A stretch of 39,994 bases of DNA, taken from NCBI GenBank assembly GCA_030432035.1, contig JAUIHO010000015.1, positions 1 to 39,994 on the forward strand. The letters run 5' to 3'. Below the pieces are notes generated by a model. It made no database searches. It was not told the DNA's origin and saw only the letters and a program-made list of their open reading frames with translations. A program made the translations under genes and the position numbers. Source of the stretch: Phycisphaerae bacterium. Its GTDB lineage: Bacteria; Planctomycetota; Phycisphaerae; UBA1845; UTPLA1. Of the stretch, positions 1-39,994 are shown piece by piece (the first letter of the stretch is position 1; each line of letters begins with the position of its first letter).

Positions 1-996
1 GACGTCGGTCAAACCACCCTTCGCCCGGTCATCCCCCAAAAAGTTATTCATGTTGATGACGGCGATGAGCAACACGCCCGCCGTTAAACCCGAGATCATG
101 ACCACGCGGCTCATGCGCTGGCGCGAGTATGCCACCCAAACGAGCAGGCACACGGCGAACGATAACCACACCGATCGCGTACGCGTCCAGAACAAGACGG
201 GCAGCATCAACGCGTTGAGCGCCAACAGCGGCCAGCGCATCCAAACGGTGTTTCGCGCCAAGACCAAATTGCTGAAGAAACAAAAGATCAGCGCTAAGCC
301 CAACGCCGGTGATGAGACGAACGGCCCACGGACGCGCGTCCAGTGAATTCCGACCGACGGGTCGCTGATAAAGCGCGGCCAGATGAGCGCCGTCACGCCG
401 AACTGTTCGCACCAGCCGGTGAATACCAAATAGATCGCAATAATCGCAAAAAAGATCGACACGCGTCGAAAATCCGCCTCGTGGCGAAACGCGTGTAACA
501 CGATCACGAACGACGCGAGCGGGAACAGATAGCCACCGATCAGTCGGTAGTGAACTGTGATGATGGAGCGCGATTCAAAGCCGGAGAGAAAGGCCGACAG
601 CGTAAAGTACGCGGCCAGCAATACGAATGGCACGAGAATCGTTTTGGGCCAGCGCATGCGAAATCGGCCAAAGGCCATCATCGCAACGAACAACGCGCCC
701 AATGCCGCCAAGCCCAACCGGGAAATACTGACGGCAAAGAACCCCGGCACTTGAGCGCGCCAGAATTCCTCGTGAAAGATCATTAACGTGATCAACCAAA
801 GGCCACAAGCAACGAGCAAGTCGCCGCTATGCGCATACCAAATAAACGAGACGATCAGCGCAACGCCGATCCAACCAGCCAGCAGAATTTCGGCCGATTG
901 CCCCGCCATCTGCGCGAAACCAAACAACCCGCCGATCAGCATGACGACCAGCAACGTGATGGGCCATGCAGATTGTCGCGGGTTCTGAATGATCAT
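1..996 (-). CDS. O-antigen ligase/polymerase-like membrane protein (3' end outside window)
   Basis: The frame is open from ATG at 996 to the window edge, giving about 332 residues with the C-terminus missing. The translation is strongly hydrophobic, with many predicted transmembrane helices. A segment resembling the Wzy/WaaL (O-antigen ligase) core is visible: a GIHWTRVRGPF loop, then a hydrophobic helix, then LFWTRTRSVWLSF, like the RxxGPF...TxSRxxW pattern of that family. Proteins of this type polymerise or ligate undecaprenyl-linked glycan repeat units on the periplasmic face of the inner membrane. It is the last visible gene of an exopolysaccharide operon, after a Wza-like exporter, a GumC-like protein and a kinase-like ATPase, which supports a polymerase role. 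No convincing SD precedes the start; an in-frame stop lies just upstream, so little room exists for a longer form. Polymerase versus ligase cannot be decided from this fragment. Confidence 0.75.
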   Translation of the reverse strand, partial: MIIQNPRQSAWPITLLVVMLIGGLFGFAQMAGQSAEILLAGWIGVALIVSFIWYAHSGDLLVACGLWLITLMIFHEEFWRAQVPGFFAVSISRLGLAALGALFVAMMAFGRFRMRWPKTILVPFVLLAAYFTLSAFLSGFESRSIITVHYRLIGGYLFPLASFVIVLHAFRHEADFRRVSIFFAIIAIYLVFTGWCEQFGVTALIWPRFISDPSVGIHWTRVRGPFVSSPALGLALIFCFFSNLVLARNTVWMRWPLLALNALMLPVLFWTRTRSVWLSFAVCLLVWVAYSRQRMSRVVMISGLTAGVLLIAVINMNNFLGDDRAKGGLTDV

Positions 997-1033
997 TCGA
1001 ATGCTTAAGATCTGAGGCGAGCGTGAAATTCAC

Positions 1034-1062
1034 TTAGCCCTCGGCCAATGGCCGGGGGCTAA
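1034..1062. repeat. Intergenic palindrome, family A, copy 1
   Basis: This is a near-perfect inverted repeat with 14-base arms (TTAGCCCTCGGCCA and TGGCCGGGGGCTAA) around a single A, with one wobble position. The same palindrome occurs at 4059-4087. It lies in the gap between the kinase-like gene and the ligase-like gene. Elements of this look (TTAGCCCCCGG...) are, to my knowledge, common in planctomycete genomes. Possible roles are mRNA stabilisation or attenuation; there is no T-tract typical of an intrinsic terminator. Confidence 0.8.
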
Positions 1063-1119
1063 TCCACGAAAACGTAAACAGCTAACCTTTCGCCAACGGC
1101 TAAGGCGTCGCCGAATCGC

Positions 1120-2235
1120 TTACGTCATGTTGTACAGCAACGCCGGGATCGGGTCGGTGCGTTGATTCATCACCAAGCCCAAGCATCGCGCGCCGCTAAT
1201 TTGCAAACGCTTCTTCGTGTCCGCGATCGTTTCGCGCGGCGTCGAACCGGCAGCCGTTACCAACAGTACACCGTCGGTATGGGCACCCACGATCTGTGCA
1301 TCCGCATGCCGATTGGCATTGGCAACATCGATGATCGTATGGTCGAAGCGATTGCGTAACTGACCGATGAGCGATTTGAGTTGACGACTCTTGAGCAGGC
1401 TCATCGCATGCTTCGGCGTCGCGCCGGCCGTTAACACGTGCAGCGTTGCGCCGTGCGGCAACGGAATCGTTTGCATCGCATCTTTGACGGTGCATTCACC
1501 TGCGATGACTTCCGATAGACCAGGTCGATCCTTCAGATTCAACACTTCCGCGATCTGGGGGCGACGCAGATTCACGTCGACCAACGCGATTTCCAGTTCC
1601 GGATTGGCATCGGCACCGAGTAGTGCGAGCGACGCGGCAATCTGAGAGGCACCATCGCCCTGCTTCACCGCCGTGACGGCCACGACCTTGGGCGGCGTGC
1701 GGTCGCCGGAGAAAAAGACATTGGTCCACAACTGTGACAGTTCGCCTTCGGCGGCGCTGCGCAAGCGATACTGTGTCGGCTTGGCGCCTTTGACTGTCGA
1801 TTTGTTCGACGACGGTTCGGTCGCCGTTACATCGAGCGACGTTTCCGTTTCGTCTGAAACGGTGACGGTGTCGTCGGCTGCCGTGTCGGTTACCAGATCG
1901 AGCACCGGCGACGAGCCGGGTTCGGTATAAGGGCTGTTCATTTGCGCGCTCACGTTTGACTTCACATCGCGCTTGGGCGCGGCGTCATCTTGTTTACGGG
2001 CTGCTTCTTCGAGGCTGCGCACCTGTTTGAAGGTGTCGTCCAGCTCGCTCGTGTCTTCCATCCAGCCGAATTCGGCGGGCTTACCCGTGACACCGCCGCC
2101 ACCGGCAGGCAACGACGCACTTACATCATTCGGATCGTTGGGCGGCGGCCAAACGTGGCTCGGCTCGGCCGGACCAAACGCTTCGTCGTCCTGCTCGTGT
2201 ATGTCGGGGCGTATGTCGTTTTGTGGATCGGACAC
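1120..2235 (-). CDS. Degenerate BY-kinase-like (CpsD/CapB/MinD-type) P-loop protein of exopolysaccharide operon
   Basis: The 371-residue protein has a long acidic, low-complexity N-terminus (about 1-155) and a C-terminal MinD/CpsD-like ATPase fold (about 180-371). The expected landmarks are present but eroded. The Walker A position reads KQGDGASQIA (191-200), where tyrosine kinases have a GK[ST] core, so the invariant lysine is replaced by Ala196. Walker A' is recognisable as ALVDVNLRRP (Asp220). Walker B is IIDVAN (Asp303) rather than DxPP. No C-terminal tyrosine cluster is visible; the end is LLYNMT. Active relatives phosphorylate the polysaccharide co-polymerase and themselves to control chain length. 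Sitting directly downstream of a GumC/Wzz-like gene, this protein is probably the partner module, acting as a scaffold or a weak ATPase rather than a normal kinase. That functional reading is inference. Confidence 0.75.
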   Translation of the reverse strand: MSDPQNDIRPDIHEQDDEAFGPAEPSHVWPPPNDPNDVSASLPAGGGGVTGKPAEFGWMEDTSELDDTFKQVRSLEEAARKQDDAAPKRDVKSNVSAQMNSPYTEPGSSPVLDLVTDTAADDTVTVSDETETSLDVTATEPSSNKSTVKGAKPTQYRLRSAAEGELSQLWTNVFFSGDRTPPKVVAVTAVKQGDGASQIAASLALLGADANPELEIALVDVNLRRPQIAEVLNLKDRPGLSEVIAGECTVKDAMQTIPLPHGATLHVLTAGATPKHAMSLLKSRQLKSLIGQLRNRFDHTIIDVANANRHADAQIVGAHTDGVLLVTAAGSTPRETIADTKKRLQISGARCLGLVMNQRTDPIPALLYNMT

Positions 2236-2329
2236 GGTGTCACTCCAATATCAACTTACCTAATGGCGTGTTGTTCTACTTTGCTTATCGGTCAGTCGTC
2301 GTTGCCAATTGCGTTTGGCCTTGCAAATT

Positions 2330-2349
2330 GGTGCATCAAGGGATGCACC
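2330..2349. repeat. Short hairpin repeat, family B, copy 1
   Basis: An 8-bp perfect inverted repeat (GGTGCATC / GATGCACC) with an AAGG loop lies between the GumC-like and kinase-like genes. The core GCATCAAGGGATGCACCCTA (2333-2352) recurs with a single change at 23228-23247, in an unrelated intergenic gap. It is therefore an interspersed element and not a site private to this operon. Confidence 0.65.
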
Positions 2350-2360
2350 CTACCCAGTGG

Positions 2361-3971
2361 TTAAACGGGTACGAGCAAACCACCACGACCATGCTTCTTC
2401 ACCGAACCCAGCACCGGCAAACCGAGATACCGTTCGGCTTCGACGCTCGACCGTAACGTGTGATCGAAGTGATCGAGGAAGAACGCCAAGGCCACGGCAA
2501 TCAACGACGACGCCAAAAATGCGGCAATCGTGAATAGCAACGGCTTGGGCGAAACGGGTCGTGCCGGATCGGGCGTTGATGCGGCGCTGAGCTTGCTGAT
2601 TGAAACGGCATGCTGGGCGCGATACTGATTGGCCCGCGCTTCCTGCTGTTCGCGTTCGAGTTTGGACAAGTGTTCCTGTGCCGTATCGAACTCTTTCTTA
2701 AGCTGGGCATACTGTGCCAGCTTGCGATGAATCTCGTCTTGCTGTTGCGACGTCGAAGCGATCAACTCGCGATTGGCCTGGATTTGTTTATCCAACGCGG
2801 CTACCGTCGCGCCAAGGCTGGAGGCCTGTGCCACCACACCGCGAAGCAAGTCGCGCGTGCTTTCCAGAATTTCGTCGGCGACGTACTGCACGTCGCGGCT
2901 GGTTTCGTGGAATTGCGAATCGAGCTTGGCCTTGCGGGCTCGCAGCTTCGCGAGGTGCTTGGTGCCTTCGACGATCGCGGTGTTGGCTTCGATAAACTCG
3001 GCAGGCACACCTGCCAAAATCGCTTCCATCTCGGGCAGGCCCAGTTGCTCGACGCCACCCGGATCGAAGGCTTCTGCCGGCAGCACGTCCATCAAGACTT
3101 CGTGTACCGACTTATCGCGTGCCCACTTGAGCCGCAGTTCTGCGTCGTTGTCGCGAATCTTGCTGAGCCAGCGCTGCACGCCGTGCTCGCTGCCGCTCTT
3201 CAATAGCTGTTCGAGTACGCCGATATCGCCGGCGTTGGCTTTCACAAATTGGGAGTAACCGCCGTGTGCCTCTTCGACACTGCGTTTGTAGTCGTCGATT
3301 ACACTCTTGAGCACTTCCACGGCTGGCCCGGCCAAATCCTGCTGCAGCTCACTAAATCGCTGCACGTACATGTCGGCGACGATATCCGCGGCGAAGCGTG
3401 CCACCTGACCGCCCTTACCGGGTCGATCGACCTTCAGCGTAAACGTCTCGGTCATCGCGACCTGTTCGCCGCCGGGCGTTTCGAGTTCGACCGATTCGCG
3501 GAACTCGCGGAAGTCGGTCTGTCGTTGCGTTAATAGTTGTTCCACGCGATCAGCGACCGGTCCTTCGTTGAGGAACGCTTCGACATCGTGCTCGATACCC
3601 GACCCCGCTGCCCGACCGCGACGTTCGGCATCTTGCTGCTTGCGCAGGCGATACCATTGATCGCGCAGTGCGTCGTCTTCGCTGATGACCATCGCACGGG
3701 CCAACACCAGATCGGACATGATGATCTGCTGTTGCGCCTTAACGAAGACTTCCAGCGAGCGTTCGCCCTCTTCGGTGATCAACGGGTTGCGGTCTTCGGG
3801 GCGCTTGAAGATCAGCGAAAGTTCGCTGCGGTACGTCTTCTTGGCCACGAATTGACAGTAAGCCCAGGTTCCGACCGTCGCCGAAGCCACGATCACGAAC
3901 ATCAACACCCAGTGTTGAAAAAGGATGCGGGCAATTTCTCGTAATGATCGTCCCTGATACGCGTCGTTCAT
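2361..3971 (-). CDS. GumC/Wzz-type polysaccharide co-polymerase (chain length determinant family)
   Basis: This 536-residue protein has the classic co-polymerase layout. A short cytoplasmic N-terminus precedes a first transmembrane helix (about 18-40, WVLMFVIVASATVGTWAYC). A long periplasmic domain rich in coiled coil follows (about 200-465). A proline-rich stretch (DPARPVSPKP) leads into a second transmembrane helix (about 485-510), ending in a short cytoplasmic tail with FLDHFDHTLRSSVEAERYLGLPVLG, the usual GumC/Wzz ending. The kinase domain found fused in Wzc is absent and is supplied as a separate gene immediately downstream. Such proteins oligomerise in the inner membrane, set glycan chain length and couple polymerisation to the outer-membrane exporter. 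The preceding gene encodes that exporter. Confidence 0.88.
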   Translation of the reverse strand: MNDAYQGRSLREIARILFQHWVLMFVIVASATVGTWAYCQFVAKKTYRSELSLIFKRPEDRNPLITEEGERSLEVFVKAQQQIIMSDLVLARAMVISEDDALRDQWYRLRKQQDAERRGRAAGSGIEHDVEAFLNEGPVADRVEQLLTQRQTDFREFRESVELETPGGEQVAMTETFTLKVDRPGKGGQVARFAADIVADMYVQRFSELQQDLAGPAVEVLKSVIDDYKRSVEEAHGGYSQFVKANAGDIGVLEQLLKSGSEHGVQRWLSKIRDNDAELRLKWARDKSVHEVLMDVLPAEAFDPGGVEQLGLPEMEAILAGVPAEFIEANTAIVEGTKHLAKLRARKAKLDSQFHETSRDVQYVADEILESTRDLLRGVVAQASSLGATVAALDKQIQANRELIASTSQQQDEIHRKLAQYAQLKKEFDTAQEHLSKLEREQQEARANQYRAQHAVSISKLSAASTPDPARPVSPKPLLFTIAAFLASSLIAVALAFFLDHFDHTLRSSVEAERYLGLPVLGSVKKHGRGGLLVPV

Positions 3972-4058
3972 CGCTGGTCACCCAATCCGTGGGAAGTATG
4001 TCGTTTACTTTCGCGTTGCTAGCGGCCCTTCGTAAGCAAGCCGACTTCGTCGTCTCAA

Positions 4059-4087
4059 TTAGCCCCCGGCCATTGGCCGGGGGTTAA
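4059..4087. repeat. Intergenic palindrome, family A, copy 2
   Basis: Arms TTAGCCCCCGGCCA and TGGCCGGGGGTTAA surround a single T, with one G-T wobble. It is the same element as at 1034-1062, here in the gap between the Wza-like and GumC-like genes of the same operon. A stable RNA hairpin here could protect the upstream mRNA or cause partial termination; no T-run follows on either strand. Confidence 0.8.
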
Positions 4088-4107
4088 ATCTTGCATTCAC
4101 CCAAGCC

Positions 4108-5292
4108 TTACGGCCCGAAGTTCGTGTTAACCTGCGGTGCGCCGACGCTGTCCGTCTTGATCGTCTGCGGCGCGTTGCGGATGTCGTATCCGAAGTTCAC
4201 GCCGACATAACCGCTGTACGGGAAGATGGCGCGAATACCGCGGGTGAACACCTGATCGATCCAATCGTTCGACTGCGCCAGCCATGTTGGCGGCACGTAG
4301 ATCAAATCGCCGTCCGCCAAATACGGGTCGTAGCGATAGATGCTGCCGTCGGCTTCGGCACCTTCCGGTCCCGGCTTGCGCGGTTCGAGGAACTTGGTCA
4401 TATCGAACACGATGGCTTCCGGAATCGGCACGTGCTTGCGACGCACCAACAGAATCTTCGACTTCTCGGCACGTGTATTCACGCCGCCCATCGTCGCGAG
4501 GGCTTGCATCAGCGTGATCGGCGCGTCGGCGTTCAACATACCGTTGGTCAACACTTCGCCGTGCACGTAGATGCGGCGCGGAGCGAACTTGAGCGTTTGC
4601 ACTGTGACTTCGACTTCTTGTAAGTCTTCTTCAACATAACGCGTGTCGAGCATGTGCTTGGCTTGATTGACCGTCAGACCCGAGACGTGCGCTTCGCCGA
4701 TGTACGGCAAGTCGATGGTGCCGTCGGGCTTGATGGGTACCAAACGCGACTGACCGCGAGGGGCCGTCGTAATGGCGCGCTTGAGCTCTTCGATCTTCAC
4801 GTTGGCCGCTTCGACGACCACCGTCAGCTCGGGATCTTTAATATGCTCGGCGTAGCGGCGCAGTAGTTCTTGCTCGACTTCTTCCGCCGTCTTACCGGCC
4901 ACACGAATGCGACCGACGAGCAAGCAGCGAATGTTGCCATCGCCGCTCACGGCCAATTCCTGATCAAACTTTTCCTGATAGGGGAAGGCGACCTTGATCT
5001 TGTCCTCGATTTTGAGAACGTAATCTTTGTCGGTCACCTCGTTCTTGACCTGATAGATGATTTCGACCACGTCGCCCGGCGTAAGCCGATACGGCGGTCG
5101 ATTCATCTTTTGCTCGGGCAATGACTGCCGAGGATCGAACGGTTGATACAACGTCGACGGGCGCGGCTCGGCGGCGTCGGGAATCTCATGATCACCGCGC
5201 CCGCAGCCACCGGCCAGGCTCAAGAGCCCAACCGCGAAACACCCTGCCAATCCAATTTGCCGTGTGCCGAATCCGTTCAGCATTGCATACAT
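4108..5292 (-). CDS. Wza/GfcE-like polysaccharide export lipoprotein
   Basis: The protein (394 residues from MYAMLNGF, or 391 from the internal MLNGF) begins with a hydrophobic signal ending LLSLAGGC, a lipoprotein-type cleavage site. The mature part opens with YRLTPGDVVEIIYQV, the start of the Poly_export domain. A VSGDGNIRCLLVGRIRVAGKTAEEVEQEL segment and a second block (PIKPDGTIDLPYIGEAHVSG) match the repeated export and SLBB-like modules. The sequence ITLMQALATMGGVNTRAEKSKILLVRR is typical of the later SLBB repeat. Family members form the outer-membrane channel through which capsule or exopolysaccharide leaves the cell. It lies between the TPR/SPOR lipoprotein gene (22-base gap) and the GumC-like gene. 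Confidence 0.9.
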   Translation of the reverse strand: MYAMLNGFGTRQIGLAGCFAVGLLSLAGGCGRGDHEIPDAAEPRPSTLYQPFDPRQSLPEQKMNRPPYRLTPGDVVEIIYQVKNEVTDKDYVLKIEDKIKVAFPYQEKFDQELAVSGDGNIRCLLVGRIRVAGKTAEEVEQELLRRYAEHIKDPELTVVVEAANVKIEELKRAITTAPRGQSRLVPIKPDGTIDLPYIGEAHVSGLTVNQAKHMLDTRYVEEDLQEVEVTVQTLKFAPRRIYVHGEVLTNGMLNADAPITLMQALATMGGVNTRAEKSKILLVRRKHVPIPEAIVFDMTKFLEPRKPGPEGAEADGSIYRYDPYLADGDLIYVPPTWLAQSNDWIDQVFTRGIRAIFPYSGYVGVNFGYDIRNAPQTIKTDSVGAPQVNTNFGP

Positions 5293-5313
5293 CCTTGGGA
5301 TGAAAAGTCGTTC

Positions 5314-6138
5314 TTACTTCGGTACCACAAATGCATCCGAAACCACGCGTCGGACGGTGCCAAGCATCCGTTCGGCCGTGTCGTATTGCGGGTACTTTCC
5401 GACGTACACGTTGTACAAGCGCTCACCCTGACGCGAGGTGCGTTCCACGCGGCTGGGTAGGGCGCTTCGTTTGAGTCGTTGGTTGAGTTCCGACGCCGAG
5501 TCGCTGTCACGAAAGGCACCGGCCTGAATCGAGTAAGCATTGTGCGGCCACTCGTACAAGCGCTTGGCGTGTGCGGCCAACTCGCTCGACGGGTAGCGCT
5601 GATACACCGACGCGAATTCGAGCCGAGCATCCTGCCAACGACCGGCCCGTTGCAGACAGAGGCCGTAGCGGTAATGCAGCAAGTCGGCCGGCGGTTTCTC
5701 CGGCAGCGTCTTGAGCGCCGCTTCGTAGTGTTCGATGGCTTCGTTGGTCTTGCCCGATTCGTAAAGCAGCGTCGCGAGCGTGGCGTGCGCGTTGGCACGC
5801 AAATCGCGATCGGTCGCCAGCTTCACGCATTGGCGCGCGTCGTTTTCGGCCAGATGTTTCTTCGACATCTGCACGCGGCACAATGCCCGCAGGCAATACG
5901 CCTCGGCCGATGCGTTATCGTTCGGGTAGCTCCGCAGGAACTTATCCAGCTTGTCGTGTGCCGCGTCGTAATTCTGATTGCGATAGTCGGTCTCGGCCTG
6001 CATAACCTGGCGCAGATCGAGATGCGTCGGACCACATCCGACGGCGAATGCGACGAGTGCGATCATCGGCCAACAGCGCCGATTGACGGTCAGCGTTGGG
6101 CGTACTCGAAGATGTGCAGTGCGTTTTGCGTTCGTCAT
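5314..6138 (-). CDS. TPR-repeat lipoprotein with C-terminal SPOR domain
   Basis: I place the start at the ATG at 6138 (MTNAKRTA), because GGAG lies 9 bases upstream; the ATG at 6144 is an alternative and a longer frame to 6225 is unlikely. The N-terminus carries a signal ending MIALVAFAVGC, a lipobox-like site. Residues after this form several TPR-type helical repeats (for example NYDAAHDKLDKFLRSYPN and GKTNEAIEHYEAALKTLPE). The last 75 or so residues (YSIQAGAFRDSDSASELNQ...LYNVYVGKY) fit a SPOR domain, which binds denuded peptidoglycan. It is the first gene of the exopolysaccharide operon. I infer that it anchors or organises the export machinery at the cell wall or division site. The specific partner is unknown. 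Confidence 0.8.
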   Translation of the reverse strand: MTNAKRTAHLRVRPTLTVNRRCWPMIALVAFAVGCGPTHLDLRQVMQAETDYRNQNYDAAHDKLDKFLRSYPNDNASAEAYCLRALCRVQMSKKHLAENDARQCVKLATDRDLRANAHATLATLLYESGKTNEAIEHYEAALKTLPEKPPADLLHYRYGLCLQRAGRWQDARLEFASVYQRYPSSELAAHAKRLYEWPHNAYSIQAGAFRDSDSASELNQRLKRSALPSRVERTSRQGERLYNVYVGKYPQYDTAERMLGTVRRVVSDAFVVPK

Positions 6139-6225
6139 ACTCATTGGCTCCGCGTGTTTCGTTCGCTGGGCCCCCTTCAACTGCGATGCGAGACGAAGCG
6201 GCAATCCGCAAAGTCCCGGAATCAC

Positions 6226-6492
6226 GTAGGGCTTATCGGAGTGGTAAGGGGCCGGTTTAAGTCAAAAAACAAACGATATTTTCTGACCTGTCGCGCAAAA
6301 ATTGCGCCGCGAGGTCCGCATCGAATTTTACTACGAATCGACGCGCCTGTGAGTTTCTTGCGCCAACGCTCAATCGCGATGCGCCGCTCGATTCACGACC
6401 GGCTCGCGCAAAATTGACCGACCGGGCCAGATAGCCCCGCCCGACGGTGCGATTTCAGTATTGATAATCGAACTGGGTAGCCGTTTTCTTTT
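6226..6492. other. Divergent intergenic region between exopolysaccharide operon and LptD-like gene
   Basis: The gap between the two divergent genes spans about 550 bases (6139-6693). Its right part holds a strong plus-strand promoter, listed separately, followed by a leader of roughly 165 bases. For the minus-strand operon I see only a weak candidate -35 (TTGACT around 6258-6263 on the minus strand) without a convincing -10. No ORF in this stretch has plausible coding character. Confidence 0.5.
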
Positions 6493-6520
6493 TTGACAGC
6501 CCCCTACCCCATTTTATAAT
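6493..6520 (+). promoter_or_regulatory. Consensus sigma-70 promoter for the LptD-like gene
   Basis: A perfect TTGACA (6493-6498) is separated by 16 bases from a perfect TATAAT (6515-6520). Transcription would start near 6527 and leave about 165 bases of untranslated leader before the ATG at 6694. This is the best housekeeping-type promoter in the window. Confidence 0.75.
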
Positions 6521-6693
6521 CCGACCCGATTCAACTGGTCGGCTGTAGGTCGCGATGGATCGCCGTCACGCCGACTTCAGCTTGTGAAATTCAACGCAGT
6601 GCTGCGCCGATTCGGCGGGCCGTTCGTTTTGCGCGATTGGCCTACCGCCGAACCTGCATTGCATGCGTCTCCTCCTAACAGCGCGGGCTTATT

Positions 6694-9690
6694 ATGCAGC
6701 GGACACAACGGATTGCCGCCTTTCTCGCTGGCTGTTGGCTGGCCTTTGGTCCGCTCACCGCCCTCAACGCTCAACCTGGAACCGCCAACGACATTGAGTC
6801 GGTGCAGCCCCTACTGCCGCCGGGCATTTCCGATTTTGATTTGGAGCTGTTCGGCAAGTTCGCCTATCTCTGGCGCAACGCGAGCAACGAACAGGTCGTG
6901 CAGGTCATCGGCAACTTCTCCGGCCGCATGGGTGAATACCGCCTAACCAGCCGCGACGCCGTCATTTGGTTTCGCACGGTCGATTACAAAGGCCAAAAGT
7001 ATCTCGACGCCGACATCTTTCTTTGGCAGGACGCCGAAATCCTGCAACCCGGCGGCACGGTCGAAACCGGTCCCGCACTGGTCGTTACGCTGCGAACCTT
7101 CGGCAAGCCCCTACTGAATATTGATAGTCATTCGCGCGAGTCATCGGCAGATACCGAGTTATACGCCGAAGCCCTTCGCGCTCGCGGTGCCCTCGACGTG
7201 CAACCCGCCCCTGCGGCGACGGTCGCGAAAAACCCGGTGCAACTCAACGCGTCGGTCGATGAGTTGCTTTCCGCCCGGCCCAAGCTGCCCGTGCGGATCT
7301 CTTATCAAGCCGACAACACATACAACGAACCTTACGGTGATTCGTCGGTCTTGCTCATGATCGGCAATGTGTTCATCGCGCGCGGCAGCCCCGCCCAGAG
7401 CGGTGAGTTCATCGAATTGCAAGCCGACGGTGCCGTCGTGTTTCTCCATGCCGGCGCGATCAGCAACCAACTGCCCGGCCTTGTCGATGAATCGCGTGCA
7501 GAGCCGTCGCAACCGCGCGCGGGTCGCGTCGATATCGACGAACCCATCGAGGCGGTCGCCCCTGCCGATGAACCGAAGCTGGTCGAAAAAGATCGTGAAG
7601 ATCAAGTCGCCGGGTCGTATATCTCGGCGGTTTATCTCGAAGGGGATGTCGTCCTACGTCGCGGCGAACGCATGATTCGCGCCCCGCGCATGTATTACGA
7701 CTTCGATAACGACAAGGCGCTGATTCTCGATGCGGTCACGCGCGCCGTCGAGCCGCGCCGCCAACTGCCGGTCTATGTGCGGGCCAAAGAAATCCGCCAG
7801 GTCGATCCTGCGACGTACACCGCCACCGACGCGACTGTCAGCACCAGCGAATTCCACACGCCGCACTTGGCCATCGCCGCCGAGGAATTGACGTTTAAGG
7901 ACAACACGCCGCGCAACGAGGCGGGCGACATCGTCGGCGTACAGGCCGGCACCTACGAAGCCAAAGAAACGCGCGTGATGCTTGACGGCACGCCAATCGC
8001 GTATTGGCCCTATTCGTCGGGCTCGTTTTCCGAAGACACGCAAGGGCTAAAGAGCATCAAGACGGGCTACAACACCGAGTTCGGTGCGTCGATTGAAACC
8101 GAGTGGCGACTGTTCAGCTTGCTCGGTTTGCAAGAGCCCGAAGGTTACAACGCCACGCTACGGCTCGACGGCTTTTCCAACCGCGGCCCGGCGATCGGTA
8201 TCGATGCCGACTATCAGCGCGACGACTATTACGGCTTGGTGCGAACCTACTACATTCGCGACAACGATGCGGATGACCTTGGCGGTATTCGCGGCGATCT
8301 CGACCCCGATACGGAAAATCGCGGCCGGGCACTGATTCGACATCGCCAGTTTCTCGACAAAGGTTGGGAGCTTTCGCTCGAGCATGGTTTCCTTAGCGAT
8401 GAAAACTTCCTCGAATCGTATCAGCGCAACGAATTCGAAAATGCCAAGCTCAATGAAACGCTCGCCCGCCTTTTGAAACGCGAAGAGAACTGGCAATATT
8501 CGATCACGGCCCTTTGGCGCATCAACGAGTTCCAAACCGAAACCGAGCAGTTGCCCGACCAACGCTTTAGCGTCGTCGGTGAACCGCTCGGCGATTACGT
8601 TACGTGGTATAGCGACAATCGTGCGGGCGTGGTGCGCAAGCGCATCGCGGATCGGCGCTACGACTTCTTCCGAGACGGCCTCAGCGAGCGCGACAACACC
8701 GGCTCGGTCTTGCGCGGCCTGTCGCGTCAGGAAGCGCAGTTGCAGGTGCCCGAGATCGGCCCGTTGAAGCTAACGCCCTACTTAGCACTCTCCGGCGAAG
8801 CCCTCGACGATGGGCCTGACTTCACGCGCGGCAGCGGCAGTTTACAACGCCTCTTCTTTAGCTACGGCGTGCACGGCAACATGATCGCCAGCCGGGTGTA
8901 CGACGACGTTCGCTCCGAACTGCTCGACGTCAATCGTCTGCGCCACGTGATCAAAGCCGACTTCACTGCCTTTAACGCACACGCCAATGTCGATCCTTCC
9001 GAACTCACCAACTTCACGCCGGGCGTGGAAGATACCGACGATTTCGGTGGCGTCGTGTTCGGCTTGCGACAGCGTTTCCAAACCAAGCGCGGCCCGGCCG
9101 GCGAGCAACGCACCGTCGATTGGATCACGCTCGACTTGGAAGCGGGTTTCTTTGACGACGCCACGCCGGGCGAAGATACGCACGGTGACTTTATCATGTC
9201 GCGACCGGAAGACAGCATCGCTTCCAGCTTCGTACGCGGTAACTTTATGTACCGCCTCAGCGATTCAACCGTGCTCGCCTACGACGGTGTGTACGACGTG
9301 AACGAAGGCGAGATGGGCACGAGCAACTTCTCGATTGCGGTTGAGCGCGAGCCGCGCTTGTCCTGGTTCCTCGGCTATCGCTATATCAACGCGACCGACA
9401 ACAGCCTGTTGGCCTTCGGTAGCAATTACAAACTTTCTGAGAAGCACACCATCGGCTTCCGCGAAACGTATGACCTCAATGAGGGTCGCAACTTCCAAAC
9501 CAGCGTCGTGTACATCCGCAAGTATCCGCGTTGGTACACGTCGGTTTCATTCGATGTCGATCGCTCGCTCGACGACGTCGGCCTGAACTTCTCCATCTGG
9601 CCGGAAGGCGCCCCCAACCTCGCCCTCGGCTCCAAACGCTTTACCGGCTTGGGTGAAGATGTGGGGCTGGATCTTCGGTCGGGGCTGTAA
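6694..9690 (+). CDS. LptD/OstA-like outer-membrane protein
   Basis: The 998-residue protein starts with a signal peptide (MQRTQRIAAFLAGCWLAFG...LNAQ). The N-terminal half includes an OstA-like beta-jellyroll region (about 305-440). There YISAVYLEGDVVLRRGERMI is followed by RAPRMYYDFDNDKALILDAV, the repeating short beta-strands typical of LptA/LptD. The C-terminal half (about 450-990) is a long run of alternating amphipathic strands rich in aromatic and acidic residues, as expected of a large beta-barrel. LptD inserts lipopolysaccharide or related glycolipid into the outer leaflet of the outer membrane. The size is larger than the roughly 780 residues of E. coli LptD; the first 250 residues are extra and unrecognised. 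The neighbouring exopolysaccharide operon fits an envelope-biogenesis setting. Divergence from classical LptD is high, so the transported lipid is unknown. Confidence 0.7.
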   Translation: MQRTQRIAAFLAGCWLAFGPLTALNAQPGTANDIESVQPLLPPGISDFDLELFGKFAYLWRNASNEQVVQVIGNFSGRMGEYRLTSRDAVIWFRTVDYKGQKYLDADIFLWQDAEILQPGGTVETGPALVVTLRTFGKPLLNIDSHSRESSADTELYAEALRARGALDVQPAPAATVAKNPVQLNASVDELLSARPKLPVRISYQADNTYNEPYGDSSVLLMIGNVFIARGSPAQSGEFIELQADGAVVFLHAGAISNQLPGLVDESRAEPSQPRAGRVDIDEPIEAVAPADEPKLVEKDREDQVAGSYISAVYLEGDVVLRRGERMIRAPRMYYDFDNDKALILDAVTRAVEPRRQLPVYVRAKEIRQVDPATYTATDATVSTSEFHTPHLAIAAEELTFKDNTPRNEAGDIVGVQAGTYEAKETRVMLDGTPIAYWPYSSGSFSEDTQGLKSIKTGYNTEFGASIETEWRLFSLLGLQEPEGYNATLRLDGFSNRGPAIGIDADYQRDDYYGLVRTYYIRDNDADDLGGIRGDLDPDTENRGRALIRHRQFLDKGWELSLEHGFLSDENFLESYQRNEFENAKLNETLARLLKREENWQYSITALWRINEFQTETEQLPDQRFSVVGEPLGDYVTWYSDNRAGVVRKRIADRRYDFFRDGLSERDNTGSVLRGLSRQEAQLQVPEIGPLKLTPYLALSGEALDDGPDFTRGSGSLQRLFFSYGVHGNMIASRVYDDVRSELLDVNRLRHVIKADFTAFNAHANVDPSELTNFTPGVEDTDDFGGVVFGLRQRFQTKRGPAGEQRTVDWITLDLEAGFFDDATPGEDTHGDFIMSRPEDSIASSFVRGNFMYRLSDSTVLAYDGVYDVNEGEMGTSNFSIAVEREPRLSWFLGYRYINATDNSLLAFGSNYKLSEKHTIGFRETYDLNEGRNFQTSVVYIRKYPRWYTSVSFDVDRSLDDVGLNFSIWPEGAPNLALGSKRFTGLGEDVGLDLRSGL

Positions 9691-9778
9691 GCTTGCGGTA
9701 AGGCGCTGTGGCAACGGTTCGCAACCGGTGATTCCGAACGGGTTTGGATAGGCGCAGATTTGCGTATCAACCATTCCG

Positions 9779-9820
9779 CGACGTCTAACGCGCACCGCTC
9801 CCTTACGGGCGCGGCTCTGA
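9779..9820. repeat. Interspersed repeat, family C, copy 1
   Basis: A GC-rich element has the core ACCGCTCCCTTACGGGCGCG followed by GCTCTGA (9794-9820), preceded by GCGACGTCTAACGCGC. A diverged copy with the same order of blocks lies at 23311-23354. CCGC and GCGG at the core ends can pair. I associate ACCGCTCCCTTACGG-type sequences with planctomycete intergenic regions, from memory. The rest of the 9691-9923 gap shows nothing else recognisable. Confidence 0.6.
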
Positions 9821-9923
9821 TACGCGGCGTTACTCTGATTTAAACATCGCGATTTTCATTAAACCAACGACACGAAGAAACGGTCTATCCTGCTTTCACG
9901 AGCGTCGCAGGCAACGTTAAAGA

Positions 9924-10751
9924 TCAATTCGCGGCTGCGTCGTTACCGTCGGCGGGACTCCCCGACTCTTCCACGCCATACGGCGGCAATGTCTTAATGA
10001 GTTTCGCCGGGATGCCGCCCCACACTTCGTTTTCACCCACGACTGTGCCCGGTCGCAAGACTGCACCGCCCATAAGCACGGCACCATTCTTAATTCGGCA
10101 ACCGTGATAGATGATCACGTTGCCACCAATCAAAACATTATCTTCGATCACCGTCTTCTTGATCTCAATCGTGTCGCGCGTTTGGGCATGCGCTGAGATA
10201 ATCGCGCCGTACCCTACGACGACGTTTTTGCCGACTTCGATACCGTACGGGTCGAGATACAGCGGGTCGGTCACATTCGTCGAGCGCGTACGCGGCCCGA
10301 AGATGCGGCTCATCAGAAAGCTCAGCACCGGCAGGTTAGCAACGTGATGCACGAGAAATCCGGGGAACGGCACTTCGTATCGCGCCTTGGTCAGCGCGCC
10401 GATTAGCATCGCCTTGATCAACTCGCCCGGTGGAATTTTGCCCGGCACGATGCGATACGTGCCTTCGCGTGGGCTGGGTATCGGCAAGCGCAGCACGACC
10501 AACGCCAAGATGTAATACACGTTGAAAAAGAAAATCACCCAGACGAACTTATCCACCCACGCCCACGATTCGTACAAGCCGCCGCCGAACAACGCGTGCT
10601 TGGGCCAACCGTCCAGCGCGCTTACTGTCGCCAGCGCCCCCGTCAGCGCAACCACCCACAACCCCAACCGCAATGCGCCGTCGAGCACCAAAAAAGCGCG
10701 CAAGCCATTTCGCGGGTCGGGCAAATTCGGAGGCGTGTTGGTCGTGGACAT
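9924..10751 (-). CDS. Membrane-anchored left-handed beta-helix (hexapeptide repeat) acyltransferase-like protein
   Basis: The start at 10751 (MSTTNTPPNLP) is chosen because AAGGTG lies 7 bases upstream; the same frame is open further upstream but without an SD. The 275-residue protein has two or so hydrophobic N-terminal helices (LGLWVVALTGALATV and FVWVIFFFNVYYILALVVL). Its C-terminus (about 165-260) reads IEVGKNVVVGYGAIISAH...TVIEDNVLIGGNVIIYHGCRI...GAVLMGGAVLRPGTVVGE, a run of [IV]-G-x4 hexapeptide repeats, ending WGGIPAKLIK. That ending is typical of O-acetyltransferases and of the LbH modules of the PglD/colanic acetyltransferase type. Such modules transfer acyl groups to sugars or amino acids. 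The substrate is unknown. A role in envelope glycan decoration is suggested only by the general neighbourhood. Confidence 0.7.
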   Translation of the reverse strand: MSTTNTPPNLPDPRNGLRAFLVLDGALRLGLWVVALTGALATVSALDGWPKHALFGGGLYESWAWVDKFVWVIFFFNVYYILALVVLRLPIPSPREGTYRIVPGKIPPGELIKAMLIGALTKARYEVPFPGFLVHHVANLPVLSFLMSRIFGPRTRSTNVTDPLYLDPYGIEVGKNVVVGYGAIISAHAQTRDTIEIKKTVIEDNVLIGGNVIIYHGCRIKNGAVLMGGAVLRPGTVVGENEVWGGIPAKLIKTLPPYGVEESGSPADGNDAAAN

Positions 10752-10890
10752 GTGGTAGCACCTTTTCGCATATGGAATGCCATATTGCAAAGTCGCGCGA
10801 AGTTGACGGCAACCCATTACAGCGCGACCATGATCAGCCAGACACGCCAACCGTCAACCGCGACGGTTTTGCCAAATATTGAGGTATCCC

Positions 10891-12099
10891 ATGAAAGTGC
10901 TCATTGCCGACAAGTTTGAAGAATCGGGCCAGCAAGGACTCAAAGCCGCCGGTTGCGACGTCGTTTTCGAGCCGACGCTCGCCGACGACGCGTTGACTGC
11001 CGCACTGAAAGATCATCAACCCGCCGTGCTCGTGGTTCGCAGCACCAAGGTCACTGCCGAGATGGTGGCCGCTGCCGATTCGCTCGCGCTCATCCTGCGC
11101 GCGGGCGCGGGTTACAACACAATCGACGTCGCCGCCGCCTCGGCGCGCGGCATCGCCGTAGCCAATTGTCCGGGCAAGAACGCCCTCGCCGTTGCCGAAC
11201 TCACGATGGGATTGATCCTTTCGTTGGATCGCCGTATCGCCGACAACGTCGCCGACTTGCGCGCCGGCAAGTGGGCCAAGAAGGAATATTCAAAGTCGCC
11301 CGGCATTAAGGGCAAGACGCTCGGCGTGCTCGGCACCGGCGAGATCGGTCGCGCCGTGATCAAACGCGCGCAAGCGTTTGAGATGACCGTCGTCGCATGG
11401 AGTCGATCGCTTACACCCGAGCGAGCTAAGGAACTCGGCGTGATCTACGCCGCCAACCCGATCGACGTCGCCAAGCAGGTCGACATCCTCTCCTTACACG
11501 TCGCCGCCGCGCCGGAAACCAAGAACATGATCGACGCCGCCGTGCTCGACGCCATGAATCCGGGTACTTATCTGATCAACACCGCCCGCGCCGACGTCGT
11601 CGATTACGCTGCTTTGGCGACCGCAATCGAGAAGAAGAACCTGCGCGTCGGGCTCGACGTATATCCAAGTGAGCCGTCGTCGGGTGAGGCCGACTTCACG
11701 CCCGACATCCTGAGCGCCGGCGGCGTGATTTACGGCACCCACCATATCGGAGCCTCGACCGATCAGGCGCAGGAAGCCATCGCTGCCGAAGCGGTGCGCG
11801 TCGTATCGACCTATGCCAAAACCGGCGAAGTGTTGAACTGCGTCAACATCGAAACCGCCTCGCCGGCGGAGTGCCAATTGGTCGTGCGACACTACGATAA
11901 GGTCGGTGTTTTAGCGGGCGTCTTAACGCAGCTTCGCGAAGCGCAGATCAGCGTGCAGGAGATGTCCAATACGATCTATCAAGGGTCCAAAGCCGCCGTC
12001 GCCGTGATGCGGCTCGATAAGAAACCCAATCAGGCGTTGATCGATGCCATCGCCGAACGCCGCGAAGAGATTATTCAAGTACAGCTCAAAGCGGTCTGA
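10891..12099 (+). CDS. D-3-phosphoglycerate dehydrogenase-like 2-hydroxyacid dehydrogenase, short form with ACT domain
   Basis: ATG at 10891 has GAGG 6 bases upstream, which rules out the TTG at 10879. The 402 residues form a D-isomer 2-hydroxyacid dehydrogenase with a C-terminal ACT regulatory domain (about 330-402). The dinucleotide fold shows GTGEIG at 149-154. The catalytic triad of the family is present: Arg233 in NTARADVVD, Glu261 in DVYPSEP, and a His (284/285) in THHIGAST. The reaction would be oxidation of 3-phosphoglycerate to 3-phosphohydroxypyruvate, the first step of serine synthesis. At the end of the second beta-strand it reads VVAWSRS instead of the acidic residue (xxD) that binds the NAD ribose, which suggests NADP use. 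It lies 66 bases upstream of a second, long-form paralogue in the same direction, so the two are probably co-transcribed. Confidence 0.82.
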   Translation: MKVLIADKFEESGQQGLKAAGCDVVFEPTLADDALTAALKDHQPAVLVVRSTKVTAEMVAAADSLALILRAGAGYNTIDVAAASARGIAVANCPGKNALAVAELTMGLILSLDRRIADNVADLRAGKWAKKEYSKSPGIKGKTLGVLGTGEIGRAVIKRAQAFEMTVVAWSRSLTPERAKELGVIYAANPIDVAKQVDILSLHVAAAPETKNMIDAAVLDAMNPGTYLINTARADVVDYAALATAIEKKNLRVGLDVYPSEPSSGEADFTPDILSAGGVIYGTHHIGASTDQAQEAIAAEAVRVVSTYAKTGEVLNCVNIETASPAECQLVVRHYDKVGVLAGVLTQLREAQISVQEMSNTIYQGSKAAVAVMRLDKKPNQALIDAIAERREEIIQVQLKAV

Positions 12100-12165
12100 T
12101 GACAAGGGTGGAAGAGCCGGGCACACTGGCTCGCTCAATCGCCGCGCGGTAAGGTTTCGATTCAA

Positions 12166-13812
12166 ATGTCGCCATCGTCAGAACTCGAAACGCCAAACGC
12201 AAACGCCCTCCAAACCAGCATGACCCGCATACTCATTACGGACCCACTGGCCGACGAAGGTCTGGCCACGCTCGAAGCCGCCGAGGGGATCGGCTTCGAC
12301 GTGCGCACCGGCCTTTCACCGGAAGAACTCGCCGCTGCCGTCGGTGATTACGACGGCATGATCATCCGCTCGGGCGTGAAAGTAACTGCCGAGGTGCTCG
12401 CCAACCCCGGCAAGCTACGCGCGATCGCCCGCGCGGGCGTGGGGGTCGATAACGTCGATCTCGATGCTGCCACTGCCGCCGGCGTGTTGGTGATGAACAC
12501 GCCCGACGCCAATACGCTTTCAACCGCCGAACACACGATGGCCATGATGCTCGCGTTGCATCGGCGCATCGCCGCTGCCGACGCGCATGTGCGCGGCGGA
12601 GAATGGAACCGCAAAGCCTTTGTCGGCGAACAGTTGGCGGGTAAGACGCTCGGCATCGTTGGCTTTGGTCGCGTCGGTCGCGCCGTTGCCGAACGAGCAT
12701 TGGCATTCGGCATGCGCGTGCTCGCGTTCGACCCGTTCTTGCGTTCCGACACGGCCATGGACGGTCGCGTGACGGTCATTCGCGATATCAAAGCGCTGCT
12801 ACCCGAGGTGGACGTGTTAACGCTACACGCTGCCATGACCGACGACACAAAGCATTTGATCAATAAAGACACGATCGCCCTCATGCGCGACAGCGCCATG
12901 GTTGTTAACTGCGCCCGCGGCGGTCTCGTGAATGAAGCGGCATTGGCCGACGCGCTGAATAGCGGCAAGCTCGCCGGCGCTGCGCTCGACGTGTTTGATA
13001 ATGAACCGCCCGCAGGCAGCCCGCTGCTTAATTGCGACAAAGCCGTCTTATCGCCGCACTTGGGCGCATCCACGCGGCAAGCACAAACCGCCGTCAGCAC
13101 CGACGCAGTGGCGGCCATGCTCGACTATCTGCAAGCAGGCACGATTCGAAACGCCGTCAACGTCTCCGGCATGCCGCGCGATCTATCGGATCGCGATCGC
13201 GCATGGCTCGACCTGACGGCGCGCATGGCGGCTATGCTCTCCGTGTGGTGTGCCGATGGTATCGACCGCGTGGACGTCACCACGGTCGGTGCCGAACCCT
13301 TGCACAACCTCAGCCGAACGCTGGCATTGCAAGCGCTCGTAGGCATGCTCAACCCGCACGTCGATCAGCGTATCAATCTCGTTAACGCAGGTGCCTACGC
13401 CGAACAGCGCGGTATTGATTTGCGCACGACGACCAACGCCGCGCGCGAAGACTATCCCGATGTCGTGCGCGTCCGCTTTGAACGCGGTAACGAGTCGCAC
13501 GAAATCGAAGGTGCAGCCTTCTCTGGTCAGCGCCTGCGCGTGCTTGGCATCGATGGCTATCGCATGGAAATGACGCCCGATGGTCACCTCGTCATGATCT
13601 TTAACGATGACCGCCCGGGTGTGATTGGCTTGGTCGGCACGACGCTCGCAAACCAAGGCGTGAACATCGCAGATATGTTCCTTTCGCGGCGCGAGCAAAC
13701 GGCACTAATGGTCTGCAAGATCGACGGCGAGATGTCGGATGAAACGCTGACGCAATTGCGCGGAACAGATGCGATTCGATCGGTTCGACTGGTAAATCTG
13801 CCGCCGCTGTAA
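12166..13812 (+). CDS. serA: D-3-phosphoglycerate dehydrogenase, long form (SerA)
   Basis: The protein is 548 residues from the ATG at 12166, which has TAAGG about 11 bases upstream. A start at 12220 (MTRILITDPL) would give 530 residues, closer to the family norm of about 526, but has no SD. Domains in order are substrate-binding, NAD-binding (GFGRVG then VLAFDPF, with the NAD-specific Asp), the remainder of the catalytic domain, an intervening domain (about 340-470) and a C-terminal ACT domain (HLVMIFNDDRPGVIGLVGT). The catalytic residues are visible: Arg in NCARGGLVNE, Glu in DVFDNEPP and His in LSPHLGAST. It catalyses the committed step of serine biosynthesis. The ACT domain normally senses serine. 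It follows the short paralogue directly. Confidence 0.92.
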   Translation: MSPSSELETPNANALQTSMTRILITDPLADEGLATLEAAEGIGFDVRTGLSPEELAAAVGDYDGMIIRSGVKVTAEVLANPGKLRAIARAGVGVDNVDLDAATAAGVLVMNTPDANTLSTAEHTMAMMLALHRRIAAADAHVRGGEWNRKAFVGEQLAGKTLGIVGFGRVGRAVAERALAFGMRVLAFDPFLRSDTAMDGRVTVIRDIKALLPEVDVLTLHAAMTDDTKHLINKDTIALMRDSAMVVNCARGGLVNEAALADALNSGKLAGAALDVFDNEPPAGSPLLNCDKAVLSPHLGASTRQAQTAVSTDAVAAMLDYLQAGTIRNAVNVSGMPRDLSDRDRAWLDLTARMAAMLSVWCADGIDRVDVTTVGAEPLHNLSRTLALQALVGMLNPHVDQRINLVNAGAYAEQRGIDLRTTTNAAREDYPDVVRVRFERGNESHEIEGAAFSGQRLRVLGIDGYRMEMTPDGHLVMIFNDDRPGVIGLVGTTLANQGVNIADMFLSRREQTALMVCKIDGEMSDETLTQLRGTDAIRSVRLVNLPPL

Positions 13813-13974
13813 CGCATCGAGCACCGCTGCAGTGACGAGTGATCGAATCTACGCATCGCCCGATAACACCAACCCATTCGATACAAACCGAACGATCCGA
13901 ATATTCCGACCATCCGGTTGAGTGTAGCGCGCGTCAAACTTTGGCAAATCAGGCAAAACCACCAAGTCTAACCG

Positions 13975-14003
13975 TTGCAATCTCCCTTCCAATTCCCGAT
14001 AAT
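13975..14003 (+). promoter_or_regulatory. Candidate sigma-70 promoter for first PEP-CTERM gene
   Basis: TTGCAA (13975-13980) and GATAAT (13998-14003) are 17 bases apart. The predicted leader of about 65 bases contains a small hairpin (GAAGG/CCTTC) and two G6AA blocks, the second of which serves as the SD for the GTG start at 14076. Confidence 0.5.
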
Positions 14004-14075
14004 CCTTGTCGTCTGAAGGGGGGAATCCTTCAAACATACACTTTGCACCTACAGATATCCTTGGGGGGAAATTCT

Positions 14076-14828
14076 GTGAATCGCTTATTCAAAAGTTGTT
14101 GTTACGCACTCGCTCTAGCTGTCGCATCTAGCGTCAGCGCTGCGAATATCGACTTCACCACGGAAGACGATTTCGTCACGCCGCTCGGTAACGGTCAAAT
14201 CATCGACACCGAGTTCGGCAACGTCTTTACCGTGTCGAGTTCCGGCCCGAATGCTGGCCCCGCGATCTTCGATACCACACCCGGCGTCAACAGTGCCGAC
14301 CCGGATTTGTGGGTCGGTCTCGGTAACGCGATGATTTTGCAGAGCAACGCCGGCAATGACGAGTTCACCTCCGATGGATTGTTCTTCGACACCCCCAACG
14401 ATGACGCAAGCCAGAATAATTTCTTGGTATTCGACTTCCTCGACCCGGTCGAACTCATTTCCGTCGATATCATCGACGTTAACGGCAACGGGCCGGTTAC
14501 CGTCACGATGACGGATAAGAACGGCAGCACGCGTGAGTACTACGCGCCGATGCATTGGACGTACGACATTAGCGAAGGTAGCACGCCGATGGGTGCCCTC
14601 GGTTACGGCACGCTGCTGTTGAATTCGATGATGCCGCAACTTGGCGAAGGTGGCAGCAGCGTCGCACCGCCGACGGATATCAGCGCGTTCGATATCGCTA
14701 GCGTCGTGCAGCTCGAATTTGAATTCGATGGCTCGCAAGCCGTGGACAACATCATGTTCGTCCCCGAACCGGCATCGGCCTTGCTGCTGTGCACCGGTGC
14801 CATCGCGTTGATTCGCCGCCGTCGCTAA
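14076..14828 (+). CDS. Secreted PEP-CTERM sorting domain protein
   Basis: I choose GTG at 14076, preceded by GGGGGGAA about 5 bases upstream, because it places a clean signal peptide at the N-terminus (VNRLFKSCCYALALAVASSVSA). The longer frame from 13839 has no such logic. The mature 225 or so residues are acidic and rich in Asp, Gly and Ser, with beta-strand character (for example DFLDPVELISVDIIDVNGNG), resembling exported lectin-like or carbohydrate-binding folds, but no family is certain. The C-terminus is FVPEPASALLLCTGAIALIRRRR in outline: a VPEP motif, a hydrophobic helix and a terminal arginine cluster. This is the PEP-CTERM signal processed by exosortase, usually in organisms that make exopolysaccharide. 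No exosortase gene lies in this window. Confidence 0.85.
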   Translation: MNRLFKSCCYALALAVASSVSAANIDFTTEDDFVTPLGNGQIIDTEFGNVFTVSSSGPNAGPAIFDTTPGVNSADPDLWVGLGNAMILQSNAGNDEFTSDGLFFDTPNDDASQNNFLVFDFLDPVELISVDIIDVNGNGPVTVTMTDKNGSTREYYAPMHWTYDISEGSTPMGALGYGTLLLNSMMPQLGEGGSSVAPPTDISAFDIASVVQLEFEFDGSQAVDNIMFVPEPASALLLCTGAIALIRRRR

Positions 14829-14850
14829 GTCGAACAAAGACCCGTAAAAC

Positions 14851-14886
14851 AAAAAAAGGCCCGCGTCGTTTTGACGCGGGCTTTTT
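14851..14886. terminator. Bidirectional intrinsic terminator
   Basis: A 9-bp perfect stem (GCCCGCGTC at 14859-14867 with GACGCGGGC at 14873-14881) closes a 5-base loop. It is flanked by A7 on the left and T5 on the right, so it can work on both strands. It lies between the convergent PEP-CTERM gene and the small coiled-coil gene ending at 14900. Confidence 0.9.
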
Positions 14887-14899
14887 CATTTCTTTGTGA

Positions 14900-15439
14900 T
14901 CAATCTTCACTCGCTGCTGGTTCAAGCTGCAGCGTTCGGTTGATCCAGTCTCGCAGTTTCTCGGGCTCGGCGCCTTCCATTTGAATGTACCAGTCCGAAC
15001 CGTAGATGTTTTTGCACAGCTTTTCGAGCATGTCGCTTTTTGTCTTCGTACGAACCAACAACCATAGCGCTTCCTTACGGGCACCGGCCACCCATTCCTC
15101 GGCAGGTTGCAATTCCTTCAACTTCGATCCGATCAGCTTCGGCATTAGCCCGATCTGTGCATCCGAATCGCGAATCGCATCCAGCACCTGATCGGCGAAG
15201 ACCGTCATCTGTTTATCGCGTGCCACATCAGCCGCGCCCGACAAATTTCGCAATTGGCGGATATCGTCGGATAGCACCATCAGCGTTTCGCTGCTGCGCT
15301 TGGTGCGCTCGAGGATGAGCGGCAGGTTCTCGTTCGCCGTCTGCGCCGCCTGCTTCATTTCCAGCCGCACGTCATTGACCATCCACAGCATCGCACCTGA
15401 CACCAATGCCGCCAGCCCTAAACAACTCCATCGAAACAT
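14900..15439 (-). CDS. Small membrane-anchored protein with coiled-coil character, unknown function
   Basis: ATG at 15439 has a strong SD (AAGGAG, 6-base spacing), which rejects the longer frame starting at 15532. The 179-residue product starts MFRWSCLGLAALVSGAMLWMV, an uncleaved N-terminal anchor or signal. A helical, charged region follows (about 25-100; for example ERTKRSSETLMVLSDDIRQL), similar in general style to the MCP-like or DUF-type signalling helices of membrane proteins. Conserved family membership is not recognised. It sits between two PEP-CTERM genes but on the opposite strand, and shares a bidirectional terminator with the first. Confidence 0.75.
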   Translation of the reverse strand: MFRWSCLGLAALVSGAMLWMVNDVRLEMKQAAQTANENLPLILERTKRSSETLMVLSDDIRQLRNLSGAADVARDKQMTVFADQVLDAIRDSDAQIGLMPKLIGSKLKELQPAEEWVAGARKEALWLLVRTKTKSDMLEKLCKNIYGSDWYIQMEGAEPEKLRDWINRTLQLEPAASED

Positions 15440-15577
15440 GACCGTCTCCTTTTGATTGGGCCACTGCGGCCGCCATATCGAACACATCCGCAGGTAAACA
15501 ATACGAGCCCATACCGCTCCGTTCACGCCCATTCTAAAACGTCGCCCATTTTCTCACGCCGTGACCCGCACGTTTCG

Positions 15578-15606
15578 TTGACCTGAAAACCGCACGAACG
15601 TATCCT
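15578..15606 (+). promoter_or_regulatory. Sigma-70 promoter for second PEP-CTERM gene
   Basis: TTGACC (15578-15583) and TATCCT (15601-15606) are spaced 17 bases apart. Start of transcription near 15613 gives a 40-base leader ending in GGGGGAAAG, the SD-like stretch before ATG 15653. Confidence 0.55.
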
Positions 15607-15652
15607 CGCTACCTTCTGAGCAGCATAAACTTAGCCACAACGGGGGAAAGCA

Positions 15653-16864
15653 ATGAAGCGCTTCGTGGTAATAGCCATGCTCGCAATCGGTTTCATCACA
15701 TCGTCGGTCCGCGCTATCGACGGTACGCCTGTTTGGTTTCCGTCAGTCGTAACCAACGCCTTGCCGATGCGGACCATCTCTACGCCAACACTCGCTTTCG
15801 ATCACTATGGTGGCGCAGCCGTGTCATGGTCGCGCATCGATTCGCTCAGTCAAAACAACACCGTGCATTATTCAGAACAATCACCGCTGGGCTTATGGAG
15901 CCATCGCACGGTTTCCACAGGCAGCGCCATCGGCACCGCCACGAGCGTTTCCTTCGATCGAGCCGAACGCCCATCTGTCGGTTGGTTAAGCCTTAGCGGT
16001 AATTTCAACATCGATATCAATCACGGCGCGACCACGCAACTGATCTCATCCAACGCGATGGGCGATGAAGGGTTACTGGTTTTCAATCACGACTTGGCCG
16101 GTCAACTGCAAGGTGCCTACGCCGGTGCCAACGAGCGCTCGGTTTACGGCATCAATACCTCCACGCAAACCATTACCAGCAATCTTCTCTTTGACCTGGC
16201 GAACGTCGATAAGATTCAGGATCTCGATATCACCATCGATCATGCCGGGCGACGACACGCAATCGTTACGGCGCGTCTGCTCGATTTCTCCGAAGCAGTG
16301 TTTGTCGCATCGGAACCCAGCTTCGGCGGCGCGTGGGCGACCGCCATGCTCGATAGCGGTGACGCGTTCGGCGGCGCGTCGATTGCAGTCAACCCGCAAG
16401 ACGGCAGCTTGGCCGTTGCGTATAGCAAAGTGGACGACAATGGCTTGGCCAGCCTGGTCTACCAAGACTTCAGCGGCCCGGCCCCTGTGATGACCGACAT
16501 CCTCAGCGGAAACGATCGCGAGTTCGGCGACATCGATTTGGAATTCGACCCCGGCGATGGTCGGCCGTCGATCGCACTCGAAGAAAGCATCAGCGGCGGC
16601 AACGATCAACTGTTGTTTGCGTACAACACGGGCGGAACGAGTTGGGCGACAAGCCTCGTTGACGATTCGATCATGATCGACACGTCGAACGGCGAAGCGC
16701 GCCCCAGCCTCGCATATGACGACTTCGGTTCGACCTACCCGGCAATCGCCTATATCGATGATGACGGCGCGCTGATCGTTTCGTTCGACCCGCCGATCCC
16801 GGAGCCCGCGACGGCGATGATGCTGGTCATGGCAGCCGGCATCTCGATGCGCCGCCAACGTTAA
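15653..16864 (+). CDS. Secreted PEP-CTERM protein, likely beta-propeller
   Basis: The 403 residues start with a signal peptide (MKRFVVIAMLAIGFITSSVRA). The body contains recurring blocks of about 45-60 residues, such as TPTLAFDHYGGAAVSWSR, TATSVSFDRAERPSVGWLS, DITIDHAGRRHAIVTARL and GEARPSLAYDDFGSTYPAIAY. These look like repeated propeller blades with a conserved small-aromatic pattern. The tail IPEPATAMMLVMAAG followed by ISMRRQR is a PEP-CTERM sorting signal. It is likely exported and anchored or released through exosortase processing. Its ligand is unknown. The upstream GGGGGAAAG motif resembles that of the other PEP-CTERM gene in this window. Confidence 0.82.
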   Translation: MKRFVVIAMLAIGFITSSVRAIDGTPVWFPSVVTNALPMRTISTPTLAFDHYGGAAVSWSRIDSLSQNNTVHYSEQSPLGLWSHRTVSTGSAIGTATSVSFDRAERPSVGWLSLSGNFNIDINHGATTQLISSNAMGDEGLLVFNHDLAGQLQGAYAGANERSVYGINTSTQTITSNLLFDLANVDKIQDLDITIDHAGRRHAIVTARLLDFSEAVFVASEPSFGGAWATAMLDSGDAFGGASIAVNPQDGSLAVAYSKVDDNGLASLVYQDFSGPAPVMTDILSGNDREFGDIDLEFDPGDGRPSIALEESISGGNDQLLFAYNTGGTSWATSLVDDSIMIDTSNGEARPSLAYDDFGSTYPAIAYIDDDGALIVSFDPPIPEPATAMMLVMAAGISMRRQR

Positions 16865-16966
16865 GTCGTCCAGTAGGCCGTCACTGGCCGAATCAATCGG
16901 TTCTTCGTAGCATACAATTGATAAGTCGGTGCGTGCCGTCGTGCACGTGCCACACAGGAACCGACG

Positions 16967-17251
16967 ATGTCTTTTCTCGACGACATGCCCATTAACCAGC
17001 GCCGCGACATCTGCTTTATCGTGGGTGCCGTCGCCCTGTCGCTGGCCATTCTCGCCCCGGCCATCGGCCTGCCGGGCTTCCTCACGACGGTGCTCTACCT
17101 GCTCACAGTCGGTGCCGCCATTCCCGGCATTCGCTACGCCCGCGAAACCGGCATGGATTTCTCCGTCGCGCTGGTCCCGTGGATTTGCATCACCGCCGTC
17201 GGTGTGGCGTCACTCGGGCACTTCGTGTGGGAATTTTTCCTGCGGTATTAG
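16967..17251 (+). CDS. Small membrane protein, unknown function
   Basis: This 94-residue protein has three hydrophobic segments (FIVGAVALSLAILAPAIGL, FLTTVLYLLTVGAAIPGI, LVPWICITAVGVASLGHFVW), giving likely two or three transmembrane helices, with a short charged N-terminus. AGGAA lies about 6 bases before the ATG. A TACAAT hexamer at 16912-16917 could be a -10 element, with no good -35. I do not recognise the family. It is 171 bases upstream of isocitrate dehydrogenase on the same strand, and no functional link is evident. Confidence 0.7.
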   Translation: MSFLDDMPINQRRDICFIVGAVALSLAILAPAIGLPGFLTTVLYLLTVGAAIPGIRYARETGMDFSVALVPWICITAVGVASLGHFVWEFFLRY

Positions 17252-17422
17252 ACGCATTCGCACGACGCATCTGCCCTATCTGCCTTCCGTCTTACGCCGT
17301 TGCCAGCCGCCCGCCTGCCACGCCATCGCTACATTGTGAGCGACCCCGAAATCGGTATCATGGCCGGAACAACTTGACGGCAAGATTAGCACCTTTGAAT
17401 TTCCAACTGGGAGAACGACCCG

Positions 17423-18766
17423 ATGCCCGGCGACAAAATCACGATCGATAGCGGAAAGCTAAACGTACCCAACAACCCCATCATCCCCTTCATCGAAGGC
17501 GACGGCACCGGCCCCGATATTTGGGCCGCGACGGTGCGCGTGCTCGATGCGGCCGTCGAAAAAGCCTACGGCGGCTCGAAGAAGATCGAATGGATGAAGG
17601 TGCTCGCCGGTGAAGAATCGTTCAACAAAAACAAAGACTGGCTGCCCGAAGCCACACTCGATGCCTTCCGCGATCACTTGGTCGGCATCAAAGGCCCGCT
17701 CACCACGCCCGTCGGCGGCGGCATCCGCAGCCTGAACGTCGCCTTGCGACAAAAATTGGATTTATACGTTTGTCTGCGCCCAGTGCAATACTTCGACGGC
17801 GTGCCCAGCCCCGTGCGCGAGCCGCACAAGACCGACATGGTCATCTTCCGCGAAAACAGCGAAGACATTTACGCTGGCATCGAATACAAAGCCGGCACGC
17901 CCGAAGCCGCCAAGATGCTGAGCTTCATGGAAAAAGAATTCGCCGCAGACTTCGCCAAGATTCGCTTCGGTTCATCCGCTCGCAACGCCGAATGGCAGTC
18001 GCAACTCGAAGGCATCGGCCTGCCGCCGCGCACTGTACCGGTTGAAGTCGGCCTCGGCATTAAGCCCGTCAGCTATCTCGGCACCGAGCGCCTCGCCCAT
18101 AGCGCCATTGCCTACGCGATTCAAAACAAGCGCAAGAGCGTGACGCTCGTACACAAGGGCAACATCATGAAGTTCACGGAAGGCGCCTTCCGTGATTGGG
18201 GTTACAAAGTCGCCGCCGACTTCTACGGTGCCGAAGAACTCGACGGCGGACCGTGGCACGTGATCAAGAAGGGTAGCGAACATCCGCTGGTCAAAGCGCT
18301 CAACGGCGGTCAGCCGCTTGCCGAAGACATCATCATCAAAGACGTCATCGCCGACGCGTTCTTGCAACAAATCCTCACGCGACCGGCCGACTACGATGTC
18401 ATCGCCACGATGAACCTCAATGGCGACTATGTCAGCGATGCCCTAGCGGCCTGTGTCGGCGGCATCGGCATCGCCCCCGGCGGCAACATCAACTACATCA
18501 CCGGCCACGCGATCTTCGAAGCCACCCACGGCACCGCCCCCAAGTATGCCAACCAAGACAAGGTCAACCCCGGCTCGCTGATTCTCTCCGGCGAGATGAT
18601 GCTACGCTACATGAAATGGACCGAAGCCGCCGACCTGATCATCAAAGGCATGAACGGCGCCATCAGCGCCAAGACGGTCACGTACGACTTCGAGCGACTG
18701 ATGGACGGCGCGACGCTGCTGAAATGCAGCGAGTTTGGCGATGCGGTGGTGAAGCATATGGGGTGA
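17423..18766 (+). CDS. icd: NADP-dependent isocitrate dehydrogenase
   Basis: The 447-residue protein aligns by eye with bacterial type I isocitrate dehydrogenase. It shows the N-terminal [14 protein letters not shown], the substrate-binding [13 protein letters not shown] (containing the regulatory serine of the E. coli enzyme) and [16 protein letters not shown], and [12 protein letters not shown]-type metal-site sequence near 330. The cofactor region reads [17 protein letters not shown] with a Lys-Tyr pair, and TYDFERL further on; these residues bind the NADP 2'-phosphate in the E. coli enzyme. It converts isocitrate to 2-oxoglutarate and CO2 in the TCA cycle. GGGAG lies 9 bases before the ATG. 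Its terminator overlaps the end of the convergent downstream gene. Confidence 0.96.
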
Positions 18767-18771
18767 TCGGG

Positions 18772-19864
18772 TTACCCCGTCGATTCAGCTTGCGATTGCA
18801 TATCAAGATCGCTGCCACATTCTGGGCAGCGATCTTTTTTTATCCCATGGAGATTGTAATGGCAGACTCCACAAAATTGTTGTGGGAACGGCACATCATC
18901 CTCGCTTGGTCGTAGCATCGGGACGCGCCGCGAATACCAAGCAATTAAGAGCCACGGAAGGACAAATCGCACCGACGCAACGCCGAGCCAATAGAAATCA
19001 TGTTTGGTAATGAAGAACGGCATGTTGACTTGCGTTGTAAGCGGAACCGAATGCTCCAACATTACGATCGAGGATTGTACGAGTGACCACATCGAATACC
19101 AATTGAACCAAAGGGCCGAACATTGAATGGCGACGACTACCCATGCCAAGCAACTCGCTGATGACCGCTTGCGATAAAGTAACATGACTAAACCCAACAG
19201 CAAAAGTGCATAACCGATGGCTGAAACGAACCTCGGCACCGCTGGAGCCCCAAAAAGTCCTCCGCCTTCGAAAGCGCTGCGAATGAAGTGGTATGACAGG
19301 AAAGTGGGCGGGATGTGTGCAATGCAATATACAACGGCACATGTGACCCAGAGCGAGCGATTGGATCGCGAGTGCTTACTTTTTGATCGAGCAGCCATTA
19401 AAAGCACTAGCAATAGAAACAGTACGTTTAGATAAGGGCTGGCCAACAACAACCCCATCAAAGTTACGTCGATTATTGCTGACCCGACTGCGACGCCGTA
19501 CCCAAAAGATGAATACAATTCATATGAATCGTAAAAACTAAATGCCTCAGCCATGCCGCTTAAGATAGCTGCCCCCAAGAATCCGAATATGCCGAACCAA
19601 AGGTATATTTTTCGCCGAGGTTCACCCTGTCGCAAACTGCGACCGCATAGATACATAAACACTGTATTACAGAAAAGCGGAATCGCGCTCCACTCGACGA
19701 CGGAGAAGCCCCATGTGACCCCAGCTCCGTCCCAACTAGCCGCACCATACGTAACGAATGAGACGTAAAACTCAATAAGACATAGTGCGCCAGTGAAACG
19801 TGCGGCATTTCGCCAATCGTCGTCCGGCCCTACCGTATAAATAGACTTTTTTTCGACTCAGCAA
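18772..19864 (-). CDS. Polytopic membrane protein with C-terminal zinc ribbon, frameshifted in an A7 run
   Basis: The main frame (18772-19662 from a GTG) encodes about seven hydrophobic segments and ends in a zinc ribbon, CGVCHYNL...CPECG, a C-terminal cap very common in planctomycete membrane proteins. Coding-like sequence continues upstream in the same frame (FTGALCLIEFYVSFVTYGA) without any ATG, GTG or TTG until a stop at 19858-19860. In the adjacent frame, a TTG at 19864 has an ideal SD (AAGGAA, 6 bases). The two frames would join if the A7 run (plus-strand T7, 19847-19853) had six A's, giving LLSRKKSIYTVGPDDD. So the gene either has a one-base insertion, is read by transcriptional slippage, or carries a sequence error. 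Function is unknown. Its stop lies only 5 bases from the convergent icd stop. Confidence 0.65.
18805..18842 (+). terminator. Intrinsic terminator of icd, embedded in the convergent gene
   Basis: A 12-bp perfect stem (AAGATCGCTGCC at 18805-18816 with GGCAGCGATCTT at 18825-18836) has an 8-base loop and ends in a T-tract through 18841. It lies 38 bases after the icd stop, wholly inside the coding sequence for the minus-strand zinc-ribbon gene, where it encodes KKDRCPECGSDL. Confidence 0.88.
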
Positions 19865-20076
19865 CTTCAATTCCTTGCCTAGTAGCCTGAAACAGGCCTA
19901 TCTAAACTCGCCCGCTATAGTAATTTGAGAATTCGCCTCCCGCTCGCTACTGTGGGGCAAAGTGAATATTCTCCGGTTTTGGCCTAATATTTAGCTGAGG
20001 CATTCTCTTTCCGAAACACTGGGGATAAAAAATCCGTACCTCGTGACGCGCGTGCGTCGCAATAGGAGACAACACC

Positions 20077-20580
20077 ATGAAAAAATTCAACACACTGACG
20101 TTAATCTTACTCCTCACCCTCTCCACCGGCTGCAAGGAAACCGGCAGCGAGAAAGCCGATGGTGACGGCAACTCGATCGACAAAATCAAGAAGGAAGCCG
20201 GCGATCTCGTTGAAGCGGGCAAAGAGGCCGGTAAGGAAGCCATTGCGACGTTAAAGCGCAAGAAAGACGAATTCCTAAACGAGCATCACGACGACATCGT
20301 CGAGATCGAAGCGCGCATCGAAAACTTCGAAGCCCGCGCGGCGGCTGCCTCTGCCGATGTGAAGGCCTCCCTCAAAGAAAAGATCGAAGTACTGAAAAAG
20401 AAAAAGCTCGCCGCTCAGCAAAAAATGGCCGAACTCAGCGAAAAGGCCCCCGAAGCCTGGGAAGAATTCAAGGACGGCACGAAGAAAGCCGTGGAAGAAC
20501 TCAAGCAAGCCGTCAAAGACGCCAAAGCCGAGTTTGACGAAAAGACCGAGCCGGTGGACGTCGACATCGACGACGAATAA
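20077..20580 (+). CDS. Small lysine/glutamate-rich lipoprotein with helical repeats
   Basis: The ATG at 20077 is preceded by AGGAG with an 8-base gap. The first 20 residues (MKKFNTLTLILLLTLSTGCK) form a lipoprotein signal with an STGC lipobox. The mature 148 residues are highly charged and almost entirely helical (for example EAGDLVEAGKEAGKEAIATL and KEKIEVLKKKKLAAQQKMAE), with LEA/apolipoprotein-like 11-residue periodicity in the first part and a coiled coil after that. It ends in an acidic tail VDVDIDDE. I do not recognise a family. It could be a periplasmic or surface spacer, or a stress-related hydrophilic protein. A strong terminator follows at 20671, so it appears monocistronic. Confidence 0.8.
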   Translation: MKKFNTLTLILLLTLSTGCKETGSEKADGDGNSIDKIKKEAGDLVEAGKEAGKEAIATLKRKKDEFLNEHHDDIVEIEARIENFEARAAAASADVKASLKEKIEVLKKKKLAAQQKMAELSEKAPEAWEEFKDGTKKAVEELKQAVKDAKAEFDEKTEPVDVDIDDE

Positions 20581-20670
20581 CCAGTCGGTCATCAAGTAAC
20601 CGCATAGCAATAGACTTACGGCTCGCGACGCGTCCTTTAGACAACGCGTTAAATAAAACAACGTGAACAA

Positions 20671-20702
20671 GGGCGCTGCTACTCCGGTCGCAGCGCCTTT
20701 TT
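20671..20702 (+). terminator. Intrinsic terminator after lipoprotein gene
   Basis: An 8-bp stem (GGCGCTGC at 20672-20679 with GCAGCGCC at 20690-20697) with a 10-base loop is followed by TTTTT. Confidence 0.82.
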
Positions 20703-20787
20703 CCTTATTATCACCGCCGCAAAATCAAAATCGCCACACCAGCGCGAGAGTATTAACAACATCGCTAACGGAAGGTTGACCTACATC

Positions 20788-21183
20788 ATGAACGATTCAA
20801 ATAATCAATCGAATCTCGACCGCAACGACAGGACTCAAACGTTTACGCGCGAACGCGAAAAACGAAAGCAACGCAGCAAGCTTTGGCTCGAAGCGCGGTA
20901 TCGTTCTTTGTATCACTTCGAGATCGTCACCCACCTGCTTATTGTCTTCTTGCTAATCGCGCTCGGCGTTATCGCCGTGGGTGCGACCAGTTTTGTCGTC
21001 ATGGGCGACTCGACGAAGGCATGGTTGTGGGCCGCCATCGGCTGGACGGTCACACAATCGGCCATTTACTTCTATTTCCTACGCGCTTTTTTTCATATGG
21101 GCGTGGACATCGCCATGAAATATCTGGAGCCCAGCGCCTTGGCATTCGGCGAGCCGGCGCAAGTTTCAGCGGGCACGGAATAA
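20788..21183 (+). CDS. Small membrane protein with two transmembrane helices, unknown function
   Basis: I use ATG at 20788 rather than the TTG at 20776, since GGAAGG (20770-20775) abuts the TTG and is 12 bases from the ATG. The 131-residue product has a polar N-terminus rich in Asn, Arg and Lys (about 1-50), then two hydrophobic helices (HLLIVFLLIALGVIAVGATS and AWLWAAIGWTVTQSAIYFYF), and a short C-terminal segment. No family is recognised. It is isolated between the lipoprotein terminator and a large hairpin downstream. Confidence 0.7.
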   Translation: MNDSNNQSNLDRNDRTQTFTREREKRKQRSKLWLEARYRSLYHFEIVTHLLIVFLLIALGVIAVGATSFVVMGDSTKAWLWAAIGWTVTQSAIYFYFLRAFFHMGVDIAMKYLEPSALAFGEPAQVSAGTE

Positions 21184-21191
21184 AAAACATA

Positions 21192-21240
21192 AGGCCATCC
21201 GGCGGGGCCCGTCGTTACTCGGGTCCTGTCGGGATGGCCT
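21192..21240. repeat. Large compound hairpin
   Basis: Outer arms AGGCCATCC (21192-21200) and GGATGGCCT (21232-21240) pair perfectly over 9 bp. Inner arms GGCCCG and CGGGTC can also pair. No T-tract follows, so this is not a normal terminator. It sits just after the small membrane protein gene and 14 bases before the strong SD-linked ATG at 21255. Confidence 0.65.
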
Positions 21241-21254
21241 GCCAAGGAGGAGAG

Positions 21255-21290
21255 ATGAAGAAAGCCCACCCAAAGGCTCACTCTGTATGA
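21255..21290 (+). CDS. Possible 11-codon leader peptide
   Basis: AAGGAGG stands 4 bases before an ATG that opens an 11-codon frame, MKKAHPKAHSV, ending in TGA. The SD is one of the strongest in the window, and the frame lies between a large hairpin and the GMC oxidoreductase gene 180 bases downstream. It could be a leader peptide, part of a small RNA, or chance. No amino acid is strongly enriched apart from His and Lys. Confidence 0.25.
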   Translation: MKKAHPKAHSV

Positions 21291-21467
21291 CGCACGATTC
21301 GACCCTACGGTCACTCAAAAATGAAAAAATTTTGCGGCAGCCCCTCCATCTATTACATTTTTCACAACCGAATCGCGTTTGCGAGCCTGCCAGCGGCGTT
21401 TTGCCGATGTAATCGGTGGCTCGACACGGCACAAAAAAAATCCTGAAACCCACCGATCGGCCCCCAC

Positions 21468-23219
21468 TTGCCCAAGCGTACACCCCGCCAACCCAACCGC
21501 CGCGACTTCTGCCGCACCGCCCTCGCAGGCGTGGGTGCCGCAGCCATCGGCAGCCCCATTGGGTGTGACGTCGCCCTGCCTCTGCTCGGTCAGGCGTCGC
21601 TCGAAACAGCCTGGTCGCAGCGGTGCGAGAGGTACGACGTGCTCGTCATTGGTTCGGGCTATGGCGGCGCCATCACGGCGGCTCGCGTCAGCGCTCAACC
21701 CGGTAGGACTGTCGCCGTGCTGGAGCGCGGTCGCGCCTGGCCCGTGGGCAGCTTTCCCGACACGCCGAACGCGGCAGCCAGCGCCCTGCGTTTGCCCGGC
21801 GTCAACCCGACCGGCCTGTTCGAACTGCGCGGCAGTCGCGACTTGGCCGTGCTGCAAGGCTGCGGCCTCGGCGGCACATCGCTGATCAACGGCAACGTCG
21901 CCATCGCGCCCGATGCGGATGTGTTTGACGACGCCCGCTGGCCCGCTGCATTGTCGCTTGAATCGTTGGCCCCCCATTACGACGCCGCCCGCGCGATGCT
22001 CGGTGTGAATCCGCACCCGCGTGCCCGTCAGTTCACCAAGTATCAAACCTTACAACAGCGCGCTCGCGCCGCTGGCACCACCGCCGCGCCCGTGCCCATT
22101 GCCGTCAACTTCGGTAACAGCGGCGCGAACGCGCAAGGCGTGATGCAAAACACCTGCATCGACTGTGGCGATTGCATGACGGGCTGTAACGTCGGCGCGA
22201 AAAACACCGTGGCGATGAACTACTTACCACTCGCCCGTAACAACGGTGCCGACATATTTACAAATATAGAAATTCAATACATCGAGCGCGGCGGCAGCCT
22301 CGGTTGGCGTGCTGTCGGCGTGCGGCATCTACCGTTGGGGTTGACTGAACCCGTAACGATGGAAGCCGCGACAACGGTGCTGGCCGCCGGATCGTTGGGC
22401 AGTACCGGCATTCTGTTGCGTTCGCGCGAACGCGGCCTGTCGCTTTCGCCGCGCCTCGGCGATGGCTTTAATGGCAATGGCGATTTCATCGCGATTGCCT
22501 ACAACGGTGACACGCCGCAAGACACGATCGGCTTTGGCAACCGCCCCCAACACCCGCTGCGGCAACACGCACCCGGCCCCGCTGTCATCGGGGCCGTGCG
22601 TTACGATCCGACCGGCGCGGCCAATCAAAGATTCTTAGTGGAAGACCTTGCGTTTCCGTCTGCGATGCTCGCCTCGTTGATGCAAATCATGCCACTCTTC
22701 GGCGGCGACGATACCGACAGCGGTGATGAAACCGCTGAGTTGGGCCGCGCGCTATTGGGGCGTCCGAGCAGGCCGTTCGATCGCGCTCATGCGCTGGCGC
22801 ACTCGCTCGCATTGATCGTGATGGGGCGCGACACGATCAGCGGTCGCGTTATCTTGGGCGACGACGACGCCGCGACGGTCAGTTGGCCCGCAGAGAACAA
22901 CCAAGTGCCGTCGGTCGAGATCATCAACGCCGAACTGCGCGAATACGCCGCCCATATCGGCGCGACGTATCAATCGAACCCGCTATGGCAGCTATCGGAT
23001 CGACGCTCGCTCGTCACGGCCCACCCTCTCGGCGGCTGCCCGTTGGGCGATAGCATCGAAACGGGCGCGTGCAATGCGGATGGCCAAGCGTTTGATAATG
23101 ACGGCAACGTGATCGACGGTTTATTCGTTGCCGATGGCTCCATCATTCCAACGGCATTGGGAGCGAATCCGTTGTTGACGATTTCGGCGTTGGCGGAGCG
23201 AATTGCGGCGAAGGTGTAA
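21468..23219 (+). CDS. Tat-exported GMC oxidoreductase, cholesterol-oxidase (ChoD)-like
   Basis: A stop at 21432-21434 forces the start to TTG at 21468, the only standard start codon ahead of the twin-arginine signal RRDFCRTALAGVGAAAIG; no SD is visible. The 583-residue protein has an FAD Rossmann motif (VLVIGSGYGGAITAARVS, about 58-75) and QGCGLGGTSLINGNV at 130-144. The C-terminal GMC signature is AHPLGGCPLG...GLFVADGSIIPTALGANPLLTI, with the active-site His region. A Cys-rich segment, CIDCGDCMTGCNVGAKNT (Cys 230, 233, 236, 240), resembles the ChoD-type subgroup. FAD-dependent alcohol oxidation is expected, acting in the periplasm. The substrate (a sterol, sugar or other alcohol) cannot be assigned. 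Confidence 0.82.
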   Translation: MPKRTPRQPNRRDFCRTALAGVGAAAIGSPIGCDVALPLLGQASLETAWSQRCERYDVLVIGSGYGGAITAARVSAQPGRTVAVLERGRAWPVGSFPDTPNAAASALRLPGVNPTGLFELRGSRDLAVLQGCGLGGTSLINGNVAIAPDADVFDDARWPAALSLESLAPHYDAARAMLGVNPHPRARQFTKYQTLQQRARAAGTTAAPVPIAVNFGNSGANAQGVMQNTCIDCGDCMTGCNVGAKNTVAMNYLPLARNNGADIFTNIEIQYIERGGSLGWRAVGVRHLPLGLTEPVTMEAATTVLAAGSLGSTGILLRSRERGLSLSPRLGDGFNGNGDFIAIAYNGDTPQDTIGFGNRPQHPLRQHAPGPAVIGAVRYDPTGAANQRFLVEDLAFPSAMLASLMQIMPLFGGDDTDSGDETAELGRALLGRPSRPFDRAHALAHSLALIVMGRDTISGRVILGDDDAATVSWPAENNQVPSVEIINAELREYAAHIGATYQSNPLWQLSDRRSLVTAHPLGGCPLGDSIETGACNADGQAFDNDGNVIDGLFVADGSIIPTALGANPLLTISALAERIAAKV

Positions 23220-23227
23220 GCGTTGAT

Positions 23228-23248
23228 GCATCGAGGGATGCACCCTAC
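23228..23248. repeat. Short hairpin repeat, family B, copy 2
   Basis: The sequence GCATCGAGGGATGCACCCTA (23228-23247) differs by a single base from the copy at 2333-2352. The arms TGCATC and GATGCA pair around a GAGG loop. It directly follows the GMC oxidoreductase gene. Confidence 0.65.
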
Positions 23249-23310
23249 GTTTGCGAGTGTGACACGGAAACTTACAAATATTACGCTTGCTTGATATGCC
23301 GAGGTTAAAC

Positions 23311-23354
23311 GCGACGTTATAAGCGTGACCGCTTCCTAACCGCCGCGGCTCTGA
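23311..23354. repeat. Interspersed repeat, family C, copy 2
   Basis: A diverged copy of the element at 9779-9820: GCGACGTTATAAGCGTG followed by ACCGCTTCCTAACCGCCGCG and GCTCTGA. It fills the short gap between the convergent GMC oxidoreductase and Rieske-fusion genes. Confidence 0.6.
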
Positions 23355-23377
23355 CCTGGGGTCGCGGCAATGTGGGT

Positions 23378-25003
23378 TTACACCCCAACAAACCGCACGC
23401 CGGACAACTCGGCCATGTGCTTCTTCCACGCGACCAGATCGCGCTGTTCGAATTTAGACAAATGGTCGTGACCGCAAGCGCGAGCGAGCACGCACATCAG
23501 TTCGACCGACGCTTGGAAGAAATTCTTCAGACGCTCGGCCGACTCTTCAACGATCAATCGAGCCCGCAAATCTTGGCGTTGCGTGGCGATGCCCACCGGG
23601 CAGTTGTTGCTGTTGCACGCGCGCATGCCGAGACAACCGATCGCCTGAATGGCCGCGTTGCTCAACGCGATCGCATCGGCTCCGAGCGCCAATGCCTTTG
23701 CGAAATCCGCCGGCGTGCGCAATCCACCCGTGATTACCAACGTCGTGTCGGGCGATACCTTATCGAGATGTTTGCGCGCTCGTGCCAACGCAGGAATCGT
23801 CGGTACTGAAATGTTGTCGCGGAACAACAATGGCGCGGCACCGGTACCGCCGCCGCGACCATCGAGGATGATGTAGTCGGCACTGGCTGCCAAGGCGAAA
23901 TCGATATCGTCTTCGATATGCTGCGCCGACAGCTTGAAGCCGATCGGTATGCCACCCGTCGCTTCGCGCACATCGTCGGCAACCGCCTTGAAATCTTCCG
24001 CCGTGTGCAAGTCAGGAAACGTTGCAGGGCTAATGGCCGGCTCCCCCGGTTTCAACCCGCGCACCTCGGCAATGGCCTCATTGACTTTGTTACCCGGCAA
24101 ATGTCCGCCCGTACCCGTCTTGGCCCCTTGCCCACCTTTGAAGTGAAACGCCTGACAGCGCGCGACTTTATCCATCGAATACCCGAACTTCGCGCTCGCC
24201 AGCTCATAAAAGTAACGCGAGTTGGCCGCTTGCTCGTCCGGCAACATACCGCCCTCACCCGAACAGATGCCCGTGCCCGCAAGGTCCGCCCCCATTGCTA
24301 GCGCAACCTTGGCTTCCCGCGAGAGCGCCCCGAAACTCATGTCGCTTACAAATAGTGGAATGTCTAATTTGAGCGGCTTCGCAGCGCGCGGCCCGATCAC
24401 CACGCTCGTTTCAACATCGTGATCGTCGAGTAAGGGTTTCGTCGCCATCTGCGCCGTCACAAATTGCAGGTCATCCCAGCTCGGCAAGTCCTGTCGCGCT
24501 ACGCCCATCGCCGCCGAAGGTCCATGATGGCCGTACGTCTTAAGCCCATCTTTCGCGAGCGACTGAATCAACTTGACGTGCGGCTCTTCGTCGGCACCGT
24601 GGACATCTTGGTACGCGCCGAGATACTCGTCACGGTTGTAGGGTTGCGGGTTGTCGCGTTCCCACTCCGCCACTTCATCTTCATCGACCAACACGCTGCG
24701 CACGCCGTCGGCATCGTCGATCCACGCGTTGAATTTATGCAGCTTCTCTTCGTTATTGTATTCGCTGATGCCGGTATCGATGCGATAATCCCAACCGTGC
24801 ACGCCGCAAATCAGGTTATGCCCATCGACGTGCCCATCCGCCATCAATGCCCCGCGATGCAAGCAGCGACCGTACAACACCGAGACGCCTTTCGCTTCGT
24901 CATCGCCCAGCCGGGTCACGACGAGGTCGACATTGGCGACCAGCGCGTACGCAGGCTTTAGCGGTTTGAGATCGTCCCATTTTGCGATTGCTGTTTTATT
25001 CAT
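23378..25003 (-). CDS. Rieske domain fused to FMN-binding glutamate-synthase domain
   Basis: The 541-residue protein begins with a Rieske-type [2Fe-2S] domain (about 5-110) whose ligands are visible as C47-L-H49 and C66-G-V-H69. From about 160 to 541 it matches the FMN-binding domain of ferredoxin/NADPH glutamate synthase: SDMSFGALSREAKVALAMGA, the GEGG and KGGQGAKTGTGGHLPG loops, the flavin-binding LDGRGGGTGAAP, and CLGMRACNSNNCPVGIATQ, the [3Fe-4S] cysteine motif. The glutaminase domain of full-length GltB is absent, as in many stand-alone relatives. It is probably an FMN and iron-sulphur oxidoreductase fed with electrons by the Rieske cluster. The substrate is not known, and glutamate synthesis should not be assumed. 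GGAG lies about 12 bases before the ATG. Confidence 0.85.
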   Translation of the reverse strand: MNKTAIAKWDDLKPLKPAYALVANVDLVVTRLGDDEAKGVSVLYGRCLHRGALMADGHVDGHNLICGVHGWDYRIDTGISEYNNEEKLHKFNAWIDDADGVRSVLVDEDEVAEWERDNPQPYNRDEYLGAYQDVHGADEEPHVKLIQSLAKDGLKTYGHHGPSAAMGVARQDLPSWDDLQFVTAQMATKPLLDDHDVETSVVIGPRAAKPLKLDIPLFVSDMSFGALSREAKVALAMGADLAGTGICSGEGGMLPDEQAANSRYFYELASAKFGYSMDKVARCQAFHFKGGQGAKTGTGGHLPGNKVNEAIAEVRGLKPGEPAISPATFPDLHTAEDFKAVADDVREATGGIPIGFKLSAQHIEDDIDFALAASADYIILDGRGGGTGAAPLLFRDNISVPTIPALARARKHLDKVSPDTTLVITGGLRTPADFAKALALGADAIALSNAAIQAIGCLGMRACNSNNCPVGIATQRQDLRARLIVEESAERLKNFFQASVELMCVLARACGHDHLSKFEQRDLVAWKKHMAELSGVRFVGV

Positions 25004-25346
25004 CGGTCGCGGATACTCCGGTTGCAGGCTAGGCGTTGTGTTGATCGATTAAGCTTTAACGTGCCATCCCATGAATATTCTTTTCTCATGATTTCCAAAC
25101 CTTGTTCACGATTGGGAGCGGCGGTTGCGCTGCGGCACCGGCTGATAGCCGGTGGATGCATACATATCATCCAAGGTCGCATTCATTCGTGAAGTGATCT
25201 ATCGTGAACCGAGCAAAAATCGATTGTAGCACATCGATCTCAGCGTGCCGCCACACTGAAACACAACCGAGACATGAGATATCGTTAAAACGATTACCGG
25301 AAAAACGACGGACGAAAACGACTCAGCTAAATAAGAGAACGGGATA
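25004..25346. other. Intergenic region with one small perfect hairpin
   Basis: The gap of 343 bases between the Rieske-fusion gene start and the end of the amidotransferase gene contains no convincing ORF. It holds an 8-bp perfect hairpin, CACCGGCT (25136-25143) and AGCCGGTG (25147-25154) around a GAT loop. It is the presumed promoter region of the Rieske-fusion gene on the minus strand, but I could not pick a reliable -35/-10 pair. Confidence 0.5.
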
Positions 25347-27377
25347 CTACCCATCCAAGAATCGCCGCGCCCATTGTTCGACGATGGCCACCCGCCACAA
25401 GTGCAGTGCCGCCACGTCGTCGCCCGCTGCGGTCCGTTCGATCAGCTTCACCACACCCTTGGGCAGAAAGCAGCCGCGATCCAGAAAGCTCTGCGACGTG
25501 ACCAGTTCTTTCCACCACGGCTCCAGCCCGCCGCGCATCCACGTGCCCGTCGGCGCGCTAAAGCCGATCTTGTCCTTGCGATCCAACACGCGATCCGGCA
25601 CCACGCCACGCATCGCTTCACGCAAACTCACCTTCAGTTGACCATCGACGATTTTCTCGTCGGCCGACAGTGCCAAAGCATCGACCGAAGCGCCTTGCGC
25701 GTGATCCCCGACCGACTCGCCGACGGAGGCCATCAACATCGCCCGTGTCAGAAACGGCACGCGCGATTCGATCGAATGGGCCATCGAGTTGCGATCTTCA
25801 AAACGCAACAACTGTGGCAACGAGTCGCGCCGTATCATCGACCACCAACGTCCGGAAAACGCAGACGCCGGTTTTGATCGCTCGTTTGCCTGCTGGATGC
25901 CGAGCCGCTCCCACATCGTTGGTGCCGCATCCGCGATAAACAACTCCGGATCGAGCCAAGGTCGCTTCGTCAGCCAATCCGCACGCCGCCACTTTTCCCG
26001 CGTTGCCGCTGGCAACAGCGCTGCCATGACGTGCTTGAGTAACTTCTTGTTTCGATAGTACCCTTGCCGTGCGTATTTATATTCGCGCCTAAATCTACGA
26101 ATCTTCCCACGTCGCAGCAGATCCGCGAGATACATCGGGATGTAACCTTCGTAACCGCAAAACAGCTCATCGCCACCCTGCCCGTCGAGTAAAACCGTCA
26201 CGCCGCACGCGCGGGCCAGCCGCATCACTTCCCATTGCATGTAAATCGACGGCGAGCCGAAGGGTTGTTCCTGATACCATAGCAAATCATCCACGCATGC
26301 AACAAACCGCTCGGGCGTGGGTTCAACGCGATGCGATTCCAACCCACCGCACGCATCGATCACCGTTTGCGCGTGTTGCGACTCGTCCAGCGCATCGCCC
26401 GGCAGCACGGCAGTGAACGTGTGCTGCGACAGTTGATCGAACTCGCCCGCTTGCTTTAACGCATGCGCCAGCGACATGATAGACGAGCTATCGACCCCGC
26501 CCGACAGACAACTGCCGATCGATACGTCGCCTTGCAAATGCGATCGAACCGCACCCTTTAACGTTTCGCGCAGCGCGTGTTCGCCCTTGTCGCCATCGTT
26601 CGCTACATAATTCCATTCAAAATAATGCAGCGTTGCGCCCGCATGCATCGTGCCCTTCCCGCGCAGATCGATTTCAAGAAAGCTACCCGCGGGCATCGAC
26701 CAGATGTCAGTAAACATCGTCTCGTCGGATGCATCGATCCGGCCGTCGCAAAGAAAATCGCGCAAGACAGTCTCATTGATGCCCGCCGGTTGTCCCGGCA
26801 GCATCAACAGTGCTTTGATCTCCGAAGCGAAGCCCATGCCGTCGTCGAACCGCCCGAGATACAACGGCTTGATGCCGAAGTAATCGCGTGCCAGATACAT
26901 CTTGCCCGCGGCCCAATCGACGATTGCACACGCAAACATGCCATCCAAGCGCGCGAAAACCTCCGCCCCCCACGCTCGATAACCGTTCAACAACACTTCC
27001 GTATCGCTATGACCGTCGAAGTTTGAGCCGATCTCGCGCAATTCGTCGCGTAACGCCGTGTGGTTATAAATCTCGCCGTTATACACCAGCCACACGCGCC
27101 CATCCGGGCTGCTCATCGGTTGCGCGCCGGCATCACTGCGATCCACAATCGATAAGCGTCGCGCGCCCATGCCGATTTTCGCCGGTATGTAACTCCAGTT
27201 CGGTCGATCGTCGCGTTTGGGAAAGCGCCGTGCGACTGTGGGTTTGGCGTTCATTCCAAAGATCACGCCGCCGCCGTCATCGGGCCCGCGATGAAACAGC
27301 GCCTGCGTCATCGCCGTCAGCCAATCCGGCGCTGCGGGGTTGATTTCATCCAATAAGAATCCGGCGATGCCACACAT
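25347..27377 (-). CDS. Glutamine-dependent asparagine synthetase/amidotransferase, AsnB type
   Basis: The protein has 676 residues. The N-terminal glutaminase domain starts MCGIAGF, with the catalytic Cys2, and carries HRGPDDGG and YNGEIYNH. The C-terminal ATP-pyrophosphatase domain shows the PP-loop SCLSGGVDSSSI and LDGQGGDELFCGY. The reaction transfers ammonia from glutamine to a carboxylate through an acyl-adenylate. Its length is greater than E. coli AsnB (about 554) and near that of amidotransferases found in exosortase-linked exopolysaccharide loci. It follows the glycosyltransferase gene by 75 bases on the same strand, so amidation of a uronic acid or of a surface glycan component is plausible. 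That role is inferred, and ordinary asparagine synthesis is the alternative. Confidence 0.87.
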   Translation of the reverse strand: MCGIAGFLLDEINPAAPDWLTAMTQALFHRGPDDGGGVIFGMNAKPTVARRFPKRDDRPNWSYIPAKIGMGARRLSIVDRSDAGAQPMSSPDGRVWLVYNGEIYNHTALRDELREIGSNFDGHSDTEVLLNGYRAWGAEVFARLDGMFACAIVDWAAGKMYLARDYFGIKPLYLGRFDDGMGFASEIKALLMLPGQPAGINETVLRDFLCDGRIDASDETMFTDIWSMPAGSFLEIDLRGKGTMHAGATLHYFEWNYVANDGDKGEHALRETLKGAVRSHLQGDVSIGSCLSGGVDSSSIMSLAHALKQAGEFDQLSQHTFTAVLPGDALDESQHAQTVIDACGGLESHRVEPTPERFVACVDDLLWYQEQPFGSPSIYMQWEVMRLARACGVTVLLDGQGGDELFCGYEGYIPMYLADLLRRGKIRRFRREYKYARQGYYRNKKLLKHVMAALLPAATREKWRRADWLTKRPWLDPELFIADAAPTMWERLGIQQANERSKPASAFSGRWWSMIRRDSLPQLLRFEDRNSMAHSIESRVPFLTRAMLMASVGESVGDHAQGASVDALALSADEKIVDGQLKVSLREAMRGVVPDRVLDRKDKIGFSAPTGTWMRGGLEPWWKELVTSQSFLDRGCFLPKGVVKLIERTAAGDDVAALHLWRVAIVEQWARRFLDG

Positions 27378-27452
27378 TTGTTGGTTATCTCAATTCAAGA
27401 AAGTTGTTTGGCCCATTAAGTTTGCATGCGACGGCGCTGCAGAACCGATGCG

Positions 27453-28637
27453 TCACGAACCGTCCCGCGCCTGCCGAAAAATGTCTGCATAACATTCGGC
27501 AATCGCATCCGGACCGAAAGACGCCCGCGCGGCGGCGGCAATCTTTCGTCGATCGTAGGCATGCAACCGACCCAACATCGCAGTCGTCGCATTATACAAC
27601 GAATCCGCATCGCCTCGGTCACACAACAGCCCGTTTGCCTCATTAATAAAGCCCGCACAGCCGGTGCCCCGCGTCGTGACCACGGGCAATCCCATGCATA
27701 ATGCCTCGGCCACGGCGATGCCGAATGTCTCAACGTGCGTCGGAAATACAAACAAATCGGCATTCCCCAGCGCTTGGTGCACCGCCGCGCGATCCTGCGG
27801 CCCGCGCAATGTCAGCGTTCCATGTTGCAACCGCCCCACCAGGCTCCGCGCCGCCGCATGCTCACCATGCCCGATCAATTCCCAATCAACGGCATGACCA
27901 TCCCGATCCAAACGCTCGATCACGGTCGCCAACTCGTCAACACCCTTTAAGCGCGTAAGCCGACCGACAAACACCGCTCGTGGTCGCGGGTTGTTCGTTT
28001 CCGCCGATACCTTCGACTCAAGAAAAATCGACGAGACGGGATTGCCGCAAATCCGTATCGAGCGGGCGATGCCGTGTTGCTTCATGTCGGCAGCCAACAC
28101 ATCGCTAACGGCCACCAACTCAACCGCGCGTTCCGCGGCGGCATGCACCATGTCCACTTGCGCCGGATGCTTCATTACATCGGAAAATGGCCCCGTCTCT
28201 TCGGTCACCACCACACGTCGCGCCAGCGGATGATCCAAATGCGTCGCCGCCCAACCGCTCGGCAGCAAACAACCGGCGTGTATCACATCGGGCAAGCCAA
28301 ACTTCTCTGCGTATGCGCCTAAGCCCAGCCCGAGCCAATCGCGAAAGCGCTTCATATACGCCTGCGGTCGCCCAAACGTCGCGCTCATTCCGCGAATGCG
28401 CACCACCGGAATATTATCCGCACACGATTCAAACGAGATCTGGGGTCGCAACGGTTTTGAGCCCGGTTGACGCAACTGACTTAGCGAAATCAACTCGGGA
28501 AAGATCACGCCGACCTGAGCGCCGGCACCGGCAAACACAGACGCGAAGTCCATAAAGAAGCTGCCGGCCCCCGGCTGCGCCGCCGTGGGCCACCAGGCTG
28601 GAACAATCACAATATGTTGACCGGTTAGTGTGCCCAT
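27453..28637 (-). CDS. Glycosyltransferase family 4-type (GT-B)
   Basis: I choose ATG at 28637 (MGTLTGQHIVIVPAWWP), where the first beta-strand of the GT-B fold begins; the frame further upstream overlaps the divergent gene. The 394 residues show a GT-B layout. The acceptor half includes HAGCLLPSG. The donor half includes AVFVGRLTRLKGVDEL and a C-terminal E-x7-E region: FVFPTHVETFGIAVAEALCM and GLPVVTTRGTG. This is typical of family 4 retaining enzymes that move a sugar from an NDP donor to a lipid or glycan. It heads a two-gene minus operon with the amidotransferase and diverges, with 70 bases between starts, from a second glycosyltransferase. A candidate promoter in this gap reads TTGTGA-N17-TATGTT on the minus strand, but it is weak. 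Confidence 0.84.
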   Translation of the reverse strand: MGTLTGQHIVIVPAWWPTAAQPGAGSFFMDFASVFAGAGAQVGVIFPELISLSQLRQPGSKPLRPQISFESCADNIPVVRIRGMSATFGRPQAYMKRFRDWLGLGLGAYAEKFGLPDVIHAGCLLPSGWAATHLDHPLARRVVVTEETGPFSDVMKHPAQVDMVHAAAERAVELVAVSDVLAADMKQHGIARSIRICGNPVSSIFLESKVSAETNNPRPRAVFVGRLTRLKGVDELATVIERLDRDGHAVDWELIGHGEHAAARSLVGRLQHGTLTLRGPQDRAAVHQALGNADLFVFPTHVETFGIAVAEALCMGLPVVTTRGTGCAGFINEANGLLCDRGDADSLYNATTAMLGRLHAYDRRKIAAAARASFGPDAIAECYADIFRQARDGS

Positions 28638-28707
28638 CGAACCAAACGCCGCCCGGAAGTCATTTTCGGCAACATACCGTTGGACGCACCTTATCACAAA
28701 CGGTTCA

Positions 28708-30042
28708 ATGTGCCGCGTGTCGCAACCGCACGTTCTCATCGTGAGTTACTGGTTCCCGCCCGCCGTGGGTGCCGCCGCCGAGCGCATGGTCGCGTTCGCT
28801 CAATATTTGGCGGAACTCGACTGGCGTGTAAGCGTGTTATGCGCCGAACACGGCCCGCCGACTGTGCTGGATGGCGTGTCTATTTATCCCGTGGCCGACC
28901 CGCTCAAAAAAGACGGCCCCGCGTTCGCCGATTACGACCCGCGCATATCGCCACCGGCTTGGAAGTCCTTCGCGCGACGATTCATTTTCCCCGATCGTTT
29001 TGTTAAATGGCGTAAGGCAGCAGAAACGCACTTGGCCGAAAAGCGCGAACAGATCGACGCCGATATCGTGCTGGCCAGCTTTCCCCCGGCGAGCGTTGCA
29101 ATGTTGGGCGTTGCAGCGGCCAAACTCCTTAATATCCCGCTCGTACTCGACTACCGAGACCGCTGGCTCGGCGAAGGTGGCTACGCGCCGGAGAGTCCCA
29201 AGCAACGCGCCAAACACGAAGCGCTCGAACGCGATTGCGTGCGCGCGGCGAGCGGAATCACCACCGTTTCCGAAAACATGGCCCGCGCAATGATCGCGGA
29301 GCATGGCCTGGATCAACAGCGCGTCGCCGTTGTCGCCAATGGTTACTTCCCCGAAGCCGACGAACGCGACGAAGCCTCAGCCGACATCGATAATAGAATC
29401 GAAGCTGAAGCCGCCTCCGCTGAGAATGCTACCGTGCCTACCGCTTCGACGACGAGCGAACCAAAGGCTCTTACCATCGCACACGTCGGCACCGTCATCG
29501 CGCGCAATCATCCGGATCGCTTCTTCAATCTCTTGCAGCGCACGCGCGAAACATCAAGCGACGCATTGAATAACATTCGATTCGATTTCGTCGGCAACCT
29601 GTCGCGCGATTACCTATCGTCCTTGAACCTCGGCAATACCGTCACCACCACCGGTCTCGTCGATCGCGCCACGGCCCGCACCGCCATGCGCGATGCCAAT
29701 GCCCTGCTCCTGCTCGTCGGCGATTACGTTGGCCATTGGGGGCACAACGCCAAACTCTTCGAGTACGTGCAAACGGGCCACCCGATTCTGTGCATCGAAA
29801 CGACGCCGGAGAGCAACGACGGTCAACTGCTGCGCCAGTTCGTACCCGACCGTTCGTTTTTCGCTGATTTCAATGACCCCAGTCAATTAGTCGACGCGAT
29901 CAACGCCCTGCAGGCCTATCTACAGGCACGACCGACCGCCGCCCTCGAACTCGGTGCGGGGTTTCGGGCGTACAGTCGTCGGGAGCAAACGGAAACGCTG
30001 GCAACGTTTATGGCCAGCCTGCTGAAAGATCGATCACCATGA
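28708..30042 (+). CDS. Glycosyltransferase family 4-like (GT-B)
   Basis: Start ATG at 28708 (MCRVSQPHVLIVSYWFPP) is chosen over the GTG at 28630, since the conserved N-terminal strand begins here. The 444 residues fit a GT-B enzyme. The Gly-rich N-terminal loop reads SYWFPPAVGAAAERM, DYRDRW sits in the acceptor half, and the donor half contains AHVGTVIARNHPDRF and HNAKLFEYVQTGHPILCIE, a variant of the family's E-x7-E area. An acidic and alanine-rich insert (about 225-260, DERDEASADIDNRI...) separates the halves. The stop codon overlaps the next gene by ATGA, showing translational coupling. It likely builds the same surface glycan as the divergent pair. The sugar donor is unknown. Confidence 0.8.
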   Translation: MCRVSQPHVLIVSYWFPPAVGAAAERMVAFAQYLAELDWRVSVLCAEHGPPTVLDGVSIYPVADPLKKDGPAFADYDPRISPPAWKSFARRFIFPDRFVKWRKAAETHLAEKREQIDADIVLASFPPASVAMLGVAAAKLLNIPLVLDYRDRWLGEGGYAPESPKQRAKHEALERDCVRAASGITTVSENMARAMIAEHGLDQQRVAVVANGYFPEADERDEASADIDNRIEAEAASAENATVPTASTTSEPKALTIAHVGTVIARNHPDRFFNLLQRTRETSSDALNNIRFDFVGNLSRDYLSSLNLGNTVTTTGLVDRATARTAMRDANALLLLVGDYVGHWGHNAKLFEYVQTGHPILCIETTPESNDGQLLRQFVPDRSFFADFNDPSQLVDAINALQAYLQARPTAALELGAGFRAYSRREQTETLATFMASLLKDRSP

Positions 30043-30788
30043 CGACCGTAACCGATTTGTCGCCGACCATCGTAAACGACTTCACGACCAACGGCTTTGT
30101 TCGAATACCTGCCGTTTTTTCAAACGATGACTGCACGTCGATGATTGCGGCCCTCAATCGCAGCATGACGACCAATGCCAACGACATCGGCACGCGCAGC
30201 ATTCAGCGGAAAAATCAAACCTATGCCTTGCGCGGCGTGCTTGCCACGGTTCCGGAATTGCAATCCAGCGCGTTCTTGTCACCACTTCGTGACCTCGCTA
30301 CCGGCCTGCTCGGTCGCCCGGCGTTTGTGGTTCGTAGCCTCTTGTTCGACAAGTCCTCCGCCGCCAACTGGAATATTCGCTGGCATCAGGACTGCACCAT
30401 CGCCGTCAAAGAGAAGCACGACGTATCGGGGTTCGGACCATGGTCGGTAAAAGCGGGCGTTCCGCATGTGCGCCCGTCAGGCGAGGTACTTAACAGCATG
30501 GTCGCGTTACGCGTGCACCTCGACGATTGCGACGCCACCAACGGCGCGTTGCGCGTCTTACCCACGGGGCACGATGCAGGCATCTTAACCGCCGACGAAA
30601 TCGCCAACTTGCGCGAACACGTAACGGGACACACATGCACCTGCGCGGTCGGCGACGTGCTCGCCATGCGGCCGCTGTTGCCGCATGCGTCGTCGGCTGC
30701 GACGACACCCAACCATCGACGCGTCATTCATTTGGAATTTTCTTGCGCACCGCTACCGGCACCATTGGAATGGTACGAGAATCGCTAA
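30039..30788 (+). CDS. Phytanoyl-CoA dioxygenase (PhyH)-like Fe(II)/2-oxoglutarate enzyme
   Basis: The 249-residue protein has the double-stranded beta-helix features of the PhyH family. An HxD iron motif is present in WHQD (about 117-120), and the distal His appears in LLPHASS, followed by RRVIHLEF containing the Arg expected to bind 2-oxoglutarate. A basic patch (RSLLFDKSSAANW) precedes the HxD. Such enzymes hydroxylate small molecules, lipids or sugars using Fe(II), 2-oxoglutarate and O2. The 4-base overlap with the glycosyltransferase gene indicates a common transcript, so glycan or glycolipid modification is a reasonable guess. The direct substrate cannot be read from sequence. Confidence 0.82.
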   Translation: MTTVTDLSPTIVNDFTTNGFVRIPAVFSNDDCTSMIAALNRSMTTNANDIGTRSIQRKNQTYALRGVLATVPELQSSAFLSPLRDLATGLLGRPAFVVRSLLFDKSSAANWNIRWHQDCTIAVKEKHDVSGFGPWSVKAGVPHVRPSGEVLNSMVALRVHLDDCDATNGALRVLPTGHDAGILTADEIANLREHVTGHTCTCAVGDVLAMRPLLPHASSAATTPNHRRVIHLEFSCAPLPAPLEWYENR

Positions 30789-30875
30789 CGCATGCTCTAC
30801 TTTCAACGTCGTTCAACGGCAGCGCGCATTCGTCACCAAATGGTTCAACAGGAATTCCAAATAAGACCCCGTCAA

Positions 30876-32138
30876 CTACCCCGCCTTCTTAACATTCAAC
30901 GCCATCAGTTGATTTTGATCGCGCAGGTATAAAACACCGTCCACCAACGTGGGGGCCGTCCAAGAGACCTTTTCCGTCAGTTGCACCTTCGAAAGCAGCT
31001 TAAATTCGCTGGGGCTGACCTTGGCCAATGCCAGTTGGCCCTCTTCATCGACCATGATCACCTTGCCGTCAGCGTAGATCGGCAGTGCCTTATGAAAGCC
31101 GCCTTCGCGCCATTCGATCTCGCCATCTATCATATCGATGGCCGCGAAGCGCGTCGTCTGCCCACCGATTGAGGCGTACACATGATTGCCGATGCGCAGC
31201 GCGTTCCAGTGAAACACCTTTACCTTGTCGTTGAACCACACCTGCTCGACTGTGGTCTTGCCGTCTTTCTGCTTCAATCGCAACGCCCGGGTACCGCCGT
31301 CTAACTGCGTCGAAACCCACAGGAGGTTATCGCTGCCCCAGATCGGGTCGGTCGCGTTGTTCTTGTAACGATTTTGACATGGGCTGGCCCAGAACTTCTC
31401 CCCGTTCTTCGGATTCAGCCCCATCACCTCGGTTGACGACATTACGATCAACTGATCCTGGCCATCCACGTTTATGATCTTCGGCGAGGCGTAGCTAATA
31501 TCGAGCGCCGGCCCGGCCCATGCGGTCGCGCCGGTTTTCGGGTCGAACGCGATCACACCATGCTTATCCCCGCCGACCAGCATCAGGATCTTGCCGTCGT
31601 AGAACAAGGGGCTGGCGGCATAGCCGAACTGCTGCTTCTTACCGCCGAAGTCCTTTATCAAATCGTGCGACCAGATCATTTTCCCCGTCGCCGCATTCAA
31701 ACAATGCATCTTGGTCGTAAACCCGACGGTATAGACCCGACCGTCCAGAACCAGCGGCGTCGCATGTGGCCCCTTGCCGAATTCCAGCACGTAAGGCTCA
31801 CCCACCGGCGCGTCGTACTTGTATTCCCACTTGGTCTTGCCATCCTTGGTGCCGAGCGCCAGTATGACGTCCTTTTCACCCTCACGCGTCATGGTGTAGA
31901 GCGTGTCGCCCACGACGGCCACGCCCGAATATCCGCCCGCCAAGGGTCGCGACCAAACTTTGGGCGGACCATCCTCCGGCCACTTATCCGCCAAGCCGCT
32001 GGCCTGCACCTGAAAGTCGCGGTTGGGCCCGCCCCACTGATACCAGTCGGCGGCACTGGCCGTTGAGGTGGCTAAGGAAAGCAACGCCGCGATAAGCGGA
32101 ATGCTAAGATATTGGATAAGCGTCGCGTGTTTACGCAT
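30876..32138 (-). CDS. Secreted PQQ-binding-like (BamB-type) beta-propeller protein
   Basis: ATG at 32138 has CGGAGG 6 bases upstream, so the longer frame to 32276 is rejected. The 420 residues begin with a signal peptide (MRKHATLIQYLSIPLIAALLSLATSTASA). The mature protein opens DWYQWGGPNRDFQV, the hallmark of the planctomycete PQQ-like propeller proteins, and contains repeated blades such as VAVVGDTLYTMTREGEKDVI, ALGTKDGKTKWEYKYD and NAATGKMIWSHDLI, each with the A/G-x-D/N-G-x3-W pattern. Function in this group is mostly unknown; roles range from redox cofactor binding to surface scaffolding. It lies convergent with the PhyH-like gene and divergent from the Bax-inhibitor gene. Confidence 0.85.
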   Translation of the reverse strand: MRKHATLIQYLSIPLIAALLSLATSTASAADWYQWGGPNRDFQVQASGLADKWPEDGPPKVWSRPLAGGYSGVAVVGDTLYTMTREGEKDVILALGTKDGKTKWEYKYDAPVGEPYVLEFGKGPHATPLVLDGRVYTVGFTTKMHCLNAATGKMIWSHDLIKDFGGKKQQFGYAASPLFYDGKILMLVGGDKHGVIAFDPKTGATAWAGPALDISYASPKIINVDGQDQLIVMSSTEVMGLNPKNGEKFWASPCQNRYKNNATDPIWGSDNLLWVSTQLDGGTRALRLKQKDGKTTVEQVWFNDKVKVFHWNALRIGNHVYASIGGQTTRFAAIDMIDGEIEWREGGFHKALPIYADGKVIMVDEEGQLALAKVSPSEFKLLSKVQLTEKVSWTAPTLVDGVLYLRDQNQLMALNVKKAG

Positions 32139-32366
32139 CTTCGGCCTCCGAGATAAATAAAAGAAAAGGCGGCACCCAAGTCGGTCGCAGGCGAACGCCA
32201 ATTGCAACGCGACATGCGAGAATCTTAGCCACGATCGAGAAAATCGGCCCCTATTTTCACCAGTCCCGCTGGTCAACGATATCGGAATCTGGGTACACTA
32301 TTCCCAAAGTGGAAGTGGCCCACGGAGCCGATGAAATATCAATTCTTCAGAGAAGGAGTTTGTTGT

Positions 32367-33098
32367 ATGCAACCACAATCCATGCAAGACGACGGATTTA
32401 CGCAGATGACGGGCGCGGTACCCGTAGAGCACCTCGGAGCAGACGTTCGCGGTCGGTTTATCTTCAAGACCTACGCCCACCTGCTCGGGGCGATCATGCT
32501 CTTCACGGGGCTGGAAGTCGTCTATTTCAAGACGAATTTAGCCGGCAACATTTTGCAGTCGGTATCGTCCATGGGCGCGCTGCTGTTTCTGGGCGCGTTT
32601 ATCCTCGTCTCCTACGCAGCATCGCATATTGCCCATCGTGTGCGCTCGAAGCCGTTGCAGTACGCTGCCTTGATCGGCTTTGTCGTATTTGAATCGCTCT
32701 TCTTTGTGCCACTACTTTGGTTCGCACAAGATTATGCTTTAAAAAACAACACGAATGTGATCGCCAACGCCGCCGGCACCACGATCATCGGCTTCCTCGG
32801 CCTCACCATGATCGTCTTCGGCACACGCAAGGACTTCTCCTTCCTGCGCGGCATCGTGATGTGGGGTGTGTTCGTCGCAATCGGCGTGATTCTGGCCAGC
32901 TTCTTCATGGGCTTTGAACTCGGCACCGTGTTCTTCGCCGCCATGATCGCTCTGGCCGGTGCGGCCATCCTTTACGACACGTCTAACGTGTTGCATCACT
33001 ACCCGGAAGACCGCTACGTCGCAGCATCGCTCGAATTGTTTGCCGGCATCGCCATGATGTTCTGGTACATCCTGCGATTGTTCATCAGTCGCGACTAA
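32367..33098 (+). CDS. Bax inhibitor-1/YccA family membrane protein
   Basis: ATG at 32367 is set by AAGGAG (32353-32358) at 8-base spacing; the ATG at 32331 is upstream of this SD. The 243-residue product has seven hydrophobic segments (for example HLLGAIMLFTGLEVVYF, GALLFLGAFILVSYAA, GLTMIVFGTRKDFSFL and GTVFFAAMIALAGAAILYD). The sequence DTSNVLHHYPEDRYVAASLELF matches the C-terminal part of the TMBIM/YccA family, which carries conserved acidic residues linked to pH-gated calcium leak in a bacterial homologue. Bacterial relatives interact with the FtsH protease or conduct calcium. The precise role here is unknown. A strong terminator follows. Confidence 0.9.
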   Translation: MQPQSMQDDGFTQMTGAVPVEHLGADVRGRFIFKTYAHLLGAIMLFTGLEVVYFKTNLAGNILQSVSSMGALLFLGAFILVSYAASHIAHRVRSKPLQYAALIGFVVFESLFFVPLLWFAQDYALKNNTNVIANAAGTTIIGFLGLTMIVFGTRKDFSFLRGIVMWGVFVAIGVILASFFMGFELGTVFFAAMIALAGAAILYDTSNVLHHYPEDRYVAASLELFAGIAMMFWYILRLFISRD

Positions 33099-33121
33099 TA
33101 CAACGCGACCAATCACAAATG

Positions 33122-33160
33122 AAAAACGGGCGACTCATCAAACATGAGTCGCCCGTTTTC
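33122..33160. terminator. Strong bidirectional intrinsic terminator
   Basis: A 13-bp perfect stem (ACGGGCGACTCAT at 33126-33138 with ATGAGTCGCCCGT at 33144-33156) has a 5-base loop. It is extended by A/T pairs and a T-tract on the right and A-tract on the left. It separates the convergent Bax-inhibitor and aminotransferase genes. Confidence 0.93.
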
Positions 33161-33217
33161 TTATATCAACTTACGCCGGATTCACTCCGGCAGTCGCTTG
33201 CTAGCAAACGCTCTCGC

Positions 33218-34318
33218 TTAGCAAGGCACCACGTCTTTACGTGGCCGGCTCGTGGCACGCGGGGCCGGTCCGCTGCGGGCGTTTCCCAGGGGTTCCTCCT
33301 TGGGAATTACCGTCAACCAGTTGTGCGTATCCGGCACATCGCCGATCTGAATGCTGCGCAATTGCTTGTACAGCTTCTGGCATACGTCGCCCGGCGTCTC
33401 ACCGTCACCGTACACGACCTTTCGATCGCGGAACTGAATCGAACCGATCGGCGTAATCACTGCCGCCGTACCGCAGCAACCGGCTTCTTCGAATTCGAAG
33501 ATCTCTTCCACCGGCACCTGTCGGCGTTCGACGGTTAATCCCATCTCTTCGGCCAACGTCGTCAGCGACATATTCGTGATCGACGGCAGGATCGACGCGC
33601 TCTGCGGCGTGATATATTTGCCATCCTTGATCGCGAAGAAGTTGGCCGGGCCGGATTCGTCGATGAACTTCTTCTGCTTCGCGTCGAGATAGAGCACTTC
33701 GGTGTACCCCTTCTCGCGCGCGGCGATCGACGCTCGCATACCCGCGGCGTAGTTGCCACCGACCTTAGCATCGCCGACACCTTGCGGCGCGGCACGATCG
33801 ATCGCTTCTTCAACGATTAGGTTCACCGGCTTAAAGCCCGACTTGAAGTACGGCCCCACCGGCGTAACGAATACAACAAACATGTACTCATCGGCCGGTC
33901 GCACTCCGATGCGTGGGCCGATACCGATCACCAAAGGTCGCACATAAAGCGCAGCACCCGAACCGTACGGCGGCACGAAACGGCGATTGGCATTTACCAC
34001 GCGCTTTACCGCATCGACAAACATGTCATGCGGCACGGGTTGCATGTGAATCTTCTTGCAGGAGGCTTCCATGCGCTTGGCGTTTTCTTCGACGCGAAAG
34101 ACAGCCACATCACCGTTCTTCAACGAAAACGCCTTCAGCCCTTCGAAACATTCCTGACCGTAGTGCAAACAGGTGGAAGCCATATGCAGCGGAATGGTTT
34201 CTTCCGTATGGAGTTGGCCTTCGCTCCAAGCCCCGTCCTTCCAGTGGAAGCGGATGTTGTAGTCCGTCGAGCGGAATCCAAAATCCAGGTTGGGCCAGTC
34301 TAAGTTGGCTTTGTCCAT
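33218..34318 (-). CDS. ilvE: Branched-chain amino acid aminotransferase
   Basis: ATG at 34318 follows AAAGGAG at 7-base spacing, giving 366 residues and rejecting the longer frame to 34429. It is a fold-type IV PLP enzyme of the eukaryote-like BCAT group: TCLHYGQECFEGLKAF, YVRPLVIGIGPRIGVRPA, the PLP-lysine region VGGNYAAGM (Lys in AKVGGNY), and VLYLDAKQKKFIDESGPANFF. It transfers amino groups between 2-oxoglutarate and leucine, isoleucine or valine. The last 20 or so residues (ARSGPAPRATSRPRK...) form an unusual basic proline-rich tail. The leader starting near 34421 is about 100 bases and carries a TATAAT box. It is read convergently with the Bax-inhibitor gene. Confidence 0.93.
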   Translation of the reverse strand: MDKANLDWPNLDFGFRSTDYNIRFHWKDGAWSEGQLHTEETIPLHMASTCLHYGQECFEGLKAFSLKNGDVAVFRVEENAKRMEASCKKIHMQPVPHDMFVDAVKRVVNANRRFVPPYGSGAALYVRPLVIGIGPRIGVRPADEYMFVVFVTPVGPYFKSGFKPVNLIVEEAIDRAAPQGVGDAKVGGNYAAGMRASIAAREKGYTEVLYLDAKQKKFIDESGPANFFAIKDGKYITPQSASILPSITNMSLTTLAEEMGLTVERRQVPVEEIFEFEEAGCCGTAAVITPIGSIQFRDRKVVYGDGETPGDVCQKLYKQLRSIQIGDVPDTHNWLTVIPKEEPLGNARSGPAPRATSRPRKDVVPC

Positions 34319-34428
34319 CAGGGTTCTCCTTTCAACTGCTATGGTAAGCGACGCTACGGCGATAGCCGCAGGTCGTGACTTGGTCGGCCCGCTACCCTTC
34401 GAGAAGAGAATCTGAACCGTCTCTAACA

Positions 34429-34434
34429 ATTATA
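34429..34434 (-). promoter_or_regulatory. -10 element of the ilvE promoter
   Basis: On the minus strand this reads TATAAT, preceded 18 bases upstream by ATGCCA as a moderate -35. Transcription would start near 34422, leaving a leader of about 104 bases before the ilvE ATG. A small CGGC/GCCG hairpin lies in that leader. Confidence 0.5.
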
Positions 34435-34577
34435 ACGGATGAACGCCGCCCGTGGCATTGGCATCCGGACGGCGCTTCGACACCAAGGTATAGTCGAAAA
34501 GGCCTCCGCCGGTTCGTCTGAGCAATAACGAAAATCTCGAGCACAAACCACGCGCGAAAAGGCGTCTTGTAATATCT

Positions 34578-36140
34578 TTAAATGCCGAAAGTTGCGCGGC
34601 GTTCGTTGGCTCGGGCGCGAATTTTTTTCTTTTCGTCCGCAGTTATCCGAGCCACATTTTTGTACGACATCGCCATACGCTGATTCTTGCTCAGTTTCGC
34701 CTCATTACGCATTAAAAAATCCCAGTAAAACGTATTAAACGGACAGGAATCCTCATTACCCCGCGTCTTGCGGTCGTAGGGACAGTTTTTGCAATAATTG
34801 CTCATTTTGTTGATGTAATTGGCGCTGGCGGCGTACGGCTTGGTGCCGACGACACCCCCATCGGCGTGCATCACCATGCCGAGCGTATTGGGTAACGTGA
34901 CCCAATCGACCGCATCGACATACATGCCGAGATACCAATCGCTGATGGCGCGCGGGTCGATGCCGGCGATCAGCGCGAAGTTGCCTGTGATCATTAGCCG
35001 CTGGATGTGGTGACCGTAGCCGTGCTCCACGACCTGCCCCAAGCAATCGCGCATACACGCCATGTCGGTTTCGCCCGTCCAATAGAATTCGGGCAGCTTG
35101 CCGTGTTCGTCGAGGTGGTTGCGGCTGCCGTAGTCCGCCCCTTCATGCCAATACACGCCGCGGATGAGCTCGCGCCAGCCAAGTAACTGCCGCACGAAAC
35201 CTTCCACTGAGTTGATGGGCGCTTTGCCGGCGTCGTACGCTTCGACGGCACGATCGATAATCTCGCGCGGATGCAGCAGCTTCAGATTCACGGCTGGCGA
35301 AATGCGCGAATGGTATAGCCACGGCTGATCGGTCCACATCGCATCTTGGTATTTGCCGAAATTGGGTAGGCGTTTCTCGATAAAGTCGTCGAGCGCTTTG
35401 AGCGCTGTGCGACGCGTGACGGGCCATTGGAAATGATCGAGCTTGCCCGGCAGATCGGGCAAGACGCGTTCGACCAGTTCCATCACGTCGCGCGTGATCT
35501 CATCCACCGACGGCGTATAAGGCGCGGGCGGCTGCGGTGCCGACTTAAATGTCTCGCGATTCTCCTTGTCGAAGTTCCATTCGCCGCAGACGGGCTTGCC
35601 ATCCTTCTTCATCAGGATGCCGGTCTTCTTGCGCTGCTCGCGATAGAAATACTCCATCACGAGTTCCTTGCGACCTTCGGCCCATTCGGAAAACTCAGCG
35701 GGCGTCGTCAGAAAGTGTTGATCCTCAGTGACATCCAGATCGACCTTCAGCTTGCCCGCTAGCGACTGCAGCATTTGCAACACGCGCCACTCGCCCGGCA
35801 GCGTGCAGCGCAGTTTCTCCGGCGCAAACTGTTGCACCGTCTGCTTTATGCATTGGTATAGGGTTCCGGGATTATCCTCGTCATCGAGACGGTGATAAAT
35901 CACGCGGATGTCTTGCTTCTTCAATTCCATCGCGAAATGCCGCATGGCGCTAAGAAACAGCACCGTACGCTGCTTGTGACTGGGTACCTCTCGGCTCTCA
36001 CCCGCCGCTTCCATCATCAGAACGGCGTCGCGTTTTTTGTCTATCTCCTGCAGGACGGTTGCATCACGATCGAGTTGATCGCCAAAGATAATGATGAGGT
36101 TGCGCACGTCACCGCGCGGCGGGTGAATAAAAAAGGACAA
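34578..36140 (-). CDS. Iron-sulphur bacterial cryptochrome/(6-4) photolyase (FeS-BCP, PhrB type)
   Basis: The 520-residue protein belongs to the deoxyribodipyrimidine photolyase-related (DPRP) family. The N-terminal alpha/beta domain (IIIFGDQLD...) would bind the antenna chromophore, and the helical C-terminal half binds FAD. Four Cys residues, C362, C450, C453 and C466, have exactly the spacing (88, 3, 13) of the [4Fe-4S] ligands of Agrobacterium PhrB as I recall them (C350, C438, C441, C454). His377-His378 in YGHHIQR fall where PhrB has its paired active-site histidines. This points to light-driven repair of (6-4) photoproducts. It is the last gene of an operon headed by a sigma factor; its start is 4 bases from the preceding stop. 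Confidence 0.92.
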   Translation of the reverse strand: MSFFIHPPRGDVRNLIIIFGDQLDRDATVLQEIDKKRDAVLMMEAAGESREVPSHKQRTVLFLSAMRHFAMELKKQDIRVIYHRLDDEDNPGTLYQCIKQTVQQFAPEKLRCTLPGEWRVLQMLQSLAGKLKVDLDVTEDQHFLTTPAEFSEWAEGRKELVMEYFYREQRKKTGILMKKDGKPVCGEWNFDKENRETFKSAPQPPAPYTPSVDEITRDVMELVERVLPDLPGKLDHFQWPVTRRTALKALDDFIEKRLPNFGKYQDAMWTDQPWLYHSRISPAVNLKLLHPREIIDRAVEAYDAGKAPINSVEGFVRQLLGWRELIRGVYWHEGADYGSRNHLDEHGKLPEFYWTGETDMACMRDCLGQVVEHGYGHHIQRLMITGNFALIAGIDPRAISDWYLGMYVDAVDWVTLPNTLGMVMHADGGVVGTKPYAASANYINKMSNYCKNCPYDRKTRGNEDSCPFNTFYWDFLMRNEAKLSKNQRMAMSYKNVARITADEKKKIRARANERRATFGI

Positions 36141-36144
36141 GAGG

Positions 36145-36573
36145 CTAACTCCCAGATGGAATCATCAACAGGCATAGAACAGCACGCACACTCCATACCA
36201 CTGTACGCAGCCAATTGGTTTGTACCAGTCGCCGAATCACACGCGCATCGTGCGTTTTTTCCAAAGCGCGATGACATGGCACTTGAATAAGAAATGTCGA
36301 TAGCCAAAGCAGAACAGCTAAGCCAAAACCGATCCAAGCCAACCGTTGATCGATACCCGTCGGCGGCGCGAACGCCAGCCATCCCGCCGCAATCAGCTCG
36401 ATAAACATCGGCGGCAAAACGACAAATGTCGTTAAATGGGTGTGCCGTCGCTCGTAGGTTGGAAATTCGCCCGGCGCGATCGCGGCAAACAAAGGGTAAT
36501 GCACGACCTGCACGAACCAAATCACGCCCGTCATAAAGAGCGTGGCAAACGCATGGACGAATAATAGCGTCAT
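36145..36573 (-). CDS. Small membrane protein in photolyase operon, unknown function
   Basis: I start at the ATG at 36573 (MTLLFVHAFATLF), which lies 20 bases after the stop of the upstream gene; the longer frame to 36618 would overlap that gene. The 142 residues include four hydrophobic segments: FATLFMTGVIWFVQVVHY, TTFVVLPPMFIELIAAGWLAF, WIGFGLAVLLWLSTFLI and TVVWSVRAVLCLLM. The HYPLF...HTHLTTFVVLPPM sequence contains conserved-looking histidines near the membrane, which could bind heme or metal, as an inference. No family is recognised. Tight linkage (gap of 4 bases) to the FeS photolyase suggests a shared function. Confidence 0.72.
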   Translation of the reverse strand: MTLLFVHAFATLFMTGVIWFVQVVHYPLFAAIAPGEFPTYERRHTHLTTFVVLPPMFIELIAAGWLAFAPPTGIDQRLAWIGFGLAVLLWLSTFLIQVPCHRALEKTHDARVIRRLVQTNWLRTVVWSVRAVLCLLMIPSGS

Positions 36574-36593
36574 TAAGCGGCCCGATTTTCGAA

Positions 36594-37580
36594 TTAACCC
36601 ATCGCCGGAGCACCGCATACGCAGCCCAATTTGGACAAATCAACGCGATCCGCAGCCGACTGATGTCGATCTTCTTTTTTGATTTCCCCGTGATGCAAGA
36701 GAAACGCGCCTGGCATCTGAAGGCCGTCGCCTTCCAACTTGCCCACACCGTGGCCGGCGACGAACGCCACGACGGCGCGCAGAAACACTTTCGGGCCGAA
36801 CAGCTCGGAGAAACCTCCGACACGTAAACCGAACACGCGGTACAAGATACGTCGCGGATCGCTGATGCTGTGCGCATCGCTCAATCCGTATTCGGAAAGC
36901 ACGTCACTTGCCCGCTTTTCGTCGCTCATATGCACGAAACAAACTTGCGTATTGCTCGCTTTAATCGTGTCGTAGCAGCGCGCGATATCGGCAAGCGTAT
37001 CTCGACAAAACGTACAACCGAAATGCCGAAGAAATATAACGATCGTCGGTCGCTCGTTGCTCAACTCGGCAAGCGTTTGTCCGCGTTGCGTGGCGAATTG
37101 CCCCGAACGAATCGCATCGTCAAACGCCGGTAACTCACCCTGAAACGCCCGTGGTGCATGGTGGGCGTTGTACGCGTGCACCAAGATCATGAAAAATGGC
37201 GCCCACCAAATTAGGTCGTTTGTCAAAATCGTTAGGCCAAACTGCCACGGCAATTCACCATTGATCACGGCGATCACGAAACCGATAGGGCCGAAAATCT
37301 TACCCAACAACCCCACCAAGGTAATCGGCCAATGCACAAACGGATTTCGTGCGGCAGCGTAATAACCGATTCCGTACACACCCACGATCATGCCGACGCA
37401 TTGCCAGATGCCGGGATAGAGAGGCCGATCTATCCCGATCGCATCGAACAGCACAAACGGAAACAACACAACAGCCGCACCCCACAACAGGTTGTAGGCT
37501 GCGGCTGCTACGAGCGTGTATCGCATCCACTTAGGAGGAGCAGGAAGAGAATGCGAAGGCATCGCGTTTGACTCGATCAT
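36594..37580 (-). CDS. Membrane domain fused to peroxiredoxin-like (AhpC-TSA_2/SelL-like) domain
   Basis: ATG at 37580 follows GGAG at 9 bases; the TTG upstream is discarded. The 328 residues combine two parts. The N-terminal 140 residues have four hydrophobic helices (for example TLVAAAAYNLLWGAAVVLFP and WPITLVGLLGKIFGPIGFVIAVI). The C-terminal half is a thioredoxin-fold domain of the AhpC-TSA_2 or SelL type, recognised by PTIVIFLRHFGCTFCRDTLAD, where the C-x2-C pair is at 189-192 in this numbering. The tail ends in a further Cys pair (LGCVCG). A peroxide or disulphide reductase attached to the membrane would fit protection from photo-oxidative damage. It sits between the sigma gene and the photolyase pair in one operon. 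Confidence 0.78.
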   Translation of the reverse strand: MIESNAMPSHSLPAPPKWMRYTLVAAAAYNLLWGAAVVLFPFVLFDAIGIDRPLYPGIWQCVGMIVGVYGIGYYAAARNPFVHWPITLVGLLGKIFGPIGFVIAVINGELPWQFGLTILTNDLIWWAPFFMILVHAYNAHHAPRAFQGELPAFDDAIRSGQFATQRGQTLAELSNERPTIVIFLRHFGCTFCRDTLADIARCYDTIKASNTQVCFVHMSDEKRASDVLSEYGLSDAHSISDPRRILYRVFGLRVGGFSELFGPKVFLRAVVAFVAGHGVGKLEGDGLQMPGAFLLHHGEIKKEDRHQSAADRVDLSKLGCVCGAPAMG

Positions 37581-37634
37581 GCGGTCGTTCTCCAAGGTTG
37601 CTTCGAGATTTCGTAACGCCGACCGATGCTGATA

Positions 37635-38471
37635 TCAAAATTGCAACGCGGCGTCCGCCTCTAAAGCCGAACGAATCTTAGTCACGGCCGCGATTTGTAT
37701 TTGACGAATGCGCTCCTTGCTAACGTTCATTTCTCGGCCCAACGACTCAAGCGTCTTCTTCTTGATGCCGAACTCCATAGGGAAACGCTTGCCAATCACA
37801 AATCGCTCCGTGTCGGTCAGGTCCGCCGTGTTATCATCGAGCACGATGTTCAATCGTTCGGCCAAAAACTTCTGGTCGTCCTGATGCTTCACCGCTTGCA
37901 GATCGACTTCTTCAAATTCCGGATCGAAAGGTGCGTTGACCACTGCCGTGCGCTTCGCCGTCTTGCCGGCAGCACGCGAAAACGCGCGAATGATCGCGTT
38001 GCATCCGTAAGTGCTAAACCGATAACCCCGCCACGGATCGAACGTATCGACCGCCCGAAGCAGCGCCATCATGCCCTCACCGCGTAGATCGTCGTGCTCG
38101 AGATTGGTGAACCGGTTGCGACCGATCATTTCGTATACCAACCCCAGGTTCGCCTCGGTCAATCGCGACCGTACGAGGTGATATCGCTGCGTCCAGGTCG
38201 AGTACTGCTTCTTGGTTTTTCGCGTGAGCCGCTTTTCCGCCTTCAAGTAGAGCGTACGGAGCATGTGGGCACAGTAGTGAAGCTGTTTGAACACCACGGT
38301 TTCTTCCGCCGCCGTGATCCGGCCGGTCGATTCAACCGTATCGGGCCAATCGGCGAAGACTTCCGCCTCAAAGCCGGACACTTCCATGTCCGCGTTGTAA
38401 ATGTATGGCGGCGGTACGAGCCACGTATCCAGAGCCGGCTTATCTGACTTTTCGGTGACGACGCGTCGCAT
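37635..38471 (-). CDS. Sigma-70 family RNA polymerase sigma factor
   Basis: The 278-residue protein starts at ATG 38471, with AAGGAG 7 bases upstream. Region 2 is clear (about 105-175): LTEANLGLVYEMIGRN (2.1) and DDLRGEGMMALLRAVDTFDP then WRGYRFSTYGCNAIIRAFSRA (2.2-2.4). Region 4 is clear at the C-terminus (about 215-270): LTDTERFVIGKRF...TLESLGREMNVSKERIRQIQ, with a helix-turn-helix. Region 3 is missing or unrecognisable; residues 180-210 are only a short acidic linker. An N-terminal stretch (ITAAEETVVFKQLHYCAHML) may correspond to region 1.2. It is neither a typical RpoD nor a typical ECF factor. It heads the photolyase operon and diverges from a CarH/LitR-like regulator, so it likely directs a light or stress regulon. 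Confidence 0.85.
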   Translation of the reverse strand: MRRVVTEKSDKPALDTWLVPPPYIYNADMEVSGFEAEVFADWPDTVESTGRITAAEETVVFKQLHYCAHMLRTLYLKAEKRLTRKTKKQYSTWTQRYHLVRSRLTEANLGLVYEMIGRNRFTNLEHDDLRGEGMMALLRAVDTFDPWRGYRFSTYGCNAIIRAFSRAAGKTAKRTAVVNAPFDPEFEEVDLQAVKHQDDQKFLAERLNIVLDDNTADLTDTERFVIGKRFPMEFGIKKKTLESLGREMNVSKERIRQIQIAAVTKIRSALEADAALQF

Positions 38472-38523
38472 TTGGCAGCTCCTTGGGCTGTTGAACGTTT
38501 TCTATATCAATTCGTCCAAAACA

Positions 38524-38552
38524 TTCATAGCATCCGCGTCCGGCAATGTCAA
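38524..38552 (-). promoter_or_regulatory. Sigma-70-type promoter for sigma-factor/photolyase operon
   Basis: On the minus strand TTGACA (38552-38547) and TATGAA (38529-38524) are spaced by 17 bases. The 5' leader is about 45 bases and ends in AAGGAG before the ATG at 38471. It is back-to-back with the plus-strand promoter, with only 6 bases between the two -35 boxes. Confidence 0.65.
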
Positions 38553-38558
38553 GATAAT

Positions 38559-38588
38559 TTGCAAATTCAGCCAATAATGCCCTATACT
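38559..38588 (+). promoter_or_regulatory. Sigma-70-type promoter for CarH/LitR-like regulator
   Basis: TTGCAA (38559-38564) and TATACT (38583-38588) have an 18-base spacer. The leader to GTG 38674 is about 80 bases and contains a compound repeat, listed separately. Confidence 0.6.
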
Positions 38589-38600
38589 CGGTTAATACCA

Positions 38601-38640
38601 GTTCAAACCTGGTCCGCAAGCGGCCAGGATTCGTTCAAAA
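38601..38640. promoter_or_regulatory. Candidate operator: direct repeat flanking an inverted repeat
   Basis: GTTCAAA occurs at 38601-38607 and again at 38633-38639, 32 bases apart, close to three helical turns. Between them lies an imperfect inverted repeat with outer arms CCTGG (38608-38612) and CCAGG (38624-38628) and inner arms CCGC and GCGG. It is downstream of the plus-strand -10, where a bound repressor could block the regulator's own transcription. Confidence 0.45.
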
Positions 38641-38673
38641 CGCGTAAATCAGTCATTCTAACGAGGAAAGATA

Positions 38674-39597
38674 GTGAAACCTGTCGTCTCACCCAAAGAA
38701 CTGGCACTCGCAATTGGTGTCAGCGAATCCTCCATGAAACGCTGGGCGGACAGCGGCAAGATCACGGTTTCCCGCACCGCCGGCGGCCATCGACGGATTC
38801 CGATTCACGAGGCGATTCGGTTCATCCGCGACACCCGCTCCCCACTGATTCGCCCCGATATCCTCGGTTTGGAGTCGTCCCCTACTTCGACAGATGACAT
38901 AACCACATCCGACGCGGCCCACCGCTTCAGTCGAATTCTCATCGACGGCGATACCGCCGCCGCGCGTAGTATGCTGATGGCCCTGTATCTCGACGGCGTG
39001 AGCGTGGCCGACATCATCGACGACGTCGTGCAGCCTTCGATGCAGGAAATCGGCAAGCGCTGGGAACACGATTCGACCGGCGTTTATGAAGAACATCGAG
39101 CAACGGACATTTGTATTCAGGCGATGACGGAACTGCGTCTGGCTTTGCCGCAGGTGCCGAACGCGCCGATCGCGCTTGGCGGTGCCCCCAGTGGCGATCC
39201 GTATATCCTGCCATCGATGGCGGCGGCGATGGTACTGGCGGCGGAAGGCTTTTCCGCGGTCAACTTGGGGCCGAACTCACCGCTCGGGTCATTCAGTGAT
39301 GCCGTAAACGCAAACCAACCCAAACTCGTTTGGCTGACAGTGAGCCACATCACCAATCCGGCCACTATCAATCGAAGCGTGAAGGAATTCCTCGATTGGG
39401 CGAGCCAGAAATCCCTGAAAATCATCGTCGGCGGTTTTCAGATTCAAGGGTTGGACCCCACAGTTCTGCAGGGCGTGCGCGTCGGTCGGTCGATGCGCGA
39501 ACTCGCGGCCTTCGCCCATGGCCTACACACCGGCGGTCGCGTCTCCAACAACGGCAACGGCAACGGCTCAAACGGTGGTTCGCACTCCGACCAATAA
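38674..39597 (+). CDS. MerR-type regulator with CarH/LitR-like cobalamin-binding domain
   Basis: GTG at 38674 follows GAGG with a 7-base gap. The 307 residues comprise a MerR-like winged helix (1-60: VSPKELALAIGVSESSMKRW, GGHRRI), a four-helix B12-binding cap (about 78-155) and a Rossmann B12-binding domain (about 163-285). The cap holds W130-x9-E140-H141, matching the W-x9-EH signature of the AdoCbl photoreceptor CarH. In the Rossmann part the usual ExHxxG/DxHxxG loop reads D175-P-Y177-I-L-P180, so the cobalt-ligating His is Tyr and the Gly is Pro. The tail is a low-complexity Asn/Gly stretch. CarH/LitR proteins repress light-inducible genes in the dark. It diverges from the sigma-factor/photolyase operon and probably regulates it. 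Confidence 0.85.
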   Translation: MKPVVSPKELALAIGVSESSMKRWADSGKITVSRTAGGHRRIPIHEAIRFIRDTRSPLIRPDILGLESSPTSTDDITTSDAAHRFSRILIDGDTAAARSMLMALYLDGVSVADIIDDVVQPSMQEIGKRWEHDSTGVYEEHRATDICIQAMTELRLALPQVPNAPIALGGAPSGDPYILPSMAAAMVLAAEGFSAVNLGPNSPLGSFSDAVNANQPKLVWLTVSHITNPATINRSVKEFLDWASQKSLKIIVGGFQIQGLDPTVLQGVRVGRSMRELAAFAHGLHTGGRVSNNGNGNGSNGGSHSDQ

Positions 39598-39683
39598 ATA
39601 GGCCATTTCCGATCAAATCAAGTTGTTAGCCGATTTTCGGTCCTCCCCACTACCCGTTCGCGTCATATGCTCGATTAGAGGAG

Positions 39684-39707
39684 ACATTTACCGATCCGGG
39701 TAAATGT
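39684..39707. promoter_or_regulatory. Perfect inverted repeat just upstream of the last gene
   Basis: ACATTTACC (39684-39692) and GGTAAATGT (39699-39707) form a perfect 9-bp dyad with a 6-base spacer. GAGGAG stands immediately upstream (39678-39683) and the ATG at 39715 is 7 bases downstream. It could be a repressor operator, or in RNA a hairpin that brings the distant SD close to the start codon. Confidence 0.6.
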
Positions 39708-39714
39708 TCGCGCT

Positions 39715-39994
39715 ATGACTTACGACCCTAAGAAACACAAAAAGCAACTCGATAAGCTGTTGGCCTCGATCGATCAGCTCACGCCCGAACAGCAGGCCGC
39801 GCTCGGACCGATCGTCGACGAAACCAAACGCCGTCAGGCCGAAATCGATACGGCCCACATCGAAGCGCACGGCATATTCCTCGTCCTGCGCGTCCGAAAT
39901 GTCGACGAATTCGATGTCCTTCAGTTCATAGGTCGCTGCATCGAGGAAATCGGCAACGCCGCTTGCTGCATACATCGGGCTGCGCGGATCGGAG
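39715..39994 (+). CDS. Hypothetical helical protein, 3' end outside window, possibly chimeric
   Basis: From ATG 39715 the frame is open to the window edge (93 codons). The first 50 residues look genuine: MTYDPKKHKKQLDKLLASID, then QLTPEQQAALGPIVDETKRR, a charged helical N-terminus. From about 39865 the composition changes (IFLVLRV..., several ATA and CGA codons, clustered Cys), while the opposite strand reads as a plausible acidic protein (ATYELKDIEFVDISDAQDEE). The strand switch may reflect a junction, or the gene may be real throughout. No family is recognised. Confidence 0.45.
   Translation, partial: MTYDPKKHKKQLDKLLASIDQLTPEQQAALGPIVDETKRRQAEIDTAHIEAHGIFLVLRVRNVDEFDVLQFIGRCIEEIGNAACCIHRAARIG

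Follow-up and report, generated by a model that had tools for sequence, protein, structure and literature searches.

The window analyzed here, that is, the whole stretch of 39,994 nucleotides, carries near its right end the gene of a putative transcriptional regulator, here termed P0001, which combines a BldC-type helix-turn-helix (HTH) with a cobalamin-binding domain (CBD) and is transcribed divergently from a run of four genes. The features of the locus are as follows, groups A and B being the two groups of homologues defined below.

34578-36140, minus strand: DPRP-type photolyase/cryptochrome-related protein (E 4.4e-80)
36145-36618, minus strand: 157-aa membrane-type protein, a recurrent neighbour of the P0001 family
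36594-37595, minus strand: SelL-related redox protein, on the same strand as the sigma factor
37635-38471, minus strand: divergent sigma-70 family factor
38508-38534, plus strand: operator-like array 1, 9-bp direct repeats CAATTCGTC CAAAACATT CATAGCATC
38559-38588, plus strand: predicted P0001 promoter (TTGCAA, spacer of 18, TATACT), kept in the sister species
38627-38653, plus strand: operator-like array 2, GGATTCGTT CAAAACGCG TAAATCAGT
38674-39597, plus strand: P0001, BldC-type HTH and CBD regulator, 307 aa, GTG start
38686-38811, plus strand: HTH of P0001, residues 5-46 (HTH_17 / BldC-like)
38917-39135, plus strand: B12-binding_2 four-helix cap, residues 82-154 (E 1.1e-12)
39061-39063, plus strand: codon of W130, the adenosyl-stacking Trp (Trp in 90/95 homologues)
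39091-39096, plus strand: codons of E140-H141 (H141 in 62/62 of group A, Arg in 33/33 of group B)
39178-39180, plus strand: codon of G169, coupled to W220
39196-39213, plus strand: ligand loop D175-P-Y177-I-L-P180 (Tyr177 codon at 39202-39204)
39331-39333, plus strand: codon of W220, two residues ahead of the T222-x-S224 (SxT) tail motif
39430-39435, plus strand: G253-G254 of the B12 motif

A ribosome-binding site rated good (GAGGAAAG, 38663-38670) precedes the GTG start, and the sister genome encodes a counterpart, 89% identical, which was the sole match to P0001 in a scan of genome contigs. The helical cap is followed by the Rossmann half of a B12-binding domain. By sequence, the closest protein in the PDB is CtMerR (8jbs, phmmer E 2.8e-33), with TtCarH next. 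The HTH matches the NCBIfam BldC model NF033787 with an E of 1.3e-8 (34.6 bits, for a cut-off of 77 bits), and the score of P0001 against the NCBIfam CarH equivalog (50.4 bits) is far below its cut-off of 400. The label CarH-like, under which an earlier note on this DNA had placed the protein, is thus a loose one, the closest solved protein being CtMerR and both the HTH and the upstream repeats being of BldC type. An AlphaFold model computed from a two-sequence input gave a Foldseek match that agrees with the sequence-based fold assignment; given its pLDDT of 54, the model serves for this fold match only and not for any claim on the distance between Tyr177 and cobalt.

The earlier note had listed W130, E131, E140-H141, D175, Y177 and P180, with an intact W-x9-EH motif, and the translation bears out each of these residues. 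It had also placed a Tyr where the cobalt-binding His is expected, and the alignments to CtMerR and TtCarH agree, with Y177 sitting on the ligand His in the same register: the phmmer alignment with CtMerR runs without gaps from approximately residue 163 to 255, and the Tyr177 column corresponds to His177 of TtCarH and His204 of CtMerR. Across the whole CBD, no nearby His takes the ligand column, and none appears to replace the ligand, because conservation of His in the C-terminal domain is otherwise confined to H141 and, to a lesser degree, H132, and these two lie on the side of the upper face. On the other hand, the suggestion that Pro180 is a further deviation was not borne out, since the published motif D/ExHx2G/P...SxT/V...GG (PMC9304148) allows Pro, and only the His is therefore missing from the ligand motif of P0001. 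In place of SxT/V the protein reads T222-V-S224, the family having mostly SxS, and G253-G254 are present. Likewise, the Glu at position 131 was read correctly but has little meaning, for the residue after the cap Trp varies among proven photoreceptors, being Arg in CtMerR and Gln and Tyr in photocobilins (PMC11796333).

Relatives of P0001 were collected at the level of the family, the order, the class and the phylum, most of them from draft genomes. Of 392 sampled genomes of the phylum, 97 gave a match at E 1e-10, a minority of them through the CBD or the HTH alone, and 95 aligned full-type planctomycete homologues, most of them 30-49% identical, were used for the residue counts and the tree; outside the phylum the sampling covered CtMerR and plasmid records, so that Tyr forms may also occur in other phyla. 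Column 177 holds Tyr in 83 of the 95 homologues, His in three, Ser in three, Gly in two, and Thr, Phe, Asn and Asp in one each, and D175 is present in 92/95. The Tyr at the ligand column is far beyond chance and is not the oddity of one protein. Two groups can be distinguished: group A (n=62), which includes P0001 and has EH at 140-141, and group B (n=33), which has ER. W130 and E140 are found in 90/95 and 93/95 of all homologues, and in 58/62 and 61/62 of group A, where H141 is invariant (62/62); G199 (95/95), P203 (0.99), G253 (0.98) and G254 (1.00) are near invariant in both groups.

In a tree built with the trait columns masked and with CtMerR, TtCarH and the Rhizobium protein, all His-bearing, as outgroups, the 95 homologues fall on one side of the outgroups (SH-aLRT 93). 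The simplest reading of this topology is that His changed to Tyr once, at the base of the clade, with three scattered returns to His, although the position of the root is the weakest point of the tree, because the outgroups are only three and their branches long. The replacement of His141 by Arg in group B (33/33; e.g. L008, L039, L044, L142-L167) also maps to one event on the tree, and most group B proteins have an altered GxxxP stretch. Two homologues adjoin each other at L123 (divergent) and L150 (tandem), and in several further genomes one copy of each group occurs; mixed oligomers are therefore possible. The genome of P0001 itself encodes a second CBD-like protein of 302 aa (L002, G000:C334:10980-11537), in which the ligand motif reads EAEEIS, likewise without the His, and a Tyr replaces the cap Trp; MetH is the only one of the three B12-binding_2 proteins detected in this genome whose motif is intact.

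These counts bear on the possibility that P0001 carries out ordinary CarH photochemistry with a lower ligand taken from another His. The three homologues that have His at 177 (L095, L111 and L145) retain W220, and in P0001 itself H225 lies close by; however, about one sequence in five has H225, and across the family the only conserved His residues are H141, which belongs to the cap and to group A, and partly H132. We consider this explanation very improbable.

Five positions of the CBD separate the clade from all three outgroups: R142, R155, G169, Y177 and W220. At position 220, which adjoins the SxT nucleotide-tail motif, a small residue has given way to Trp, and the change marks the same clade as Tyr177. 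It is also coupled to position 169, since an aromatic residue occupies position 220 in every one of the 92 proteins with G169 (90 G-W, one G-Y and one G-F pair), whereas Cys220 and Ser220 pair with Val and Thr (V-C and T-S, besides T-Y). Because W220 stands two residues before SxT/S, strand periodicity would place it on the same face as the residues of the nucleotide-tail site. This proximity and the coupling to G169 suggest that the cofactor site has been rebuilt in its lower half; the upper half, that is, the adenosyl cap, has not been.

Alternatively, the same pocket may hold another chromophore, such as heme, protoporphyrin, a bilin or a cobamide whose lower base differs; Tyr177 would then serve as its ligand, or Trp220 would stack on that base. 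Heme is commonly ligated by Tyr, Asp-x-Tyr is conserved in the P0001 family, and SOUL heme-binding proteins recur near the homologues (9/80 loci). Photocobilins couple the same fold to a bilin, but they do so through an added globin domain (PMC10979010), and P0001 has no globin-like extension. Moreover, the adenosyl cap would have no obvious role for heme or bilin and the sequence hints at no particular pigment, which makes this explanation unlikely.

The genomic context was examined in 80 neighbourhoods of up to ~19 kb each, clustered by gene family, and in 40 random loci from 15 of the genomes as a control, with same-locus matches excluded. A strict marker set, comprising photolyase, DPRP, FolE, fasciclin, CMAS, DUF1365, DCC1 or the 157-aa protein, was detected in 51/80 homologue loci against 0/40 random loci (p 2e-13), and in 48/70 of the Tyr-bearing loci alone. 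The recurrent neighbours include CPD photolyase, DPRP, GTP cyclohydrolase I (FolE), fasciclin, SDR-DUF2867 and SRPBCC proteins, and further SOUL, lipocalin, CMAS, DUF1365, FAD amine oxidase, DCC1-like and sigma-70 proteins, several of which are encoded by genes under class II LitR control in Pseudomonas (PMC9758184). It is hence highly likely that P0001 regulates a light regulon. We conclude that it is very probably a regulator of the response to light or photo-oxidative stress that is barred from the His-on/bis-His cobalamin chemistry of CarH; that it is not His-on we hold with still greater confidence. Outside the phylum, plasmid pTH2c of Rhizobium sp. TH2 carries the gene of a His-bearing HTH-CBD relative (L175:5986-6780), which is absent from the plasmid's table. 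It is transcribed divergently from a fasciclin gene, an arrangement that recurs at many loci of planctomycetes.

Gapped-word counts in 78 upstream regions of homologues and 492 random segments revealed CAAATCGTT-type words in tandem with a 9-bp period; the word AAATCGTTCA, for instance, occurs in 19/78 upstream regions against 2/492 random segments. A matrix detects a three-unit array (>99th percentile of shuffles) in 62/78 upstream regions, a count biased upward by the training of the matrix on these very regions, and 59 of these 62 arrays share one orientation. The training does not in this way affect the bias in orientation, the counts of words or the control in which the reversed pattern was run over the whole genome (1 vs 11 and 2 vs 10 matches). 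The arrays at 38508 and 38627 are the two best of the 40 kb, flank the predicted P0001 promoter and are largely retained in the sister species. BldC binds directional 9-bp direct repeats of the form AATTXXXX(C) (PMC5859096), which the putative P0001 operator, AATTCGTCC AAAACATTC ATAGCATCC, fits.

Other matches to the operator pattern in the genome were rejected as a regulon, most of them lying inside or between unrelated genes. The exceptions, which we keep as candidate members, are a BLUF gene, in both species, and a DCC1-like gene, in the sister species only. The latter (L179:996-1481, G002) encodes a thiol-disulfide oxidoreductase and has a 9-bp repeat array ~20 bp from its start, and DCC1-like genes adjoin P0001 homologues elsewhere as well. 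The BLUF gene (G000:C264:24296-24568, L194 and L207; in G002, L189) encodes a stand-alone blue-light receptor of 146 aa, with a CAAATCGTT-type array upstream of the gene that has been kept in both species although the flanks have diverged. It is a possible partner or target of P0001. Elsewhere (L198 / L050, G034:C4:87644-88964), a BLUF gene lies ~0.2 kb from a group B homologue, in convergent orientation.

In a close rival to the reading that we favour, which we regard as a substantial possibility though short of probable, P0001 would be a B12-free switch in which the CBD has been turned over to protein-protein contacts or structural dimerisation and light is perceived by other means, be it a short LOV partner, a BluF-like partner, or redox or singlet oxygen along with the adjacent sigma factor. 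Precedents exist, since class II LitR works without B12, carries a B12 domain that is degenerate and acts on similar genes via PmSB-LOV (PMC9758184), and BluR of E. coli is antagonised by BluF (PMC3509220). The BLUF gene of the genus, with its conserved operator-like array ~60-90 bp upstream, points the same way, as do the residues unable to ligate that occur at 177. Within the order, BLUF is present in 8/38 family-positive genomes against 4/76 negative ones (p 0.014, kinship ignored), yet this leaves 30/38 positive genomes without it, and BLUF was rejected as a general sensor partner on this account. A motif scan of the 80 neighbourhoods likewise found no BLUF or LOV gene, although in G034 a BLUF gene does lie ~0.2 kb from a homologue. 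A B12-free switch leaves the near-invariance of the adenosyl-cap Trp, Glu and His and of the GG motif without a reason.

It is this constraint on the cap, together with the presence of an adenosyltransferase in nearly all host genomes, that leads us to favour adenosylcobalamin (AdoCbl) held without a His; P0001 also keeps the Trp that is lost in the B12-independent CarA (PMC9304148), which speaks for continued use of the adenosyl site. The adenosyltransferase (PF01923) is encoded in 118/121 family-positive genomes, that of P0001 included, against 44/53 negative ones (p 0.001), a weak link because the gene is common in negative genomes too; the genomes without it cluster mostly in two families, and we dropped the co-occurrence as proof of AdoCbl use. 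Against AdoCbl, and in favour of a B12-free protein, stands the H177A mutant of TtCarH, which remains monomeric and fails to bind B12 (PMC8221060); a protein deprived of this His could thus have lost its cofactor as well. A Trp so close to the tail site could leave the nucleotide tail no room, and the change of H141 to Arg in group B (33/33) also counts against AdoCbl. S, G, T, N, D and F are also tolerated in column 177, and since some of the proteins concerned (L132, L135 and L160) still lie in light clusters, no ligand at this position seems essential. The earlier note had proposed altered cobalamin binding, another tetrapyrrole or B12 independence; this was the right set of options, among which sequence cannot choose.

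Taken on its own, the proposition that AdoCbl is the cofactor of P0001 is evenly balanced. The fuller reading, in which P0001 holds AdoCbl without a His and is a light-driven repressor of its own promoter and of the divergent genes, falls a little short of that, and we put it forward tentatively. The scheme that we infer, from DNA binding, repression and light as the signal to AdoCbl binding, photolysis and a blue shift, would make P0001 the planctomycete form of a light or photo-oxidative-stress repressor. In the dark, the BldC-type HTH would bind the tandem 9-bp repeats that surround the P0001 promoter and repress both P0001 and the divergent run of sigma factor, SelL-like protein, membrane protein and photolyase, and the CBD, of CtMerR/CarH type, would act as a light-responsive oligomerisation switch. 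The lower axial His would have been lost once, at the base of the clade, to a Tyr adjoining the invariant Asp, with Trp220 over Gly169 forming a rebuilt wall beside the nucleotide-tail motif. AdoCbl would be held by the adenosyl cap (W130, E140, H141, G199 and P203) and the GG motif, and the place below the cobalt would be taken by Tyr177 or left empty. Light would break the Co-C bond, the cap would relax, the oligomer would dissociate and the operator would be freed, with no His177/His132 ligand switch of the CarH style. In such a base-off, His-off state, AdoCbl is expected to have its absorption closer to 460 nm than to 520 nm, and a blue shift would thus be expected in P0001.

The characterised B12 photoreceptors in the open-licence literature that we surveyed use a lower axial His, and the same literature yielded no paper linking planctomycetes with a CarH-type photoreceptor. 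Since the P0001 family, phylum-wide in planctomycetes, has a Tyr where the cobalt-holding His would be, its light sensing must be modified or B12 must have been given up. As a more doubtful extension, its members may constitute phylum-wide B12-domain photoreceptors that hold AdoCbl without a His, through a tyrosinate or with no protein ligand, and that have a rebuilt tail site and blue-shifted absorption; with similar reserve, their photochemistry may be distinct from that of CarH and CtMerR. If AdoCbl is still used, His ligation would not be required for B12 light sensing, and a blue-shifted variant might become available for optogenetics. If it is not, B12 would have been lost independently once more from a repressor of a light regulon, in this case with retention of the adenosyl pocket. 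In both cases, the family provides planctomycetes with a candidate light regulator for which a putative operator is defined, and the published mining signature GxxH would miss the whole clade.

Among known systems, CtMerR of Chloracidobacterium thermophilum (PDB 8jbs/8jbt, PMC11796333) shares with P0001 the BldC-like HTH and the same CBD. It has been shown to be a green-light AdoCbl receptor, with His204 of its GxxH motif on the cobalt (PMC11796333). Of the CtMerR-type signature of SignatureFinder, P0001 has GxxW (GKRW), EH and GxxxP (GPNSP), whereas GxxH reads GDPY, so that the protein is not positive for the signature as a whole; it differs from CtMerR in this motif, in W220 and in G169. CarH and class I LitR (Thermus, Myxococcus) share the fold, W-x9-EH, the GG motif and the photolyase context, but P0001 lacks the lower axial His of D/ExHx2G/P and, in place of the RxWERRY recognition helix of CarH (PMC9304148), reads SSMKRWADSG. 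As both the His and RxWERRY are absent, we do not class P0001 as CarH. The comparison with CarA of Myxococcus made in the earlier note does not hold either, for CarA keeps the full B12 motif and EH and has lost the Trp of W-x9-EH, the opposite of the pattern in P0001, which keeps Trp and EH and lacks the His (PMC9304148). Class II LitR (PmlR/PplR, Pseudomonas) has a likewise degenerate B12 site and a regulon (photolyase, CryB, FolE, fatty-acid synthase, SDR and FAD oxidoreductase) that is alike the P0001 context. Its Rossmann half, however, is nearly unrecognisable, whereas that of P0001 keeps D, GG and G-x3-P, and its partner is a short LOV protein, whereas the motif scan found no LOV motif among the neighbours of the P0001 family. 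BldC of Streptomyces resembles P0001 in its HTH and in its directional 9-bp direct repeats, which likewise have AATT-like and C positions, but, unlike P0001, is a protein of 68 aa without a sensor domain. In context and architecture, as judged from sequence, P0001 resembles a light repressor of the LitR/CarH type.
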